In this document: one piece after another, positions 1 to 38,386 of the stretch
Layout of the letters: each line of letters starts with the position of its first letter
Position numbering within the stretch: the stretch's first letter is position 1
Origin: a virus
Virus record (IMG/VR): IMGVR_UViG_3300020578_000200
Location: 1-38,386 of that record
Reading direction: 5' to 3' (one strand)
Length of the DNA stretch: 38,386 nt
Position numbers and translations under genes: made by a program
Notes under the pieces: generated by a model
The model's database searches: none
The model's input: only the letters and a program-made list of their open reading frames with translations
Told to the model about the DNA's origin: nothing

Positions 1-69
1 AACAAAGCATATGTTGGAGGTGTTGGCGGAACAACTCATGTCGGAACGGTTTCCGTCACCCTTGTTTGA
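1..69 (+). CDS. 3' end of a virion protein gene (partial)
   Basis: An open frame enters from the left edge and ends at TGA 67-69, giving 22 residues. They are rich in Gly, Thr and Val and end in VGTVSVTLV, like the C-terminal beta-strands of phage tail or adhesin proteins. The next gene starts 56 bases later in the same direction. A second frame (bases 2-107) is also open but has less typical composition. So little is present that the reading frame itself is only a moderate bet. Confidence 0.4.
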   Translation, partial: NKAYVGGVGGTTHVGTVSVTLV

Positions 70-125
70 GACTTGTAAAATTAGGGGCAAAACTGTATTG
101 TTCTAAAAATTGTTAAAGGTGAAAA

Positions 126-1688
126 ATGTACGGTATTCAGGCACTTCAACCACAGTATGCCACACGGCCTATGCGGTTTGCAGAGGGCGGTATGGCAATG
201 CCCCAAGAAGCTCAAACAGGCATTGCAAGCATGGCCCCTATGCCTATGTCCGTCGCCAATGAACAACCGTCTATGCCTATGCCCGCTGCCAATGAACAAC
301 CTTCTATGGCTACCCCGAGTAGTTTAGAAGCAATAGCCCAACAGGTTGAGGCTACGCTTCCACCTGATATTGTTGAGGCTTTTCGTGCGCTTGTAGCGCA
401 ACTTGCGACATTGCCACCTGAGCAATTGCAAAAATTTGTACAGGTTATTGATTTAATTCAACAGAACGCTGATAATTACGCGCAAACTGTACAAGAACTT
501 GTCAACCAAGGCATAGTTAAAGAGGGTGATTTGCCGCAAACATACAACCCCGCCTTGTTTGATGCATTGAAAGAAGTGTTTAAAGTTGCAGCCTCCAGCC
601 CTGCACCTATGCCAAATACGCCGACAGGAATGGCGATGGGCGGCATTGTTGATACTACAACGGGTGGGCGCTTTGGCGATACTATGTTGGCGCATATCAA
701 CCCGCAAGAAGCTGCAATGTTGCGTGCACGTGGTGGCATGGAAACACGTAATCCTAATACAGGGTTGCCTGAATATTTTAATTTAGGTGATGTGTTTAAG
801 GTAGCCGCGCCGATTGTTGGTGCTATTGCAGGTTCATTTTTGCCGATTGCTCCGCTGGTTGGTACAGCAGCAGCTTCATTTATTGGGCCTGCTATCGGTA
901 GTTTTGCAGCATCAAAACTTGCAGGCTATAATACAAAACAGGCTCTTATCAATGGTGTTGTAGCGGGTGGTTTCGGTTACGGTGCTGGATATACACAAGC
1001 CGCGCAATACGGCGGCTATGGTGCAGCTGAAGGACCATCTCTTGGTACGGCAGTAAGTAAAGGTATTAGTGATCAAGGTGTCGGGTCACTGTTTAGATTT
1101 GGTAGTATTTCAACACCGACAAGTGCTGTCTCAAAAACTGCAACGAATTCTACGGGCACTGTAGCTACTGGGCCTAACACTAATTTGGCAACAGTGCCTT
1201 ACGTTCGCAATGCGGCAGAGTTTTCTGCTCTTTCACCACAAGAGCGAGAATCCTTTTTGAAATTGCAAAAAGATCTTGCCGAGTATAAAAAATATAGCGG
1301 TGGCGAAGGAATGTTCGGTTCTATTGGCAACTTTGTAAAAGATAATCCTTTTATGGTTGCTGCAGGCATTAGTGCATTGAGCCTGTTAGACCGACCCGAC
1401 CAACCTAAACCCCTTGGTTACGAAAAAACTTCAGACCAATTAATTGCTGAAAATCCAAACAAATACATGTTTGCTCCTTCAAACTTCGGTATTGGTTCGA
1501 TGCGTGTAAAAGCAGGTGGGGCTATCAATGGTCCTGGAACAGGTACAAGCGATAGTATCCCTGCACGTTTAAGTGATGGTGAATTTGTAATGACAGCTAA
1601 AGCTGTGCGTGGTGCAGGTGATGGTGACCGTAGAGCAGGTGCAGCAAAGATGTATGAGCTAATGCATCATTTTGAAAAATTAGCGTAG
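126..1688 (+). CDS. Virion-associated protein, Gly/Ala-rich, with a tape-measure-like C-terminus
   Basis: This 520-residue protein opens the run of four large late genes. An RBS-like AAAGGTGA lies just upstream of ATG 126. Residues 1-60 are Met/Pro/Ala-rich and contain a short repeat built on ANEQPSM. Residues about 225-290 form a Gly/Ala-rich hydrophobic stretch that could interact with a membrane. The C-terminus carries GPGTGTSDSIPARLSDGEFV, a motif often found at the end of phage tail or internal virion proteins. Position just before other late genes and the endolysin supports a structural or DNA-ejection role. The family is not recognised more precisely; a minor tail protein is the main alternative. 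Confidence 0.85.
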   Translation: MYGIQALQPQYATRPMRFAEGGMAMPQEAQTGIASMAPMPMSVANEQPSMPMPAANEQPSMATPSSLEAIAQQVEATLPPDIVEAFRALVAQLATLPPEQLQKFVQVIDLIQQNADNYAQTVQELVNQGIVKEGDLPQTYNPALFDALKEVFKVAASSPAPMPNTPTGMAMGGIVDTTTGGRFGDTMLAHINPQEAAMLRARGGMETRNPNTGLPEYFNLGDVFKVAAPIVGAIAGSFLPIAPLVGTAAASFIGPAIGSFAASKLAGYNTKQALINGVVAGGFGYGAGYTQAAQYGGYGAAEGPSLGTAVSKGISDQGVGSLFRFGSISTPTSAVSKTATNSTGTVATGPNTNLATVPYVRNAAEFSALSPQERESFLKLQKDLAEYKKYSGGEGMFGSIGNFVKDNPFMVAAGISALSLLDRPDQPKPLGYEKTSDQLIAENPNKYMFAPSNFGIGSMRVKAGGAINGPGTGTSDSIPARLSDGEFVMTAKAVRGAGDGDRRAGAAKMYELMHHFEKLA

Positions 1689-1695
1689 GTGATCA

Positions 1696-2622
1696 ATGGC
1701 TGATACCACTTTATCACAACAACAAACTGTTTTAGACCCTAAAATCCAAGCCTTTTTTGAAGGGTTATTGGACATTGCTAAAAAGCGTGCTGAAACACCT
1801 GTCGATATCCCTGGATATCAGTTTGCAGGTTTTGATCCTATGCAACAGAGCGCATTTAATGTTGCGCAACAAGGTGTGGGTTCGTATCAACCATTTATTC
1901 AATCGGCTTCACAGGCGTATGGTACAGGCATTTCTTCTTTAGCAGGTGGGGCACAGGCATATAATCCATTATCTGCTTCTGCTTATATGAACCCATATCA
2001 AACGCAAGTTACGCAAAACGCCTTAGCTGAATTGCAACGGCAAGCACAAATTGCTAAACAGCAACAAAATTTAAATGCTGTGCGGTCTGGCGCGTTTGGT
2101 GGTAGCCGACAAGGGGTACAAGCGGCTGAACTTTCGCGTAATCTTGCTGACGTACAAGCTGCAAGAATATTTGAAGATTATTCAAGAAATTTCCAACAAG
2201 CACAAGCTGCCGCTCAAGTTGATTTTGAAAATCAACAACGTCGGCAACAACAAGCAGGCATCAGCACACTTAATGCAGCAGGCGGAATTGCTAACCTTGG
2301 TGGGCAAGTGCAAGCGTTGCAACAAGGCGACGTTAGCCAATTGTTTAACCTCGGGGCACAAAGGCAAGCTGCTGACCAAGCGAAATTTGATGCGCAACGT
2401 AGTTTGGCATTGCAAAAACAATATGAGCCGTTCCAACGTATTCAGTTTGCGAGCGATATTTATCGTGGCGCACCAAGCGGGCAAACAATTGTTGGACAAA
2501 CTTATGGGCAGCAGCCTTCACTGGCATCGCAATTTACAGGCGGTACGTTGAGCACATACGGTGCATTGAATCAAGCTAACAGGCCACAAGTGAATTGGTG
2601 GGGCGGTTACGGTACAACTTGA
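1696..2622 (+). CDS. Virion-associated Gln/Ala-rich coiled-coil protein
   Basis: This 308-residue protein starts 7 bases after the preceding stop, so the two are probably translated together. It is very rich in Gln and Ala. Residues about 110-190 should be helical, with long QA and RQ tracts and the segment AVRSGAFGGSRQGVQAAEL. Proteins with this composition occur between tail and internal core genes in marine podoviruses. No enzyme motif or signal peptide is visible. The C-terminus is Trp/Gly-rich (NWWGGYGTT). A structural or ejection role is inferred from position and composition only. Confidence 0.85.
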   Translation: MADTTLSQQQTVLDPKIQAFFEGLLDIAKKRAETPVDIPGYQFAGFDPMQQSAFNVAQQGVGSYQPFIQSASQAYGTGISSLAGGAQAYNPLSASAYMNPYQTQVTQNALAELQRQAQIAKQQQNLNAVRSGAFGGSRQGVQAAELSRNLADVQAARIFEDYSRNFQQAQAAAQVDFENQQRRQQQAGISTLNAAGGIANLGGQVQALQQGDVSQLFNLGAQRQAADQAKFDAQRSLALQKQYEPFQRIQFASDIYRGAPSGQTIVGQTYGQQPSLASQFTGGTLSTYGALNQANRPQVNWWGGYGTT

Positions 2623-2633
2623 TAGGTTAAATT

Positions 2634-4805
2634 ATGTCAGTTTTAAATCGTCCGATGTTTCGTAGGCAACCTGTTTCCTCTAAAGGAACAGGGATTACCG
2701 CTTATTTTGCAGAGGGTGGGCCTGTTGTAAAGGGAACCCCTTCGGTATATGATCCAGCTAAATTTGATCCCCAAAATGTACAGACCAATTACCGTGCATT
2801 AGAGAATTTGTATGCACCGTTGATGGATAAACAACGTTCTATGCAAGAGTTAATTGCGGAACGTGCAAATATCCTTGGCCCATTGGACAATGAAGTTGCT
2901 TTCAATACAGCATTAGCGCGTGCAGGAGCAGCTATTTCAAAAGCAGGTAGTTTGGCGGCGGGTCTTGCACCTGCTGCACAAGCGTTTACGGAAACGTCTG
3001 CTGAAGGTGAAGAAAAAAATAGATTGCTGCAACGTCAAGTTGCGTTGAGTGCTTTAGACCAAATGACTAAAGAAAAAGAAACGGCTAAACAAGCTAAGAT
3101 GAGTATTTTGGGTGCAGCAATTAATCAAGAAGAATCAAGAATTGCTGCAGTATTGGCTGAAAAGAAAAGACTTGCGGAAATCGAAGCAGAACAAAACTAT
3201 GAAATGATTCGCGACAATATTAAGCGTATTTATGATGAGCAGTCAAAACTAGATGAGAGGGCTAACGATAATTTTCAAAAAGCGTTAGACAGAGCTTCTC
3301 AAAAAGAACTCAAAGGTCTTGATATTGAGGCGGAAAATAAAAAAATAGCAACTAACCTTATAAATCATTTTATGAAAGAAGAATCTGTTACGTTTATAAA
3401 ACCAAATGATATGGGTTCGCCAAGTAAAGGGTTTACTATCCTTGGAGAGTATAAACAAACGGTGACACCTGAAGGTACTGTTGAATGGCGTAATATATTT
3501 AACAATAGTTCGTTGCCTGCTGGTTCATTGAAATTTGATGCACAGGTTGCTTCGGTATTTACGCCTAAGTTTGATGCTCCTAAAAAAGCATTCATACCGG
3601 ATACTACCCATTTTACTGGATTGCGGCCTATTCAATATCAAACGGATAGAAACGGTACGCCGTTTATGTTGGTTGAAGAGAATGGCGAAAAAGTGCCGAT
3701 GCCTCAAAATGCTATTATTTCTGATCAAACAGAAATGTTTAAAACAGAAATATTGCCTAATGGTAGCACTGCCTACACGATTACCAATGGTCCGTTTGCT
3801 GGTAAAACGGTTATCGTAGATCGTGCGGGTAAAATTCAAAATCTATCCGAAATTGCTGATGTTTATACAGGTGATCAATTGAAGAGACCGTCACCTGCTG
3901 ATGCTGCTGTACCAGATGCTGTACCAGATGCTGCACAAGATGCTGCTGTACCAGATGCTGTACCAGATGCTGCACAAGATGCTGCTGCACAAGGCACTGC
4001 TGTACCAGATGTTGTTCAAAATAATCCAACAAGCAAGTTTTTAACAAAACCATTGGATGGTACAGTTGTAAGCGCACTTCGAGATAAAGAAAATGATTTA
4101 AAAAATCGTAATCCTGCCATTGGCGAAATCACTGGTAGAGGTGCAGAACTTCATATATTAAGCGTACAACCTGCAAGTTCTATTAAAAGTTTTGATTTAG
4201 ATCCAACAACAGCACGTGAAACCGAACGTAATATTATAGCTTATGAAGAATTTTTAGCTGCTTTAGATGATGTTATTAACGCAGGTGCAGCCAACTCTGT
4301 CGGTATTGCAGCAAAACTAAGATCTATCATTACCAATGGAATTGATCCACTTATTTATGGAAACGATTGGGCATTCGTGGCTGATGAAAAAAATAGAGCG
4401 CTGCTAGAATTAATGACAAATAAAATGATCACAGCGTTGGCTGTAAATGACGAACGTATTTCTGTAGACGAACAAAACAGAATCAGATCAATAGCACCTT
4501 CTGTACAAGAATGGTTTGTAAGTCCTGCATCAGTTACAGCTAGACTTGCTGAAATTATTCGTCATTCAAAAAATAATCTGTCATTAGCACGTTCTCGTTT
4601 AACCGATAAACCTGCTTTATTGCTACAACAGGTTCCTCAAGGAACGGTGAGAGATCCATTTACGCCAAAATTTTTGCCTTATGTACAAGCCTTAAACGCT
4701 GAAGGATTTGGTGATGATTTAAGAAGAAAGTTTTTCAAAGATGCCAAGGGGCGGGTACTTCGAATTCAACTAAATGAACCTAAACCTGATTTTAAACAAA
4801 AATAA
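2634..4805 (+). CDS. Large virion protein with a central Ala-Val-Pro-Asp repeat
   Basis: A 723-residue protein from ATG 2634. Residues about 65-240 are strongly helical and charged (KEKETAKQAK, VLAEKKRLAEIEAEQNYEMI), consistent with a coiled coil. Residues about 255-400 look beta-rich. They are followed by a low-complexity acidic linker built of AVPD, AAQD and related units (about 424-456), then a second helical domain to the C-terminus. The early Tyr-Phe-Ala-Glu-Gly-Gly (YFAEGG) resembles FAEGG near the start of the gene at 126, a small shared signature. It sits in the late operon between other virion genes. Internal virion or ejection protein is the best guess; no catalytic motif is seen. 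Confidence 0.85.
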   Translation: MSVLNRPMFRRQPVSSKGTGITAYFAEGGPVVKGTPSVYDPAKFDPQNVQTNYRALENLYAPLMDKQRSMQELIAERANILGPLDNEVAFNTALARAGAAISKAGSLAAGLAPAAQAFTETSAEGEEKNRLLQRQVALSALDQMTKEKETAKQAKMSILGAAINQEESRIAAVLAEKKRLAEIEAEQNYEMIRDNIKRIYDEQSKLDERANDNFQKALDRASQKELKGLDIEAENKKIATNLINHFMKEESVTFIKPNDMGSPSKGFTILGEYKQTVTPEGTVEWRNIFNNSSLPAGSLKFDAQVASVFTPKFDAPKKAFIPDTTHFTGLRPIQYQTDRNGTPFMLVEENGEKVPMPQNAIISDQTEMFKTEILPNGSTAYTITNGPFAGKTVIVDRAGKIQNLSEIADVYTGDQLKRPSPADAAVPDAVPDAAQDAAVPDAVPDAAQDAAAQGTAVPDVVQNNPTSKFLTKPLDGTVVSALRDKENDLKNRNPAIGEITGRGAELHILSVQPASSIKSFDLDPTTARETERNIIAYEEFLAALDDVINAGAANSVGIAAKLRSIITNGIDPLIYGNDWAFVADEKNRALLELMTNKMITALAVNDERISVDEQNRIRSIAPSVQEWFVSPASVTARLAEIIRHSKNNLSLARSRLTDKPALLLQQVPQGTVRDPFTPKFLPYVQALNAEGFGDDLRRKFFKDAKGRVLRIQLNEPKPDFKQK
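3906..3983 (+). repeat. Two tandem 39-nt in-frame repeats
   Basis: Two identical 39-base units sit head to tail, each encoding the 13 residues AVPDAVPDAAQDA. Shorter GCTGCACAAG and GCTGTACCAGATG fragments flank them. They form the flexible linker of the surrounding virion gene. Exact identity at the DNA level suggests recent slippage or unequal recombination. Confidence 0.9.
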
Positions 4806-4832
4806 AGTGAGTCGATAATACAGGAAATTTTT

Positions 4833-7800
4833 ATGGCAAATCCTTACAGCGCTGCACTCAAACCCGTTGAACCTAATTTTATAGATATTGGCGGTGGTCT
4901 TTCATTAGACTACACGGGTGTGCCAGATGCACCTAAAACTAGAGAAGAATTTAATATTCTCAACCAATTAGAAGATTTAGATAATCGTGATGAAGCAGCC
5001 AAACTTACTTTCGTCGGTCGTAAAAACGAAGGCGACCTTGGGTTGCAACGCGCTTTTTTAGGTGCATTCAATAAAGCTGTTTTGTATTTGCCTGATGCTG
5101 CAATCAATGCAGCTATTCGTGGAATGGAATCTGAAGGAATTTTAAAAGCACCTGTTGATCCTGCACAAAATAGAGATTTTTTAGAACGTACCTTTAACGC
5201 TGTTAATTTTGAGCAGAAAGAAAAAATTCTTGGGTTTTTAAATGTAGGTGTTCCTGGAACAGAAATACTTCCTTCTACACCAGCAGAAACGATAGCTGAT
5301 GCTGCAGGTACTGGGGCGGCAATAGCAGTACCAATAGTCGGTGCAACTAAGGGTTTAGCAAAAACAGCTGAACCTGTTTTTGAAGTTATAAAACCTCTTT
5401 ATGATACAACAAAACTTGTTTCTAAAGGCGCACCGTATTCGACGGTGCAAAAACAGCTTATTCAACAACGTGCGTTAGAAAATCCTTCGCTTGGAAACAC
5501 CACACAAAAAATACTTGTAGATATTTTAAACGCCTTTCAAAAAAATCCGGGTCGTTTTGTTGCAAGTGAAGTTGTCGGTAGTGCTATAGGCGCAGGCGCA
5601 TCTCAAGCTGAAATCCAATATACTCCTTTAAGAACTTCTACAGATGAACCTATTAATACTGGTATTCTTGGACTTTTAGCAGGGGTACCCGCTGCCGCGA
5701 TAGTTGAAAGTCCAAAAGCCGTTGCCCGTTATGCTGCAGAGTTAGGCGTAAGTGGTATTACTGGTATTCCACTTATTGGGGCCTTAATCCGTAAAGGCGT
5801 AAACAAAATATACGCTGACAACTATACTGACCAAGGTGCACAACAAGCTGTTCGTGCTCAGTTACAACCGATATTTCAACAAGCACTTAAAAACGCTGAA
5901 GAAACTGGTGATTTTCAACGTACTGTTGAAATTTTAAAAGCTATGGATGATCTTGGCATTGCTAGACCAAAACTTTCAGCTGCTGAGCAGTTTTTAGATA
6001 CTCCTTTAGGTATTACACAAAGTGTACTCCAAAAAGGAGCAAAGGGTCAAGAAGCTCGTGATAATGTTAATAGAATACAAAGTAACATTCAAAAAGCGTA
6101 TGACTTTGCTCGTAAAATGTTAGTTGGCCCAGAAGATGTTCCTATTGTTGTTAAGGGCGGCACTAATAAGGCTCCTTCAGCAGTAGAAGACTTTATGGCT
6201 GCAATTGAAAAAACTCAACGTACTCGAGCAGAAGGGTTGGTTTCCGAGCAAGAAGCTCTTGACGAAGAATTAATCGACCTTGCACAACGGTTTCCGGGAC
6301 TTTCAAAAGAAGGTAAAATTGATCTTGGAAACAAAATAGTAGGAACACTTGTAGCTGATAAAACCGCTAAAAGAGAAGAACTTTTAAATCTAGAAAAAGA
6401 ACTTGGTTTAGATAACATGGGTGCAAAAGACTTTTCTTCTTTAAAACTTAAACTTCAATCTATACTAGATGAAAAATTTACAAAAGCAGCAAAAGATTTA
6501 ATTCCTGATTCTTTGCTAAGGTTAATTAACAGCCCTAGTTCAGAAATGAGTTTTGATGACTATAGAGCTGCTCGTAACGCTATTGGAGATAGTTTTCAAT
6601 CTTCAAACGATAGTTTTAATACTACATTAAAAACAGCTAAAGAACAATTAGACCAATGGGCTGACCAAGCCTTTGGCACAGGTTATCGAAATTGGCGTGT
6701 TCGGTGGAAAAACGAATACGAAATACCATATCAAGAAGGAATTGTTCAAAAGATAACCAAAAATCGTGGATCTAAAGAAAATCCTATTTACGTTTTAAAT
6801 GGAGAAAATGTTGCTTCTGGAATTTTACGTGAGGGAACTAAAGATCCTCAAAACGTTGTAAACTACATTCAACTTTTAAAATTAAACCAAAATAATGAAG
6901 GAATTACAGATTTAAGAAATGCTGTAACAGATTTAATTTATGATAAAGCATTTGATTATGAAAAAAATCAACTCAACCCTACGAAATATTCAAAATTTTT
7001 GCGTGATAATGAAATTGTTTTAAAGGAATTAAATTTATTTGATTCTTTAAGTAACAACACTTCAACTATACAAGCACTTGCTTCTAGGCAGGCAAATCTT
7101 GCGGCGCGTGAAAAGCAAATCAAAGCTGACCAAATCAGTAAACTGCTTGCTTATAAAAACAGTGATACTGGCGCATTAAGCGCAAGTGAAGTTATCGACA
7201 ATATGTTGAAAAATCCAAACGAACTTGGAAAAACGTACAAACAAATTGTCGACATGGGTGATGAAGGGTTAACTGCGGCTTTCCGTAAGGCAACATTAGA
7301 CCGTGTTTTTTCAACGATGGAAGATGGTCCAGATGCTTTTGCTGATGCTGTAGTAAATAATGCTGCGTCGTTAAAACGGATTATGTCACCAGAAGAATTT
7401 GATAAATACACTATGGTGAACGATCTACTACATCGTATAAGGTTTGCTGAAAGAAATAAAGAAGGTAGCGGTACCGATTACGATAGTTTTTTAAAAAGGG
7501 CTGAAAAATACATTGGTACTCGTATACCGACTGTAGCAGCATATTATCGTGCTATGATACAAAGTAAGCAAAGCCCTATGTTTCTCGGGGCTACCTTGGC
7601 AACACGATTTATTTCAACACGTCAACAAAGTGCTTTTGATGCTATGCACAAAAAAGCGATGGACGGCGATATGGAATTTATAAAAGATCTTGCTACAGAA
7701 ACTCTGCCTTCTGGCGGGGCACCAAGGCCGACTGAACTGCGGTTACGTAGCGCGTTGTTTAGCGTAGGGGTGCCTTCGTTATTCCCCGTAGAAGAATCAC

Positions 7801-8099
7801 CAATGATTGAATATACACTGGATGACAACGGTCGTTTTGTGCCTGTGAAAAAAGATAGTGGTGCAGGTGGTGCACCACCTGCACCACCTGCGGCATCTGT
7901 GACACCTGAAGTACCGCCAAAGGTACAAAAAAATATTACTGTTGACTTTCTTGACTCTGACCCTAGCCCAAGTAACTCGTTTAATCAACCACCACCCAAT
8001 GTTTTGCCTCCTGCAAACGGCAGTGCAACGGGCACTAACTATAAAAAGTTATTTCCTAATGATGAATTAGGGGGAGCCATCAGCGATCGTGGACAGTGA
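4833..8099 (+). CDS. Very large internal virion protein
   Basis: The longest gene here, 1088 residues. Its start is 27 bases after the previous stop; AGGAAATTTTT supplies a weak RBS. Residues about 155-185 and 235-285 hold hydrophobic Ala/Gly/Val-rich segments, and 390-900 is mostly charged helix with coiled-coil character. Residues about 1008-1040 form a Pro/Ala linker (GGAPPAPPAASVTPEVPP), followed by a polar tail. Size, composition and position directly before the peptidoglycan hydrolase resemble the internal core or ejectosome proteins of podoviruses (the role of T7 gp15/gp16), but no sequence homology to those is claimed. No lytic transglycosylase motif is seen. Confidence 0.85.
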   Translation: MANPYSAALKPVEPNFIDIGGGLSLDYTGVPDAPKTREEFNILNQLEDLDNRDEAAKLTFVGRKNEGDLGLQRAFLGAFNKAVLYLPDAAINAAIRGMESEGILKAPVDPAQNRDFLERTFNAVNFEQKEKILGFLNVGVPGTEILPSTPAETIADAAGTGAAIAVPIVGATKGLAKTAEPVFEVIKPLYDTTKLVSKGAPYSTVQKQLIQQRALENPSLGNTTQKILVDILNAFQKNPGRFVASEVVGSAIGAGASQAEIQYTPLRTSTDEPINTGILGLLAGVPAAAIVESPKAVARYAAELGVSGITGIPLIGALIRKGVNKIYADNYTDQGAQQAVRAQLQPIFQQALKNAEETGDFQRTVEILKAMDDLGIARPKLSAAEQFLDTPLGITQSVLQKGAKGQEARDNVNRIQSNIQKAYDFARKMLVGPEDVPIVVKGGTNKAPSAVEDFMAAIEKTQRTRAEGLVSEQEALDEELIDLAQRFPGLSKEGKIDLGNKIVGTLVADKTAKREELLNLEKELGLDNMGAKDFSSLKLKLQSILDEKFTKAAKDLIPDSLLRLINSPSSEMSFDDYRAARNAIGDSFQSSNDSFNTTLKTAKEQLDQWADQAFGTGYRNWRVRWKNEYEIPYQEGIVQKITKNRGSKENPIYVLNGENVASGILREGTKDPQNVVNYIQLLKLNQNNEGITDLRNAVTDLIYDKAFDYEKNQLNPTKYSKFLRDNEIVLKELNLFDSLSNNTSTIQALASRQANLAAREKQIKADQISKLLAYKNSDTGALSASEVIDNMLKNPNELGKTYKQIVDMGDEGLTAAFRKATLDRVFSTMEDGPDAFADAVVNNAASLKRIMSPEEFDKYTMVNDLLHRIRFAERNKEGSGTDYDSFLKRAEKYIGTRIPTVAAYYRAMIQSKQSPMFLGATLATRFISTRQQSAFDAMHKKAMDGDMEFIKDLATETLPSGGAPRPTELRLRSALFSVGVPSLFPVEESPMIEYTLDDNGRFVPVKKDSGAGGAPPAPPAASVTPEVPPKVQKNITVDFLDSDPSPSNSFNQPPPNVLPPANGSATGTNYKKLFPNDELGGAISDRGQ

Positions 8100-8611
8100 T
8101 GAAAGATAATTTTGAGCAATGCCTAGCCCTAGTGCTTAAACACGAAGGCGGTTTTGTTAACCATCCAAAAGATCCAGGAGGCATGACTAACCTCGGCGTT
8201 ACCAAAAAAGTTTGGGAAGAATGGATCGGCAAACCAGTAGATGAGGCTGCAATGCGCGCGTTAGGGCCTACCGATGTCGCGCCGTTATACAAAAAGAATT
8301 ACTGGGACCGTGTCCGTGGAGATGATCTACCGACAGGTGTTGACTATTCTGTGTTTGATTTTGCTGTTAATAGTGGCGTTGGTCGCGCCGCCAAGTTTCT
8401 TCAAGCCGCTTGTGATGTTGCTCAAGATGGCGCTATCGGACCCGCAACCTTAGCCGCAGTAGCACAACATCATCCACGTGAACTTGCTACTTCTATATGT
8501 GAAAAACGGTTAGCATTTCTTCAATCATTGCCAACGTGGGGCACGTTCGGCAGGGGTTGGAACAAGCGTGTTGCCGAAGTAAAAGAAACAGCTTTCAAAA
8601 TGGTTGGCTAA
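8099..8611 (+). CDS. Peptidoglycan hydrolase, GH108 family with C-terminal peptidoglycan-binding region
   Basis: A 170-residue endolysin or virion lysozyme. The N-terminal domain (about 1-90) has the GH108 pattern: HEGGFVNHPKDPGGMTNLGV, with Glu16 as the expected catalytic acid, then YWDRVRGDDLPTGVDYSVFD. The C-terminal part (about 95-170) holds GVGRAAKFLQAA and DGAIGPATLAAV, typical of the predicted peptidoglycan-binding domain paired with GH108. No signal peptide is present, so export would need a holin or delivery inside the virion. ATG 8099 overlaps the preceding stop by one base. An in-frame GTG at 8096 would add one residue. The 3' end overlaps the stop of the convergent SNF2 gene. Confidence 0.93.
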   Translation: MKDNFEQCLALVLKHEGGFVNHPKDPGGMTNLGVTKKVWEEWIGKPVDEAAMRALGPTDVAPLYKKNYWDRVRGDDLPTGVDYSVFDFAVNSGVGRAAKFLQAACDVAQDGAIGPATLAAVAQHHPRELATSICEKRLAFLQSLPTWGTFGRGWNKRVAEVKETAFKMVG

Positions 8612-10050
8612 ATAAGCCATTCTTTATATCCTTCAGCCAATACCTGCGTTGCGATATTGATTTTGTTACGCAGGGCTTTTAATATTTTTTCATCTACAGT
8701 GTTTTCAGTAACTATGTCTACGTATGTTACTTTATTTTTCTGCCCAATACGATGGGCGCGGTCTTCGCTTTGCAACCTTATTTCAAGGTCGTAGTTATTA
8801 CTGTAATAGATTACAGTTTTTGCGGCAGTTAAAGTAAGGCCGTATCCGCCTGTACGCGGCTGCCCTACGAAAAACCGTACAGGACCATTTAAATTTTGAA
8901 AATCACGTACAGTTTGTTGTCGCTGGTTTACTTCTGTTTCGCCGTAATATGTTCTTACACTTTGTTCACCATAAACCTTTTTAAGTTCTTTTTCTATAGC
9001 TAAAATATCATTAATAAAAGTTGCCCAAATGATTGCTTTGCCGTCTGTTTCTTCTAATACATCTAGCAACTCATTCATCTTGTTATGCGGCAATGTACTA
9101 ATTATTCCGTCATCGTTTTTTACAAAGCCAGAGCAAACCTGTTGTAACCGCAATAACTGTGTCAATACATTTTGAGCAGTTACCAAACCGTTTTCGAGTT
9201 CGGCTACAGCAAGCCTTTTTAGTTGACCATAAACTTTCGCTTGTTTATCGGTTAATTCTACTCTACGCTGAAGGTAGAGTTTTTCTGGTAAATCTAAACA
9301 ATCTTCCTTACGAACACGATAGCTGAACTTTTCAAGGTTCGTAGTCAGTTCAGGTAGGTTTTGGTATCCGGTAATTTTATTAAAACTATGTGTGCCTACC
9401 GACCTTTTTACCGTAACCGCATACCTGTTTTGAAAAGCCCAATAAGATTGAAACCCTAACAAATGTGGGCTTAAAAAATCACACTGGCTAAACAAATCTA
9501 AAGGACTTTGCGTAATAGGCGAGCCTGTCATAATCCTACGGTATTTAGAAACTCCACCAACTTTGATTACGTTTTTTGTCCGTTTTGCAGACCTGTTTTT
9601 AATTGTAGTGCTTTCATCTACAACCATTAGGATAGGTTTTGCCCTTGCAAATTTTAATGCGAAAGCGGTACCTTTATCGGTACTAAACGCCTCTATGTTC
9701 ATAATAACTATTTTAAGATTATCATCATCGATAGCAAAAGCCCTATCTAACTCTTTAAACTGCTTTTGTGTTTGTGCAGGCGACCATACAATAATATCGT
9801 GTAATACATGGTCGGGTATATGGGTTGGTATTTCGTTTTGCTCCCAGTTTTTGTACACACCCTTTGGAGCTATAATTAAGGCTCCTTGGATACGACCATT
9901 ATCATAAAGCATCGACATTGTGTCAATCAATATTTTTGATTTACCTGTACCCATTTCACAAAACAAAGCATATTCTTCCTTATCGAAGGAAAGTTCTAAT
10001 GCTTCCATTTGATGCTGATAAGGTTTCAGCTTAAAATTGTAACGCAACAT
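8608..10050 (-). CDS. SNF2/SF2-family DNA helicase or translocase
   Basis: A 480-residue ATPase and the only clear reverse-strand gene. RecA-like domain 1 has Walker A EMGTGKSK (residues 32-39) and a DEAD-box-like VVDEST (143-148), then MTGSPITQSP (motif III region). Domain 2 ends with SEDRAHRIGQ (motif VI, near 430-440), the signature of SNF2-type translocases. It should use ATP to move on double-stranded DNA and might act in replication restart, recombination or protein removal. No nuclease domain is fused. On its own strand the start is preceded by ATAGAAAGGGCA, the same RBS used by several forward small genes. Its stop codon interlocks with that of the lysozyme gene (4 shared bases). Confidence 0.95.
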   Translation of the reverse strand: MLRYNFKLKPYQHQMEALELSFDKEEYALFCEMGTGKSKILIDTMSMLYDNGRIQGALIIAPKGVYKNWEQNEIPTHIPDHVLHDIIVWSPAQTQKQFKELDRAFAIDDDNLKIVIMNIEAFSTDKGTAFALKFARAKPILMVVDESTTIKNRSAKRTKNVIKVGGVSKYRRIMTGSPITQSPLDLFSQCDFLSPHLLGFQSYWAFQNRYAVTVKRSVGTHSFNKITGYQNLPELTTNLEKFSYRVRKEDCLDLPEKLYLQRRVELTDKQAKVYGQLKRLAVAELENGLVTAQNVLTQLLRLQQVCSGFVKNDDGIISTLPHNKMNELLDVLEETDGKAIIWATFINDILAIEKELKKVYGEQSVRTYYGETEVNQRQQTVRDFQNLNGPVRFFVGQPRTGGYGLTLTAAKTVIYYSNNYDLEIRLQSEDRAHRIGQKNKVTYVDIVTENTVDEKILKALRNKINIATQVLAEGYKEWLI

Positions 10051-10318
10051 GAAACACTGCCCTTTCTATCGGCTATGAAAACAATATATAATATACAAAC
10101 CAAAAAACAAAAATATTTTTTATCTAACCCCACCAAGTTGCGCCAACGGAACTTATATATCGATATAGCGAGATATTGTATATCGGCTTAAAATAATTTT
10201 TAGTACCATCCATTTTAAAAAAGCACCTATATAATAAAATTATATTCGTATGATAATTTAGTGCTTGGCAAAGCAAAAATGGCGGCACATAATACAAGGC
10301 TAACAGCGGGAGAAAGCC
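10051..10318. promoter_or_regulatory. Divergent control region between the SNF2 gene and the forward replication genes
   Basis: An AT-rich 268-base gap between divergent genes, so it must hold promoters for both directions. A forward -10-like TATAAT lies at 10230-10235 without a good -35. A reverse-strand TATATTATATATT tract lies near 10085-10100. A perfect 12-bp palindrome TATATCGATATA occupies 10156-10167, and CGATATA (10161-10167) pairs with TATATCG (10179-10185). These are candidate operator sites. Which protein binds is unknown. Confidence 0.5.
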
Positions 10319-10648
10319 GTGACTGTATATATCACACAAGAAGTTAAAAACCGTGATCTTTCAGACGCTGTTGCTTTTGGCGAGTTGGATATACTTATTC
10401 CTGCAAAGGATCAAGTGGCGCTTTCTGCGATGCCAACCGTTAGAAGAATGCAGCGTAAGTTAGGTAGGTTTACAGATGAAGACTATCTTATTTTAGCAGG
10501 TGACCCTGTTTGTATTGGTATTGCATGTGCACTTGCTGCTATGAACAATAATGGTCGTTTTAAAGTGCTTAAATGGGATAGGTTAGAAGAACGTTATTTG
10601 CCTATAAATATAAACTTCTACCAGAAAGAGGAGGCTATAATTGAATGA
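10319..10648 (+). CDS. Conserved hypothetical phage protein
   Basis: A 109-residue protein starting at GTG 10319, chosen because GGGAGAAAG lies just upstream. It is mixed alpha/beta, with DYLILAGDPVCIGIACALAA (a predicted hydrophobic helix) and a C-terminal FKVLKWDRLEERYLPINI. Short proteins with this GDP...KWDR layout are familiar next to replication genes of marine podoviruses, but no function is known to me. It overlaps the next gene by 8 bases, implying coupled translation. It is the first gene of the forward replication operon. Confidence 0.8.
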   Translation: MTVYITQEVKNRDLSDAVAFGELDILIPAKDQVALSAMPTVRRMQRKLGRFTDEDYLILAGDPVCIGIACALAAMNNNGRFKVLKWDRLEERYLPININFYQKEEAIIE

Positions 10649-11189
10649 CTTTGAAACATTGGCTACGACGCTAGGTCAGGTACGTGAAGAAGATTTGCAA
10701 GGTGTCGCGAATCTTGTGCGTACGCAACTGGCATTAGAACGTACAGTTGAAAACTTAGAAGAGCAGTTAAAAAAGGCAAAAGAGGAACTACGTCAAATAG
10801 CAGAAGACCTTTTACCATCTGCTTTAGAAGAACATGGCTTGCGTGAGTTACGCATGACTGATGGCAGTATTGTTTCTACGGTCATGTTTTATGGTGCTTC
10901 GATACCAAAGGAACGTACCGCAGAAGCATTTTACTGGTTACGTAATAATTCTTTCGGGGACTTGATAAAAAACACAGTTTCCGTAAGTTTCGGTAGGGAC
11001 GAAGATAAGGCCGCGCAAAACTTAATCAATGATTTAAGTAAGCGTGGGCTAAATACTTCGCAAAAAGAATGGGTAGAACCAATGACGCTCAAGGCTTTTG
11101 TTAAGGAGCAATTGGAGGCAGGTCGCGATATGCCTACAGACCTATTTGGAGTTTTTATTGGTAAACGCGCAAAAATTAAAGGAAAGTAA
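10641..11189 (+). CDS. Coiled-coil protein next to the ssDNA-binding gene, function unknown
   Basis: A 182-residue protein. The start is TTG 10641, placed 7 bases after a strong AGAGGAGG; no ATG fits the RBS. Residues about 28-62 form a coiled coil (TVENLEEQLKKAKEELRQIA). The C-terminal half contains IKNTVSVSFGRDEDKAAQNL and MTLKAFVKEQLEAGRDMPTD, ending in a basic tail KRAKIKGK. Homologous-looking proteins are common in marine phages beside SSB genes. The layout recalls Gp157-type coiled-coil proteins, but I do not assign it. A replication or recombination accessory role is inferred from context only. Confidence 0.85.
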   Translation: MNDFETLATTLGQVREEDLQGVANLVRTQLALERTVENLEEQLKKAKEELRQIAEDLLPSALEEHGLRELRMTDGSIVSTVMFYGASIPKERTAEAFYWLRNNSFGDLIKNTVSVSFGRDEDKAAQNLINDLSKRGLNTSQKEWVEPMTLKAFVKEQLEAGRDMPTDLFGVFIGKRAKIKGK

Positions 11190-11190
11190 A

Positions 11191-11997
11191 ATGGTTAAAG
11201 GTACACAGGTAGCAGTCCAGAAAGAACAAACCGCCATAGCAGTATATGAAGGTTTTGAAGCTGATGCAGGATCAGGGTTTGAAGAAATTACTTCATCTGA
11301 CCTTTCTATTCCATTCTTGCGGATACTTGCTCAATTAAGTCCGCAAGTGAATAAGCGTGATGGCGCATATATCCAAGGTGCAGAACCCGGAATGATATTA
11401 AACACCCTTACTAACGAAGCCTATAATGGTGACGAAGGTATTTTGGTTATTCCTTGCCATAGCAATCGTCGCTTGGTTGAATGGACACCACGCGAAAAAG
11501 GTGGTGGATATGTTGCAACACATTTGCCAACTGACCTAATTGCAAAGACAACCCGCCAAGATGAACGCAACAACGACATTTTGCCAAATGGTAATTTGTT
11601 GACTAACACTTACCAAATTTTCGTTATACTGCTGCATCCTGAACTTGGACCACAACGTTGTTTGATTACTATGACAAGTACTCAAACCAAAAAGGCTAAA
11701 AAGTGGATTGGGCAAATGCAAGCGTTTCAAGGTCGGCGTAAGGATGGTAGCATTTATACTATGCCGATGGCTTCAAACGTATACAGGTTGCGTACAGTAG
11801 AAGAACGTAACGATAAAGGTAGTTGGTTTGGTTGGGAGTTTAAGCGCGAACGTGTAATTGACCTTAAAAACCAAAATGACGCTGACCTGTATGGCATAGC
11901 AAGTGGTTTTTCTGTTTCGTTAAAAGCAGGTGAAATTACTGTTAGAGCCGATATTGGTGAAACCCACGAAGAAGATGACGACTCGGCACCGTTTTAA
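11191..11997 (+). CDS. Putative single-stranded DNA-binding protein
   Basis: A 268-residue protein starting at ATG 11191, one base after the previous stop and preceded by AAAGGAAAG; upstream in-frame codons lack an RBS. The middle part contains aromatic and basic strands (GILVIPCHSNRRLVEW, GSWFGWEFKRERVIDL) compatible with an OB-fold. The C-terminus EEDDDSAPF is acidic and ends in Phe, the arrangement used by T7 gp2.5-like and bacterial SSB proteins to contact partners. It lies just before primase, helicase and polymerase genes. The assignment rests on the tail, size and context; a different replication accessory protein remains possible. Confidence 0.7.
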   Translation: MVKGTQVAVQKEQTAIAVYEGFEADAGSGFEEITSSDLSIPFLRILAQLSPQVNKRDGAYIQGAEPGMILNTLTNEAYNGDEGILVIPCHSNRRLVEWTPREKGGGYVATHLPTDLIAKTTRQDERNNDILPNGNLLTNTYQIFVILLHPELGPQRCLITMTSTQTKKAKKWIGQMQAFQGRRKDGSIYTMPMASNVYRLRTVEERNDKGSWFGWEFKRERVIDLKNQNDADLYGIASGFSVSLKAGEITVRADIGETHEEDDDSAPF

Positions 11998-12017
11998 TCT
12001 TGCTTGATCGTTTTACG

Positions 12018-12038
12018 AGGAGGGTGTAATGCCCTCCT
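12018..12038 (+). terminator. GC-rich hairpin between the SSB-like and primase genes
   Basis: AGGAGGG (12018-12024) and CCCTCCT (12032-12038) form a perfect 7-bp stem with loop TGTAATG. The following TTATTGCTTCTT is only moderately T-rich, so this is a weak terminator or an attenuator that lowers expression of the primase relative to the SSB-like protein. An mRNA-stabilising 3' end is an alternative. Confidence 0.5.
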
Positions 12039-12063
12039 TATTGCTTCTTATGGGTAGAAAGTC

Positions 12064-13593
12064 ATGGAACACGCACAATCGTTTTTTAATCTGTTTTTAG
12101 GCAACAATCGTGCGCACGGCACATTTAAAGTAAGTGCCGAGCGTAGTGATGGTAAAAAGAAAGGCGTTGCAAAGGTTTTACAAGAACAAACAACAATTAA
12201 TCATTGGCAAGACCATTTAGAAGGCAACGTTGGATTAGGTATTATCCCTATAAAAGATAATGACCATTGTCATTGGGGTGCTATTGATGTTGATGAGTAT
12301 AATTTAAACCATAGCAAACTCATTTCTAAAATCGAGCATCAAAATATTCCTGCGGTTGTTTGCCGTAGTAAAAGTGGAGGTGCGCATATTTTCTTTTTCT
12401 TTCAACAGGAAATTTTCGCAGAAGAACTGCAAGACAAACTTAATGAAATTGCGGCTTTTTTAGGCTACGCCGGAAGCGAAGTTTTTCCTAAGCAAACACA
12501 TTTGTTAGTCGATCGTGGCGACACAGGCAACTTTTTAAACATGCCTTATTTTGCCGGAGAAAGAACAACTCGTTATGCTTTTAGTAAAAACGCAGAAAGC
12601 CTAAATCTAGATGAGTTTGTTGAGTTTGCACTATCACGTGTAATAACACCAAAAGCGTTTTTTGAATTAAAAATATCTTCTGGTAAAGAAGAAGAGTTAT
12701 TGCCTGAAGGACCACCGTGTTTGCAACATCTATGTGCACAGGGTTTTGGTGAAGGCAGTAGAAACAATGCTTTGTTTAATCTTGGTGTGTATGCACGTAT
12801 GGCGCACCCTGACCATTGGGAACAAATAGTTCAAAAATATAATATTGATTATTTAAAGCCGCCATTAGGCAATACTGAGGTTGGTGCAGTAATCAAACAA
12901 TTAAATAAAAAAGAATATTACTATAAGTGTTCAGATCAACCTATATCAAGCCACTGCAATAAGTCGATGTGTATGACCCGTAAGTTTGGCGTTGGTCCAG
13001 GACAAAGTAACAATAGCTTTTCAAGTTTAACTAAAATTAATGGTGACCCACCTATCTGGATATTAACTATAGATGGCAAGCGTGTTGAATTAAGCACCGA
13101 AGCTATGGTTAGCCAAACCGTATTTCAAAAAGAATGTGTTGCGCAGATTAACATGTTTCCGATAGCGGTAAACCCTCGTGCATGGCAAACACGCATGCAG
13201 GGGTTGTTAGATAATTTAACAATAGTAGAAGTTCCGCCAGATGCCACATTGCGTGGTGAGTTTGAAGATTTACTCGCAAGTTTCTGTTGTGACCGTGCCC
13301 GTGGCGAAACCCGTGAAGATATATTGCAAGGTATTGCTGTGTGGTTAGATGGACGAGTATACTTTCAAGTAAAGGATGTACGTAAGCATCTGCAGGTAAA
13401 TAACTTCACGCATTATAGCAGTAATCGGATTACGCTGCGCCTTACTGATCTTGGTGCCGAAAAAATGTTTTGGAAACCAAACAATAAAGGTATTCACGTA
13501 TGGAGTTTGCCGCAAGAGTTTTTTGGTAACTCAGCAAACGAACAAACTGAAATACAACTACCTGAGTTGAAAAAAGATTCTAATGTTATCTAA
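12064..13593 (+). CDS. Archaeo-eukaryotic-type primase (TOTE-like primase domain)
   Basis: A 509-residue primase-polymerase. The N-terminal AEP core shows WGAIDVDEY with Asp75 and Asp77 as metal ligands, the nucleotide-binding SKSGGAHIFFFF with His108, and GNFLNMPYFAGERTTRYAF, the pattern seen in TOTE-type primases. Residues about 290-320 hold a Cys-rich segment (KCSDQPISSHCNKSMCMTRK) that may bind zinc. The C-terminal third has no recognised motif. It would lay primers for the PolA-like enzyme encoded 8 kb downstream. The start at ATG 12064 has a nearby AGAAAG. The gene overlaps the UvrD-like helicase by 11 bases, a pairing that suggests they work together. Confidence 0.85.
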   Translation: MEHAQSFFNLFLGNNRAHGTFKVSAERSDGKKKGVAKVLQEQTTINHWQDHLEGNVGLGIIPIKDNDHCHWGAIDVDEYNLNHSKLISKIEHQNIPAVVCRSKSGGAHIFFFFQQEIFAEELQDKLNEIAAFLGYAGSEVFPKQTHLLVDRGDTGNFLNMPYFAGERTTRYAFSKNAESLNLDEFVEFALSRVITPKAFFELKISSGKEEELLPEGPPCLQHLCAQGFGEGSRNNALFNLGVYARMAHPDHWEQIVQKYNIDYLKPPLGNTEVGAVIKQLNKKEYYYKCSDQPISSHCNKSMCMTRKFGVGPGQSNNSFSSLTKINGDPPIWILTIDGKRVELSTEAMVSQTVFQKECVAQINMFPIAVNPRAWQTRMQGLLDNLTIVEVPPDATLRGEFEDLLASFCCDRARGETREDILQGIAVWLDGRVYFQVKDVRKHLQVNNFTHYSSNRITLRLTDLGAEKMFWKPNNKGIHVWSLPQEFFGNSANEQTEIQLPELKKDSNVI

Positions 13594-15112
13594 CCCGCAT
13601 ATTGTGCTTGGCCCTCCAGGAACAGGCAAAACAACACGTTTGCTCAACCTTGTAGAGCAATATCTACAAGCAGGCGTGCCGCCTGATAGAATAGGATATT
13701 TTGCGTTTACTCGTGCCGCAGCCAATGAAGCAATGATACGGGCTATGAGTAAATTTAAAATTGTAGAAAAAGACCTACCGTATTTTAAAACGCTCCATAG
13801 TTTAGCTTACGGGCAACTTGGCGTTTCACGTAACCAAATGATGACAGAAACCCATTACGGTGAAGTTGCGAAGTGGTTAAAAATCGGTGGTTTTGTTGTT
13901 TCGCCAGAAAAACAAGATGGACCGTATTTAGATTTTGGTTATGGCGATAAGTTTTTAGAACTTATTACCATGTCACGTATAACGTGTCGTGCTTTGCGTG
14001 AGGTATATACATATTCAACCGTGCCGTTAAAAACTGATTGGATGCGTGTTGATTATGTAGATAGAGGATTGGCCCATTATAAGAAAACCATTGGTCTGTA
14101 TGATTATACTGATCTGTTAGAAGATTTTATAGCTAAAGAACTATCCCCTAAGTTGGAGGTTATGTTTATCGACGAAGCACAAGATTTAAGTGCGTTGCAA
14201 TGGCGTATGGTCCAACAACTTATGAAACGTGCAAAACATGTTTACATCGCAGGTGATGATGACCAAGCTATTTATCGTTGGGCCGGAGCAGATATCGACT
14301 ACTTTATTGGTTTAAAGGGTGCCGTAGAAGTATTAGGGCAAAGTTATCGTATACCAGTATTGCACCATGAAGTAAGCCAAAAAGTAGTTCAGCGAATACC
14401 AAATCGCCGAGAGAAGCCTTTTTTACCAAAAAAAGAGGAAGGCATAGTGCAATGGCATCGCCATAGCGAAGAGGTAGATTTAGAATCAGGTGAGTGGTTG
14501 TTGTTAAGTCGTACTCGTAAAGGGGCTACTCAATTAGAAGAAGAAGTTCGTCAACGAGGATTACTATACAATCATAATGCATCACGTTCTATTGATAGTG
14601 ATGTTATAGATGCTGTCCGTTTGTGGGAGGCTTTACGTAATGGACAAAAACTACGTGTTGTTGACGTGCGCACTGTATATAAGTACATGCTGCTAAATAG
14701 TCAGGTTCAGTTTGGTTTTAAAAAGTTACCAAATGTGCGAGATGACGTTTACTTGGGTATAGATGAATTGCTGACTAACCATGGACTCATGCACACTTTG
14801 CCTTGGGACGAAGGATTAGGAAAAATTCCTGCAAGAGATCGTGCTTATTTGAAAGCATGTTTTAAGCGAGGTCAAACACTAGATGCAAAACCACGCATAA
14901 CGATAAGTACAATCCATGCGGCAAAAGGTCGTGAAGCAGAAAATGTTTTATTGACTACAGATAGTTCTGGTCAAATGCAGAGTATGTGGCGCAAAACTAT
15001 GAACCAAGAAGAAGATGAGGCCAGAGTATTTTACGTTGGCCTTACAAGAGCAAAGCATAAACTACATTTTATACATCCAATGCGAACGCGAGGTTATTTA
15101 ATACCGCATTGA
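13583..15112 (+). CDS. UvrD/Rep-like superfamily 1 DNA helicase
   Basis: A 509-residue SF1 helicase with the expected motifs in order: Walker A GPPGTGKTTRLL (about 10-21), motif Ia GYFAFTRAAANEA, Walker B MFIDEAQDL, motif III YIAGDDDQAIYRWAGAD, motif V STIHAAKGREAENVLL and motif VI FYVGLTRAKHKLHFIHP. It is shorter than bacterial UvrD (about 720), so the 1B/2B insertions are reduced. It should unwind DNA 3'-5' using ATP. Overlap with the primase gene and the absence of a DnaB-like or T7 gp4-like helicase in the window suggest it is the main replicative helicase, though a recombination role is possible. Confidence 0.95.
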   Translation: MLSNPHIVLGPPGTGKTTRLLNLVEQYLQAGVPPDRIGYFAFTRAAANEAMIRAMSKFKIVEKDLPYFKTLHSLAYGQLGVSRNQMMTETHYGEVAKWLKIGGFVVSPEKQDGPYLDFGYGDKFLELITMSRITCRALREVYTYSTVPLKTDWMRVDYVDRGLAHYKKTIGLYDYTDLLEDFIAKELSPKLEVMFIDEAQDLSALQWRMVQQLMKRAKHVYIAGDDDQAIYRWAGADIDYFIGLKGAVEVLGQSYRIPVLHHEVSQKVVQRIPNRREKPFLPKKEEGIVQWHRHSEEVDLESGEWLLLSRTRKGATQLEEEVRQRGLLYNHNASRSIDSDVIDAVRLWEALRNGQKLRVVDVRTVYKYMLLNSQVQFGFKKLPNVRDDVYLGIDELLTNHGLMHTLPWDEGLGKIPARDRAYLKACFKRGQTLDAKPRITISTIHAAKGREAENVLLTTDSSGQMQSMWRKTMNQEEDEARVFYVGLTRAKHKLHFIHPMRTRGYLIPH

Positions 15113-15123
15113 TAAAATAGGGT

Positions 15124-15152
15124 TTGTCTTTCAAAAACGTTAGGGTTTAAAT
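15124..15152 (+). promoter_or_regulatory. Sigma70-like promoter upstream of the 95-residue gene
   Basis: TTGTCT (15124-15129), 17-base spacer, TTAAAT (15147-15152), just after the helicase stop. An ATAGGG box precedes the -35, as in other promoters of this phage (compare 26985 and 28769). TAGGGTTT occurs twice here, 23 bases apart. Confidence 0.4.
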
Positions 15153-15178
15153 TAGCAACCGTAATAAGGAGGTATTCT

Positions 15179-15466
15179 ATGGCTATTGAAACTACGGTGC
15201 CGTATTTTATTGAAATAACGCTACAAGAAGCAAACGTTCGTGCCATAGAAAATGGTTATGAAAGGTTCCTACAAAAGGAACAATTTGCAGCTCTTGAGCA
15301 GGGTAAAAAGTATCCTGTTCAAACAATATACGAAATGCAAGATTATGCACGTTTAGTGGTTGTGCTTAATTCACAAGGCGAAACTGCATGGCTTGACATT
15401 AATTTTGAAAACCTACACAAACTACCACTACTCGTACTAGAACTACCCGAAAATGTTGTACACTAA
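15179..15466 (+). CDS. Hypothetical protein
   Basis: A 95-residue protein with a strong RBS, AAGGAGG, 6 bases before ATG 15179. The sequence is soluble and mixed alpha/beta: ITLQEANVRAIENGYERFLQ, a helix, then QDYARLVVVLNSQGETAWLDI strands. No motif is recognised. It is followed by the DUF932 gene after 25 bases and probably shares its transcript. Function unknown. Confidence 0.75.
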   Translation: MAIETTVPYFIEITLQEANVRAIENGYERFLQKEQFAALEQGKKYPVQTIYEMQDYARLVVVLNSQGETAWLDINFENLHKLPLLVLELPENVVH

Positions 15467-15491
15467 CCGCCAACTGATAGGAGAAAGTATC

Positions 15492-16523
15492 ATGGCACAC
15501 CTTATTGAAACAATGGCATACACAGGCGAAACACCTTGGCACGGACTTGGTAAACAAGTTCATGGCAACATGACCCCCGAAGAAATGCTTGTAGCCGCAG
15601 GTATTGACTGGACTGTTAGCAAACGTCCTGCTTATATTGCGAGCAATGGCACAGTAACTAATCTGTATCGCCCCGAAGATAGCGGTGCAATGCAACTGGT
15701 AGAAGACAACTTCTTTGTAGTGCGCGATAGCGACAACAAAGTGCTTAGTCATTGCGGCAGTGGTTACAATCCTTTCCAAAACCGTGATGTTATGTCGTTT
15801 TTTAAGCGTTTTACCGAAGCAGGCGACATGTTTATGGAAACTGCAGGTAGCTTAAAAGAAGGCCAAGAAATTTGGGGCCTTGCTAAATTAAAAGATGGTT
15901 TCCAACTCGCAGGTGGCGATGAGGTAAAAGGTTACTTGTTGTTGAATAATAGCCATCGCGTTGGTAAAGCTATGACCGCTATGTTCACGCCTATTCGTGT
16001 GGTGTGCAACAATACACTCACCTTGGCCCTTAACGATTCCAGTGCTAACAAGTTTCGTATCTTACATTTGCAAATGTTTGACCAAGAAATTATGGCAGCA
16101 GCTGAAGAAGCTCTTGGCCTGAGCAATACACGCATGGCGCAGTTCCGTGAGCAGTCAGAGTTCCTTGCTTCTAAAAAGGCAAAAACGTTGGAGGTAGATA
16201 ACTTTATTGCCGAGTTGTTCCAAAAGGATACGTTGCTTGAGCGTGGCAAAGCTGCCGAACAAAACAAACTGCCTCCGTTGCGCGATGAGTTCAAACGTAC
16301 GGCATTGGCAGTTTCAGAGGCTTACGAAGTAAGTCCCGGAAGCACCCTTGCTTCTGCCAAGGGTACATGGTGGGGAGCACTTAATGCCGTCACCTATGTG
16401 GTTGACCACCCGCGCCGCGCAAGCACTGAAGGCAGCAATCTTTACAGTGCATGGTTCGGCAATGGTGCAAATGTGAAACGCCGTGCTATGGAAAAAGCGT
16501 TGGAATATGCTAACGCCGCTTAA
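15492..16523 (+). CDS. DUF932 family protein
   Basis: A 343-residue protein covering the full DUF932 (phage/plasmid-like protein TIGR03299) length. ATG 15492 is chosen over an in-frame ATG at 15453 because AGGAGAAAG lies just upstream and the family begins with this AHLIETMAYTGETPWHGLG stretch. Other family signatures are FFVVRDSDNKVLSHCGSGY and FTPIRVVCNNTLTLAL. The biochemical role of DUF932 is not established; these proteins occur on phages and plasmids near replication genes. The gene is richer in GC and preferred codons than its neighbours, suggesting high expression. It ends the transcript at the terminator 12 bases downstream. Confidence 0.93.
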   Translation: MAHLIETMAYTGETPWHGLGKQVHGNMTPEEMLVAAGIDWTVSKRPAYIASNGTVTNLYRPEDSGAMQLVEDNFFVVRDSDNKVLSHCGSGYNPFQNRDVMSFFKRFTEAGDMFMETAGSLKEGQEIWGLAKLKDGFQLAGGDEVKGYLLLNNSHRVGKAMTAMFTPIRVVCNNTLTLALNDSSANKFRILHLQMFDQEIMAAAEEALGLSNTRMAQFREQSEFLASKKAKTLEVDNFIAELFQKDTLLERGKAAEQNKLPPLRDEFKRTALAVSEAYEVSPGSTLASAKGTWWGALNAVTYVVDHPRRASTEGSNLYSAWFGNGANVKRRAMEKALEYANAA

Positions 16524-16534
16524 TTGAACTTTAC

Positions 16535-16567
16535 AGGGCCATGTTAGAAAAAGCATGGCCCTTTTTT
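16535..16567 (+). terminator. Rho-independent terminator
   Basis: GGGCCATG (16536-16543) and CATGGCCC (16554-16561) form a perfect 8-bp stem, extendable by an A-T pair, with loop TTAGAAAAAG and six Ts (16562-16567). It ends the replication operon. The T tract runs directly into CGGAGG, the RBS of the next gene, so read-through or a downstream promoter must supply the methyltransferase gene. Confidence 0.9.
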
Positions 16568-16578
16568 CGGAGGTAATT

Positions 16579-17259
16579 ATGGAAGAAACTACACTGCACC
16601 CATCTGGATTATATATCCGAAAAGATTCGTATGATTCAGAAATCATAAAAGAAATTTATCGCAGTTATGGCTGGATGGATATGAAAGGTAAAGTTGTGTT
16701 TGACGTAGGCGCAAACTTTGGAGCCTTTAGTTTCTATGCTCTTAAAAATGGTGCGAAATATGTTTATGCTTTTGAGCCCGAGCAAGAAAATTTTGAACTG
16801 CTGCGTAAAAACTTAGGTCGGTTTGAAAAAAACCTTTTAGATAATTCATCTCGTATTAAACTCGTTAATGCTGCTTTGGTCAGTGGACAGGACGGTGAAA
16901 TTGATTTTTATCTTACAAAGGGTATCAATCACGGTAATTACTCGATTTATTCTTATCAAGGCAGGGATAAAGTTACTGTAAAATCAGTTAATTTTGCACG
17001 GGCGTTAGAAAAAACAAAACCAGAGTGCATTAAGTTTGATTGCGAAGGTGCCGAACATGATTTGTTACCATGCGCTTTACCCGATACAGTGGAACAAGTA
17101 GCCATGGAACTTCATTATAACAGTCCGGCGCATACTGTTCCAAACTGGTTCGATAACTCTGTAAATATAATCAAGATGTTTGCTGATTGGGAAACAGTAA
17201 AGGAACCAAAAAGAAATCCAAAACTTTGGCATACATTAGGGGGATGGAGAAAAAAATGA
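16579..17259 (+). CDS. FkbM-family SAM-dependent methyltransferase
   Basis: A 226-residue class I methyltransferase. ATG 16579 is chosen for CGGAGG at 16568-16573; the upstream in-frame ATG lies inside the terminator. Motif I is VVFDVGANFGAFSFYAL (about 44-60), followed by the acidic YAFEPEQENFELL, and IKFDCEGAEHDLL (about 153-165) is the FkbM signature. FkbM enzymes usually O-methylate sugars or related small molecules. Here it precedes an HMUDK_hel protein and a glycosyltransferase, so it could methylate a sugar attached to DNA or to the cell surface. That link is inference. It begins the modification block after a terminator. Confidence 0.92.
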   Translation: MEETTLHPSGLYIRKDSYDSEIIKEIYRSYGWMDMKGKVVFDVGANFGAFSFYALKNGAKYVYAFEPEQENFELLRKNLGRFEKNLLDNSSRIKLVNAALVSGQDGEIDFYLTKGINHGNYSIYSYQGRDKVTVKSVNFARALEKTKPECIKFDCEGAEHDLLPCALPDTVEQVAMELHYNSPAHTVPNWFDNSVNIIKMFADWETVKEPKRNPKLWHTLGGWRKK

Positions 17260-17314
17260 TTGCCAAACGTTTTTCGTAGTTTAATTTAAAAACGCCCACA
17301 GAAAGGAGGCAGTC

Positions 17315-17908
17315 ATGTATTACGTTATCGCACCGAATACCCAAGGCGAAAAACCATACGGTTTTTATAAATTTTCTAACTTAAAACAAGCCAAGGGTTC
17401 AAACGTTGTTGACGAGTATGCTATGGTATTCAGTACACCTGAACAACTTGCTGAAAACTTTAGTATAGAAGAAATTAATGGTGTTATTTCTGTTGTGAGT
17501 AGCAAACAGATTTCCGTAGGCAAGAATATAAAATTTTCTGCAAAACAGTTGTTTGAAATTACAGCGGAAAAAGCAGTGAGTGTCAAACCTGTTGAACAAG
17601 TTGTACAGGAGGATGTAATGGAAGAAAAAGAAATTGTTCAGCCCGTTAAAAAAGCTAAAAACAAAACCCCGAAAGTAAAAACAGTATCCAAACCAAAAAC
17701 GTTTATCAGCGGGGAGTTAAAGGTACTTAAACCTTTTACGGGTAGTCCTAACAGTATTCGCGGTAAAAATTTAACAATCATTTTAAACAGCGCAACGGCG
17801 GATGCCGCTATTTCAAAAATGGTTGATTCAGCAGTAACTGAAAAAGTTGCACGTAATTTTATCCGTTGGGCCGCAGCTGAAGGCTACATTCAAGTGATAA
17901 ATAAGTAA
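17315..17908 (+). CDS. Hypothetical protein with a Lys-rich linker
   Basis: A 197-residue protein with RBS AGAAAGGAGG before ATG 17315. Residues 1-90 are a small mixed domain (MYYVIAPNTQGEKPYGFYKF). Residues about 105-130 form a Lys/Pro/Val-rich linker (KKAKNKTPKVKTVSKPKT). The C-terminal 65 residues look helical (AISKMVDSAVTEKVARNFIR) and could be a small DNA-binding domain. It is separated from the HMUDK_hel gene by one base, implying coupled expression. No family is recognised. Confidence 0.8.
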   Translation: MYYVIAPNTQGEKPYGFYKFSNLKQAKGSNVVDEYAMVFSTPEQLAENFSIEEINGVISVVSSKQISVGKNIKFSAKQLFEITAEKAVSVKPVEQVVQEDVMEEKEIVQPVKKAKNKTPKVKTVSKPKTFISGELKVLKPFTGSPNSIRGKNLTIILNSATADAAISKMVDSAVTEKVARNFIRWAAAEGYIQVINK

Positions 17909-17909
17909 C

Positions 17910-18767
17910 ATGGAATCTTTGCTTGGTAGTTTCTTTTACTGGATAAATGAGCGCCACGCTATTTATCTGTCCAAGGCGGCGGGTAATCCAAAGCCTTGGA
18001 CAAACGATACGATATTTCAACAATATAAGTTCACGAATCCCTTTCGTGAGTTAGATAAAACAACCGCATGGATGCGTAATAATTTAACTAATCCTAATAG
18101 GGATGCCCCCATAGCTGAAACCCTGTTTAATTGTTGCGTATTTCGTATGTTTGGCACCATAGAAATGGGCGAGGCTTTGGGTTGGATAAAGCAGTGGGAT
18201 CCTGAGCACGTAAAAAATCTAGCCCGTGGGCGGTTGAGCATGGGCCTAAAAGTGTTCACGGGGGCATACATAATCACCAACCAAGGGTTGAAAAATCCAA
18301 AGGAGGAGGTAGTATGCGATATGTTCCTTACACCTGTTTGGAAGGCCCGTGATCAGTTGGCTGAAATTATCAAACAAACCAATAGCCTAGAAACCCTGCA
18401 TAAGGAACTTGGTAAGTTTGCGGGGTGGGGAGGTGGCGGTTTTATGGCCTACGAAGTGGTAACCGATCTTAACCACACTAGCGCGATGCCAAGTCCTATT
18501 GGTCGTTATACATGGGCCAATGCAGGTCCCGGAGCAAAGCGCGGTCTTAACCGTTTGCATGGCAGGCTATTGGATAAGGCCAATGGTGTGGATTGGAATA
18601 GTGAAATGAGGCAGTTATTAGATATTGCCCCAAAGTACTGCGATAAAGAAGTACTCGAGCAAGGCGTTGATATGCGTACCATAGAACACAGTTTGTGTGA
18701 GTGGGATAAATACCAACGGGTGCTACTCGGCCAAGGCAAACCACGAAGCCTATACAAAGGAATTTAA
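17910..18767 (+). CDS. HMUDK_hel / alpha-glutamyl-putrescinyl-thymine pyrophosphorylase-like protein
   Basis: A 285-residue protein with the hallmarks of the helical HMUDK_hel family (alpha-glutamyl/putrescinyl thymine pyrophosphorylase, aGPT-Pplase): FFYWINERHAIYL (8-20), PWTND (29-33), FTNPFRELD (41-49), GGFMAYEVVTDL (176-187) and TWANAGPGAKRGL (201-213). The domain is related to helix-hairpin-helix DNA glycosylases. In phages ViI and M6 it is the C-terminal part of 5-hydroxymethyl-dU DNA kinases; related stand-alone proteins act on activated hydroxymethyluracil in DNA. Here no P-loop kinase domain is fused. Immediate neighbours are a glycosyltransferase and a thymidylate-synthase homologue, fitting a thymine hypermodification pathway. 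The exact reaction is unknown. The start lies two bases after the previous stop. Confidence 0.85.
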   Translation: MESLLGSFFYWINERHAIYLSKAAGNPKPWTNDTIFQQYKFTNPFRELDKTTAWMRNNLTNPNRDAPIAETLFNCCVFRMFGTIEMGEALGWIKQWDPEHVKNLARGRLSMGLKVFTGAYIITNQGLKNPKEEVVCDMFLTPVWKARDQLAEIIKQTNSLETLHKELGKFAGWGGGGFMAYEVVTDLNHTSAMPSPIGRYTWANAGPGAKRGLNRLHGRLLDKANGVDWNSEMRQLLDIAPKYCDKEVLEQGVDMRTIEHSLCEWDKYQRVLLGQGKPRSLYKGI

Positions 18768-18794
18768 AAGGTTGTAGGATGTAGGAGCACTTAA

Positions 18795-19757
18795 GTGAAC
18801 GTTGATTTATTTTATCTTAGCCCAAACCCCTATGGTGGATGGGTTACGTTTACTGCGCATCTAGTTGATGCACTAAAAGCGGTTGGTATCAAGCCAACAA
18901 TGTACAAAATAAGGCCGCGCAGTGAAAAGAAACCACGGCCTTTTGGTTACGATCTGCACTACACAAACATAAGTTTACAAGATGCTTTGCGTAGCCCCAA
19001 CAAGAAGTTGATTGTAGCCGCCGCTAAAAACCATGCAGATGATACTGCCGCGCTCTATGATGCAGGTGCTGCATTAGTAGTGCATGACCCTACTGAAATC
19101 AGAAACCTACCGCCCTTAAATGGTAGAACAGTTGTGATAAGGCAAATCGGGTTAACGTATCTGCCTACGGCTACATTTATTCGTCACCCTTATCAACGTA
19201 GGCCCGATTATGAAGTGTTTAACCGTACAACACGGGCCGTCAGTACTTCGCGTATTGATTTTGATAAACATACTGCATTGATACTAGATGCAAACAGGTT
19301 AGTACCCGATGAAGCTAAGTGTAAGATATACGGTTTTGAGAACCGCATCTACACACGGTTTAAGATTGTGCCCCATTACCCCGAATGGGAACAAAGTAAA
19401 GCGGCGTACCCTCGTAATAAAGAAGCTGCCTTCAAGTTGCTATGCTCAGCACAATTGGCAGTGGATATGAGCCTAATCAAGGGCGATGGTGGTGGTACGC
19501 AATACACAACACTAGAAGCATGGGATGCAGGCGCAGTGCCCGTTATTCAACGTGATTGGTTACGCACAGGCGACGACATGGTTGAAAATCAAAACTGTTT
19601 TGCCGTAGGTGATGCTACGCAGTTAGCTGCTCTGCTAAAGGATGTAGAAAATACTACGCACCTTGATACCTACCGTGACTATGGATATGAGCAGTTGTCG
19701 TTACACCATCCTAAAACTATTGGTGAACGCTATAAAGCATTGTTAGAAGCTATTTGA
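18795..19757 (+). CDS. GT-B-fold glycosyltransferase, candidate DNA-base glycosyltransferase
   Basis: A 320-residue protein starting at GTG 18795 after TAGGAG. The N-terminal Rossmann half begins with VDLFYLSPNPYGGWVTF, a GT-B-like nucleotide-sugar or acceptor loop. The C-terminal half has DMSLIKGDGGGTQYTTLEAW (224-243), the donor-binding region with the conserved Glu of GT4/GT1-type enzymes, followed by DAGAVPVIQRDWL. No membrane segment is present, so it should act in the cytoplasm. Its place between the HMUDK_hel and thymidylate-synthase homologues suggests it transfers a sugar to a modified pyrimidine in phage DNA. A role in cell-surface sugars is the alternative. Confidence 0.85.
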   Translation: MNVDLFYLSPNPYGGWVTFTAHLVDALKAVGIKPTMYKIRPRSEKKPRPFGYDLHYTNISLQDALRSPNKKLIVAAAKNHADDTAALYDAGAALVVHDPTEIRNLPPLNGRTVVIRQIGLTYLPTATFIRHPYQRRPDYEVFNRTTRAVSTSRIDFDKHTALILDANRLVPDEAKCKIYGFENRIYTRFKIVPHYPEWEQSKAAYPRNKEAAFKLLCSAQLAVDMSLIKGDGGGTQYTTLEAWDAGAVPVIQRDWLRTGDDMVENQNCFAVGDATQLAALLKDVENTTHLDTYRDYGYEQLSLHHPKTIGERYKALLEAI

Positions 19758-19783
19758 TAGGCGCAAGGTACCATGTATATAAT
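19754..19783 (+). promoter_or_regulatory. Sigma70 promoter for the thymidylate-synthase homologue
   Basis: TTGATA (19754-19759), 18-base spacer, perfect TATAAT (19778-19783). The -35 overlaps the stop codon of the glycosyltransferase gene. It predicts an untranslated leader of about 73 bases before ATG 19863, and a separate transcript for the nucleotide-metabolism and polymerase genes. Confidence 0.65.
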
Positions 19784-19862
19784 AAACGTTAGAAATATCT
19801 CTTAGTGCGCCAAAAGCAATAAAAACAAGTCTCTGACACCATACTGACAATAAGGGGTACAT

Positions 19863-20843
19863 ATGTATACCGTAGTAGCAAGAAACGTTTCCGAGGCATT
19901 ATTTTTGGGCAAGCAGTTGATTGAAACCAAAGGAGTAGAAATAGAAAGCCGTGCAGGAAAAACATTAGAACTCCCCCGCCCGTGTGGAACAACTTACACT
20001 CACCCCCGCGAGCGCGTACTGTTTTATCCACAACGCGATGCCAACCCGTTTTTCCATTGCTTAGAAAGTTTTTGGATGTTGGCAGGTCGTAATGATGTCA
20101 AATGGCTTGTGCAGTTCAACAAACGGATGGCTGAATACAGTAGTGATGGTGCTACGTTTTGGGGTGCATATGGACATAGATGGCGTAGGTGGTTTGACGA
20201 AGATCAACTCGACACAGTTGTGTATCGGTTAAAAAATTTTCCAAACGACCGCAGAACAGTGTTAGGTATTTGGGATGTGCTTTCTGACCTCACAAAAGTA
20301 AACGAGCAGAAAGATGTTCCGTGTAATACACACGTCTATTTTAAGGTGCGTGATAATAAACTCAATATGACAGTTTGTTGTCGCAGTAACGATATGATCT
20401 GGGGTGCGTATGGTGCAAACGCGGTTCACTTCAGTTTTTTACAGGAATATCTCGCCGCAAAAGTTGGTGTTGAAGTAGGTATGTATACTCAGGTGAGTGA
20501 TAGTTTCCATGCGTATGTAGAAGTATTAGAAAAACTTGGTTCTTTTCAACCTGATTACGACCCGTATCTTACATTGGGCAGTGATGGAAAACATTTTATC
20601 CCAAAACGTTTAGTAGATGACCCAACAACTTTTGACTATGAACTACGAATTTTCATGGAAGACGAAGAAGTAAACTATCCTTATAAAAACACTTACTTCA
20701 ATGAAGTGTTGGAACCTATGCGTAAAGGACATTTTTGGTGGCGCATGGGCGATAAGTTAAGAGCGTTAAAAATTGTTGAAACAATTACCGCCGATGATTG
20801 GCGTAAAGCCTGTGTGGAATGGATGGAACGGAGATTAAAATGA
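19863..20843 (+). CDS. Thymidylate synthase homologue, probable dUMP hydroxymethylase
   Basis: A 326-residue member of the thymidylate synthase fold. The nucleophile sits in VPCN (Cys154), the phosphate-binding Arg in CCRSNDMIWG (Arg174), and GAYGANAVHFS carries Asn186, matching the pyrimidine-discriminating Asn used for dUMP rather than the Asp of dCMP hydroxymethylases. The NDMIWGAYGAN loop differs from the GLPFN of canonical ThyA and resembles phage hydroxymethylase-type enzymes. It would use methylene-tetrahydrofolate to make 5-hydroxymethyl-dUMP or dTMP. The HMUDK_hel neighbour favours the former. It has its own promoter and shares a 4-base ATGA overlap with the next gene. Plain thymidylate synthase cannot be excluded. 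Confidence 0.88.
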   Translation: MYTVVARNVSEALFLGKQLIETKGVEIESRAGKTLELPRPCGTTYTHPRERVLFYPQRDANPFFHCLESFWMLAGRNDVKWLVQFNKRMAEYSSDGATFWGAYGHRWRRWFDEDQLDTVVYRLKNFPNDRRTVLGIWDVLSDLTKVNEQKDVPCNTHVYFKVRDNKLNMTVCCRSNDMIWGAYGANAVHFSFLQEYLAAKVGVEVGMYTQVSDSFHAYVEVLEKLGSFQPDYDPYLTLGSDGKHFIPKRLVDDPTTFDYELRIFMEDEEVNYPYKNTYFNEVLEPMRKGHFWWRMGDKLRALKIVETITADDWRKACVEWMERRLK

Positions 20844-21157
20844 CCGATTACGATGTTGTAAAATCTCTCGCCAGTGAAGACCATACCTGTTTGATTCAAG
20901 CAGGTAAAAGTTACGGCGATAGTTGGAAAAAACGCGGAGGTGTAGGCGCGTTTATGATGTTAGCTCGTAAATGGGACCGCATAGAAAACCAAACTCAAAA
21001 ATGTAAATGGGATATTTTTGAAGCTATCCGCAAAGACCCTAGTTCAACAGGTATACTTGATGATATTAAAGACCTACGACGTTATCTGCTGCTTGTTGAA
21101 TCGGAGATGACAACTGATGAGCAGCAATCTAAACTCTTTAATAGTAGCCGTTTGTGA
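20840..21157 (+). CDS. DUF1599 (nucleotide-modification-associated domain 1)-like protein
   Basis: A 105-residue protein. ATG 20840 overlaps the preceding TGA and is preceded by GGAACGGAGA. The core YGDSWKKRGGVGAFMMLARK, then WDRIEN and GILDDIKDLRRYLLLVESEM, fits the all-helical DUF1599/Nmad1 pattern known from T7-like and modified-base phages and associated computationally with nucleotide modification. The molecular activity is not known. Being coupled to the thymidylate-synthase homologue supports a role in handling the modified nucleotide pool. The family call is by eye and could be wrong at the subfamily level. Confidence 0.75.
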   Translation: MTDYDVVKSLASEDHTCLIQAGKSYGDSWKKRGGVGAFMMLARKWDRIENQTQKCKWDIFEAIRKDPSSTGILDDIKDLRRYLLLVESEMTTDEQQSKLFNSSRL

Positions 21158-21338
21158 ATGTGGTAAAAACCAACGAACACTGACATTCAGGCAGTTGAAA
21201 AACAAATGGCCTTTTTGTGAGTGTAAACAAAGTATGAAAGTTCTATCAGATGCAACTTCCTCTTTTCGTGCCGGAAACAGAATGGGTAATGCCCGAACAG
21301 TACCCAAACCTGAAAGGAGCAAAAGAAATATCGATTGA
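21117..21338 (+). CDS. Small putative zinc-ribbon protein, overlapping genes on both sides
   Basis: A 73-residue frame that overlaps the DUF1599-like gene by 41 bases and the polymerase gene by 89 bases. It encodes CECGKNQRTLTFRQLKNK followed by CEC, a CxC...CxC arrangement able to bind zinc, and a basic C-terminus. There is no clear RBS beyond GATGAGCAGC, so coupling to the upstream gene would be needed. The cysteine pairs and lack of an otherwise coding frame at 21158-21249 support it. The polymerase could instead start upstream only through this frame, which it does not. Confidence 0.5.
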   Translation: MSSNLNSLIVAVCECGKNQRTLTFRQLKNKWPFCECKQSMKVLSDATSSFRAGNRMGNARTVPKPERSKRNID

Positions 21339-23169
21339 CTTAGAAACTTATGACCCTAATTTGATAACCCTTGGTAGTGGGTGGCCTCGTAAAGATGGGC
21401 ATATTATCGGTGTTGCCGTAGCAGTGAGTGGGAGCAGTTGGTATTTCCCTATAAGGCATTTGAACGGTCGTAACTTAGATGCAAAGCAAACTTTCAATTG
21501 GTTGCGTAATGTTTGTAACGACCCTGTTTGTACATATGTTTTTCATAACGCCGCTTACGACGTTGGTTGGCTAAAAACAGAAAACGTACATATCGCGGGG
21601 CGTGTTGCCGATACAATGATCGTTGCGCCTTTGTTAGATGAAAACAGATTTAGCTATGCGTTGAATGCGTTGGGTAAGGATTACTTAAACGAACGTAAAG
21701 ATGAACGTATGCTACAAGAGGGTGCCCGTAGTTTCGGTGTCAATGCTAAGAGCGAGATGTATAAGCTACCCGCCGCTCTAGTTGGCGCATATGCAGAACA
21801 AGATGCCGCGCTTACTCTTAAACTATGGGAATATTTTAAAGGTTTAATCATCCGTGAAGAAATCGGTTCGATTGTAGACCTTGAACTTAACGTACAACGT
21901 GTTACAATCGCCATGCGTGAGCGCGGTGTACGTGTAGATGTTGAAGCTGCTGAACGTATTAAGTTAGACCTCGAAAAGCGCGAAAAGGCTTTGTTAGAAG
22001 GTATTAAAAAAGATTACGGCGTTGCAGTAGATATTTGGGCGGCACAATCAGTTGCTAAAGCGTTTGATATAGCTGGAATCTCTTATGGTAAAACTGAAAA
22101 AACAGGTGCTCCGAGTTTTGGCAAAACGTTTTTGAAAAACCATTCGCATCCGTTGCCGAAAACCGTTGTGCAGGCACGTGAGTTAAATAAAGCCCGAACA
22201 ACGTTTATTGATACAATTTTAAAACACGAAACAAAAGGACGTATACATGCAGAAATTCATCCTTTACGTTCAGACGAAGGTGGCACAGTTACAGGAAGAT
22301 TTAGTTACAGTGACCCTAATCTTCAGCAGATTCCTGCGCGAAATGCGGAAATTGGACCATTAATCCGTAGTTTGTTTTTGCCCGAGCAAGGCGATATGTG
22401 GGGCGCGTTTGACTATAGCAGTCAAGAACCACGCCTCGTTGTGCATTATGCAAGTTTATTAGATTTTGACGGTGCGCGTGACTTCGTAGCCGAATACGCA
22501 AAAGACGCACGCACCGATTTTCATCAACTTGCGGCAGATATTGTTGGTGTTCCACGTAAGCAGGCTAAAGACATTAACTTAGGTTTGTTTTATGGTATGG
22601 GAAAAAATAAACTCGCTGCTTCGTTAGGTTTAGACACAGAAGAAGCTGAACAGCTTTTTGCAAAGTATCATGCACGAGTGCCGTTTGTGAAACAGCTAAG
22701 TGACTACATCGTAAATCGCGCGACCAATAAGGGTGTAATAAGAACGTTGTTAGGACGTAGGTGCCGTTTTGATTTATGGGAACCCATGAAGTATGGTTTG
22801 TTTAAACCGATGCCATATAAAGAAGCCTACGCTGAACACGGTACAAGTATCCGCAGAGCATTTACGTATAAGGCTCTTAACAGGCTGATACAAGGCAGTG
22901 CCGCAGATCAAACTAAGCAAGCGATGGTTGCTTTGTACAATGAAGGCATATTGCCCATGATTCAAGTACACGACGAACTTGACGTTTCTGTGAGTAATGA
23001 GGCACAGGGTAAACGCATTCAAGAAATAATGGAAACATGTGTCACGTTAGAAGTGCCAAGTGTTGTAGATGCAGAGTTTGGCCCTAATTGGGGACAAGCA
23101 AAACAAACATTTAGTGATAAGCCATGGACACGTGGTTTAAAACATGCTCACAGTTTAATGAAAACTTAA
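21250..23169 (+). CDS. polA-like: Family A DNA polymerase with 3'-5' exonuclease
   Basis: A 639-residue replicative polymerase. The N-terminal DnaQ-like exonuclease has ISIDLETYDPN (Asp30, Glu32), YVFHNAAYDVGWL and YAEQDAALTL, so proofreading should be active. Polymerase motif A is FDYSSQEPRLVVHYA (near 386), motif B RKQAKDINLGLFYGMG (near 435) and motif C QVHDELDVSV (near 571). There is no 5'-3' exonuclease domain. ATG 21250 gives the usual short N-terminus (MQLPLFVPETEW) before the exonuclease. It probably copies the genome with modified dUTP analogues, given the flanking genes. It sits downstream of the thymidylate-synthase promoter. Confidence 0.97.
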   Translation: MQLPLFVPETEWVMPEQYPNLKGAKEISIDLETYDPNLITLGSGWPRKDGHIIGVAVAVSGSSWYFPIRHLNGRNLDAKQTFNWLRNVCNDPVCTYVFHNAAYDVGWLKTENVHIAGRVADTMIVAPLLDENRFSYALNALGKDYLNERKDERMLQEGARSFGVNAKSEMYKLPAALVGAYAEQDAALTLKLWEYFKGLIIREEIGSIVDLELNVQRVTIAMRERGVRVDVEAAERIKLDLEKREKALLEGIKKDYGVAVDIWAAQSVAKAFDIAGISYGKTEKTGAPSFGKTFLKNHSHPLPKTVVQARELNKARTTFIDTILKHETKGRIHAEIHPLRSDEGGTVTGRFSYSDPNLQQIPARNAEIGPLIRSLFLPEQGDMWGAFDYSSQEPRLVVHYASLLDFDGARDFVAEYAKDARTDFHQLAADIVGVPRKQAKDINLGLFYGMGKNKLAASLGLDTEEAEQLFAKYHARVPFVKQLSDYIVNRATNKGVIRTLLGRRCRFDLWEPMKYGLFKPMPYKEAYAEHGTSIRRAFTYKALNRLIQGSAADQTKQAMVALYNEGILPMIQVHDELDVSVSNEAQGKRIQEIMETCVTLEVPSVVDAEFGPNWGQAKQTFSDKPWTRGLKHAHSLMKT

Positions 23170-23171
23170 CC

Positions 23172-23672
23172 ATGGACCTTGGACGATTAAAACTTTTACG
23201 ACGCAGTGGCTATGTAAAGCGGTTTCACACGCTACCAACGATAGGGGAAGTGCAATCAGTGAGTGCACATAGTTGGAATGTGACTTTATTAATTAACGAG
23301 TTATTTCCAGATGCTCGAAAACAATTATTGCTCGCGGCTATGTACCATGATGTCGCTGAAATAATTATTGGTGATATGCCTGCAACAACTAAATGGAAAT
23401 ATCCTGATTTAGCCGAAACTTTAGCAAGGGCGGAAGAGCAAGTAGAGCGTGAGTTAAATATCCAATTCGCTCTGACTGAAAGAGAAAAGGTAATTCTCAA
23501 AATGTGCGATATGCTAGAGTTAGTTTTATACTCTGCAGAACAACTCAAATTAGGAAACGATTATTTCGATGAGGTGTTAAGTAATGGAATGAAATATTTA
23601 TTAGATAAGTATTCTAACTATGTAGAGTTTAGCGTGGTAAGTAATATCTTAAAACAAATGGTTAGCCGATAA
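23172..23672 (+). CDS. HD-domain 5'-deoxynucleotidase (YfbR-like)
   Basis: A 166-residue HD phosphohydrolase. ATG 23172 lies two bases after the polymerase stop; an upstream in-frame ATG at 23124 is inside polA. Metal ligands are His33 (SVSAHSWNV), His59-Asp60 (AAMYHDVAE) and an Asp near 117 (KMCDMLEL). SGYVKRFHT and GDMPATTKWKYPD are typical of YfbR-type 5'-deoxynucleotidases, which dephosphorylate deoxynucleoside monophosphates. In phages with replaced bases such enzymes drain the competing normal nucleotide, so it may remove dTMP or another dNMP. That substrate is inferred from context. Confidence 0.88.
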   Translation: MDLGRLKLLRRSGYVKRFHTLPTIGEVQSVSAHSWNVTLLINELFPDARKQLLLAAMYHDVAEIIIGDMPATTKWKYPDLAETLARAEEQVERELNIQFALTEREKVILKMCDMLELVLYSAEQLKLGNDYFDEVLSNGMKYLLDKYSNYVEFSVVSNILKQMVSR

Positions 23673-23680
23673 AACAGTAT

Positions 23681-23710
23681 TTGCATTCAATATTGTCGTA
23701 GGGCTATTAT
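23681..23710 (+). promoter_or_regulatory. Sigma70-like promoter before the small-gene region
   Basis: TTGCAT (23681-23686), 18-base spacer, TATTAT (23705-23710). The predicted transcription start near 23717 falls inside the 5' arm of the RBS hairpin at 23712, which slightly weakens one of the two calls unless an upstream promoter is also used. Confidence 0.45.
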
Positions 23711-23711
23711 G

Positions 23712-23737
23712 GTATGTTGCTTAGAAAGGTAACATAC
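23712..23737 (+). promoter_or_regulatory. RBS-presenting leader hairpin
   Basis: GTATGTTGC (23712-23720) pairs with GTAACATAC (23729-23737), nine pairs including one G-U. The loop is TTAGAAAG, so the purine core of the RBS is exposed at the tip. The start codon follows at 23740. Same architecture as leaders at 25970, 26319, 27019, 27882 and 28804, with a different stem sequence. Confidence 0.65.
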
Positions 23738-23739
23738 AA

Positions 23740-24207
23740 ATGAACATTTTCGTATTAGATTACAATCATACAACATGTGCTCAATATCACTGCGATAAGC
23801 ACATAGTCAAAATGCCGCTTGAAACAGCACAAATGCTCAGTAGCGTGTACGCACGTTACGACGAAGAAGGCCCCTACTTACCAGTGCATCAAAAACATCC
23901 GTGTACGTTATGGGCAGGTTCAACTATAGAAAACTACAAATGGCTATGGAACTTAGGCAATGCGTTGCTTAAGGAATATACCTATCGTTACGACCGTTTA
24001 CATAAATGTGGTGAAATACTTGCATTACTACGATGTCCCCCACGTAATTTGACTGCGCGTGGTTTTACTAAATTTGCTCAAGCAATGCCTGACAAATACA
24101 AACATCCTGATGTTGTCACTGCATATCGCAACTACTACCGTGGTGAAAAGCGCAATCTTGCAGTGTGGTCAAAACGAAATTTACCTATTTTTATGGAGGA
24201 AGTATAA
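23740..24207 (+). CDS. Conserved phage protein of unknown function (MNIFVLD-type)
   Basis: A 155-residue protein with RBS AGAAAGG in a hairpin loop. It opens with MNIFVLDYNHTTCAQYHCDK and continues HIVKMPLETAQMLSS, a pattern shared by a family common in T4-like and marine phages. Some databases label that family pyrimidine-dimer DNA glycosylase; I see no support for the activity in the sequence itself. Conserved His, Cys and Lys residues near the N-terminus could form an active site. The C-terminal part is Tyr/Arg-rich (VVTAYRNYYRGEKRNLAVWS). It starts the region of small genes with individual promoters. Confidence 0.88.
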   Translation: MNIFVLDYNHTTCAQYHCDKHIVKMPLETAQMLSSVYARYDEEGPYLPVHQKHPCTLWAGSTIENYKWLWNLGNALLKEYTYRYDRLHKCGEILALLRCPPRNLTARGFTKFAQAMPDKYKHPDVVTAYRNYYRGEKRNLAVWSKRNLPIFMEEV

Positions 24208-24208
24208 A

Positions 24209-24709
24209 ATGCGAAATAACTTTGAAGAACACCCGTTATTACTGCTTGCCGATTGTTTGCGAAAAGCAAAGACGGCAAAGAACTTATCGGCAGCTACGAA
24301 TATACATGAAACTACCGTTTATGGATGGCTTGGTTTCCGCCACGGCATAGGTGAAGAATCGTATAAAATTTTAAAGCAGTATCGTAGTGGCGTTATCAAT
24401 AAGCCTGTAGACCCACCAAAGGAAAACAAACTGGTATGGAGCCGTAAAGAATCAGGGCTTACTTTACCTTCGATTGATTTAACGGTTCGTATTATTAAGC
24501 ATGGTATCGGTAAGGATGATACCCCGTATGTGTTTGCCCGAACTGTGCAAGATGAAACTGTGTTTATTCCCAGCTTTGTAGCTTACGAAATTACAAAAGT
24601 GATGGAATACATACAGGTGAACGACATTGTCACCGTGCGCGTTGTAAAAGATTTAAGTGGGCGTAGTGATTATGTAGCTAAAAAGTTCCTTAGTAGTGCA
24701 GAGACTTAA
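24209..24709 (+). CDS. Hypothetical protein with an N-terminal helix-turn-helix-like segment
   Basis: A 166-residue protein. ATG 24209 is preceded by GGAGGAAG, which lies in the end of the previous gene. Residues about 12-50 (CLRKAKTAKNLSAATNIHET then TVYGWLGFRHGIG) resemble a helix-turn-helix with a Trp-containing recognition helix. The C-terminal part (about 85-160) is beta-rich (PYVFARTVQDETVFIPSFVA, VNDIVTVRVVKDLSGR) and looks like a small OB-like barrel. It is followed by the DnaA-domain-like gene after two bases. A DNA-binding regulator or replication factor is plausible, not proven. Confidence 0.8.
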   Translation: MRNNFEEHPLLLLADCLRKAKTAKNLSAATNIHETTVYGWLGFRHGIGEESYKILKQYRSGVINKPVDPPKENKLVWSRKESGLTLPSIDLTVRIIKHGIGKDDTPYVFARTVQDETVFIPSFVAYEITKVMEYIQVNDIVTVRVVKDLSGRSDYVAKKFLSSAET

Positions 24710-24711
24710 TC

Positions 24712-25113
24712 ATGGATATTATAGAACATTATAAACAAGTGCGGTTTCGGTTGTGGAATGCGGCGCAAATCGCCAAAAAGTTTGATGAGAAGCCTGTTGA
24801 AGAAAGTACTTTAATTCAACAAAAAATAGAAAAGGGTGATCTACAACCATTACCGATGCCAAAAAGAAAAATTACTGGATTGAGCACGCGCCGTGCCGAC
24901 CCAGTATTTGAAATACTAGATAAGCATAATGTCACATGGGATGAAGTAATTGGTCAGAGTCGTAAACAAAAATACATCCATGTGCGAGCAGAAGTTTATA
25001 CGTGTTTACTCAACCAAGGGTTGAGTAAAGCGCATATTGGTAAGATATGTAATCGTGACCATACATCGATACTACATATCTTAAACACATATTCAAACAA
25101 CTATTTCCAGTAA
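24712..25113 (+). CDS. Protein with a DnaA domain IV-like DNA-binding region
   Basis: A 133-residue protein. Residues 80-122 read GQSRKQKYIHVRAEVYTCLL, then NQGLSKAHIGKICN and RDHTSILH, which matches the C-terminal duplex-DNA-binding domain of bacterial DnaA (the usual signature there is DHTTVLHA). The ATPase AAA+ domain of DnaA is absent, and residues 1-79 are unfamiliar with a Pro-rich middle. It may bind DnaA boxes in phage or host DNA, to start phage replication or block host initiation. The start lies two bases after the previous stop; there is no independent RBS. Confidence 0.8.
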   Translation: MDIIEHYKQVRFRLWNAAQIAKKFDEKPVEESTLIQQKIEKGDLQPLPMPKRKITGLSTRRADPVFEILDKHNVTWDEVIGQSRKQKYIHVRAEVYTCLLNQGLSKAHIGKICNRDHTSILHILNTYSNNYFQ

Positions 25114-25127
25114 AGAAAGGCGAACCA

Positions 25128-25538
25128 ATGAGTTACGTAGATTTTATTCAAGCAGGATTAAGTGCCACTAAATCCCGCATAGAAGAAGCGGATGTGCCCC
25201 AAGTAAATTTCACGCGAGTTGCACAACTCGCGAGTGTGCTTTTAGATAAATCAATTAGCCCTTATGATGTTGCAATCATTTTGGCATGTGATGGTTTAGC
25301 AGTACAGATCCAAACACCTGAAAGCACCACGGCTATCCCTAGGGTGATTAGTGCGCTTGCTTTGGCACGAAGTGTGTTAAATGTATCAGTAGATGGGCGT
25401 GGCGAAGTTCAAAAAGCGATTGTAAACGCGCAACTTGAAAAAGCTATTAACGATGAAGTAAAAGACATCGCCGCAAAATTTGCCCCTAAGATGCCTACTG
25501 CTACTCCGTTTGGCACGAATAATGCAGTTACTGAATAG
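25128..25538 (+). CDS. Hypothetical helical protein
   Basis: A 136-residue protein with RBS AAAGAAAGG before ATG 25128. It is predicted mostly helical with hydrophobic helices (DVAIILACDGLAVQIQ, VISALALARSVLNVSV) but no clear membrane segment, and a Lys/Ala-rich C-terminal helix. No motif is recognised. It is 14 bases downstream of the DnaA-like gene and may be co-expressed with it. Confidence 0.75.
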   Translation: MSYVDFIQAGLSATKSRIEEADVPQVNFTRVAQLASVLLDKSISPYDVAIILACDGLAVQIQTPESTTAIPRVISALALARSVLNVSVDGRGEVQKAIVNAQLEKAINDEVKDIAAKFAPKMPTATPFGTNNAVTE

Positions 25539-25548
25539 GAAACATTAC

Positions 25549-25758
25549 ATGGAAGAGGTAACTGAATCTACCGAATCTGATGTTGTTTTCGTATTTAGAG
25601 AACCATGCGACCGTTGTGGTGAAGAACGTATCTGCATAGGAATTGTTACCGCGCCAGAAGACGAGCCGCCAACCATATCTACAATCCTTTGTGAAGAGTG
25701 TATTCGTAAAGGGTTTAAAAAAGCAAAAAACCATTATAAGTCTACAATAGAAATGTAA
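25549..25758 (+). CDS. Small zinc-ribbon protein
   Basis: A 69-residue protein from ATG 25549, with TAGGAAAC upstream; longer in-frame starts would lie inside the previous gene. It has two CxxC pairs, EPCDRCGEERIC and LCEECIRKG, spaced about 27 residues apart, a classic zinc ribbon. The N-terminus is acidic and the C-terminus basic (KGFKKAKNHYK). Zinc ribbons of this size in phages often bind nucleic acid or RNA polymerase; the role here is unknown. A long hairpin follows the stop. Confidence 0.75.
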   Translation: MEEVTESTESDVVFVFREPCDRCGEERICIGIVTAPEDEPPTISTILCEECIRKGFKKAKNHYKSTIEM

Positions 25759-25762
25759 AGAT

Positions 25763-25802
25763 CTCGCCGTTCAAAAGAGGGAGGCAACCCTTGAACGGCG
25801 AG
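25763..25802 (+). terminator. Perfect 12-bp hairpin after the zinc-ribbon gene
   Basis: CTCGCCGTTCAA (25763-25774) pairs exactly with TTGAACGGCGAG (25791-25802); the 16-base loop contains GAGGGAGG. There is no T tract, so it is not a standard intrinsic terminator. It could stabilise a 3' end, be an RNase III-type processing site or bind a protein. The rest of the gap to 25993 holds only a promoter and a leader. Confidence 0.55.
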
Positions 25803-25913
25803 TGACATTTATGAACCGAAAATCAAGAAAGACGATATGTATGATCATTCAACATGCAGACAAAATGGAGACAATTTCGTCCGCAGAAAACATAATATTC
25901 CTTACTGGCTCTT

Positions 25914-25942
25914 TTGACAAGTTTATATTTGCCATGTAAAAT
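25914..25942 (+). promoter_or_regulatory. Near-consensus sigma70 promoter
   Basis: Perfect TTGACA (25914-25919), 17-base spacer, TAAAAT (25937-25942). A second overlapping match is TTGCCA (25929-25934), 16-base spacer, TATTAT (25951-25956). It serves the gene at 25993, giving a leader of about 30-45 bases. Confidence 0.7.
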
Positions 25943-25969
25943 CACGCCTTTATTATGGTACGTGCAATA

Positions 25970-25991
25970 GTGTTTCGCAGAAAGGAACCAC
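25970..25991 (+). promoter_or_regulatory. RBS-presenting leader hairpin
   Basis: GTG (25970-25972) pairs with CAC (25989-25991) and TTTC (25973-25976) with GGAA (25984-25987), with one bulged C. The loop is GCAGAAA. Weaker and shorter than the related leaders, but in the same position relative to ATG 25993. Confidence 0.4.
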
Positions 25992-25992
25992 C

Positions 25993-26214
25993 ATGATAAT
26001 GTTAACCAAGGCACAACGAAAAGCCTTAAAACGTATTTACGATAAGCAACAACGGACTGGGTACATCCTGCGTGACCGCTACTGCCCTGAGCCCATCGAC
26101 TACCGACAATTTCGTAAAAGTGTAATGGGCACAATCGGTATGGATAATGCCGTTATAGTCAATTGGGCAGGTATGTGGATCGCTATCGAGTGCGATGGGT
26201 ATACACACACATGA
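25993..26214 (+). CDS. Small basic hypothetical protein
   Basis: A 73-residue protein with AGAAAGGA upstream. It starts with a basic helix (TKAQRKALKRIYDKQQRT) and ends with VIVNWAGMWIAIECDGYTHT. ATG 25993 and ATG 25999 are both possible; the first has the usual leader spacing. It has its own promoter and its stop overlaps the start of a 24-residue membrane peptide. Function unknown. Confidence 0.7.
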   Translation: MIMLTKAQRKALKRIYDKQQRTGYILRDRYCPEPIDYRQFRKSVMGTIGMDNAVIVNWAGMWIAIECDGYTHT

Positions 26215-26285
26215 CGCCTTTGATTTTGTTTGGAATATTTGTGGCAATCACTTATGTGTATGATGTGTTGACAAAAAAGCGTTAG
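26211..26285 (+). CDS. 24-residue single-pass membrane peptide
   Basis: ATG 26211 overlaps the preceding TGA in an ATGA junction. The peptide is MTPLILFGIFVAITYVYDVL followed by TKKR: one hydrophobic helix with a positively charged end, typical of tiny phage membrane proteins. The -35 element of the next promoter lies inside its 3' end. Too small for confident assignment; the coupling and composition are the evidence. Confidence 0.5.
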   Translation: MTPLILFGIFVAITYVYDVLTKKR

Positions 26286-26311
26286 TCACATACACTATCA
26301 AACACTATACT
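26268..26311 (+). promoter_or_regulatory. Promoter region with two overlapping sigma70-like options
   Basis: Option 1: TTGACA (26268-26273), 17-base spacer, TACACT (26291-26296). Option 2: TAGTCA (26283-26288), 17-base spacer, TATACT (26306-26311). Option 2 resembles the promoters at 26985, 27847 and 28769 and would start transcription right at the base of the leader hairpin. Confidence 0.55.
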
Positions 26312-26318
26312 TTAACCG

Positions 26319-26346
26319 TGGCTCATTTATAGAAAGGAATATGCCA
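26319..26346 (+). promoter_or_regulatory. RBS-presenting leader hairpin
   Basis: TGGC (26319-26322) pairs with GCCA (26343-26346) and ATT (26325-26327) with AAT (26338-26340), around a 2x2 internal loop. The apical loop holds TATAGAAAGG. The A of the start codon is the last paired base. Confidence 0.55.
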
Positions 26347-26726
26347 TGAACCCTTATGACCATTATTCTAAAACAAGTATTACGAATGCTTCAAATAACA
26401 TCAGCCGCAATATTGATTACCTTGGTAGCTACATCGTTGCTTTGCAAGAACGTTTAACTAACTTAGAAAAAAGCCAAAAAGAATTTAATGATGCAATACA
26501 AGAAATGCGTATTAACATCATGCAGGGGTTTGATCCTACCGCTATGAAAGGTGCGATTGAATTATGTATAAAAGAAGCATTGCGCCCTACCGAGTTAATT
26601 TCAGACCACATTGAAAAAGTTATTTCTAACCTAATAACGGAACAAGTAAAACTGCTTGTAGAAAAGAATGTAGATGAAATTTTACAAGGCATAGAAGTTA
26701 ATGTTGATGCACAGCTTAGATGGTAG
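26346..26726 (+). CDS. Coiled-coil hypothetical protein
   Basis: A 126-residue protein that is almost wholly helical. Residues about 22-60 (IDYLGSYIVALQERLTNLEK then SQKEFNDAIQEM) have heptad character. The C-terminal half (ITEQVKLLVEKNVDEILQG) is amphipathic. No Cys, no membrane segment, no known motif. It has its own promoter and hairpin leader and is followed after 15 bases by another small gene. Confidence 0.75.
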   Translation: MNPYDHYSKTSITNASNNISRNIDYLGSYIVALQERLTNLEKSQKEFNDAIQEMRINIMQGFDPTAMKGAIELCIKEALRPTELISDHIEKVISNLITEQVKLLVEKNVDEILQGIEVNVDAQLRW

Positions 26727-26741
26727 TAAAGGGAAAAAGCA

Positions 26742-26981
26742 ATGGATATCGTTGAACGATTGCGTAAATACGACATTAATTGTCATTGTTTTGAAAACCA
26801 TCAACTAACTATATGTGAAGCCGCCAACGAAATTGAACGGTTGCGGGAAGCATTGAACTTTTATGCAAATGAAAAAAATTATGACCTTGTATTACGTACA
26901 CATTTCAGTTTGGGTGAGTATGAATATTCTTTAATACAAGATGATAATGGTACAATAGCACGCTCCGTGTTGACAAAATAG
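26742..26981 (+). CDS. Small hypothetical protein with an Ea-like N-terminus
   Basis: A 79-residue protein with AAAGGGAAAAAG upstream of ATG 26742. DIVERLRKYDINCHC followed by ICEAANEIERLREAL is a pattern found in many small phage proteins of unknown function (a short amphipathic start plus an AANEIERLR helix). The C-terminus has YEYSLIQDDNGTIA. It probably shares the transcript of the previous gene. Confidence 0.7.
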   Translation: MDIVERLRKYDINCHCFENHQLTICEAANEIERLREALNFYANEKNYDLVLRTHFSLGEYEYSLIQDDNGTIARSVLTK

Positions 26982-26984
26982 TTA

Positions 26985-27012
26985 TTGTCTTAAGTTTATC
27001 GTACCATATTAT
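26985..27012 (+). promoter_or_regulatory. Sigma70-like promoter of the TTGTC type
   Basis: TTGTCT (26985-26990), 16-base spacer, TATTAT (27007-27012), preceded by AAATAG. The predicted start near 27019 coincides with the first base of the leader hairpin. Confidence 0.5.
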
Positions 27013-27018
27013 ATACGT

Positions 27019-27048
27019 ATGGCAGCTTGTAGAAAGGAGTTAAGCCAT
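27019..27048 (+). promoter_or_regulatory. RBS-presenting leader hairpin
   Basis: ATGGC (27019-27023) pairs with GCCAT (27044-27048); an alternative inner pairing is GCTT with AAGC. The loop contains GTAGAAAGGAG. The first two bases of the start codon lie in the stem. Confidence 0.6.
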
Positions 27049-27295
27049 GATGACCGAACAAGAGTTTGTTATTCATTACCGTGTGCTCAAAGCCCATATG
27101 GCCGATATGACAGATTGGTTTCAAGAAGAAATACGCGATGTTATTTACTGCTTGAACCAAGACGTACGTGCATATCGTGCAGGTGGTCAAGAACCCGATT
27201 GGCAAAGTTACGCCGATGATATCAACGAAGTATTACGTGAGGATGGTATGCCTGCTTTGTTCGCAAGCATAAATGAGGACGTATACGATGGTTGA
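27047..27295 (+). CDS. Small acidic hypothetical protein
   Basis: An 82-residue protein from ATG 27047 (a second ATG follows at 27050). Mostly helical and acidic, with MADMTDWFQEEIRDVIYCLN and WQSYADDINEVLREDG. No motif is recognised. Acidic small proteins in phage early regions sometimes inhibit host enzymes, but nothing specific is seen. It overlaps the next gene by 8 bases. Confidence 0.7.
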   Translation: MMTEQEFVIHYRVLKAHMADMTDWFQEEIRDVIYCLNQDVRAYRAGGQEPDWQSYADDINEVLREDGMPALFASINEDVYDG

Positions 27296-27503
27296 GTATA
27301 CACTAATGATACGTAGCCAACCTTTTATCTATGTCCCTGAATTTTTTGCATGGATTGAAACTGCGTATCGTACAGGTACTGATATTGATGACTTTTTAGA
27401 TGGGCTAGGTATACCCAACCATCTATGGGATAAAGTAAAACTTGGCAAGTATCAAAAAAGTACCGAAGGTAATGACCTTGTACTTACGTTTGAGGTAAAT
27501 TAA
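27288..27503 (+). CDS. Small hypothetical protein
   Basis: A 71-residue protein. ATG 27288 is chosen because GAGG at 27275-27278 gives a normal RBS distance and the overlap with the previous stop is short; ATG 27273 is in frame and would add five residues. It contains FIYVPEFFAWIETAYRTG and IDDFLDGLGIPNHLWDKVKL, an amphipathic helical protein. Function unknown. Confidence 0.7.
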   Translation: MVEYTLMIRSQPFIYVPEFFAWIETAYRTGTDIDDFLDGLGIPNHLWDKVKLGKYQKSTEGNDLVLTFEVN

Positions 27504-27505
27504 CC

Positions 27506-27838
27506 ATGGACTTTGAAACTGCGTTTGAAACTTCACCTCGGCTTACGGAAATAGCTGATTCTGTCGTAATACGTAAACCCATCATTTGTAATGATGGTGC
27601 TACCATCAGCGTACAAGCAAGTTACGGACATCACTGTATTCCAAAAAACAATATTGGACCATATACGCATTACGAGGTGGGGTTTCCGCAGGATGCAAAG
27701 GGTGCATGTCTGCATGAAGAGCGCTTGCAACCCTACAAAGATAATACGGGGGATGTGTATCTGTATGTACCCTTACAAGTGATAACAGATATCATACATA
27801 AACATAAAGGCGCTGTTCCATGGAAACAAAAAAGATAA
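27506..27838 (+). CDS. Hypothetical protein
   Basis: A 110-residue protein starting two bases after the previous stop; GAGGT precedes it. It is beta-rich in the middle (ATISVQASYGHHCIPKNN, THYEVGFPQDAKGACLH), with His and Cys residues that could bind metal, and ends in a helix with a basic tail (KHKGAVPWKQKR). No family is recognised. It is the last gene of the three-gene unit driven from 26985. Confidence 0.7.
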   Translation: MDFETAFETSPRLTEIADSVVIRKPIICNDGATISVQASYGHHCIPKNNIGPYTHYEVGFPQDAKGACLHEERLQPYKDNTGDVYLYVPLQVITDIIHKHKGAVPWKQKR

Positions 27839-27846
27839 AAAAAGTG

Positions 27847-27874
27847 TAGTCTTGACTTTATCTGCTTTTATAAT
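27847..27874 (+). promoter_or_regulatory. Sigma70-like promoter
   Basis: TAGTCT (27847-27852), 16-base spacer, perfect TATAAT (27869-27874). The predicted start near 27881 is at the base of the leader hairpin. A TTGACT at 27853 is too close to the -10 to be used with it. Confidence 0.5.
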
Positions 27875-27881
27875 ACTAAGT

Positions 27882-27911
27882 ATGGCAACTAGTAGAAAGG
27901 AGTTCCGCCAT
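27882..27911 (+). promoter_or_regulatory. RBS-presenting leader hairpin (strongest of the set)
   Basis: ATGGC (27882-27886) pairs with GCCAT (27907-27911) and AACT (27887-27890) with AGTT (27901-27904), nine pairs with a CC bulge. The ten-base loop is AGTAGAAAGG, which exposes the RBS. The start codon AT is paired. Confidence 0.7.
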
Positions 27912-28200
27912 GCAATCTACTGTATTGATCAAGTACTTTACCCGCGATCTTTTGCTGACTGCCACGTTAGAGGGCAATGCGCGAAACTATAACCGTCAGC
28001 TTAATCCGGCGATGGTTAAAAACCTAGATGAGGAAACACTGTTTCCTGTACCTTTTCATATGCTACATGAGCATATCGATGGTGAAGTTGTTGACCCGCA
28101 TGTGCGTGCGTGTGTAATGCTTGACCCCGAAACCAAGGTGTTATTAGACATCGACCTTAAACGATTCAGCAAGTTACCCGAACTAGAGGTACCCGAATAA
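27910..28200 (+). CDS. Hypothetical protein
   Basis: A 96-residue soluble protein. LIKYFTRDLLLTATLEGNAR then NYNRQLNPAMVKNL form the N-terminal half; the C-terminal half is acidic, with CVMLDPETKVLLDIDLKRF. No motif is recognised. It has its own promoter and hairpin leader, and its stop overlaps the next start by one base, implying coupled expression of three genes to 28757. Confidence 0.7.
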   Translation: MQSTVLIKYFTRDLLLTATLEGNARNYNRQLNPAMVKNLDEETLFPVPFHMLHEHIDGEVVDPHVRACVMLDPETKVLLDIDLKRFSKLPELEVPE

Positions 28201-28454
28201 TGGGCAAGATGAAGCACAATGGCGTCACGCCGAAGCAATATGCATACTCTGCCGTTGGTTTAGAAATTGAAAATATATTCTATAACGAAACGCATGATGT
28301 TGATAAGCTGCCTGATGCTTTCAGGCGCAGAGTACGTAAACATCTTGCCATATTGCGTGAGCGCTTGCTGATTGCCGCTTATTTAGAATCGCATACCCAC
28401 CTACCCACCGAGTTCGCAAAAGAACAAAAACGCTTAGATCAAAGAAAGGATTAA
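28200..28454 (+). CDS. Small basic hypothetical protein
   Basis: An 84-residue protein whose ATG overlaps the previous TAA by one base. It is basic and helical, with DAFRRRVRKHLAILRERLL and FAKEQKRLDQRKD. This composition suggests nucleic-acid contact, but no fold is recognised. Confidence 0.7.
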   Translation: MGKMKHNGVTPKQYAYSAVGLEIENIFYNETHDVDKLPDAFRRRVRKHLAILRERLLIAAYLESHTHLPTEFAKEQKRLDQRKD

Positions 28455-28457
28455 GTT

Positions 28458-28757
28458 ATGGGTGCACAATCGTTCTGTATACAGCGTACTAAAGGTACAG
28501 ATACCGCTAAACAGGCATTTGAAGCTGCCCGTGAGCAAGCCGCTTACGATTACGGACATAGAGGCTATACGGGTACGATAGCCGAAAAAAACAGTTATGT
28601 AGTATTACCGTGTATTGAGGGTAAAACCCCCGAAGAAAGTGCTTGGCATTACGTGCAGATTGACCACCCCAAAATTTATGATAAGTGGGGTCCGGCAGGA
28701 TGTATTGAATGCCCCACAACTGATAAATATTACTTTTTCGGGTGGGCAAGTTGCTGA
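28458..28757 (+). CDS. Conserved phage protein with YDYGHRGYTGTIAEK motif
   Basis: A 99-residue protein with AAAGAAAGGA before ATG 28458. AFEAAREQAAYDYGHRGYTG then TIAEKNSYVV is a motif I recognise from many small phage and plasmid proteins of unknown function. The C-terminus has three Cys and aromatic residues (PAGCIECPTTDKYYFFGWAS). No activity is known for this group. Confidence 0.8.
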   Translation: MGAQSFCIQRTKGTDTAKQAFEAAREQAAYDYGHRGYTGTIAEKNSYVVLPCIEGKTPEESAWHYVQIDHPKIYDKWGPAGCIECPTTDKYYFFGWASC

Positions 28758-28768
28758 CTAAATAGGCA

Positions 28769-28796
28769 TTGTCATGTGTAAATCGTAACTTAAACT
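28769..28796 (+). promoter_or_regulatory. Sigma70-like promoter of the TTGTC type
   Basis: TTGTCA (28769-28774), 16-base spacer, TAAACT (28791-28796), preceded by AAATAG directly after the stop codon. The predicted start near 28803 is at the base of the leader hairpin. Confidence 0.5.
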
Positions 28797-28803
28797 ATAA
28801 CAG

Positions 28804-28830
28804 TGGCAACTAGCAGAAAGGAGTGTGCCA
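28804..28830 (+). promoter_or_regulatory. RBS-presenting leader hairpin
   Basis: TGGCA (28804-28808) pairs with TGCCA (28826-28830) and ACT (28809-28811) with AGT (28822-28824), eight pairs with one bulged G. The ten-base loop is AGCAGAAAGG. Compared with the leader at 27882 the fifth pair is newly formed. Confidence 0.7.
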
Positions 28831-29285
28831 TGTATAACTCTCAAGAAGTTTACGATACTGTAGTGCAACATCTGTACGCGCAAGGTGGCAAAAGTTACGG
28901 TGACTTCCCCGATGATGCAGGTGCGAAAGGTAGTAGCGGATGCTTGTACCGTAGCCCCGATGGCCGAAAGTGTGCCGTTGGTGCCCTAATACCTGATGAT
29001 ATATATGAGGAGGCTATGGAAGGGTTGAGCATTACGGGTTTAGTGAGTAATTACGAGCGTGTATTGCCTAGCGCGATTACGGCTAACCATGAGTTGTTAG
29101 GAATGCTGCAAGAAAGCCATGATAATTACATGGAAGAATATATACCCTTTGACGATACCGCTTTGTATGAGCGTTTGCGCGACGTGGCATACTTCCATAA
29201 ACTGTTACCCGATGCTTTAGATAAAGCGCGTAAAACATTTCATGATAAAAACAAATTGGCAAAAGCGGAGAGAGAACGTGTTTGA
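28830..29285 (+). CDS. Conserved phage protein with a CAVGALIPD motif
   Basis: A 151-residue protein from ATG 28830, selected because the hairpin leader and RBS point to it rather than to an upstream in-frame codon. The segment GCLYRSPDGRKCAVGALIPD (about 38-57) is a recurring signature in phage proteins of unknown function. The rest is acidic and helical with a Lys/Arg-rich C-terminus (ARKTFHDKNKLAKAERERV). The two Cys in the signature might bind metal. It overlaps the KOW gene by 8 bases. Confidence 0.8.
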   Translation: MYNSQEVYDTVVQHLYAQGGKSYGDFPDDAGAKGSSGCLYRSPDGRKCAVGALIPDDIYEEAMEGLSITGLVSNYERVLPSAITANHELLGMLQESHDNYMEEYIPFDDTALYERLRDVAYFHKLLPDALDKARKTFHDKNKLAKAERERV

Positions 29286-29481
29286 TAGAGACCCTAATGG
29301 TAAAATGTACATACTCGGTATTGACGATACGGTAATTGTCGGTGACGGTATGTATCGTGGTAGAAAAGGCAAAGTCACGCGGATCAAAGCCAGTAAAATC
29401 ACCGTTGAGTTGTGGCCTACCGAAAGCCAGAAAAAAGCGGTTATCAATGTAGCGCCTGACTGGGTACATCCTGCACGATAA
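29278..29481 (+). CDS. Small KOW-motif protein
   Basis: A 67-residue protein starting at GTG 29278, chosen for GGAGAGAG just upstream. TVIVGDGMYRGRKGKVTRIK then ASKITVELW matches the KOW motif of NusG and ribosomal protein L24. A protein consisting of little more than a KOW domain could bind RNA, RNA polymerase or ribosomes. Translation is coupled to the previous gene, and a terminator follows the stop by four bases. Confidence 0.75.
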   Translation: MFDRDPNGKMYILGIDDTVIVGDGMYRGRKGKVTRIKASKITVELWPTESQKKAVINVAPDWVHPAR

Positions 29482-29485
29482 TTAT

Positions 29486-29519
29486 TGCCCTACATCTGTA
29501 TAAGATGTGGGGCATTTTT
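29486..29519 (+). terminator. Rho-independent terminator
   Basis: TGCCCTACATCT (29486-29497) pairs with AGATGTGGGGCA (29503-29514), 12 pairs with one G-U, loop GTATA, followed by five Ts. It closes the unit with the KOW gene. Confidence 0.9.
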
Positions 29520-29772
29520 GTGACTTACAGGTTGAGTATATGAGCAAGGATTATTTAGGAGGCTCTTCAGAGCCTTTGTTTTTGGCTGGTGCTATATACC
29601 CAGTGTGGTAGTAAGTTGCCGCTGGTGAGCCGTTTTTGTTGGCTCTATGGCCTGATGATTATTGTGGTTGTGGGCGTAAGAGCAATTGGGTGAGCGACAA
29701 AATAGTGCTTTTAATCGGCATATCTGCTAATACAGTGGTAAGGCATACATGTTATAGAAAGGGCAGAATCAC
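29520..29772 (+). other. Gene-free stretch with a second hairpin and repeated GAGCC segments
   Basis: AGGCTC-TTCA-GAGCCT (29560-29575) plus TTGTTTTT may be a second terminator. About 55 bases later a related GAGCC...GGCTC pairing with TTTTTGTT recurs near 29627-29645, so the two look duplicated. An extended -10-like TGCTAATAC (29725-29733) could drive the gene at 29773. No convincing coding frame is seen. Confidence 0.45.
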
Positions 29773-30009
29773 ATGCAACCTAACCAAGATAACTCACAAG
29801 TTGAACCGAATGATGCAGAAGTGGTAGAGTTACTTAAAACTTTAACCTTCGTCCCTGTAGAAAATACACAGTTTTATAACGGTATAGACTTTCCATATGT
29901 GGCATACAACGAAGAGTTCGTAATATTTTCAAACGAAAATATGGACATCCATTGGTACACGATGAATAGTTTTTATAGCGGCGAATTCAATTTAAACGAA
30001 TTAACGTGA
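29773..30009 (+). CDS. Small acidic hypothetical protein
   Basis: A 78-residue protein with ATAGAAAGGGCA before ATG 29773; CATGT and ACATG flank the RBS. The N-terminus is polar and acidic, then VPVENTQFYNGIDFPYVAYN and aromatic C-terminal residues (IHWYTMNSFYSGEFNL). No motif is recognised. Confidence 0.65.
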   Translation: MQPNQDNSQVEPNDAEVVELLKTLTFVPVENTQFYNGIDFPYVAYNEEFVIFSNENMDIHWYTMNSFYSGEFNLNELT

Positions 30010-30060
30010 TAAAATAGCCATTGTTTTCAGCCAATCAACTGTTAGGCTATACGTGTATAT

Positions 30061-30331
30061 AAGCCATAGAAAGGGCAAACAAATGTCAATACTCCAGTAT
30101 AATGTAACCGAAATCAAACAACTTTTGGCTGATTGCAAGCGCAAATATCCAGAGCATTTTTGTACTTACGAAAATTTTAATAGCGTTACTCTGGATAAAA
30201 ACGGTTCTACCGACGAAACAGCAATATATCTAACCGATGTCGGGCAAACCATATATGTATTTGTAGATTCAACAGATAACCAACCTGTTGCTTCTTTTGA
30301 TCTGTAAAGCCATAGAAAGGGCAAACAAATG
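30061..30331 (+). repeat. Exact 25-nt leader repeat before two neighbouring genes
   Basis: The 25 bases 30061-30085 and 30307-30331 are identical. They run from AAGCCATAGAAAGGGC through AAACAA to the start codon ATG. Each copy contains a short GCC/GGC pairing around ATAGAAA. The reverse-strand SNF2 leader has the near-identical GCCGATAGAAAGGGC. Confidence 0.85.
30083..30307 (+). CDS. Small hypothetical protein
   Basis: A 74-residue protein; ATG 30083 is chosen because the repeated leader ends there. It begins MSILQYNVTEIKQLLADCKR and continues with beta-strands (ETAIYLTDVGQTIYVFVDST). No family is recognised. A weak promoter (TTTTCA 30024, TATACG 30048) may precede it. Confidence 0.65.
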   Translation: MSILQYNVTEIKQLLADCKRKYPEHFCTYENFNSVTLDKNGSTDETAIYLTDVGQTIYVFVDSTDNQPVASFDL

Positions 30332-30538
30332 GCAATTCTACGCAACCTCAACCAAACAACTCACGCAGAAGATCATAAAATGGCCTTGGAAAAAAGAGGC
30401 CAAGAGTTACAGGCTCAACGCAGCGCTATAATTGCCGCGAAAAAAGCCGAAATAGAAAAAATTAAAAATTCACAACTCTTACGTTTCCTCCGGCACGCCA
30501 AAATGGCGCCCGAAATCCTTAAAAAAGAAAACGTTTAA
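30329..30538 (+). CDS. Small basic helical protein
   Basis: A 69-residue protein with the same leader as the gene before it. Residues about 15-50 form a long charged helix (HKMALEKRGQELQAQRSAII, AAKKAEIEKIKNS) and the C-terminus is basic. Nothing indicates a specific function; nucleic-acid or protein binding through the helix is possible. Confidence 0.65.
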   Translation: MAILRNLNQTTHAEDHKMALEKRGQELQAQRSAIIAAKKAEIEKIKNSQLLRFLRHAKMAPEILKKENV

Positions 30539-30561
30539 TCAACATAAAAGGCAAAAGTCAC

Positions 30562-30672
30562 ATGGAACTGTATGACATCTGGGTAGTATACACTACCCAT
30601 GCACCCATCATTTTCGTAATAATCGCAGGCGCGTTTTTAATCTACACAGGCATAAAGGAGTATCGTAAATGA
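30562..30672 (+). CDS. 36-residue single-pass membrane peptide
   Basis: ATG 30562 follows AAAAGGCAAAAG. The peptide has a polar start (MELYDIWVVYTTH), one hydrophobic helix (APIIFVIIAGAFLIYTG) and a basic end (IKEYRK). Its TGA overlaps the next ATG. The DNA near its start holds TGGGTAGT-ATAC-ACTACCCA (30580-30599), an 8-bp inverted repeat. A small holin or superinfection protein is possible but unsupported. Confidence 0.6.
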   Translation: MELYDIWVVYTTHAPIIFVIIAGAFLIYTGIKEYRK

Positions 30673-30851
30673 TCTACTATCATCGCGAGGCCGACGGGGT
30701 TTACACCATCACAAAAAATGCCGCAGTCTACGCTTGGGCCACTTACAGTCGTAAAGCGAAAAAGTGGAAAGTCGTTACAGCACATGGTAAACTCATGCAC
30801 TATTTTAGTCTTCAGAGCGCCATCCATGGTATTAAACGAGGTGACATTTAA
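30669..30851 (+). CDS. Small basic hypothetical protein
   Basis: A 60-residue protein coupled to the membrane peptide by an ATGA overlap, with AAAGGAG upstream. MIYYHREADGVYTITKNAAV then YAWATYSRKAKKWKVVTAHG looks like a small beta-sheet with basic surface. No motif is recognised. It is the last gene before the packaging module. Confidence 0.65.
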   Translation: MIYYHREADGVYTITKNAAVYAWATYSRKAKKWKVVTAHGKLMHYFSLQSAIHGIKRGDI

Positions 30852-31228
30852 AATTCCTTATAAGGGAATGAATGATATTGGAAATATAGTAAGTAAGTAA
30901 TTGAAAAATAAACAGATAGTAAGATATGCTGTTTTTTAAAATGGATCGGTGTTTTTATTTTTTATCGTGGATTAAAATATCTTGATATATAGCAATGATT
31001 ACAAGGGGTTATAGAATATATACAGAGAAATAGGTAAAAGAAACAGGGAAAACTGATATTCAAAAAGTTCCGTTGCGCGCGCGCGCGAGAAACATTTTTA
31101 AAAAAATTTCTATATGGCAAAAAGACGATATCTTAATATCATTTTACTTTTCAATAACTTACGATAATATATTGTATAAGTATGTGTCCCTTATAGGAAA
31201 AGTTGTTTTTAGGAGAAAATTAAGAAAA
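30852..31228. other. AT-rich intergenic region before the packaging genes
   Basis: 377 bases with no convincing gene. ATTCC-TTATAA-GGGAAT near 30853 is a short dyad. The tract GCGCGCGCGCGCG (31075-31087) is isolated in AT-rich DNA and followed by TTTTTAAAAAAATTT. TTTACT (31143-31148) with TAATAT (31165-31170) is a weak promoter option for the small terminase. This is a plausible place for a packaging or regulatory site. Confidence 0.5.
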
Positions 31229-31810
31229 ATGGCGCGTCCCGGACCGAAACCAAAAAAGCGGGGATACGTCCCGATGGCAGGAAATCCAAAACAAGAACTA
31301 GGCTTAACCGAAATGCAAGAACGCTTTGCACGGATTATGGCTTCTGAAGATCTTACCTATACCGAGGCCGCTATCAAGGCTGGATATTCTGAAAAAGCAG
31401 CAGGTGTCCAAGGTTCCAAACTCATGAATTGGAACATTTTTCCTCATGTGGTCAATCGTGTGCGTGAGCTTAAACAAGAGCTTGCAAAAAAGTACGACGT
31501 CACCTTTGAAAACCATGTAATGAGGCTCGCACAAATTAGAGATATGGCAATTCAGGCCAATAATTATCCAGCTGCAGTGTCAGCAGAAAAAGCAAGAGGA
31601 CAGGTCGCAGGATTGTATGTGAGTCGACAAGAAATATTAGTCGGTAAAATAGATCAAATGGATAAACACCAAGTTTTAGAAGAAATCAGGCGCTTGCAAA
31701 AAGAGTTTCCTGCATTGATGCTTGCTTCATCTCCTGTGATTGATGTGATCCCTATGAAAGAAAAAAAGAATGAGCCAACCAGAAAGAAGTCTTTGGAATC
31801 GTTGGAATAA
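31229..31810 (+). CDS. terS: Terminase small subunit
   Basis: A 193-residue protein. ATG 31229 follows AGGAGA; a longer in-frame extension reads through the GC tract and is unlikely. LTEMQERFARIMASEDLTYT, EAAIKAGYSEKAAGVQGSKL and IRDMAIQANNYPAAVSAEKA match the helix-turn-helix and central helices of phage small terminases, which bind the packaging site and recruit the large subunit. The N-terminus is basic (ARPGPKPKKRG) and the C-terminus polar. It precedes the large terminase by about 2.2 kb instead of being adjacent, an unusual distance. Confidence 0.88.
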   Translation: MARPGPKPKKRGYVPMAGNPKQELGLTEMQERFARIMASEDLTYTEAAIKAGYSEKAAGVQGSKLMNWNIFPHVVNRVRELKQELAKKYDVTFENHVMRLAQIRDMAIQANNYPAAVSAEKARGQVAGLYVSRQEILVGKIDQMDKHQVLEEIRRLQKEFPALMLASSPVIDVIPMKEKKNEPTRKKSLESLE

Positions 31811-32228
31811 TGCCACGAAAGAACTGGTTGACTGGACACGTTTAGAGGCATGGGTAGGGAGCGGCATCCCCGATATGAATGGAATTGTGCGCTGCGATAG
31901 TTTGCAAAAATGCAAAGGTCAGGAACTTTGGGTTGAATTGAAGGTCGTCAAGACTAAAGGGGTTATCGTTAAAAACCTATGGAGACCGCAACAAATCGCA
32001 TGGCAGACAAAAAGATGCTTGTATGCTTGTAATGTCTTTAACTTGGTGAGCCACCCAGACAGACAATCCCTCAAAATTTATTTAGGCTCGACGATTAAAC
32101 GATTAGTAGATGAAGGTCCATTGTCAGTGGCTCCTGCTTGGGAGGCTGCTGAGCATGATTATGTTGATGCGTTGATTTTCATGCAGTCAATTTTAAAAGA
32201 TGATTATGCTAAAAACAATGAGAGATGA
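31770..32228 (+). CDS. PD-(D/E)XK (VRR-NUC-like) nuclease
   Basis: A 152-residue protein overlapping the terS 3' end by 41 bases. RLEAWVGSGIPDMNGIV, followed by ELWVELKVVK, is the PD-(D/E)XK active site: Asp in GIPD, Glu and Lys in ELK. WRPQQIAWQTKRCLYACNVF is the typical following helix with Gln. Such enzymes act as Holliday-junction or flap nucleases. Between the terminase genes it may resolve branched concatemers before packaging. No strong RBS, so it is probably coupled to terS. Confidence 0.85.
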   Translation: MSQPERSLWNRWNNATKELVDWTRLEAWVGSGIPDMNGIVRCDSLQKCKGQELWVELKVVKTKGVIVKNLWRPQQIAWQTKRCLYACNVFNLVSHPDRQSLKIYLGSTIKRLVDEGPLSVAPAWEAAEHDYVDALIFMQSILKDDYAKNNER

Positions 32229-32417
32229 CCGTTATTAACGGTTGAATCTTCATGGACCATTGACCTTCATGTTGTCGCATTTTATTTTGATCTTTTCATC
32301 AAATCATCAAATCATCAAAAAAGATAATTTTTGAGAAAAAAGTGTTTATCTTTATTTTATCTTTATGTATACTTTTAATTGTAGGCGATGGGCCTACCAT
32401 AAAAAAGGATGTCAAAT
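32229..32417 (+). promoter_or_regulatory. Leader region with short repeats and a hairpin before the first paralogue
   Basis: Three CATCAAAT/A units lie at 32297-32320 and two exact TTTATCTTTAT units at 32345-32366. TATACT (32368-32373) is a possible -10. GTAGGC (32381-32386) pairs with GCCTAC (32392-32397) in a small hairpin, followed by AAAAAAGGA. The second paralogue has the same leader layout at 33253. Confidence 0.55.
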
Positions 32418-32861
32418 ATGTCTAAGCAAGTCGCAGTTGTCAAAACAAATGCTAAATCAGAAGCTGTCGCTCTTTTCGGTACAGCAAACGCAGAAGTCAC
32501 AACACAATCGCTTCGGGCATGGGTCAATGCCAATGCGGGCGGTGACTGGTCCAAGGTGAAAATTGTAAAGCAAGGCAATATCGTTGCCGATTTCCAAAAA
32601 GCGGGTCTTAAAGGTCCGGTACCTTTTGGTTATAATGGAAATCCAATAGGCACACGTGCCCTTTTACAAAATCACTTGTTGGAAAGTCCAACGGTTGCTG
32701 ACCACTGGACATGGTGTAAATCTGGTCCTAAAGCGGGCATCGGTACTGTCAAGCAGCATACGCCTAATAATCCAGCTTGTCTACTTGCGTTGCTCAATGG
32801 CGGCTATAGTCCATCGTCCAAAACTTGGGGGCAGGCTTTTATTCACTTGGTCGCGGCATAA
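32418..32861 (+). CDS. Unknown protein, paralogue 1
   Basis: A 147-residue protein of no family known to me. ATG 32418 fits AAAGGA (32405-32409) better than ATG 32409. Conserved blocks shared with the gene at 33291 are ALFGTANA, LRAW with NANAGG, GLKGPVPFGYNG, TRALLQN, HTPNNP and LNGGYSPSS; about 70% of some 129 aligned positions are identical by eye. It has two Cys and many Trp, and no membrane segment or signal peptide. It forms a transcription unit of its own: leader hairpin before it, strong terminator after it. High expression as a virion decoration or host-directed protein is a guess. Confidence 0.85.
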   Translation: MSKQVAVVKTNAKSEAVALFGTANAEVTTQSLRAWVNANAGGDWSKVKIVKQGNIVADFQKAGLKGPVPFGYNGNPIGTRALLQNHLLESPTVADHWTWCKSGPKAGIGTVKQHTPNNPACLLALLNGGYSPSSKTWGQAFIHLVAA

Positions 32862-32870
32862 ATAAAATAG

Positions 32871-32898
32871 GCGCGTCGGCAATGTCGGCGCGCTTTTT
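32871..32898 (+). terminator. Rho-independent terminator
   Basis: GCGCGTCG (32871-32878) pairs with CGGCGCGC (32886-32893), eight pairs with one G-U, then TTTTT. It ends the first paralogue's transcript. Confidence 0.85.
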
Positions 32899-32946
32899 CT
32901 TCGGCGTTCGGTTTTCATCTAATCGTCGCAAAATCAAATTGTCAAA

Positions 32947-32993
32947 TCGCCAATCCCATTGAGACGAGCAGTCGCCAACCCCATTGAGAAACG
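32947..32993. repeat. Two imperfect 20-22-nt direct repeats
   Basis: TCGCCAATCCCATTGAGACG (32947-32966) and TCGCCAACCCCATTGAGA plus AACG (32972-32993), 25 bases apart. They belong to the repeat-rich gap 32899-33252 between the paralogues. Confidence 0.8.
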
Positions 32994-33048
32994 TGGACCG
33001 TAGCTACCGTAACCACTCCTAATATATTTTCTTCTTACTATTTTCTTA

Positions 33049-33144
33049 TATTCAAATCGTCTAATATTCAAATCGTCTAATATTCAAATCGTCTAATATT
33101 CAAATCGTCTAATATTCAAATCGTCTAATATTCAAATCGTCTAA
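33049..33144. repeat. Six perfect tandem 16-nt iterons
   Basis: TATTCAAATCGTCTAA is repeated six times without change or spacer, followed by a partial TGTTC. The CTAATCGTC at 32918-32926 resembles the unit. Such iterons often bind a replication initiator, a repressor or a small terminase. No CRISPR spacers are present. Confidence 0.95.
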
Positions 33145-33150
33145 TGTTCC

Positions 33151-33184
33151 TTGTGCATCGCATCAATTTTATTGTGCATCGCAT
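33151..33184. repeat. Two direct 13-nt repeats
   Basis: TTGTGCATCGCAT at 33151-33163 and 33172-33184, 21 bases apart (two helical turns), just downstream of the iterons. The spacing would place a bound protein on the same DNA face. Confidence 0.85.
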
Positions 33185-33252
33185 ATAACTTTTTTTATTT
33201 TTATATTACTTTTTTGTTTTATTTTTAAAAATTTTAGTTTATTGTTTTTATT

Positions 33253-33270
33253 GTAAGCAATTTTGCTTAC
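33253..33270 (+). promoter_or_regulatory. Leader hairpin before the second paralogue
   Basis: GTAAGC (33253-33258) pairs with GCTTAC (33265-33270), loop AATTTT, then AAAAAGGG as RBS. Compared with GTAGGC/GCCTAC at 32381 one G-C pair is replaced by A-T, a compensatory change. Confidence 0.7.
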
Positions 33271-33290
33271 GTTACAAAAAGGGTTTAAAC

Positions 33291-33752
33291 ATGGTTAACA
33301 CAACAAAAGCGGCCCCCGCCGCAAAGGCGGCCCCCGCCGCCAATACCACCGCCGCCGCCGCCGCATTGTTTGGCACGGCCAACGCGCCCGTAACGGTGCA
33401 GGCATTGCGCGCATGGGCAAATGCCAACGCGGGCGGCAATTGGGCCAATGTAAAAATTGTTAAACAAGCGGGCGTGCAAGCCAACTGGCAAGCGCAAGGG
33501 CTTAAGGGCCCAGTGCCCTTTGGTTACAATGGCAAGCCGCATAGCACGCGGGCACTGTTACAAAACAACTTGCTTGCGGTGCCAACTTTGGGTGCGCACT
33601 GGGTATGGTGCAAAACGGGGCCAAGCTGTAACATTGGCACCGTGGCCGCACATACGCCAAACAACCCAGTATGTTTGTTAGCTATGTTAAATGGCGGGTA
33701 CAGCCCTAGCAGTGCCACATGGGGCACGGCCTTTTTACATTTAACGGTGTAA
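33291..33752 (+). CDS. Unknown protein, paralogue 2
   Basis: A 153-residue copy of the protein at 32418, with the same conserved blocks. Its N-terminal 30 residues differ, being a low-complexity Ala/Pro/Lys repeat (KAAPAAKAAPAAN). Codon use is notably GC-rich (GCC, GGC, CCC), unlike the first copy and most of the window, so the two copies have separate histories or the second was acquired. AAAAAGGG lies 8 bases before ATG 33291. It is again a one-gene unit with its own leader and terminator. Function unknown. Confidence 0.85.
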   Translation: MVNTTKAAPAAKAAPAANTTAAAAALFGTANAPVTVQALRAWANANAGGNWANVKIVKQAGVQANWQAQGLKGPVPFGYNGKPHSTRALLQNNLLAVPTLGAHWVWCKTGPSCNIGTVAAHTPNNPVCLLAMLNGGYSPSSATWGTAFLHLTV

Positions 33753-33769
33753 AATTACACGCACAATGG

Positions 33770-33799
33770 CCCGTGGCGCAATGCGCCACGGGTTTTTTT
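33770..33799 (+). terminator. Strong rho-independent terminator
   Basis: CCCGTGGCGC (33770-33779) and GCGCCACGGG (33783-33792) form a perfect 10-bp stem with loop AAT, followed by seven Ts. Confidence 0.95.
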
Positions 33800-33807
33800 G
33801 CGCCTGC

Positions 33808-33847
33808 TATATAAACATTTGCTTATATAAACATTTGTTTATATAAA
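33808..33847. repeat. Two and a half 16-nt-period AT repeats
   Basis: TATATAAACATTTG at 33808 and 33824 and a partial TATATAAA at 33840, spaced 16 bases. The same period as the iterons at 33049 but a different sequence. Confidence 0.75.
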
Positions 33848-33856
33848 GGTACCCTT

Positions 33857-33991
33857 ATGTGCAGTGCAAAATGCCATTGTGCACTGCACTATGCCGCACC
33901 CCCCGTAAACGAGCCCGTTGCCAAAACTTTTACTTTAACAGAGTTTTTTACTGTTCGTTATCAATTTTTAAAATTATGCACCCCCCTTTGA
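33857..33991 (+). CDS. Possible 44-residue Cys-rich protein
   Basis: ATG 33857 has AAAGG 8 bases upstream. The N-terminus MCSAKCHCALHY carries three closely spaced Cys plus two His, followed by AAPPVNEPVAKTFTLTEFFT. The coding DNA contains the inverted repeat GTGCAGTGCA (33859-33868) / TGCACTGCAC (33880-33889), which may be the real function of this stretch. Codon use resembles the neighbouring paralogue 2. Low confidence. Confidence 0.4.
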   Translation: MCSAKCHCALHYAAPPVNEPVAKTFTLTEFFTVRYQFLKLCTPL

Positions 33992-34055
33992 TCGATACTC
34001 GGTTAAGGTACCCCTTGCCGTGCCCCTATATGTAATATATTTCAATAATTATCCC

Positions 34056-35546
34056 ATGGAGAAAGGTTCATTGTCCTATAGCCTTGCGCAGATAGATCAA
34101 GTGCCTCCTGACGCGGTTGGTAGGCTTAAGGAATTGTCTCAACGATATGTTGACCTTACCCGTGCTGAAAAGGCTAAGGATTCATTTTTAGATTTTGTGC
34201 GTTTTGTTTGGCCTGGATTTATAGCGGGCAGGCACCATGAGCTTGTTGCTGAAAAGTTTGAGTCGATAGCGCGTGGTGAGTTGAAGCGGTTGATTATTAA
34301 TATGCCGCCGCGCCATACGAAGAGTGAGTTTGCGAGTTATTTGTTTCCTGCTTGGATGGTGGGCCGTAGGCCGATGATGAAGATTATGCAGGCGACCCAT
34401 ACGGCTGATTTGTCGATTGGTTTTGGGCGTAAGGTGAAAACCCTTATGGAAATGTCTGATTACCAGCAGGTGTTTGATGTCCGTTTGAAGAGTGATAGTA
34501 AGGCGTCGTACCGTTGGCAGACTGATGTTGGTGGTGAGTATTATGCGGCGGGTGTGGGCGGTAGTATTGCGGGCCGTGGTGCTGATTTGTTTATAGTCGA
34601 TGACCCGCATAGTGAGCAGGATGCTATGAGTCCGGCGGCGTTGGAAAATGCGTGGGAATGGTACCAAGGTGGCCCGCGCCAACGTTTGCAACCCGGAGGT
34701 GCCATAGTGGTGGTTATGACGCGGTGGAGTGAGTTAGACCTTACCGCCAAGTTGCTTAAGCAAAGTGCCGTGGATGCAAAGGCGGACCAGTGGGAAATTA
34801 TTGAATTTCCTGCTATTTTGCCGAGCGGTAACCCGTTGTGGCCTGAGTTTTGGAAATTAGAGGAGCTAGAAAGTGTTAAGGCCAGTATCCAGTTAAGCAA
34901 GTGGCAAGCGCAGTATATGCAGGCCCCTACGGCTGATACCAGCAGTATTATAAAGCGGGAGTGGTGGCGTAGGTGGCAAACTGAAAAAATACCCAAGTTG
35001 CAGTATGTGATGCAAACTTATGATACTGCTTTTTTAAAAAACCAAACTGCTGACTTTAGTGCTATACAAACGTGGGGAGTTTTTTACCCAACCGAGGATG
35101 CCGCCCCTAATATTATACTTATGGATGCAAAGCAGGGGCGGTGGGAATTCCCCGAGCTGAAGCGTATCGCCATGGATGAGTATAAGTATTGGGAGCCCGA
35201 AACTGTGTTAATAGAAAGTAAGGCGGCAGGTTTGCCTTTGACACAGGAATTACGGTCCATGGGTATTCCGGTGGTGAACTTTAGCCCCAGTAGGGGTAAT
35301 GATAAGCATAGCCGTGTGAATGCCGTTGCCCCGTTATTTGAGGCAGGCATGGTATGGGCACCCGAGGCCAGTTGGGCCGAAGAGGTTATAGAACAATGCG
35401 CGGCCTTTCCTTTTGGCGAGCATGATGATATGGTTGACGCAATGACTCAGGCGCTTATGCGGTTTAGGCAGGGTGGATTTATTACTCATCCCGAGGATTA
35501 CGTGTACGAACGTAACAATGCCCCCGTACGAAGGATTTATTACTGA
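34056..35546 (+). CDS. terL: Terminase large subunit
   Basis: The packaging ATPase-nuclease, about 496 residues from ATG 34056. TTG 34071 follows GGAGAAAGG, and GTG 34020 is also in frame, so the exact start is open. The ATPase domain has a variant Walker A NMPPRHTKSE (near 80) and Walker B LFIVDD (near 180). The RNase H-like nuclease domain shows MQTYDTAFL (near 320), ETVLIESKAAG and GEHDDMVDAMTQAL with the acidic metal ligands. It docks on the portal encoded directly downstream (one-base overlap) and cuts concatemeric DNA. Confidence 0.96.
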   Translation: MEKGSLSYSLAQIDQVPPDAVGRLKELSQRYVDLTRAEKAKDSFLDFVRFVWPGFIAGRHHELVAEKFESIARGELKRLIINMPPRHTKSEFASYLFPAWMVGRRPMMKIMQATHTADLSIGFGRKVKTLMEMSDYQQVFDVRLKSDSKASYRWQTDVGGEYYAAGVGGSIAGRGADLFIVDDPHSEQDAMSPAALENAWEWYQGGPRQRLQPGGAIVVVMTRWSELDLTAKLLKQSAVDAKADQWEIIEFPAILPSGNPLWPEFWKLEELESVKASIQLSKWQAQYMQAPTADTSSIIKREWWRRWQTEKIPKLQYVMQTYDTAFLKNQTADFSAIQTWGVFYPTEDAAPNIILMDAKQGRWEFPELKRIAMDEYKYWEPETVLIESKAAGLPLTQELRSMGIPVVNFSPSRGNDKHSRVNAVAPLFEAGMVWAPEASWAEEVIEQCAAFPFGEHDDMVDAMTQALMRFRQGGFITHPEDYVYERNNAPVRRIYY

Positions 35547-37966
35547 TGGCTAAAAACCCCTTCAATAATATCGAAAAAGATTTACGTAATCAGCCTGTAA
35601 GTGCTTTTCCACTCAATGGTCAGATAGATGATTATCCCGTAAATGATGAGTACGAAATCGATAGCACCGCCCAAGAACCCAACGCTAATATTCCCCCCAA
35701 CGTTGAAGAAGATTACGGCAGTGTTGATGTTCAAATGATGGATGATGGCAGTGCGGTAGTTACTTTGGGCGATGAGCCTGCTTATACAATCAGTTTAGGA
35801 TTTGGTGATAATTTAGCAAAAACATTAAGCCAAACGCAGCTTAATCGTATCAGTAGTGATTTGTTGTCATTGATTGAAGACGATGATACAGGCCGTGAAG
35901 AATGGCGTAAAACATATGAGCAAGGGTTAACTCTGCTCGGTTTGAATTATGAAGAGCGTACTGAACCTTTTGAAGGGGCCACAGGAGTTATTCATCCTAT
36001 ATTAAATGAGGCTGTAATACAGTTTCAAGCACAGGCATATAAAGAGTTGTTACCTCCTGGAGGGCCTGTACGTACGCAAATTCTAGGTGTTTCAACTCCC
36101 GAAATCGAAGCACAGGCCGACCGCGTAAAAGAATACATGAATTACCAGCTTACGGAGGTCATGGAAGAATTTGACCCCGAATATGATCAAATGCTGTATT
36201 TTGTAGGGTATGGCGGTAGTGCTTTTAAAAAGGTTTATTACGATGGCTATTTAGGCCGTGCCACAAGCCCTGTTATTCAGCCTAAAGATTTGATTGTACC
36301 TTATGGTTCAAAAGATTTGTTTACAGCAGAGCGCGTTACACATGTTTTGCGTATGAGCAAAAACGATTTGCTCAAAATGCAGAAAAACGGTTTTTACCAA
36401 GATATCGATCTAGAGGAGCCTAGTCAATATGAACAAGATGATATTACTCAGCGCCAAGATCAAATCAGTGGTTTGGAACAAAGTGCTTACTCCGATGAAT
36501 ACATTTTGTACGAATGCCATTGCAACTATGACCTCACTGAGCAAACAAATAGTACTGAAGATGAAAAGGTTGCTGTTCCGTATATTATCACTATAGAAAA
36601 ACAGTCCGGCAAAATTTTATCTATACGCCGTAACTATAAAGAAAACGATCCCCGTAAACTTAAAAAACAGTACTTTGTACATTACAAGTTCCTTCCGGGA
36701 CTTGGGTTTTATGGTAGCGGGTTGGTGCACTTGCTTGGTAACCTCAGCCGCAGCAGCACATCATTACTGCGGCAGTTGATTGATGCAGGTACGTTAAGCA
36801 ATCTTCCGGGAGGGTTCAAGGCCAAGGGCCTACGCATTCAGGATCAAGATTCACCAATTCAACCTGGAGAATGGCGCGATGTTGACGCTCCCGGAGGTGA
36901 TTTAAGCCAAAGCCTATTGCCTTTGCCGTATAAGGAGCCAAGCGCAACCCTGTATCAGTTGATGGGTTTTTGTATCACAGCGGCTGAAAAATTTGTCGGC
37001 ACAACTGATTTAGGTATGGCCGAAGGTAATCAGGAAGTACCAGTAGGTACTACAATAGCCGTGTTGGAGCGCGGGGCGCGTATTATGTCGGCGGTGCATA
37101 AGCGGCTGCACTATGCTCAAAAACAAGAGTTACGGTTGTTGGCGCAGGTATTTGCTGAATACACTTCGCCAGAGTACCCGTACGATGTATATGGGGCCGA
37201 ACGTAGTGTTAAACAGAGCGATTTTGATAATCGGGTTGATGTTGTTCCGGTAAGCGACCCGAATATTTTTAGCATGACGCAGCGTATAACTCTCGCCCAA
37301 GAGCAGTTGAAGCTAGCTATGGCAGCGCCTGAAATGCACGATATGCATGAGGCTTACCGTAGAATGTACAGTGCCTTGGGTGTGCAAGAAATTGATGCGA
37401 TTTTAAAGCCCGCTCAAGAACCTACCCCTGTAGGTGCTGCTCAAGAAAATGCTTTGTTGTTAAATGTGCCTAATGGTGCCAAGCCGCCACAAGTTTATCC
37501 ACAGCAAAACCATATGGCGCATATACAAATCCACCTTGGGTTGATGCGTACGCCGTTAGTACAGTCAACTGCAGGAGCGTTGGCGGCGGTTATGGCTCAT
37601 ATTTATGACCATATCGGGTTTGCAGCGCAACAACAGGTGCTTGGTGGGCAGCAAATGATGCCAAATCAACAACCAAACCCGCAAGTAGAGGCCCAAATAG
37701 CCATGTTAGAGGCTCAATTGGCGCAACAGGTGTTTGCAACGCAGCAAAACCCGCCACAAGACCCGCTTGTAGCCCTTAAATCACGTGAACTCGACCTCCG
37801 TGAGCAAGAAAACTTGCGTAAAGGTGGCGAAGCTGAGCAAAAAATGCAGTTGGATGCTCGTAAGCAGCGTGAAAAGCAGCAAATTGACCTTGAGCGTATA
37901 CAAACAACCGAAGATATTGCTAGAATGCGTGTAGAAGCTCAACTTATGAAGAACGGGTTGATATAA
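35546..37966 (+). CDS. Portal protein
   Basis: An 806-residue portal, longer than T7 gp8 (about 536) because of an N-terminal acidic extension (1-80) and a C-terminal Gln-rich coiled coil (about 700-806; QAQLAQQVFATQ, LDARKQREKQQIDLERI). The core contains LTLLGLNYEERTEPFEGATG then VIHPILNEAVIQFQAQAYKE, which I recognise from podovirus-type portals of marine phages. It forms the ring at the capsid vertex through which DNA is packaged. Start overlaps the terL stop, as usual for a coupled pair. Confidence 0.92.
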   Translation: MAKNPFNNIEKDLRNQPVSAFPLNGQIDDYPVNDEYEIDSTAQEPNANIPPNVEEDYGSVDVQMMDDGSAVVTLGDEPAYTISLGFGDNLAKTLSQTQLNRISSDLLSLIEDDDTGREEWRKTYEQGLTLLGLNYEERTEPFEGATGVIHPILNEAVIQFQAQAYKELLPPGGPVRTQILGVSTPEIEAQADRVKEYMNYQLTEVMEEFDPEYDQMLYFVGYGGSAFKKVYYDGYLGRATSPVIQPKDLIVPYGSKDLFTAERVTHVLRMSKNDLLKMQKNGFYQDIDLEEPSQYEQDDITQRQDQISGLEQSAYSDEYILYECHCNYDLTEQTNSTEDEKVAVPYIITIEKQSGKILSIRRNYKENDPRKLKKQYFVHYKFLPGLGFYGSGLVHLLGNLSRSSTSLLRQLIDAGTLSNLPGGFKAKGLRIQDQDSPIQPGEWRDVDAPGGDLSQSLLPLPYKEPSATLYQLMGFCITAAEKFVGTTDLGMAEGNQEVPVGTTIAVLERGARIMSAVHKRLHYAQKQELRLLAQVFAEYTSPEYPYDVYGAERSVKQSDFDNRVDVVPVSDPNIFSMTQRITLAQEQLKLAMAAPEMHDMHEAYRRMYSALGVQEIDAILKPAQEPTPVGAAQENALLLNVPNGAKPPQVYPQQNHMAHIQIHLGLMRTPLVQSTAGALAAVMAHIYDHIGFAAQQQVLGGQQMMPNQQPNPQVEAQIAMLEAQLAQQVFATQQNPPQDPLVALKSRELDLREQENLRKGGEAEQKMQLDARKQREKQQIDLERIQTTEDIARMRVEAQLMKNGLI

Positions 37967-37967
37967 A

Positions 37968-38386
37968 ATGGATAATTATAACGGTATCGAACGCATTTTA
38001 GCGGAGCGTAGAGCTAAAAGGATGCAGTTTGCCCGTGGTGGCGATGTGCGGGCAGGTGATAGTGTCGGCGGGTTACGTGGTGATACAGGCGCTTATAGTG
38101 GTAAGCGTTCAGACACAGGGTATTCTGGCCCTGTTTCGCGCTCCGGTATGGGAGCTACTCAGCGTAATGTGCAAGCTGCACAAAATGCACAAGCAGTCGG
38201 CAGTGGGCGTGGAGCTGTGGAATCTTCAGGAGAACGCGCCGCAGCACAGGCAGCACAACAGGCTGCTCAACGTGAGGCTACAAAAGCCGCGCAACAAGCA
38301 GCAGTAGAAACAGCAATCCGCAAGCAAAACCAAGCTAACTATAGGGTAACACCATCTAGTGTTTATACTAGGGGCAGCGCTGCAAA
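37968..38386 (+). CDS. Ala/Gln-rich virion protein, 5' part only
   Basis: A frame from ATG 37968, one base after the portal stop, runs off the right edge after 139 codons. The N-terminus MDNYNGIERILAERRAKRMQ is basic, then Gly/Ser-rich, then a long Ala/Gln helix (RAAAQAAQQAAQREATKAAQ). Position after the portal suggests a scaffold-like or minor head protein. The MQFARGG segment recalls the FAEGG starts of the left-end virion proteins. Confidence 0.8.
   Translation, partial: MDNYNGIERILAERRAKRMQFARGGDVRAGDSVGGLRGDTGAYSGKRSDTGYSGPVSRSGMGATQRNVQAAQNAQAVGSGRGAVESSGERAAAQAAQQAAQREATKAAQQAAVETAIRKQNQANYRVTPSSVYTRGSAA

Follow-up and report, generated by a model that had tools for sequence, protein, structure and literature searches.

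Genes at the locus

The window, i.e., the whole 38,386-nucleotide stretch of viral record IMGVR_UViG_3300020578_000200, derives from an HTVC023P-type podovirus (TerL 62% to HTVC027P, with the gene layout of the group present). The genes of the cluster are as follows:

16579..17259 (the reading frame may begin at 16555), + strand: FkbM-type SAM methyltransferase (PF05050, E 4.8e-13)
17315..17908, + strand: conserved, lysine-rich 197-aa protein (60 phmmer matches in the loci)
17910..18767, + strand: HMUDK_hel protein, aGPT-PPlase1-type, hereafter hel (PF18723, E 6.2e-51)
18795..19757, + strand, GTG start: GT-B glycosyltransferase, hereafter W_GT (AlphaFold [AF2] model, pLDDT 91.4)
19863..20843, + strand: predicted dUMP hydroxymethylase, a thymidylate-synthase (TS) homologue (PF00303, E 6.9e-21; phrog_5131, E 6.6e-109)
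20819..21157, + strand: small conserved protein, homologue of Pam3_54, which is annotated "nucleotide modification" (phmmer E 2.3e-28)
21250..23169, + strand: family A DNA polymerase, PolA (PF00476, E 1.9e-60; PF01612, 1.3e-9)
23124..23672, + strand: YfbR-like HD 5'-deoxynucleotidase, a nucleotide-pool enzyme (PF12917, E 1.3e-14)

The genes and coordinates given by the first-pass annotation are real. Profile searches recovered the FkbM methyltransferase (50 bits versus a cutoff of 22.7), the PolA polymerase, and the HD deoxynucleotidase that it had named, and placed the products of 17910 and 19863 inside the families proposed for them, i.e., HMUDK_hel/aGPT-Pplase-like and dUMP hydroxymethylase-like TS proteins. 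The GT-B call on the glycosyltransferase was borne out by the AlphaFold model. The assignment of 20819 to 21157 as DUF1599-like was dropped, since neither the window protein nor Pam3_54 nor a longer relative has significant Pfam support for it.

The order hel-[GT]-TS-small ORF-PolA-HD was found again in dozens of contigs, which argues against a chance arrangement. The gene for the 197-aa protein, which has no Pfam match above cutoff, lies immediately 5' of hel in most relatives. A primase-UvrD-PolA block is common to the window and DSL-LC04, but in the latter UvrD abuts PolA and the cassette is absent between them.

The TS homologue is 44 to 46% identical to M6-type proteins and scores 365 bits against phrog_5131, the family that holds them, versus 75 bits against PF00303. 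Its active site retains the catalytic PCN and the uracil-type Asn, and the TS tryptophans are gone, as in M6. By homology and active-site pattern, the protein groups with M6-type dUMP hydroxymethylases and is predicted to share their activity; PolA would be expected to incorporate 5-hmdUTP. Membership of the same Pfam family would also suit an ordinary thymidylate synthase that yields dTMP and leaves no modified base in the DNA, but the difference in bit scores, the lost tryptophans, and the constant linkage to hel and a glycosyltransferase make this reading very improbable.

A glycosyltransferase exchange slot between hel and TS

All 47 hel-TS clusters, including all 41 from the hel scan, carry a glycosyltransferase; a single one of them depends on an assumption, since the 353-aa slot protein (L058/L060) matches no family and counts as a glycosyltransferase by position only. 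Three relatives that seemed to lack such a gene (L014, L088, and L115) turned out to be artefacts of ORF calling or position, as tblastn uncovered a TAGT, a 430-aa-type glycosyltransferase elsewhere on the contig, and a W_GT.

The slot enzymes come from at least three families. In 13 clusters that also have a radical SAM gene, the slot is filled by TAGT (PF20691), a DNA glycosyltransferase family, which tblastn likewise located in the slot of L014. The 430-aa enzyme has weak, generic Pfam glycosyltransferase matches only. Across the 10.9 kb that run through the end of hel, contigs L054 and L071 share 95.9% identity, and their hel proteins share 98%; from exactly the start codon of the next gene the two contigs carry unrelated glycosyltransferases, and identity returns before TS. 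Slot type requires 11 changes on the TS tree, where the minimum possible is 5. The hel-TS gap is thus an exchange slot, and the glycosyltransferase gene is a swappable module.

W_GT itself has no Pfam or PHROG family match and falls outside PF20691, although slot genes of other phages match this profile. Neither hel nor W_GT gave a meaningful match when its sequence was searched against solved structures. The W_GT model aligns to T4 alpha-glucosyltransferase (AGT) bound to HMU DNA with a Z score of 24.0, among many near-tied best GT-B matches, with GT4-type enzymes for small-molecule or glycan substrates ranking just as high. Donor-binding residues are present, and R153, K158, and E241 are invariant in 32 sequences. 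In terms of genomic context, 49 of 52 loci of the family lie beside either hel/TS genes (hmU; 29/52) or TET/JBP oxygenases (hmC; 20/52). Fold, context, and exchange with TAGT together indicate that W_GT is probably a DNA hydroxymethylpyrimidine glycosyltransferase. The earlier proposal of 5-hmU chemistry combined with glycosylation gains from the near confinement of this family to DNA-modification loci and from a slot shared with other glycosyltransferases, TAGT included.

Phages often carry glycosyltransferases for host surface sugars, HTVC023P and HTVC027P have annotated ones elsewhere in their genomes, and the generic Pfam matches of the 430-aa enzyme would fit such a role. These enzymes could then act on surface glycans or proteins and merely happen to be located in the replication region. 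We consider this highly unlikely in view of the fixed position of the slot between hel and TS, the swap with TAGT, and the 20 W_GT loci next to TET/JBP genes.

Searches of 50,697 phage records returned no homologue of W_GT or of the 430-aa enzyme, four records matched by TAGT, and one matched weakly by the slot radical SAM protein; therefore, no isolate with the complete cassette was found through these enzymes.

Predicted hydroxymethyluracil chemistry without a detectable kinase

PF18723 is present in all 48 related records, the window included. In contrast to this constancy of hel, the 5-hmU DNA kinase profile PF18748 matched none of these 48 records, most of which are contigs not proven complete, and recovered 4 of 4 positive controls. 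Besides the UvrD helicase, no recurrent Walker A motif occurs in 84 loci or in five contigs of 58 to 76 kb. Homologues of the M6 PLP, GNAT, and M6-type radical SAM enzymes were likewise not found by phmmer, a weak tool for distant homologues, in the loci of the relatives and in the window, whose record is perhaps incomplete. The kinship to the M6/ViI/W-14 route put forward by the first-pass annotation is not supported as stated, since the hmU-activating kinase was not found; the cluster looks instead like a separate branch that shares the hydroxymethylase and hel.

An activating enzyme of another kind is conceivable. The phiW-14 phage carries an amine-modified thymine and has hel but no detectable PF18748, so a nonhomologous activator is possible. 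The core residues of the window hel are identical to those of its homologues in phages with amine-modified thymine (M6, Vi01, and phiW-14). Some undetected enzyme may thus activate hmU for hel to transfer an amino acid or amine, the side chain of which would then be glycosylated. With PF18748 undetected in the 48 records, the M6-type PLP, GNAT, and radical SAM partners unmatched by phmmer in the loci of the relatives, and UvrD as the only recurrent Walker A protein in 84 loci, we regard this sequence of events as unlikely.

The AF2 model of hel (pLDDT 92.4) predicts a helical fold resembling HhH DNA glycosylases. VIA-align matched it to HhH glycosylases and DUF2419 only (Z 10.0 to 5.7), and Foldseek returned no match at E<=0.001; for a helical protein, Z scores up to 10 are only suggestive of HhH kinship. 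A probable role would be 5-hmU DNA recognition/base flipping or service as a transferase component. MW202897, a circular genome with TAGT and a uracil-type TS, lacks hel; the protein is therefore not essential to all such systems.

We favor the reading of the cluster as a kinase-independent thymine hypermodification cassette, in which hydroxymethyluracil enters the DNA and receives its sugar there, a sugar perhaps tailored by FkbM or radical SAM enzymes, and consider it fairly likely. The TS homologue would generate 5-hydroxymethyl-dUMP, host or phage enzymes would convert it to 5-hmdUTP, and PolA would insert it into DNA, where W_GT would glycosylate hmU at its 5-hydroxymethyl group. The weakest step concerns hel, which would most probably recognize or flip hmU within double-stranded DNA, much as HhH glycosylases handle their own bases, and operate with any resident glycosyltransferase in place of the P-loop kinase found alongside it in M6-type phages. 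For this cassette, the modified base, its sugar, and the part played by hel are predictions. We give an even chance to the broader scheme in which one conserved, HhH-like hel that recognizes hmU serves nonhomologous glycosyltransferases (W_GT, the GT4-like 430-aa enzyme, TAGT, and perhaps the 353-aa protein), radical-SAM or FkbM enzymes tailor the product so that related phages bear different sugars on hydroxymethyluracil, and W_GT acts on both TS-made hmU and TET-made hmC.

Regarding tailoring, L014 carries the same FkbM family in the same place, and a second FkbM group adjoins TS in other phages with W_GT or the 353-aa protein. Of 13 clusters devoid of radical SAM or the 430-aa enzyme, 6 have FkbM genes, versus none of the 35 others (p 1.4e-4, uncorrected for relatedness). 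The O-methylation envisaged in the first-pass annotation is partly supported by this co-occurrence, which names no substrate; there is a weak case that FkbM O-methylates the transferred sugar or its donor in the window phage.

Known systems and biological meaning

Thymidine hypermodification of the M6/ViI/YuA type was reportedly described by Lee et al. in 2018 and 2022 and is represented here by records NC_007809 and NC_015296. M6 has dUMP hydroxymethylase, hel, HD nucleotidase, and PolA genes in an order similar to that of the window. However, M6, CN1, Sonora, Pam3, and Vi01 carry the PF18748 kinase and no TAGT above cutoff, whereas the window has no detected kinase and a glycosyltransferase beside hel. 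The TAGT enzymes of TET/JBP-associated phage DNA glycosylation resemble W_GT in being glycosyltransferases for hydroxymethylpyrimidines, and W_GT relatives also sit next to Tet_JBP genes; W_GT is nonetheless a GT-B enzyme outside PF20691, and the window base is predicted to stem from a nucleotide-level hydroxymethylase rather than from TET. T4 AGT (GT63) is likewise a GT-B enzyme with a hydroxymethylpyrimidine acceptor in DNA and was crystallized with HMU DNA, but it shares 13% identity with W_GT over the structural alignment and targets C instead of the U predicted here.

Cytosine glycosylation is well known in phage DNA, and kinetoplastid base J is a sugar-bearing thymine derivative made by JBP oxygenases. 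The DNA of Bacillus phage SP-15 also contains a glycosylated thymine derivative (PMC5977210), based on 5-dihydroxypentyluracil and with two proposed synthases of the ThyX type (Thy1, PF02511). No phage pathway for hydroxymethyluracil glycosylation was found in the literature searched. The first-pass description of the modification as not yet described thus stands for the base, as far as that literature goes, but the gene association has been partly reported: HTVC023P-type pelagiphages carry TS and aG/PT-PPlase1 close to PolA, in some cases together with a 5'-deoxynucleotidase and a TAGT-type glycosyltransferase (Wittmers 2022, PMC9599517). The consulted passages of that paper are silent on the absence of the kinase, on an exchange slot, and on W_GT enzymes and FkbM partners. 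Kinase loss, the slot, and W_GT are additions to the TS, hel, and TAGT association reported in pelagiphages. Unlike the window, neither of the isolates HTVC023P and HTVC027P encodes a protein of family PF18723.

The separation of hel from the kinase makes the true role of hel testable, and the slot glycosyltransferase families are possible tools to label hmU or hmC in DNA. Since the glycosyltransferase is an exchangeable module, related phages are expected to bear different sugars on the same base. The slot offers natural single-gene exchanges between near-identical genomes, i.e., matched pairs for studying how type IV restriction and DNA-glycosylase defenses read DNA sugars. Defenses that read modified DNA plausibly drive these swaps, and repeated glycosyltransferase exchange at one fixed site is what would be expected if phages keep altering the coating of their DNA against bacterial defenses.

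Gene content of the cassette and its putative hydroxymethylase

The window is an IMG/VR virus record of 38,386 bp. With a large terminase sharing 62% identity with that of Pelagibacter phage HTVC027P, it belongs to the HTVC023P-type podoviruses. Pfam profile searches bore out most of the hypermodification genes named in the first-pass annotation, i.e., FkbM (PF05050, 4.8e-13), HMUDK_hel, the thymidylate-synthase homologue, PolA (1.9e-60) and a YfbR-like HD protein (1.3e-14). The suggested DUF1599-like protein was not confirmed. The genes discussed here are as follows.

17315-17908: 197-aa lysine-rich protein, lying 5' of hel in most relatives
17910-18767 (+): hel, HMUDK_hel (aGPT-PPlase1-type) protein (PF18723, 6.2e-51)
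18795-19757 (+): glycosyltransferase of the W_GT family
19863-20843 (+): TS, thymidylate-synthase homologue (PF00303, 6.9e-21; phrog_5131, 6.6e-109)
20819-21157: proposed DUF1599 position, occupied by a Pam3_54 homologue
23740-24207: Pyr_excise (PF03013)/phrog_624 protein, adjoining the cassette in many relatives

Over its full length, TS is 44-46% identical to proteins of phages M6, Bordetella CN1, Stenotrophomonas Sonora and Pseudanabaena Pam3. CMP hydroxymethylase is its top solved-structure match, with thymidylate synthases ranking below. The catalytic PCN motif and an Asn fitting uracil are retained, and active-site tryptophans of the aligned thymidylate synthase are missing, a pattern identical in M6. 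Its predicted product is 5-hm-dUMP.

Wittmers et al. 2022 (PMC9599517) place TS and aG/PT-PPlase1 in the same phage group, sometimes accompanied by a 5'-deoxynucleotidase and a TAGT-type glycosyltransferase (PF20691), and propose a broader function. In the literature searched, outside the main hypermodification papers, none of three features described below was mentioned: absence of the kinase, the exchange slot and the W_GT family.

A conserved hel protein and the hmU DNA kinase

The hydroxymethyluracil (hmU) DNA kinase, PF18748, adjoins hel in M6, CN1, Sonora and Pam3, and is encoded elsewhere in the Vi01 genome, away from hel. PF18723 occurs in 48 of 48 related records, the window among them; profile searches found PF18748 in none of these 48, whose contigs are not proven complete, and in all four M6-type records used as positive control. 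A caveat on this absence is phiW-14, which has hel and no detectable PF18748. Across 84 hel loci, the sole recurrent carrier of a Walker A motif was a UvrD helicase, besides one 137-aa ORF (two loci). Matches in the window and five 58-76 kb contigs were UvrD and a few other ORFs, none kinase-like.

The best 33 matches of the hel model (pLDDT 92.4), with Z from 10.0 down to 5.7, are all either HhH DNA glycosylases or queuosine salvage enzymes of the DUF2419 family; Z then falls to 3.3. Residues R15, N43, R46, D49, R79, D186, GPG 206-208, E264 and K267 are common to all six reference phages compared (M6, Pam3, CN1, Sonora, phiW-14, Vi01) and to at least 95% of 45 glycosyltransferase-type hel proteins. 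We infer that hel is a base-flipping recognition or transferase component accepting varied partners. The circular 40-kb genome MW202897 (L140) carries consecutive TAGT, uracil-type TS and HD genes, with neither hel nor kinase; hel is therefore dispensable in some such systems, and these three genes may be a minimal hmU glycosylation set.

Exchange of glycosyltransferases between hel and TS

Scans with hel and W_GT yielded 98 loci with hel and TS, forming 47 clusters at 95% hel identity. The content of the hel-to-TS gap (the slot) varies: W_GT, a 430-aa GT4-like glycosyltransferase, TAGT accompanied by radical SAM/SPASM, a divergent form of TAGT, a protein of 353 aa, or combinations of these. 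After tblastn, all 47 clusters carried a glycosyltransferase, one counted by assumption (the 353-aa protein, of unproven family). This universality is not an artefact of glycosyltransferase-based searching, since the hel scan alone reached 41 of the 47. In many loci, TAGT is preceded by an ORF of ~100 aa whose product has an NrdR-like zinc ribbon (L013, 10882-11181, and relatives).

Over 10.9 kb, loci L054 and L071 share 95.9% identity. The match breaks off at the start codon that follows hel and returns shortly 5' of TS; one slot holds the 430-aa glycosyltransferase, the other W_GT. On the TS tree, slot type requires 11 changes (minimum possible, 5; shuffled mean, 23), and is therefore inherited yet repeatedly exchanged. 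Between the window and its near relative L007, hel and the glycosyltransferase seem to have moved jointly, because their DNA identity is 81-83% versus 65-68% for primase, TS and PolA. In L007, a radical SAM gene separates hel from the glycosyltransferase and FkbM is absent; the window has FkbM and no radical SAM gene there. The 75.6-kb contig of L007 (L148, L151) shares 31-mers between its first and last parts, possibly through duplication or assembly redundancy.

Of the 13 clusters that have neither radical SAM nor the 430-aa glycosyltransferase, 6 carry FkbM, versus 0 of 35 others (Fisher 1.4e-4, phage kinship ignored); these occurrences span two FkbM groups. Sugar methylation fits as its candidate role. 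On other phage backbones (L109, L110, L112), hel and W_GT accompany one or two TAGT and radical SAM; these glycosyltransferases perhaps act in series, producing disaccharides.

The W_GT family and hydroxymethylpyrimidine DNA

The 18795-19757 protein has no Pfam or PHROG match. Its AlphaFold model (pLDDT 91.4) has the GT-B fold first proposed from sequence; in VIA-align, tetrahydrobiopterin glucosyltransferase (Z 25.4) and T4 AGT with HMU DNA (Z 24.0) are nearly tied. R153, K158 and E241 do not vary among 32 relatives. Among 52 W_GT loci picked by sequence alone, 29 neighbour hel or TS, 20 a Tet_JBP oxygenase and three neither. The family is thus tied to hydroxymethylpyrimidine in DNA, whether dUMP-derived or arising via 5mC oxidation.

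At L116-L138, W_GT relatives directly abut Tet_JBP oxygenases, with ParB-like and terminase genes nearby in the tested cases. Beside TAGT, they are a second glycosyltransferase family associated with TET.
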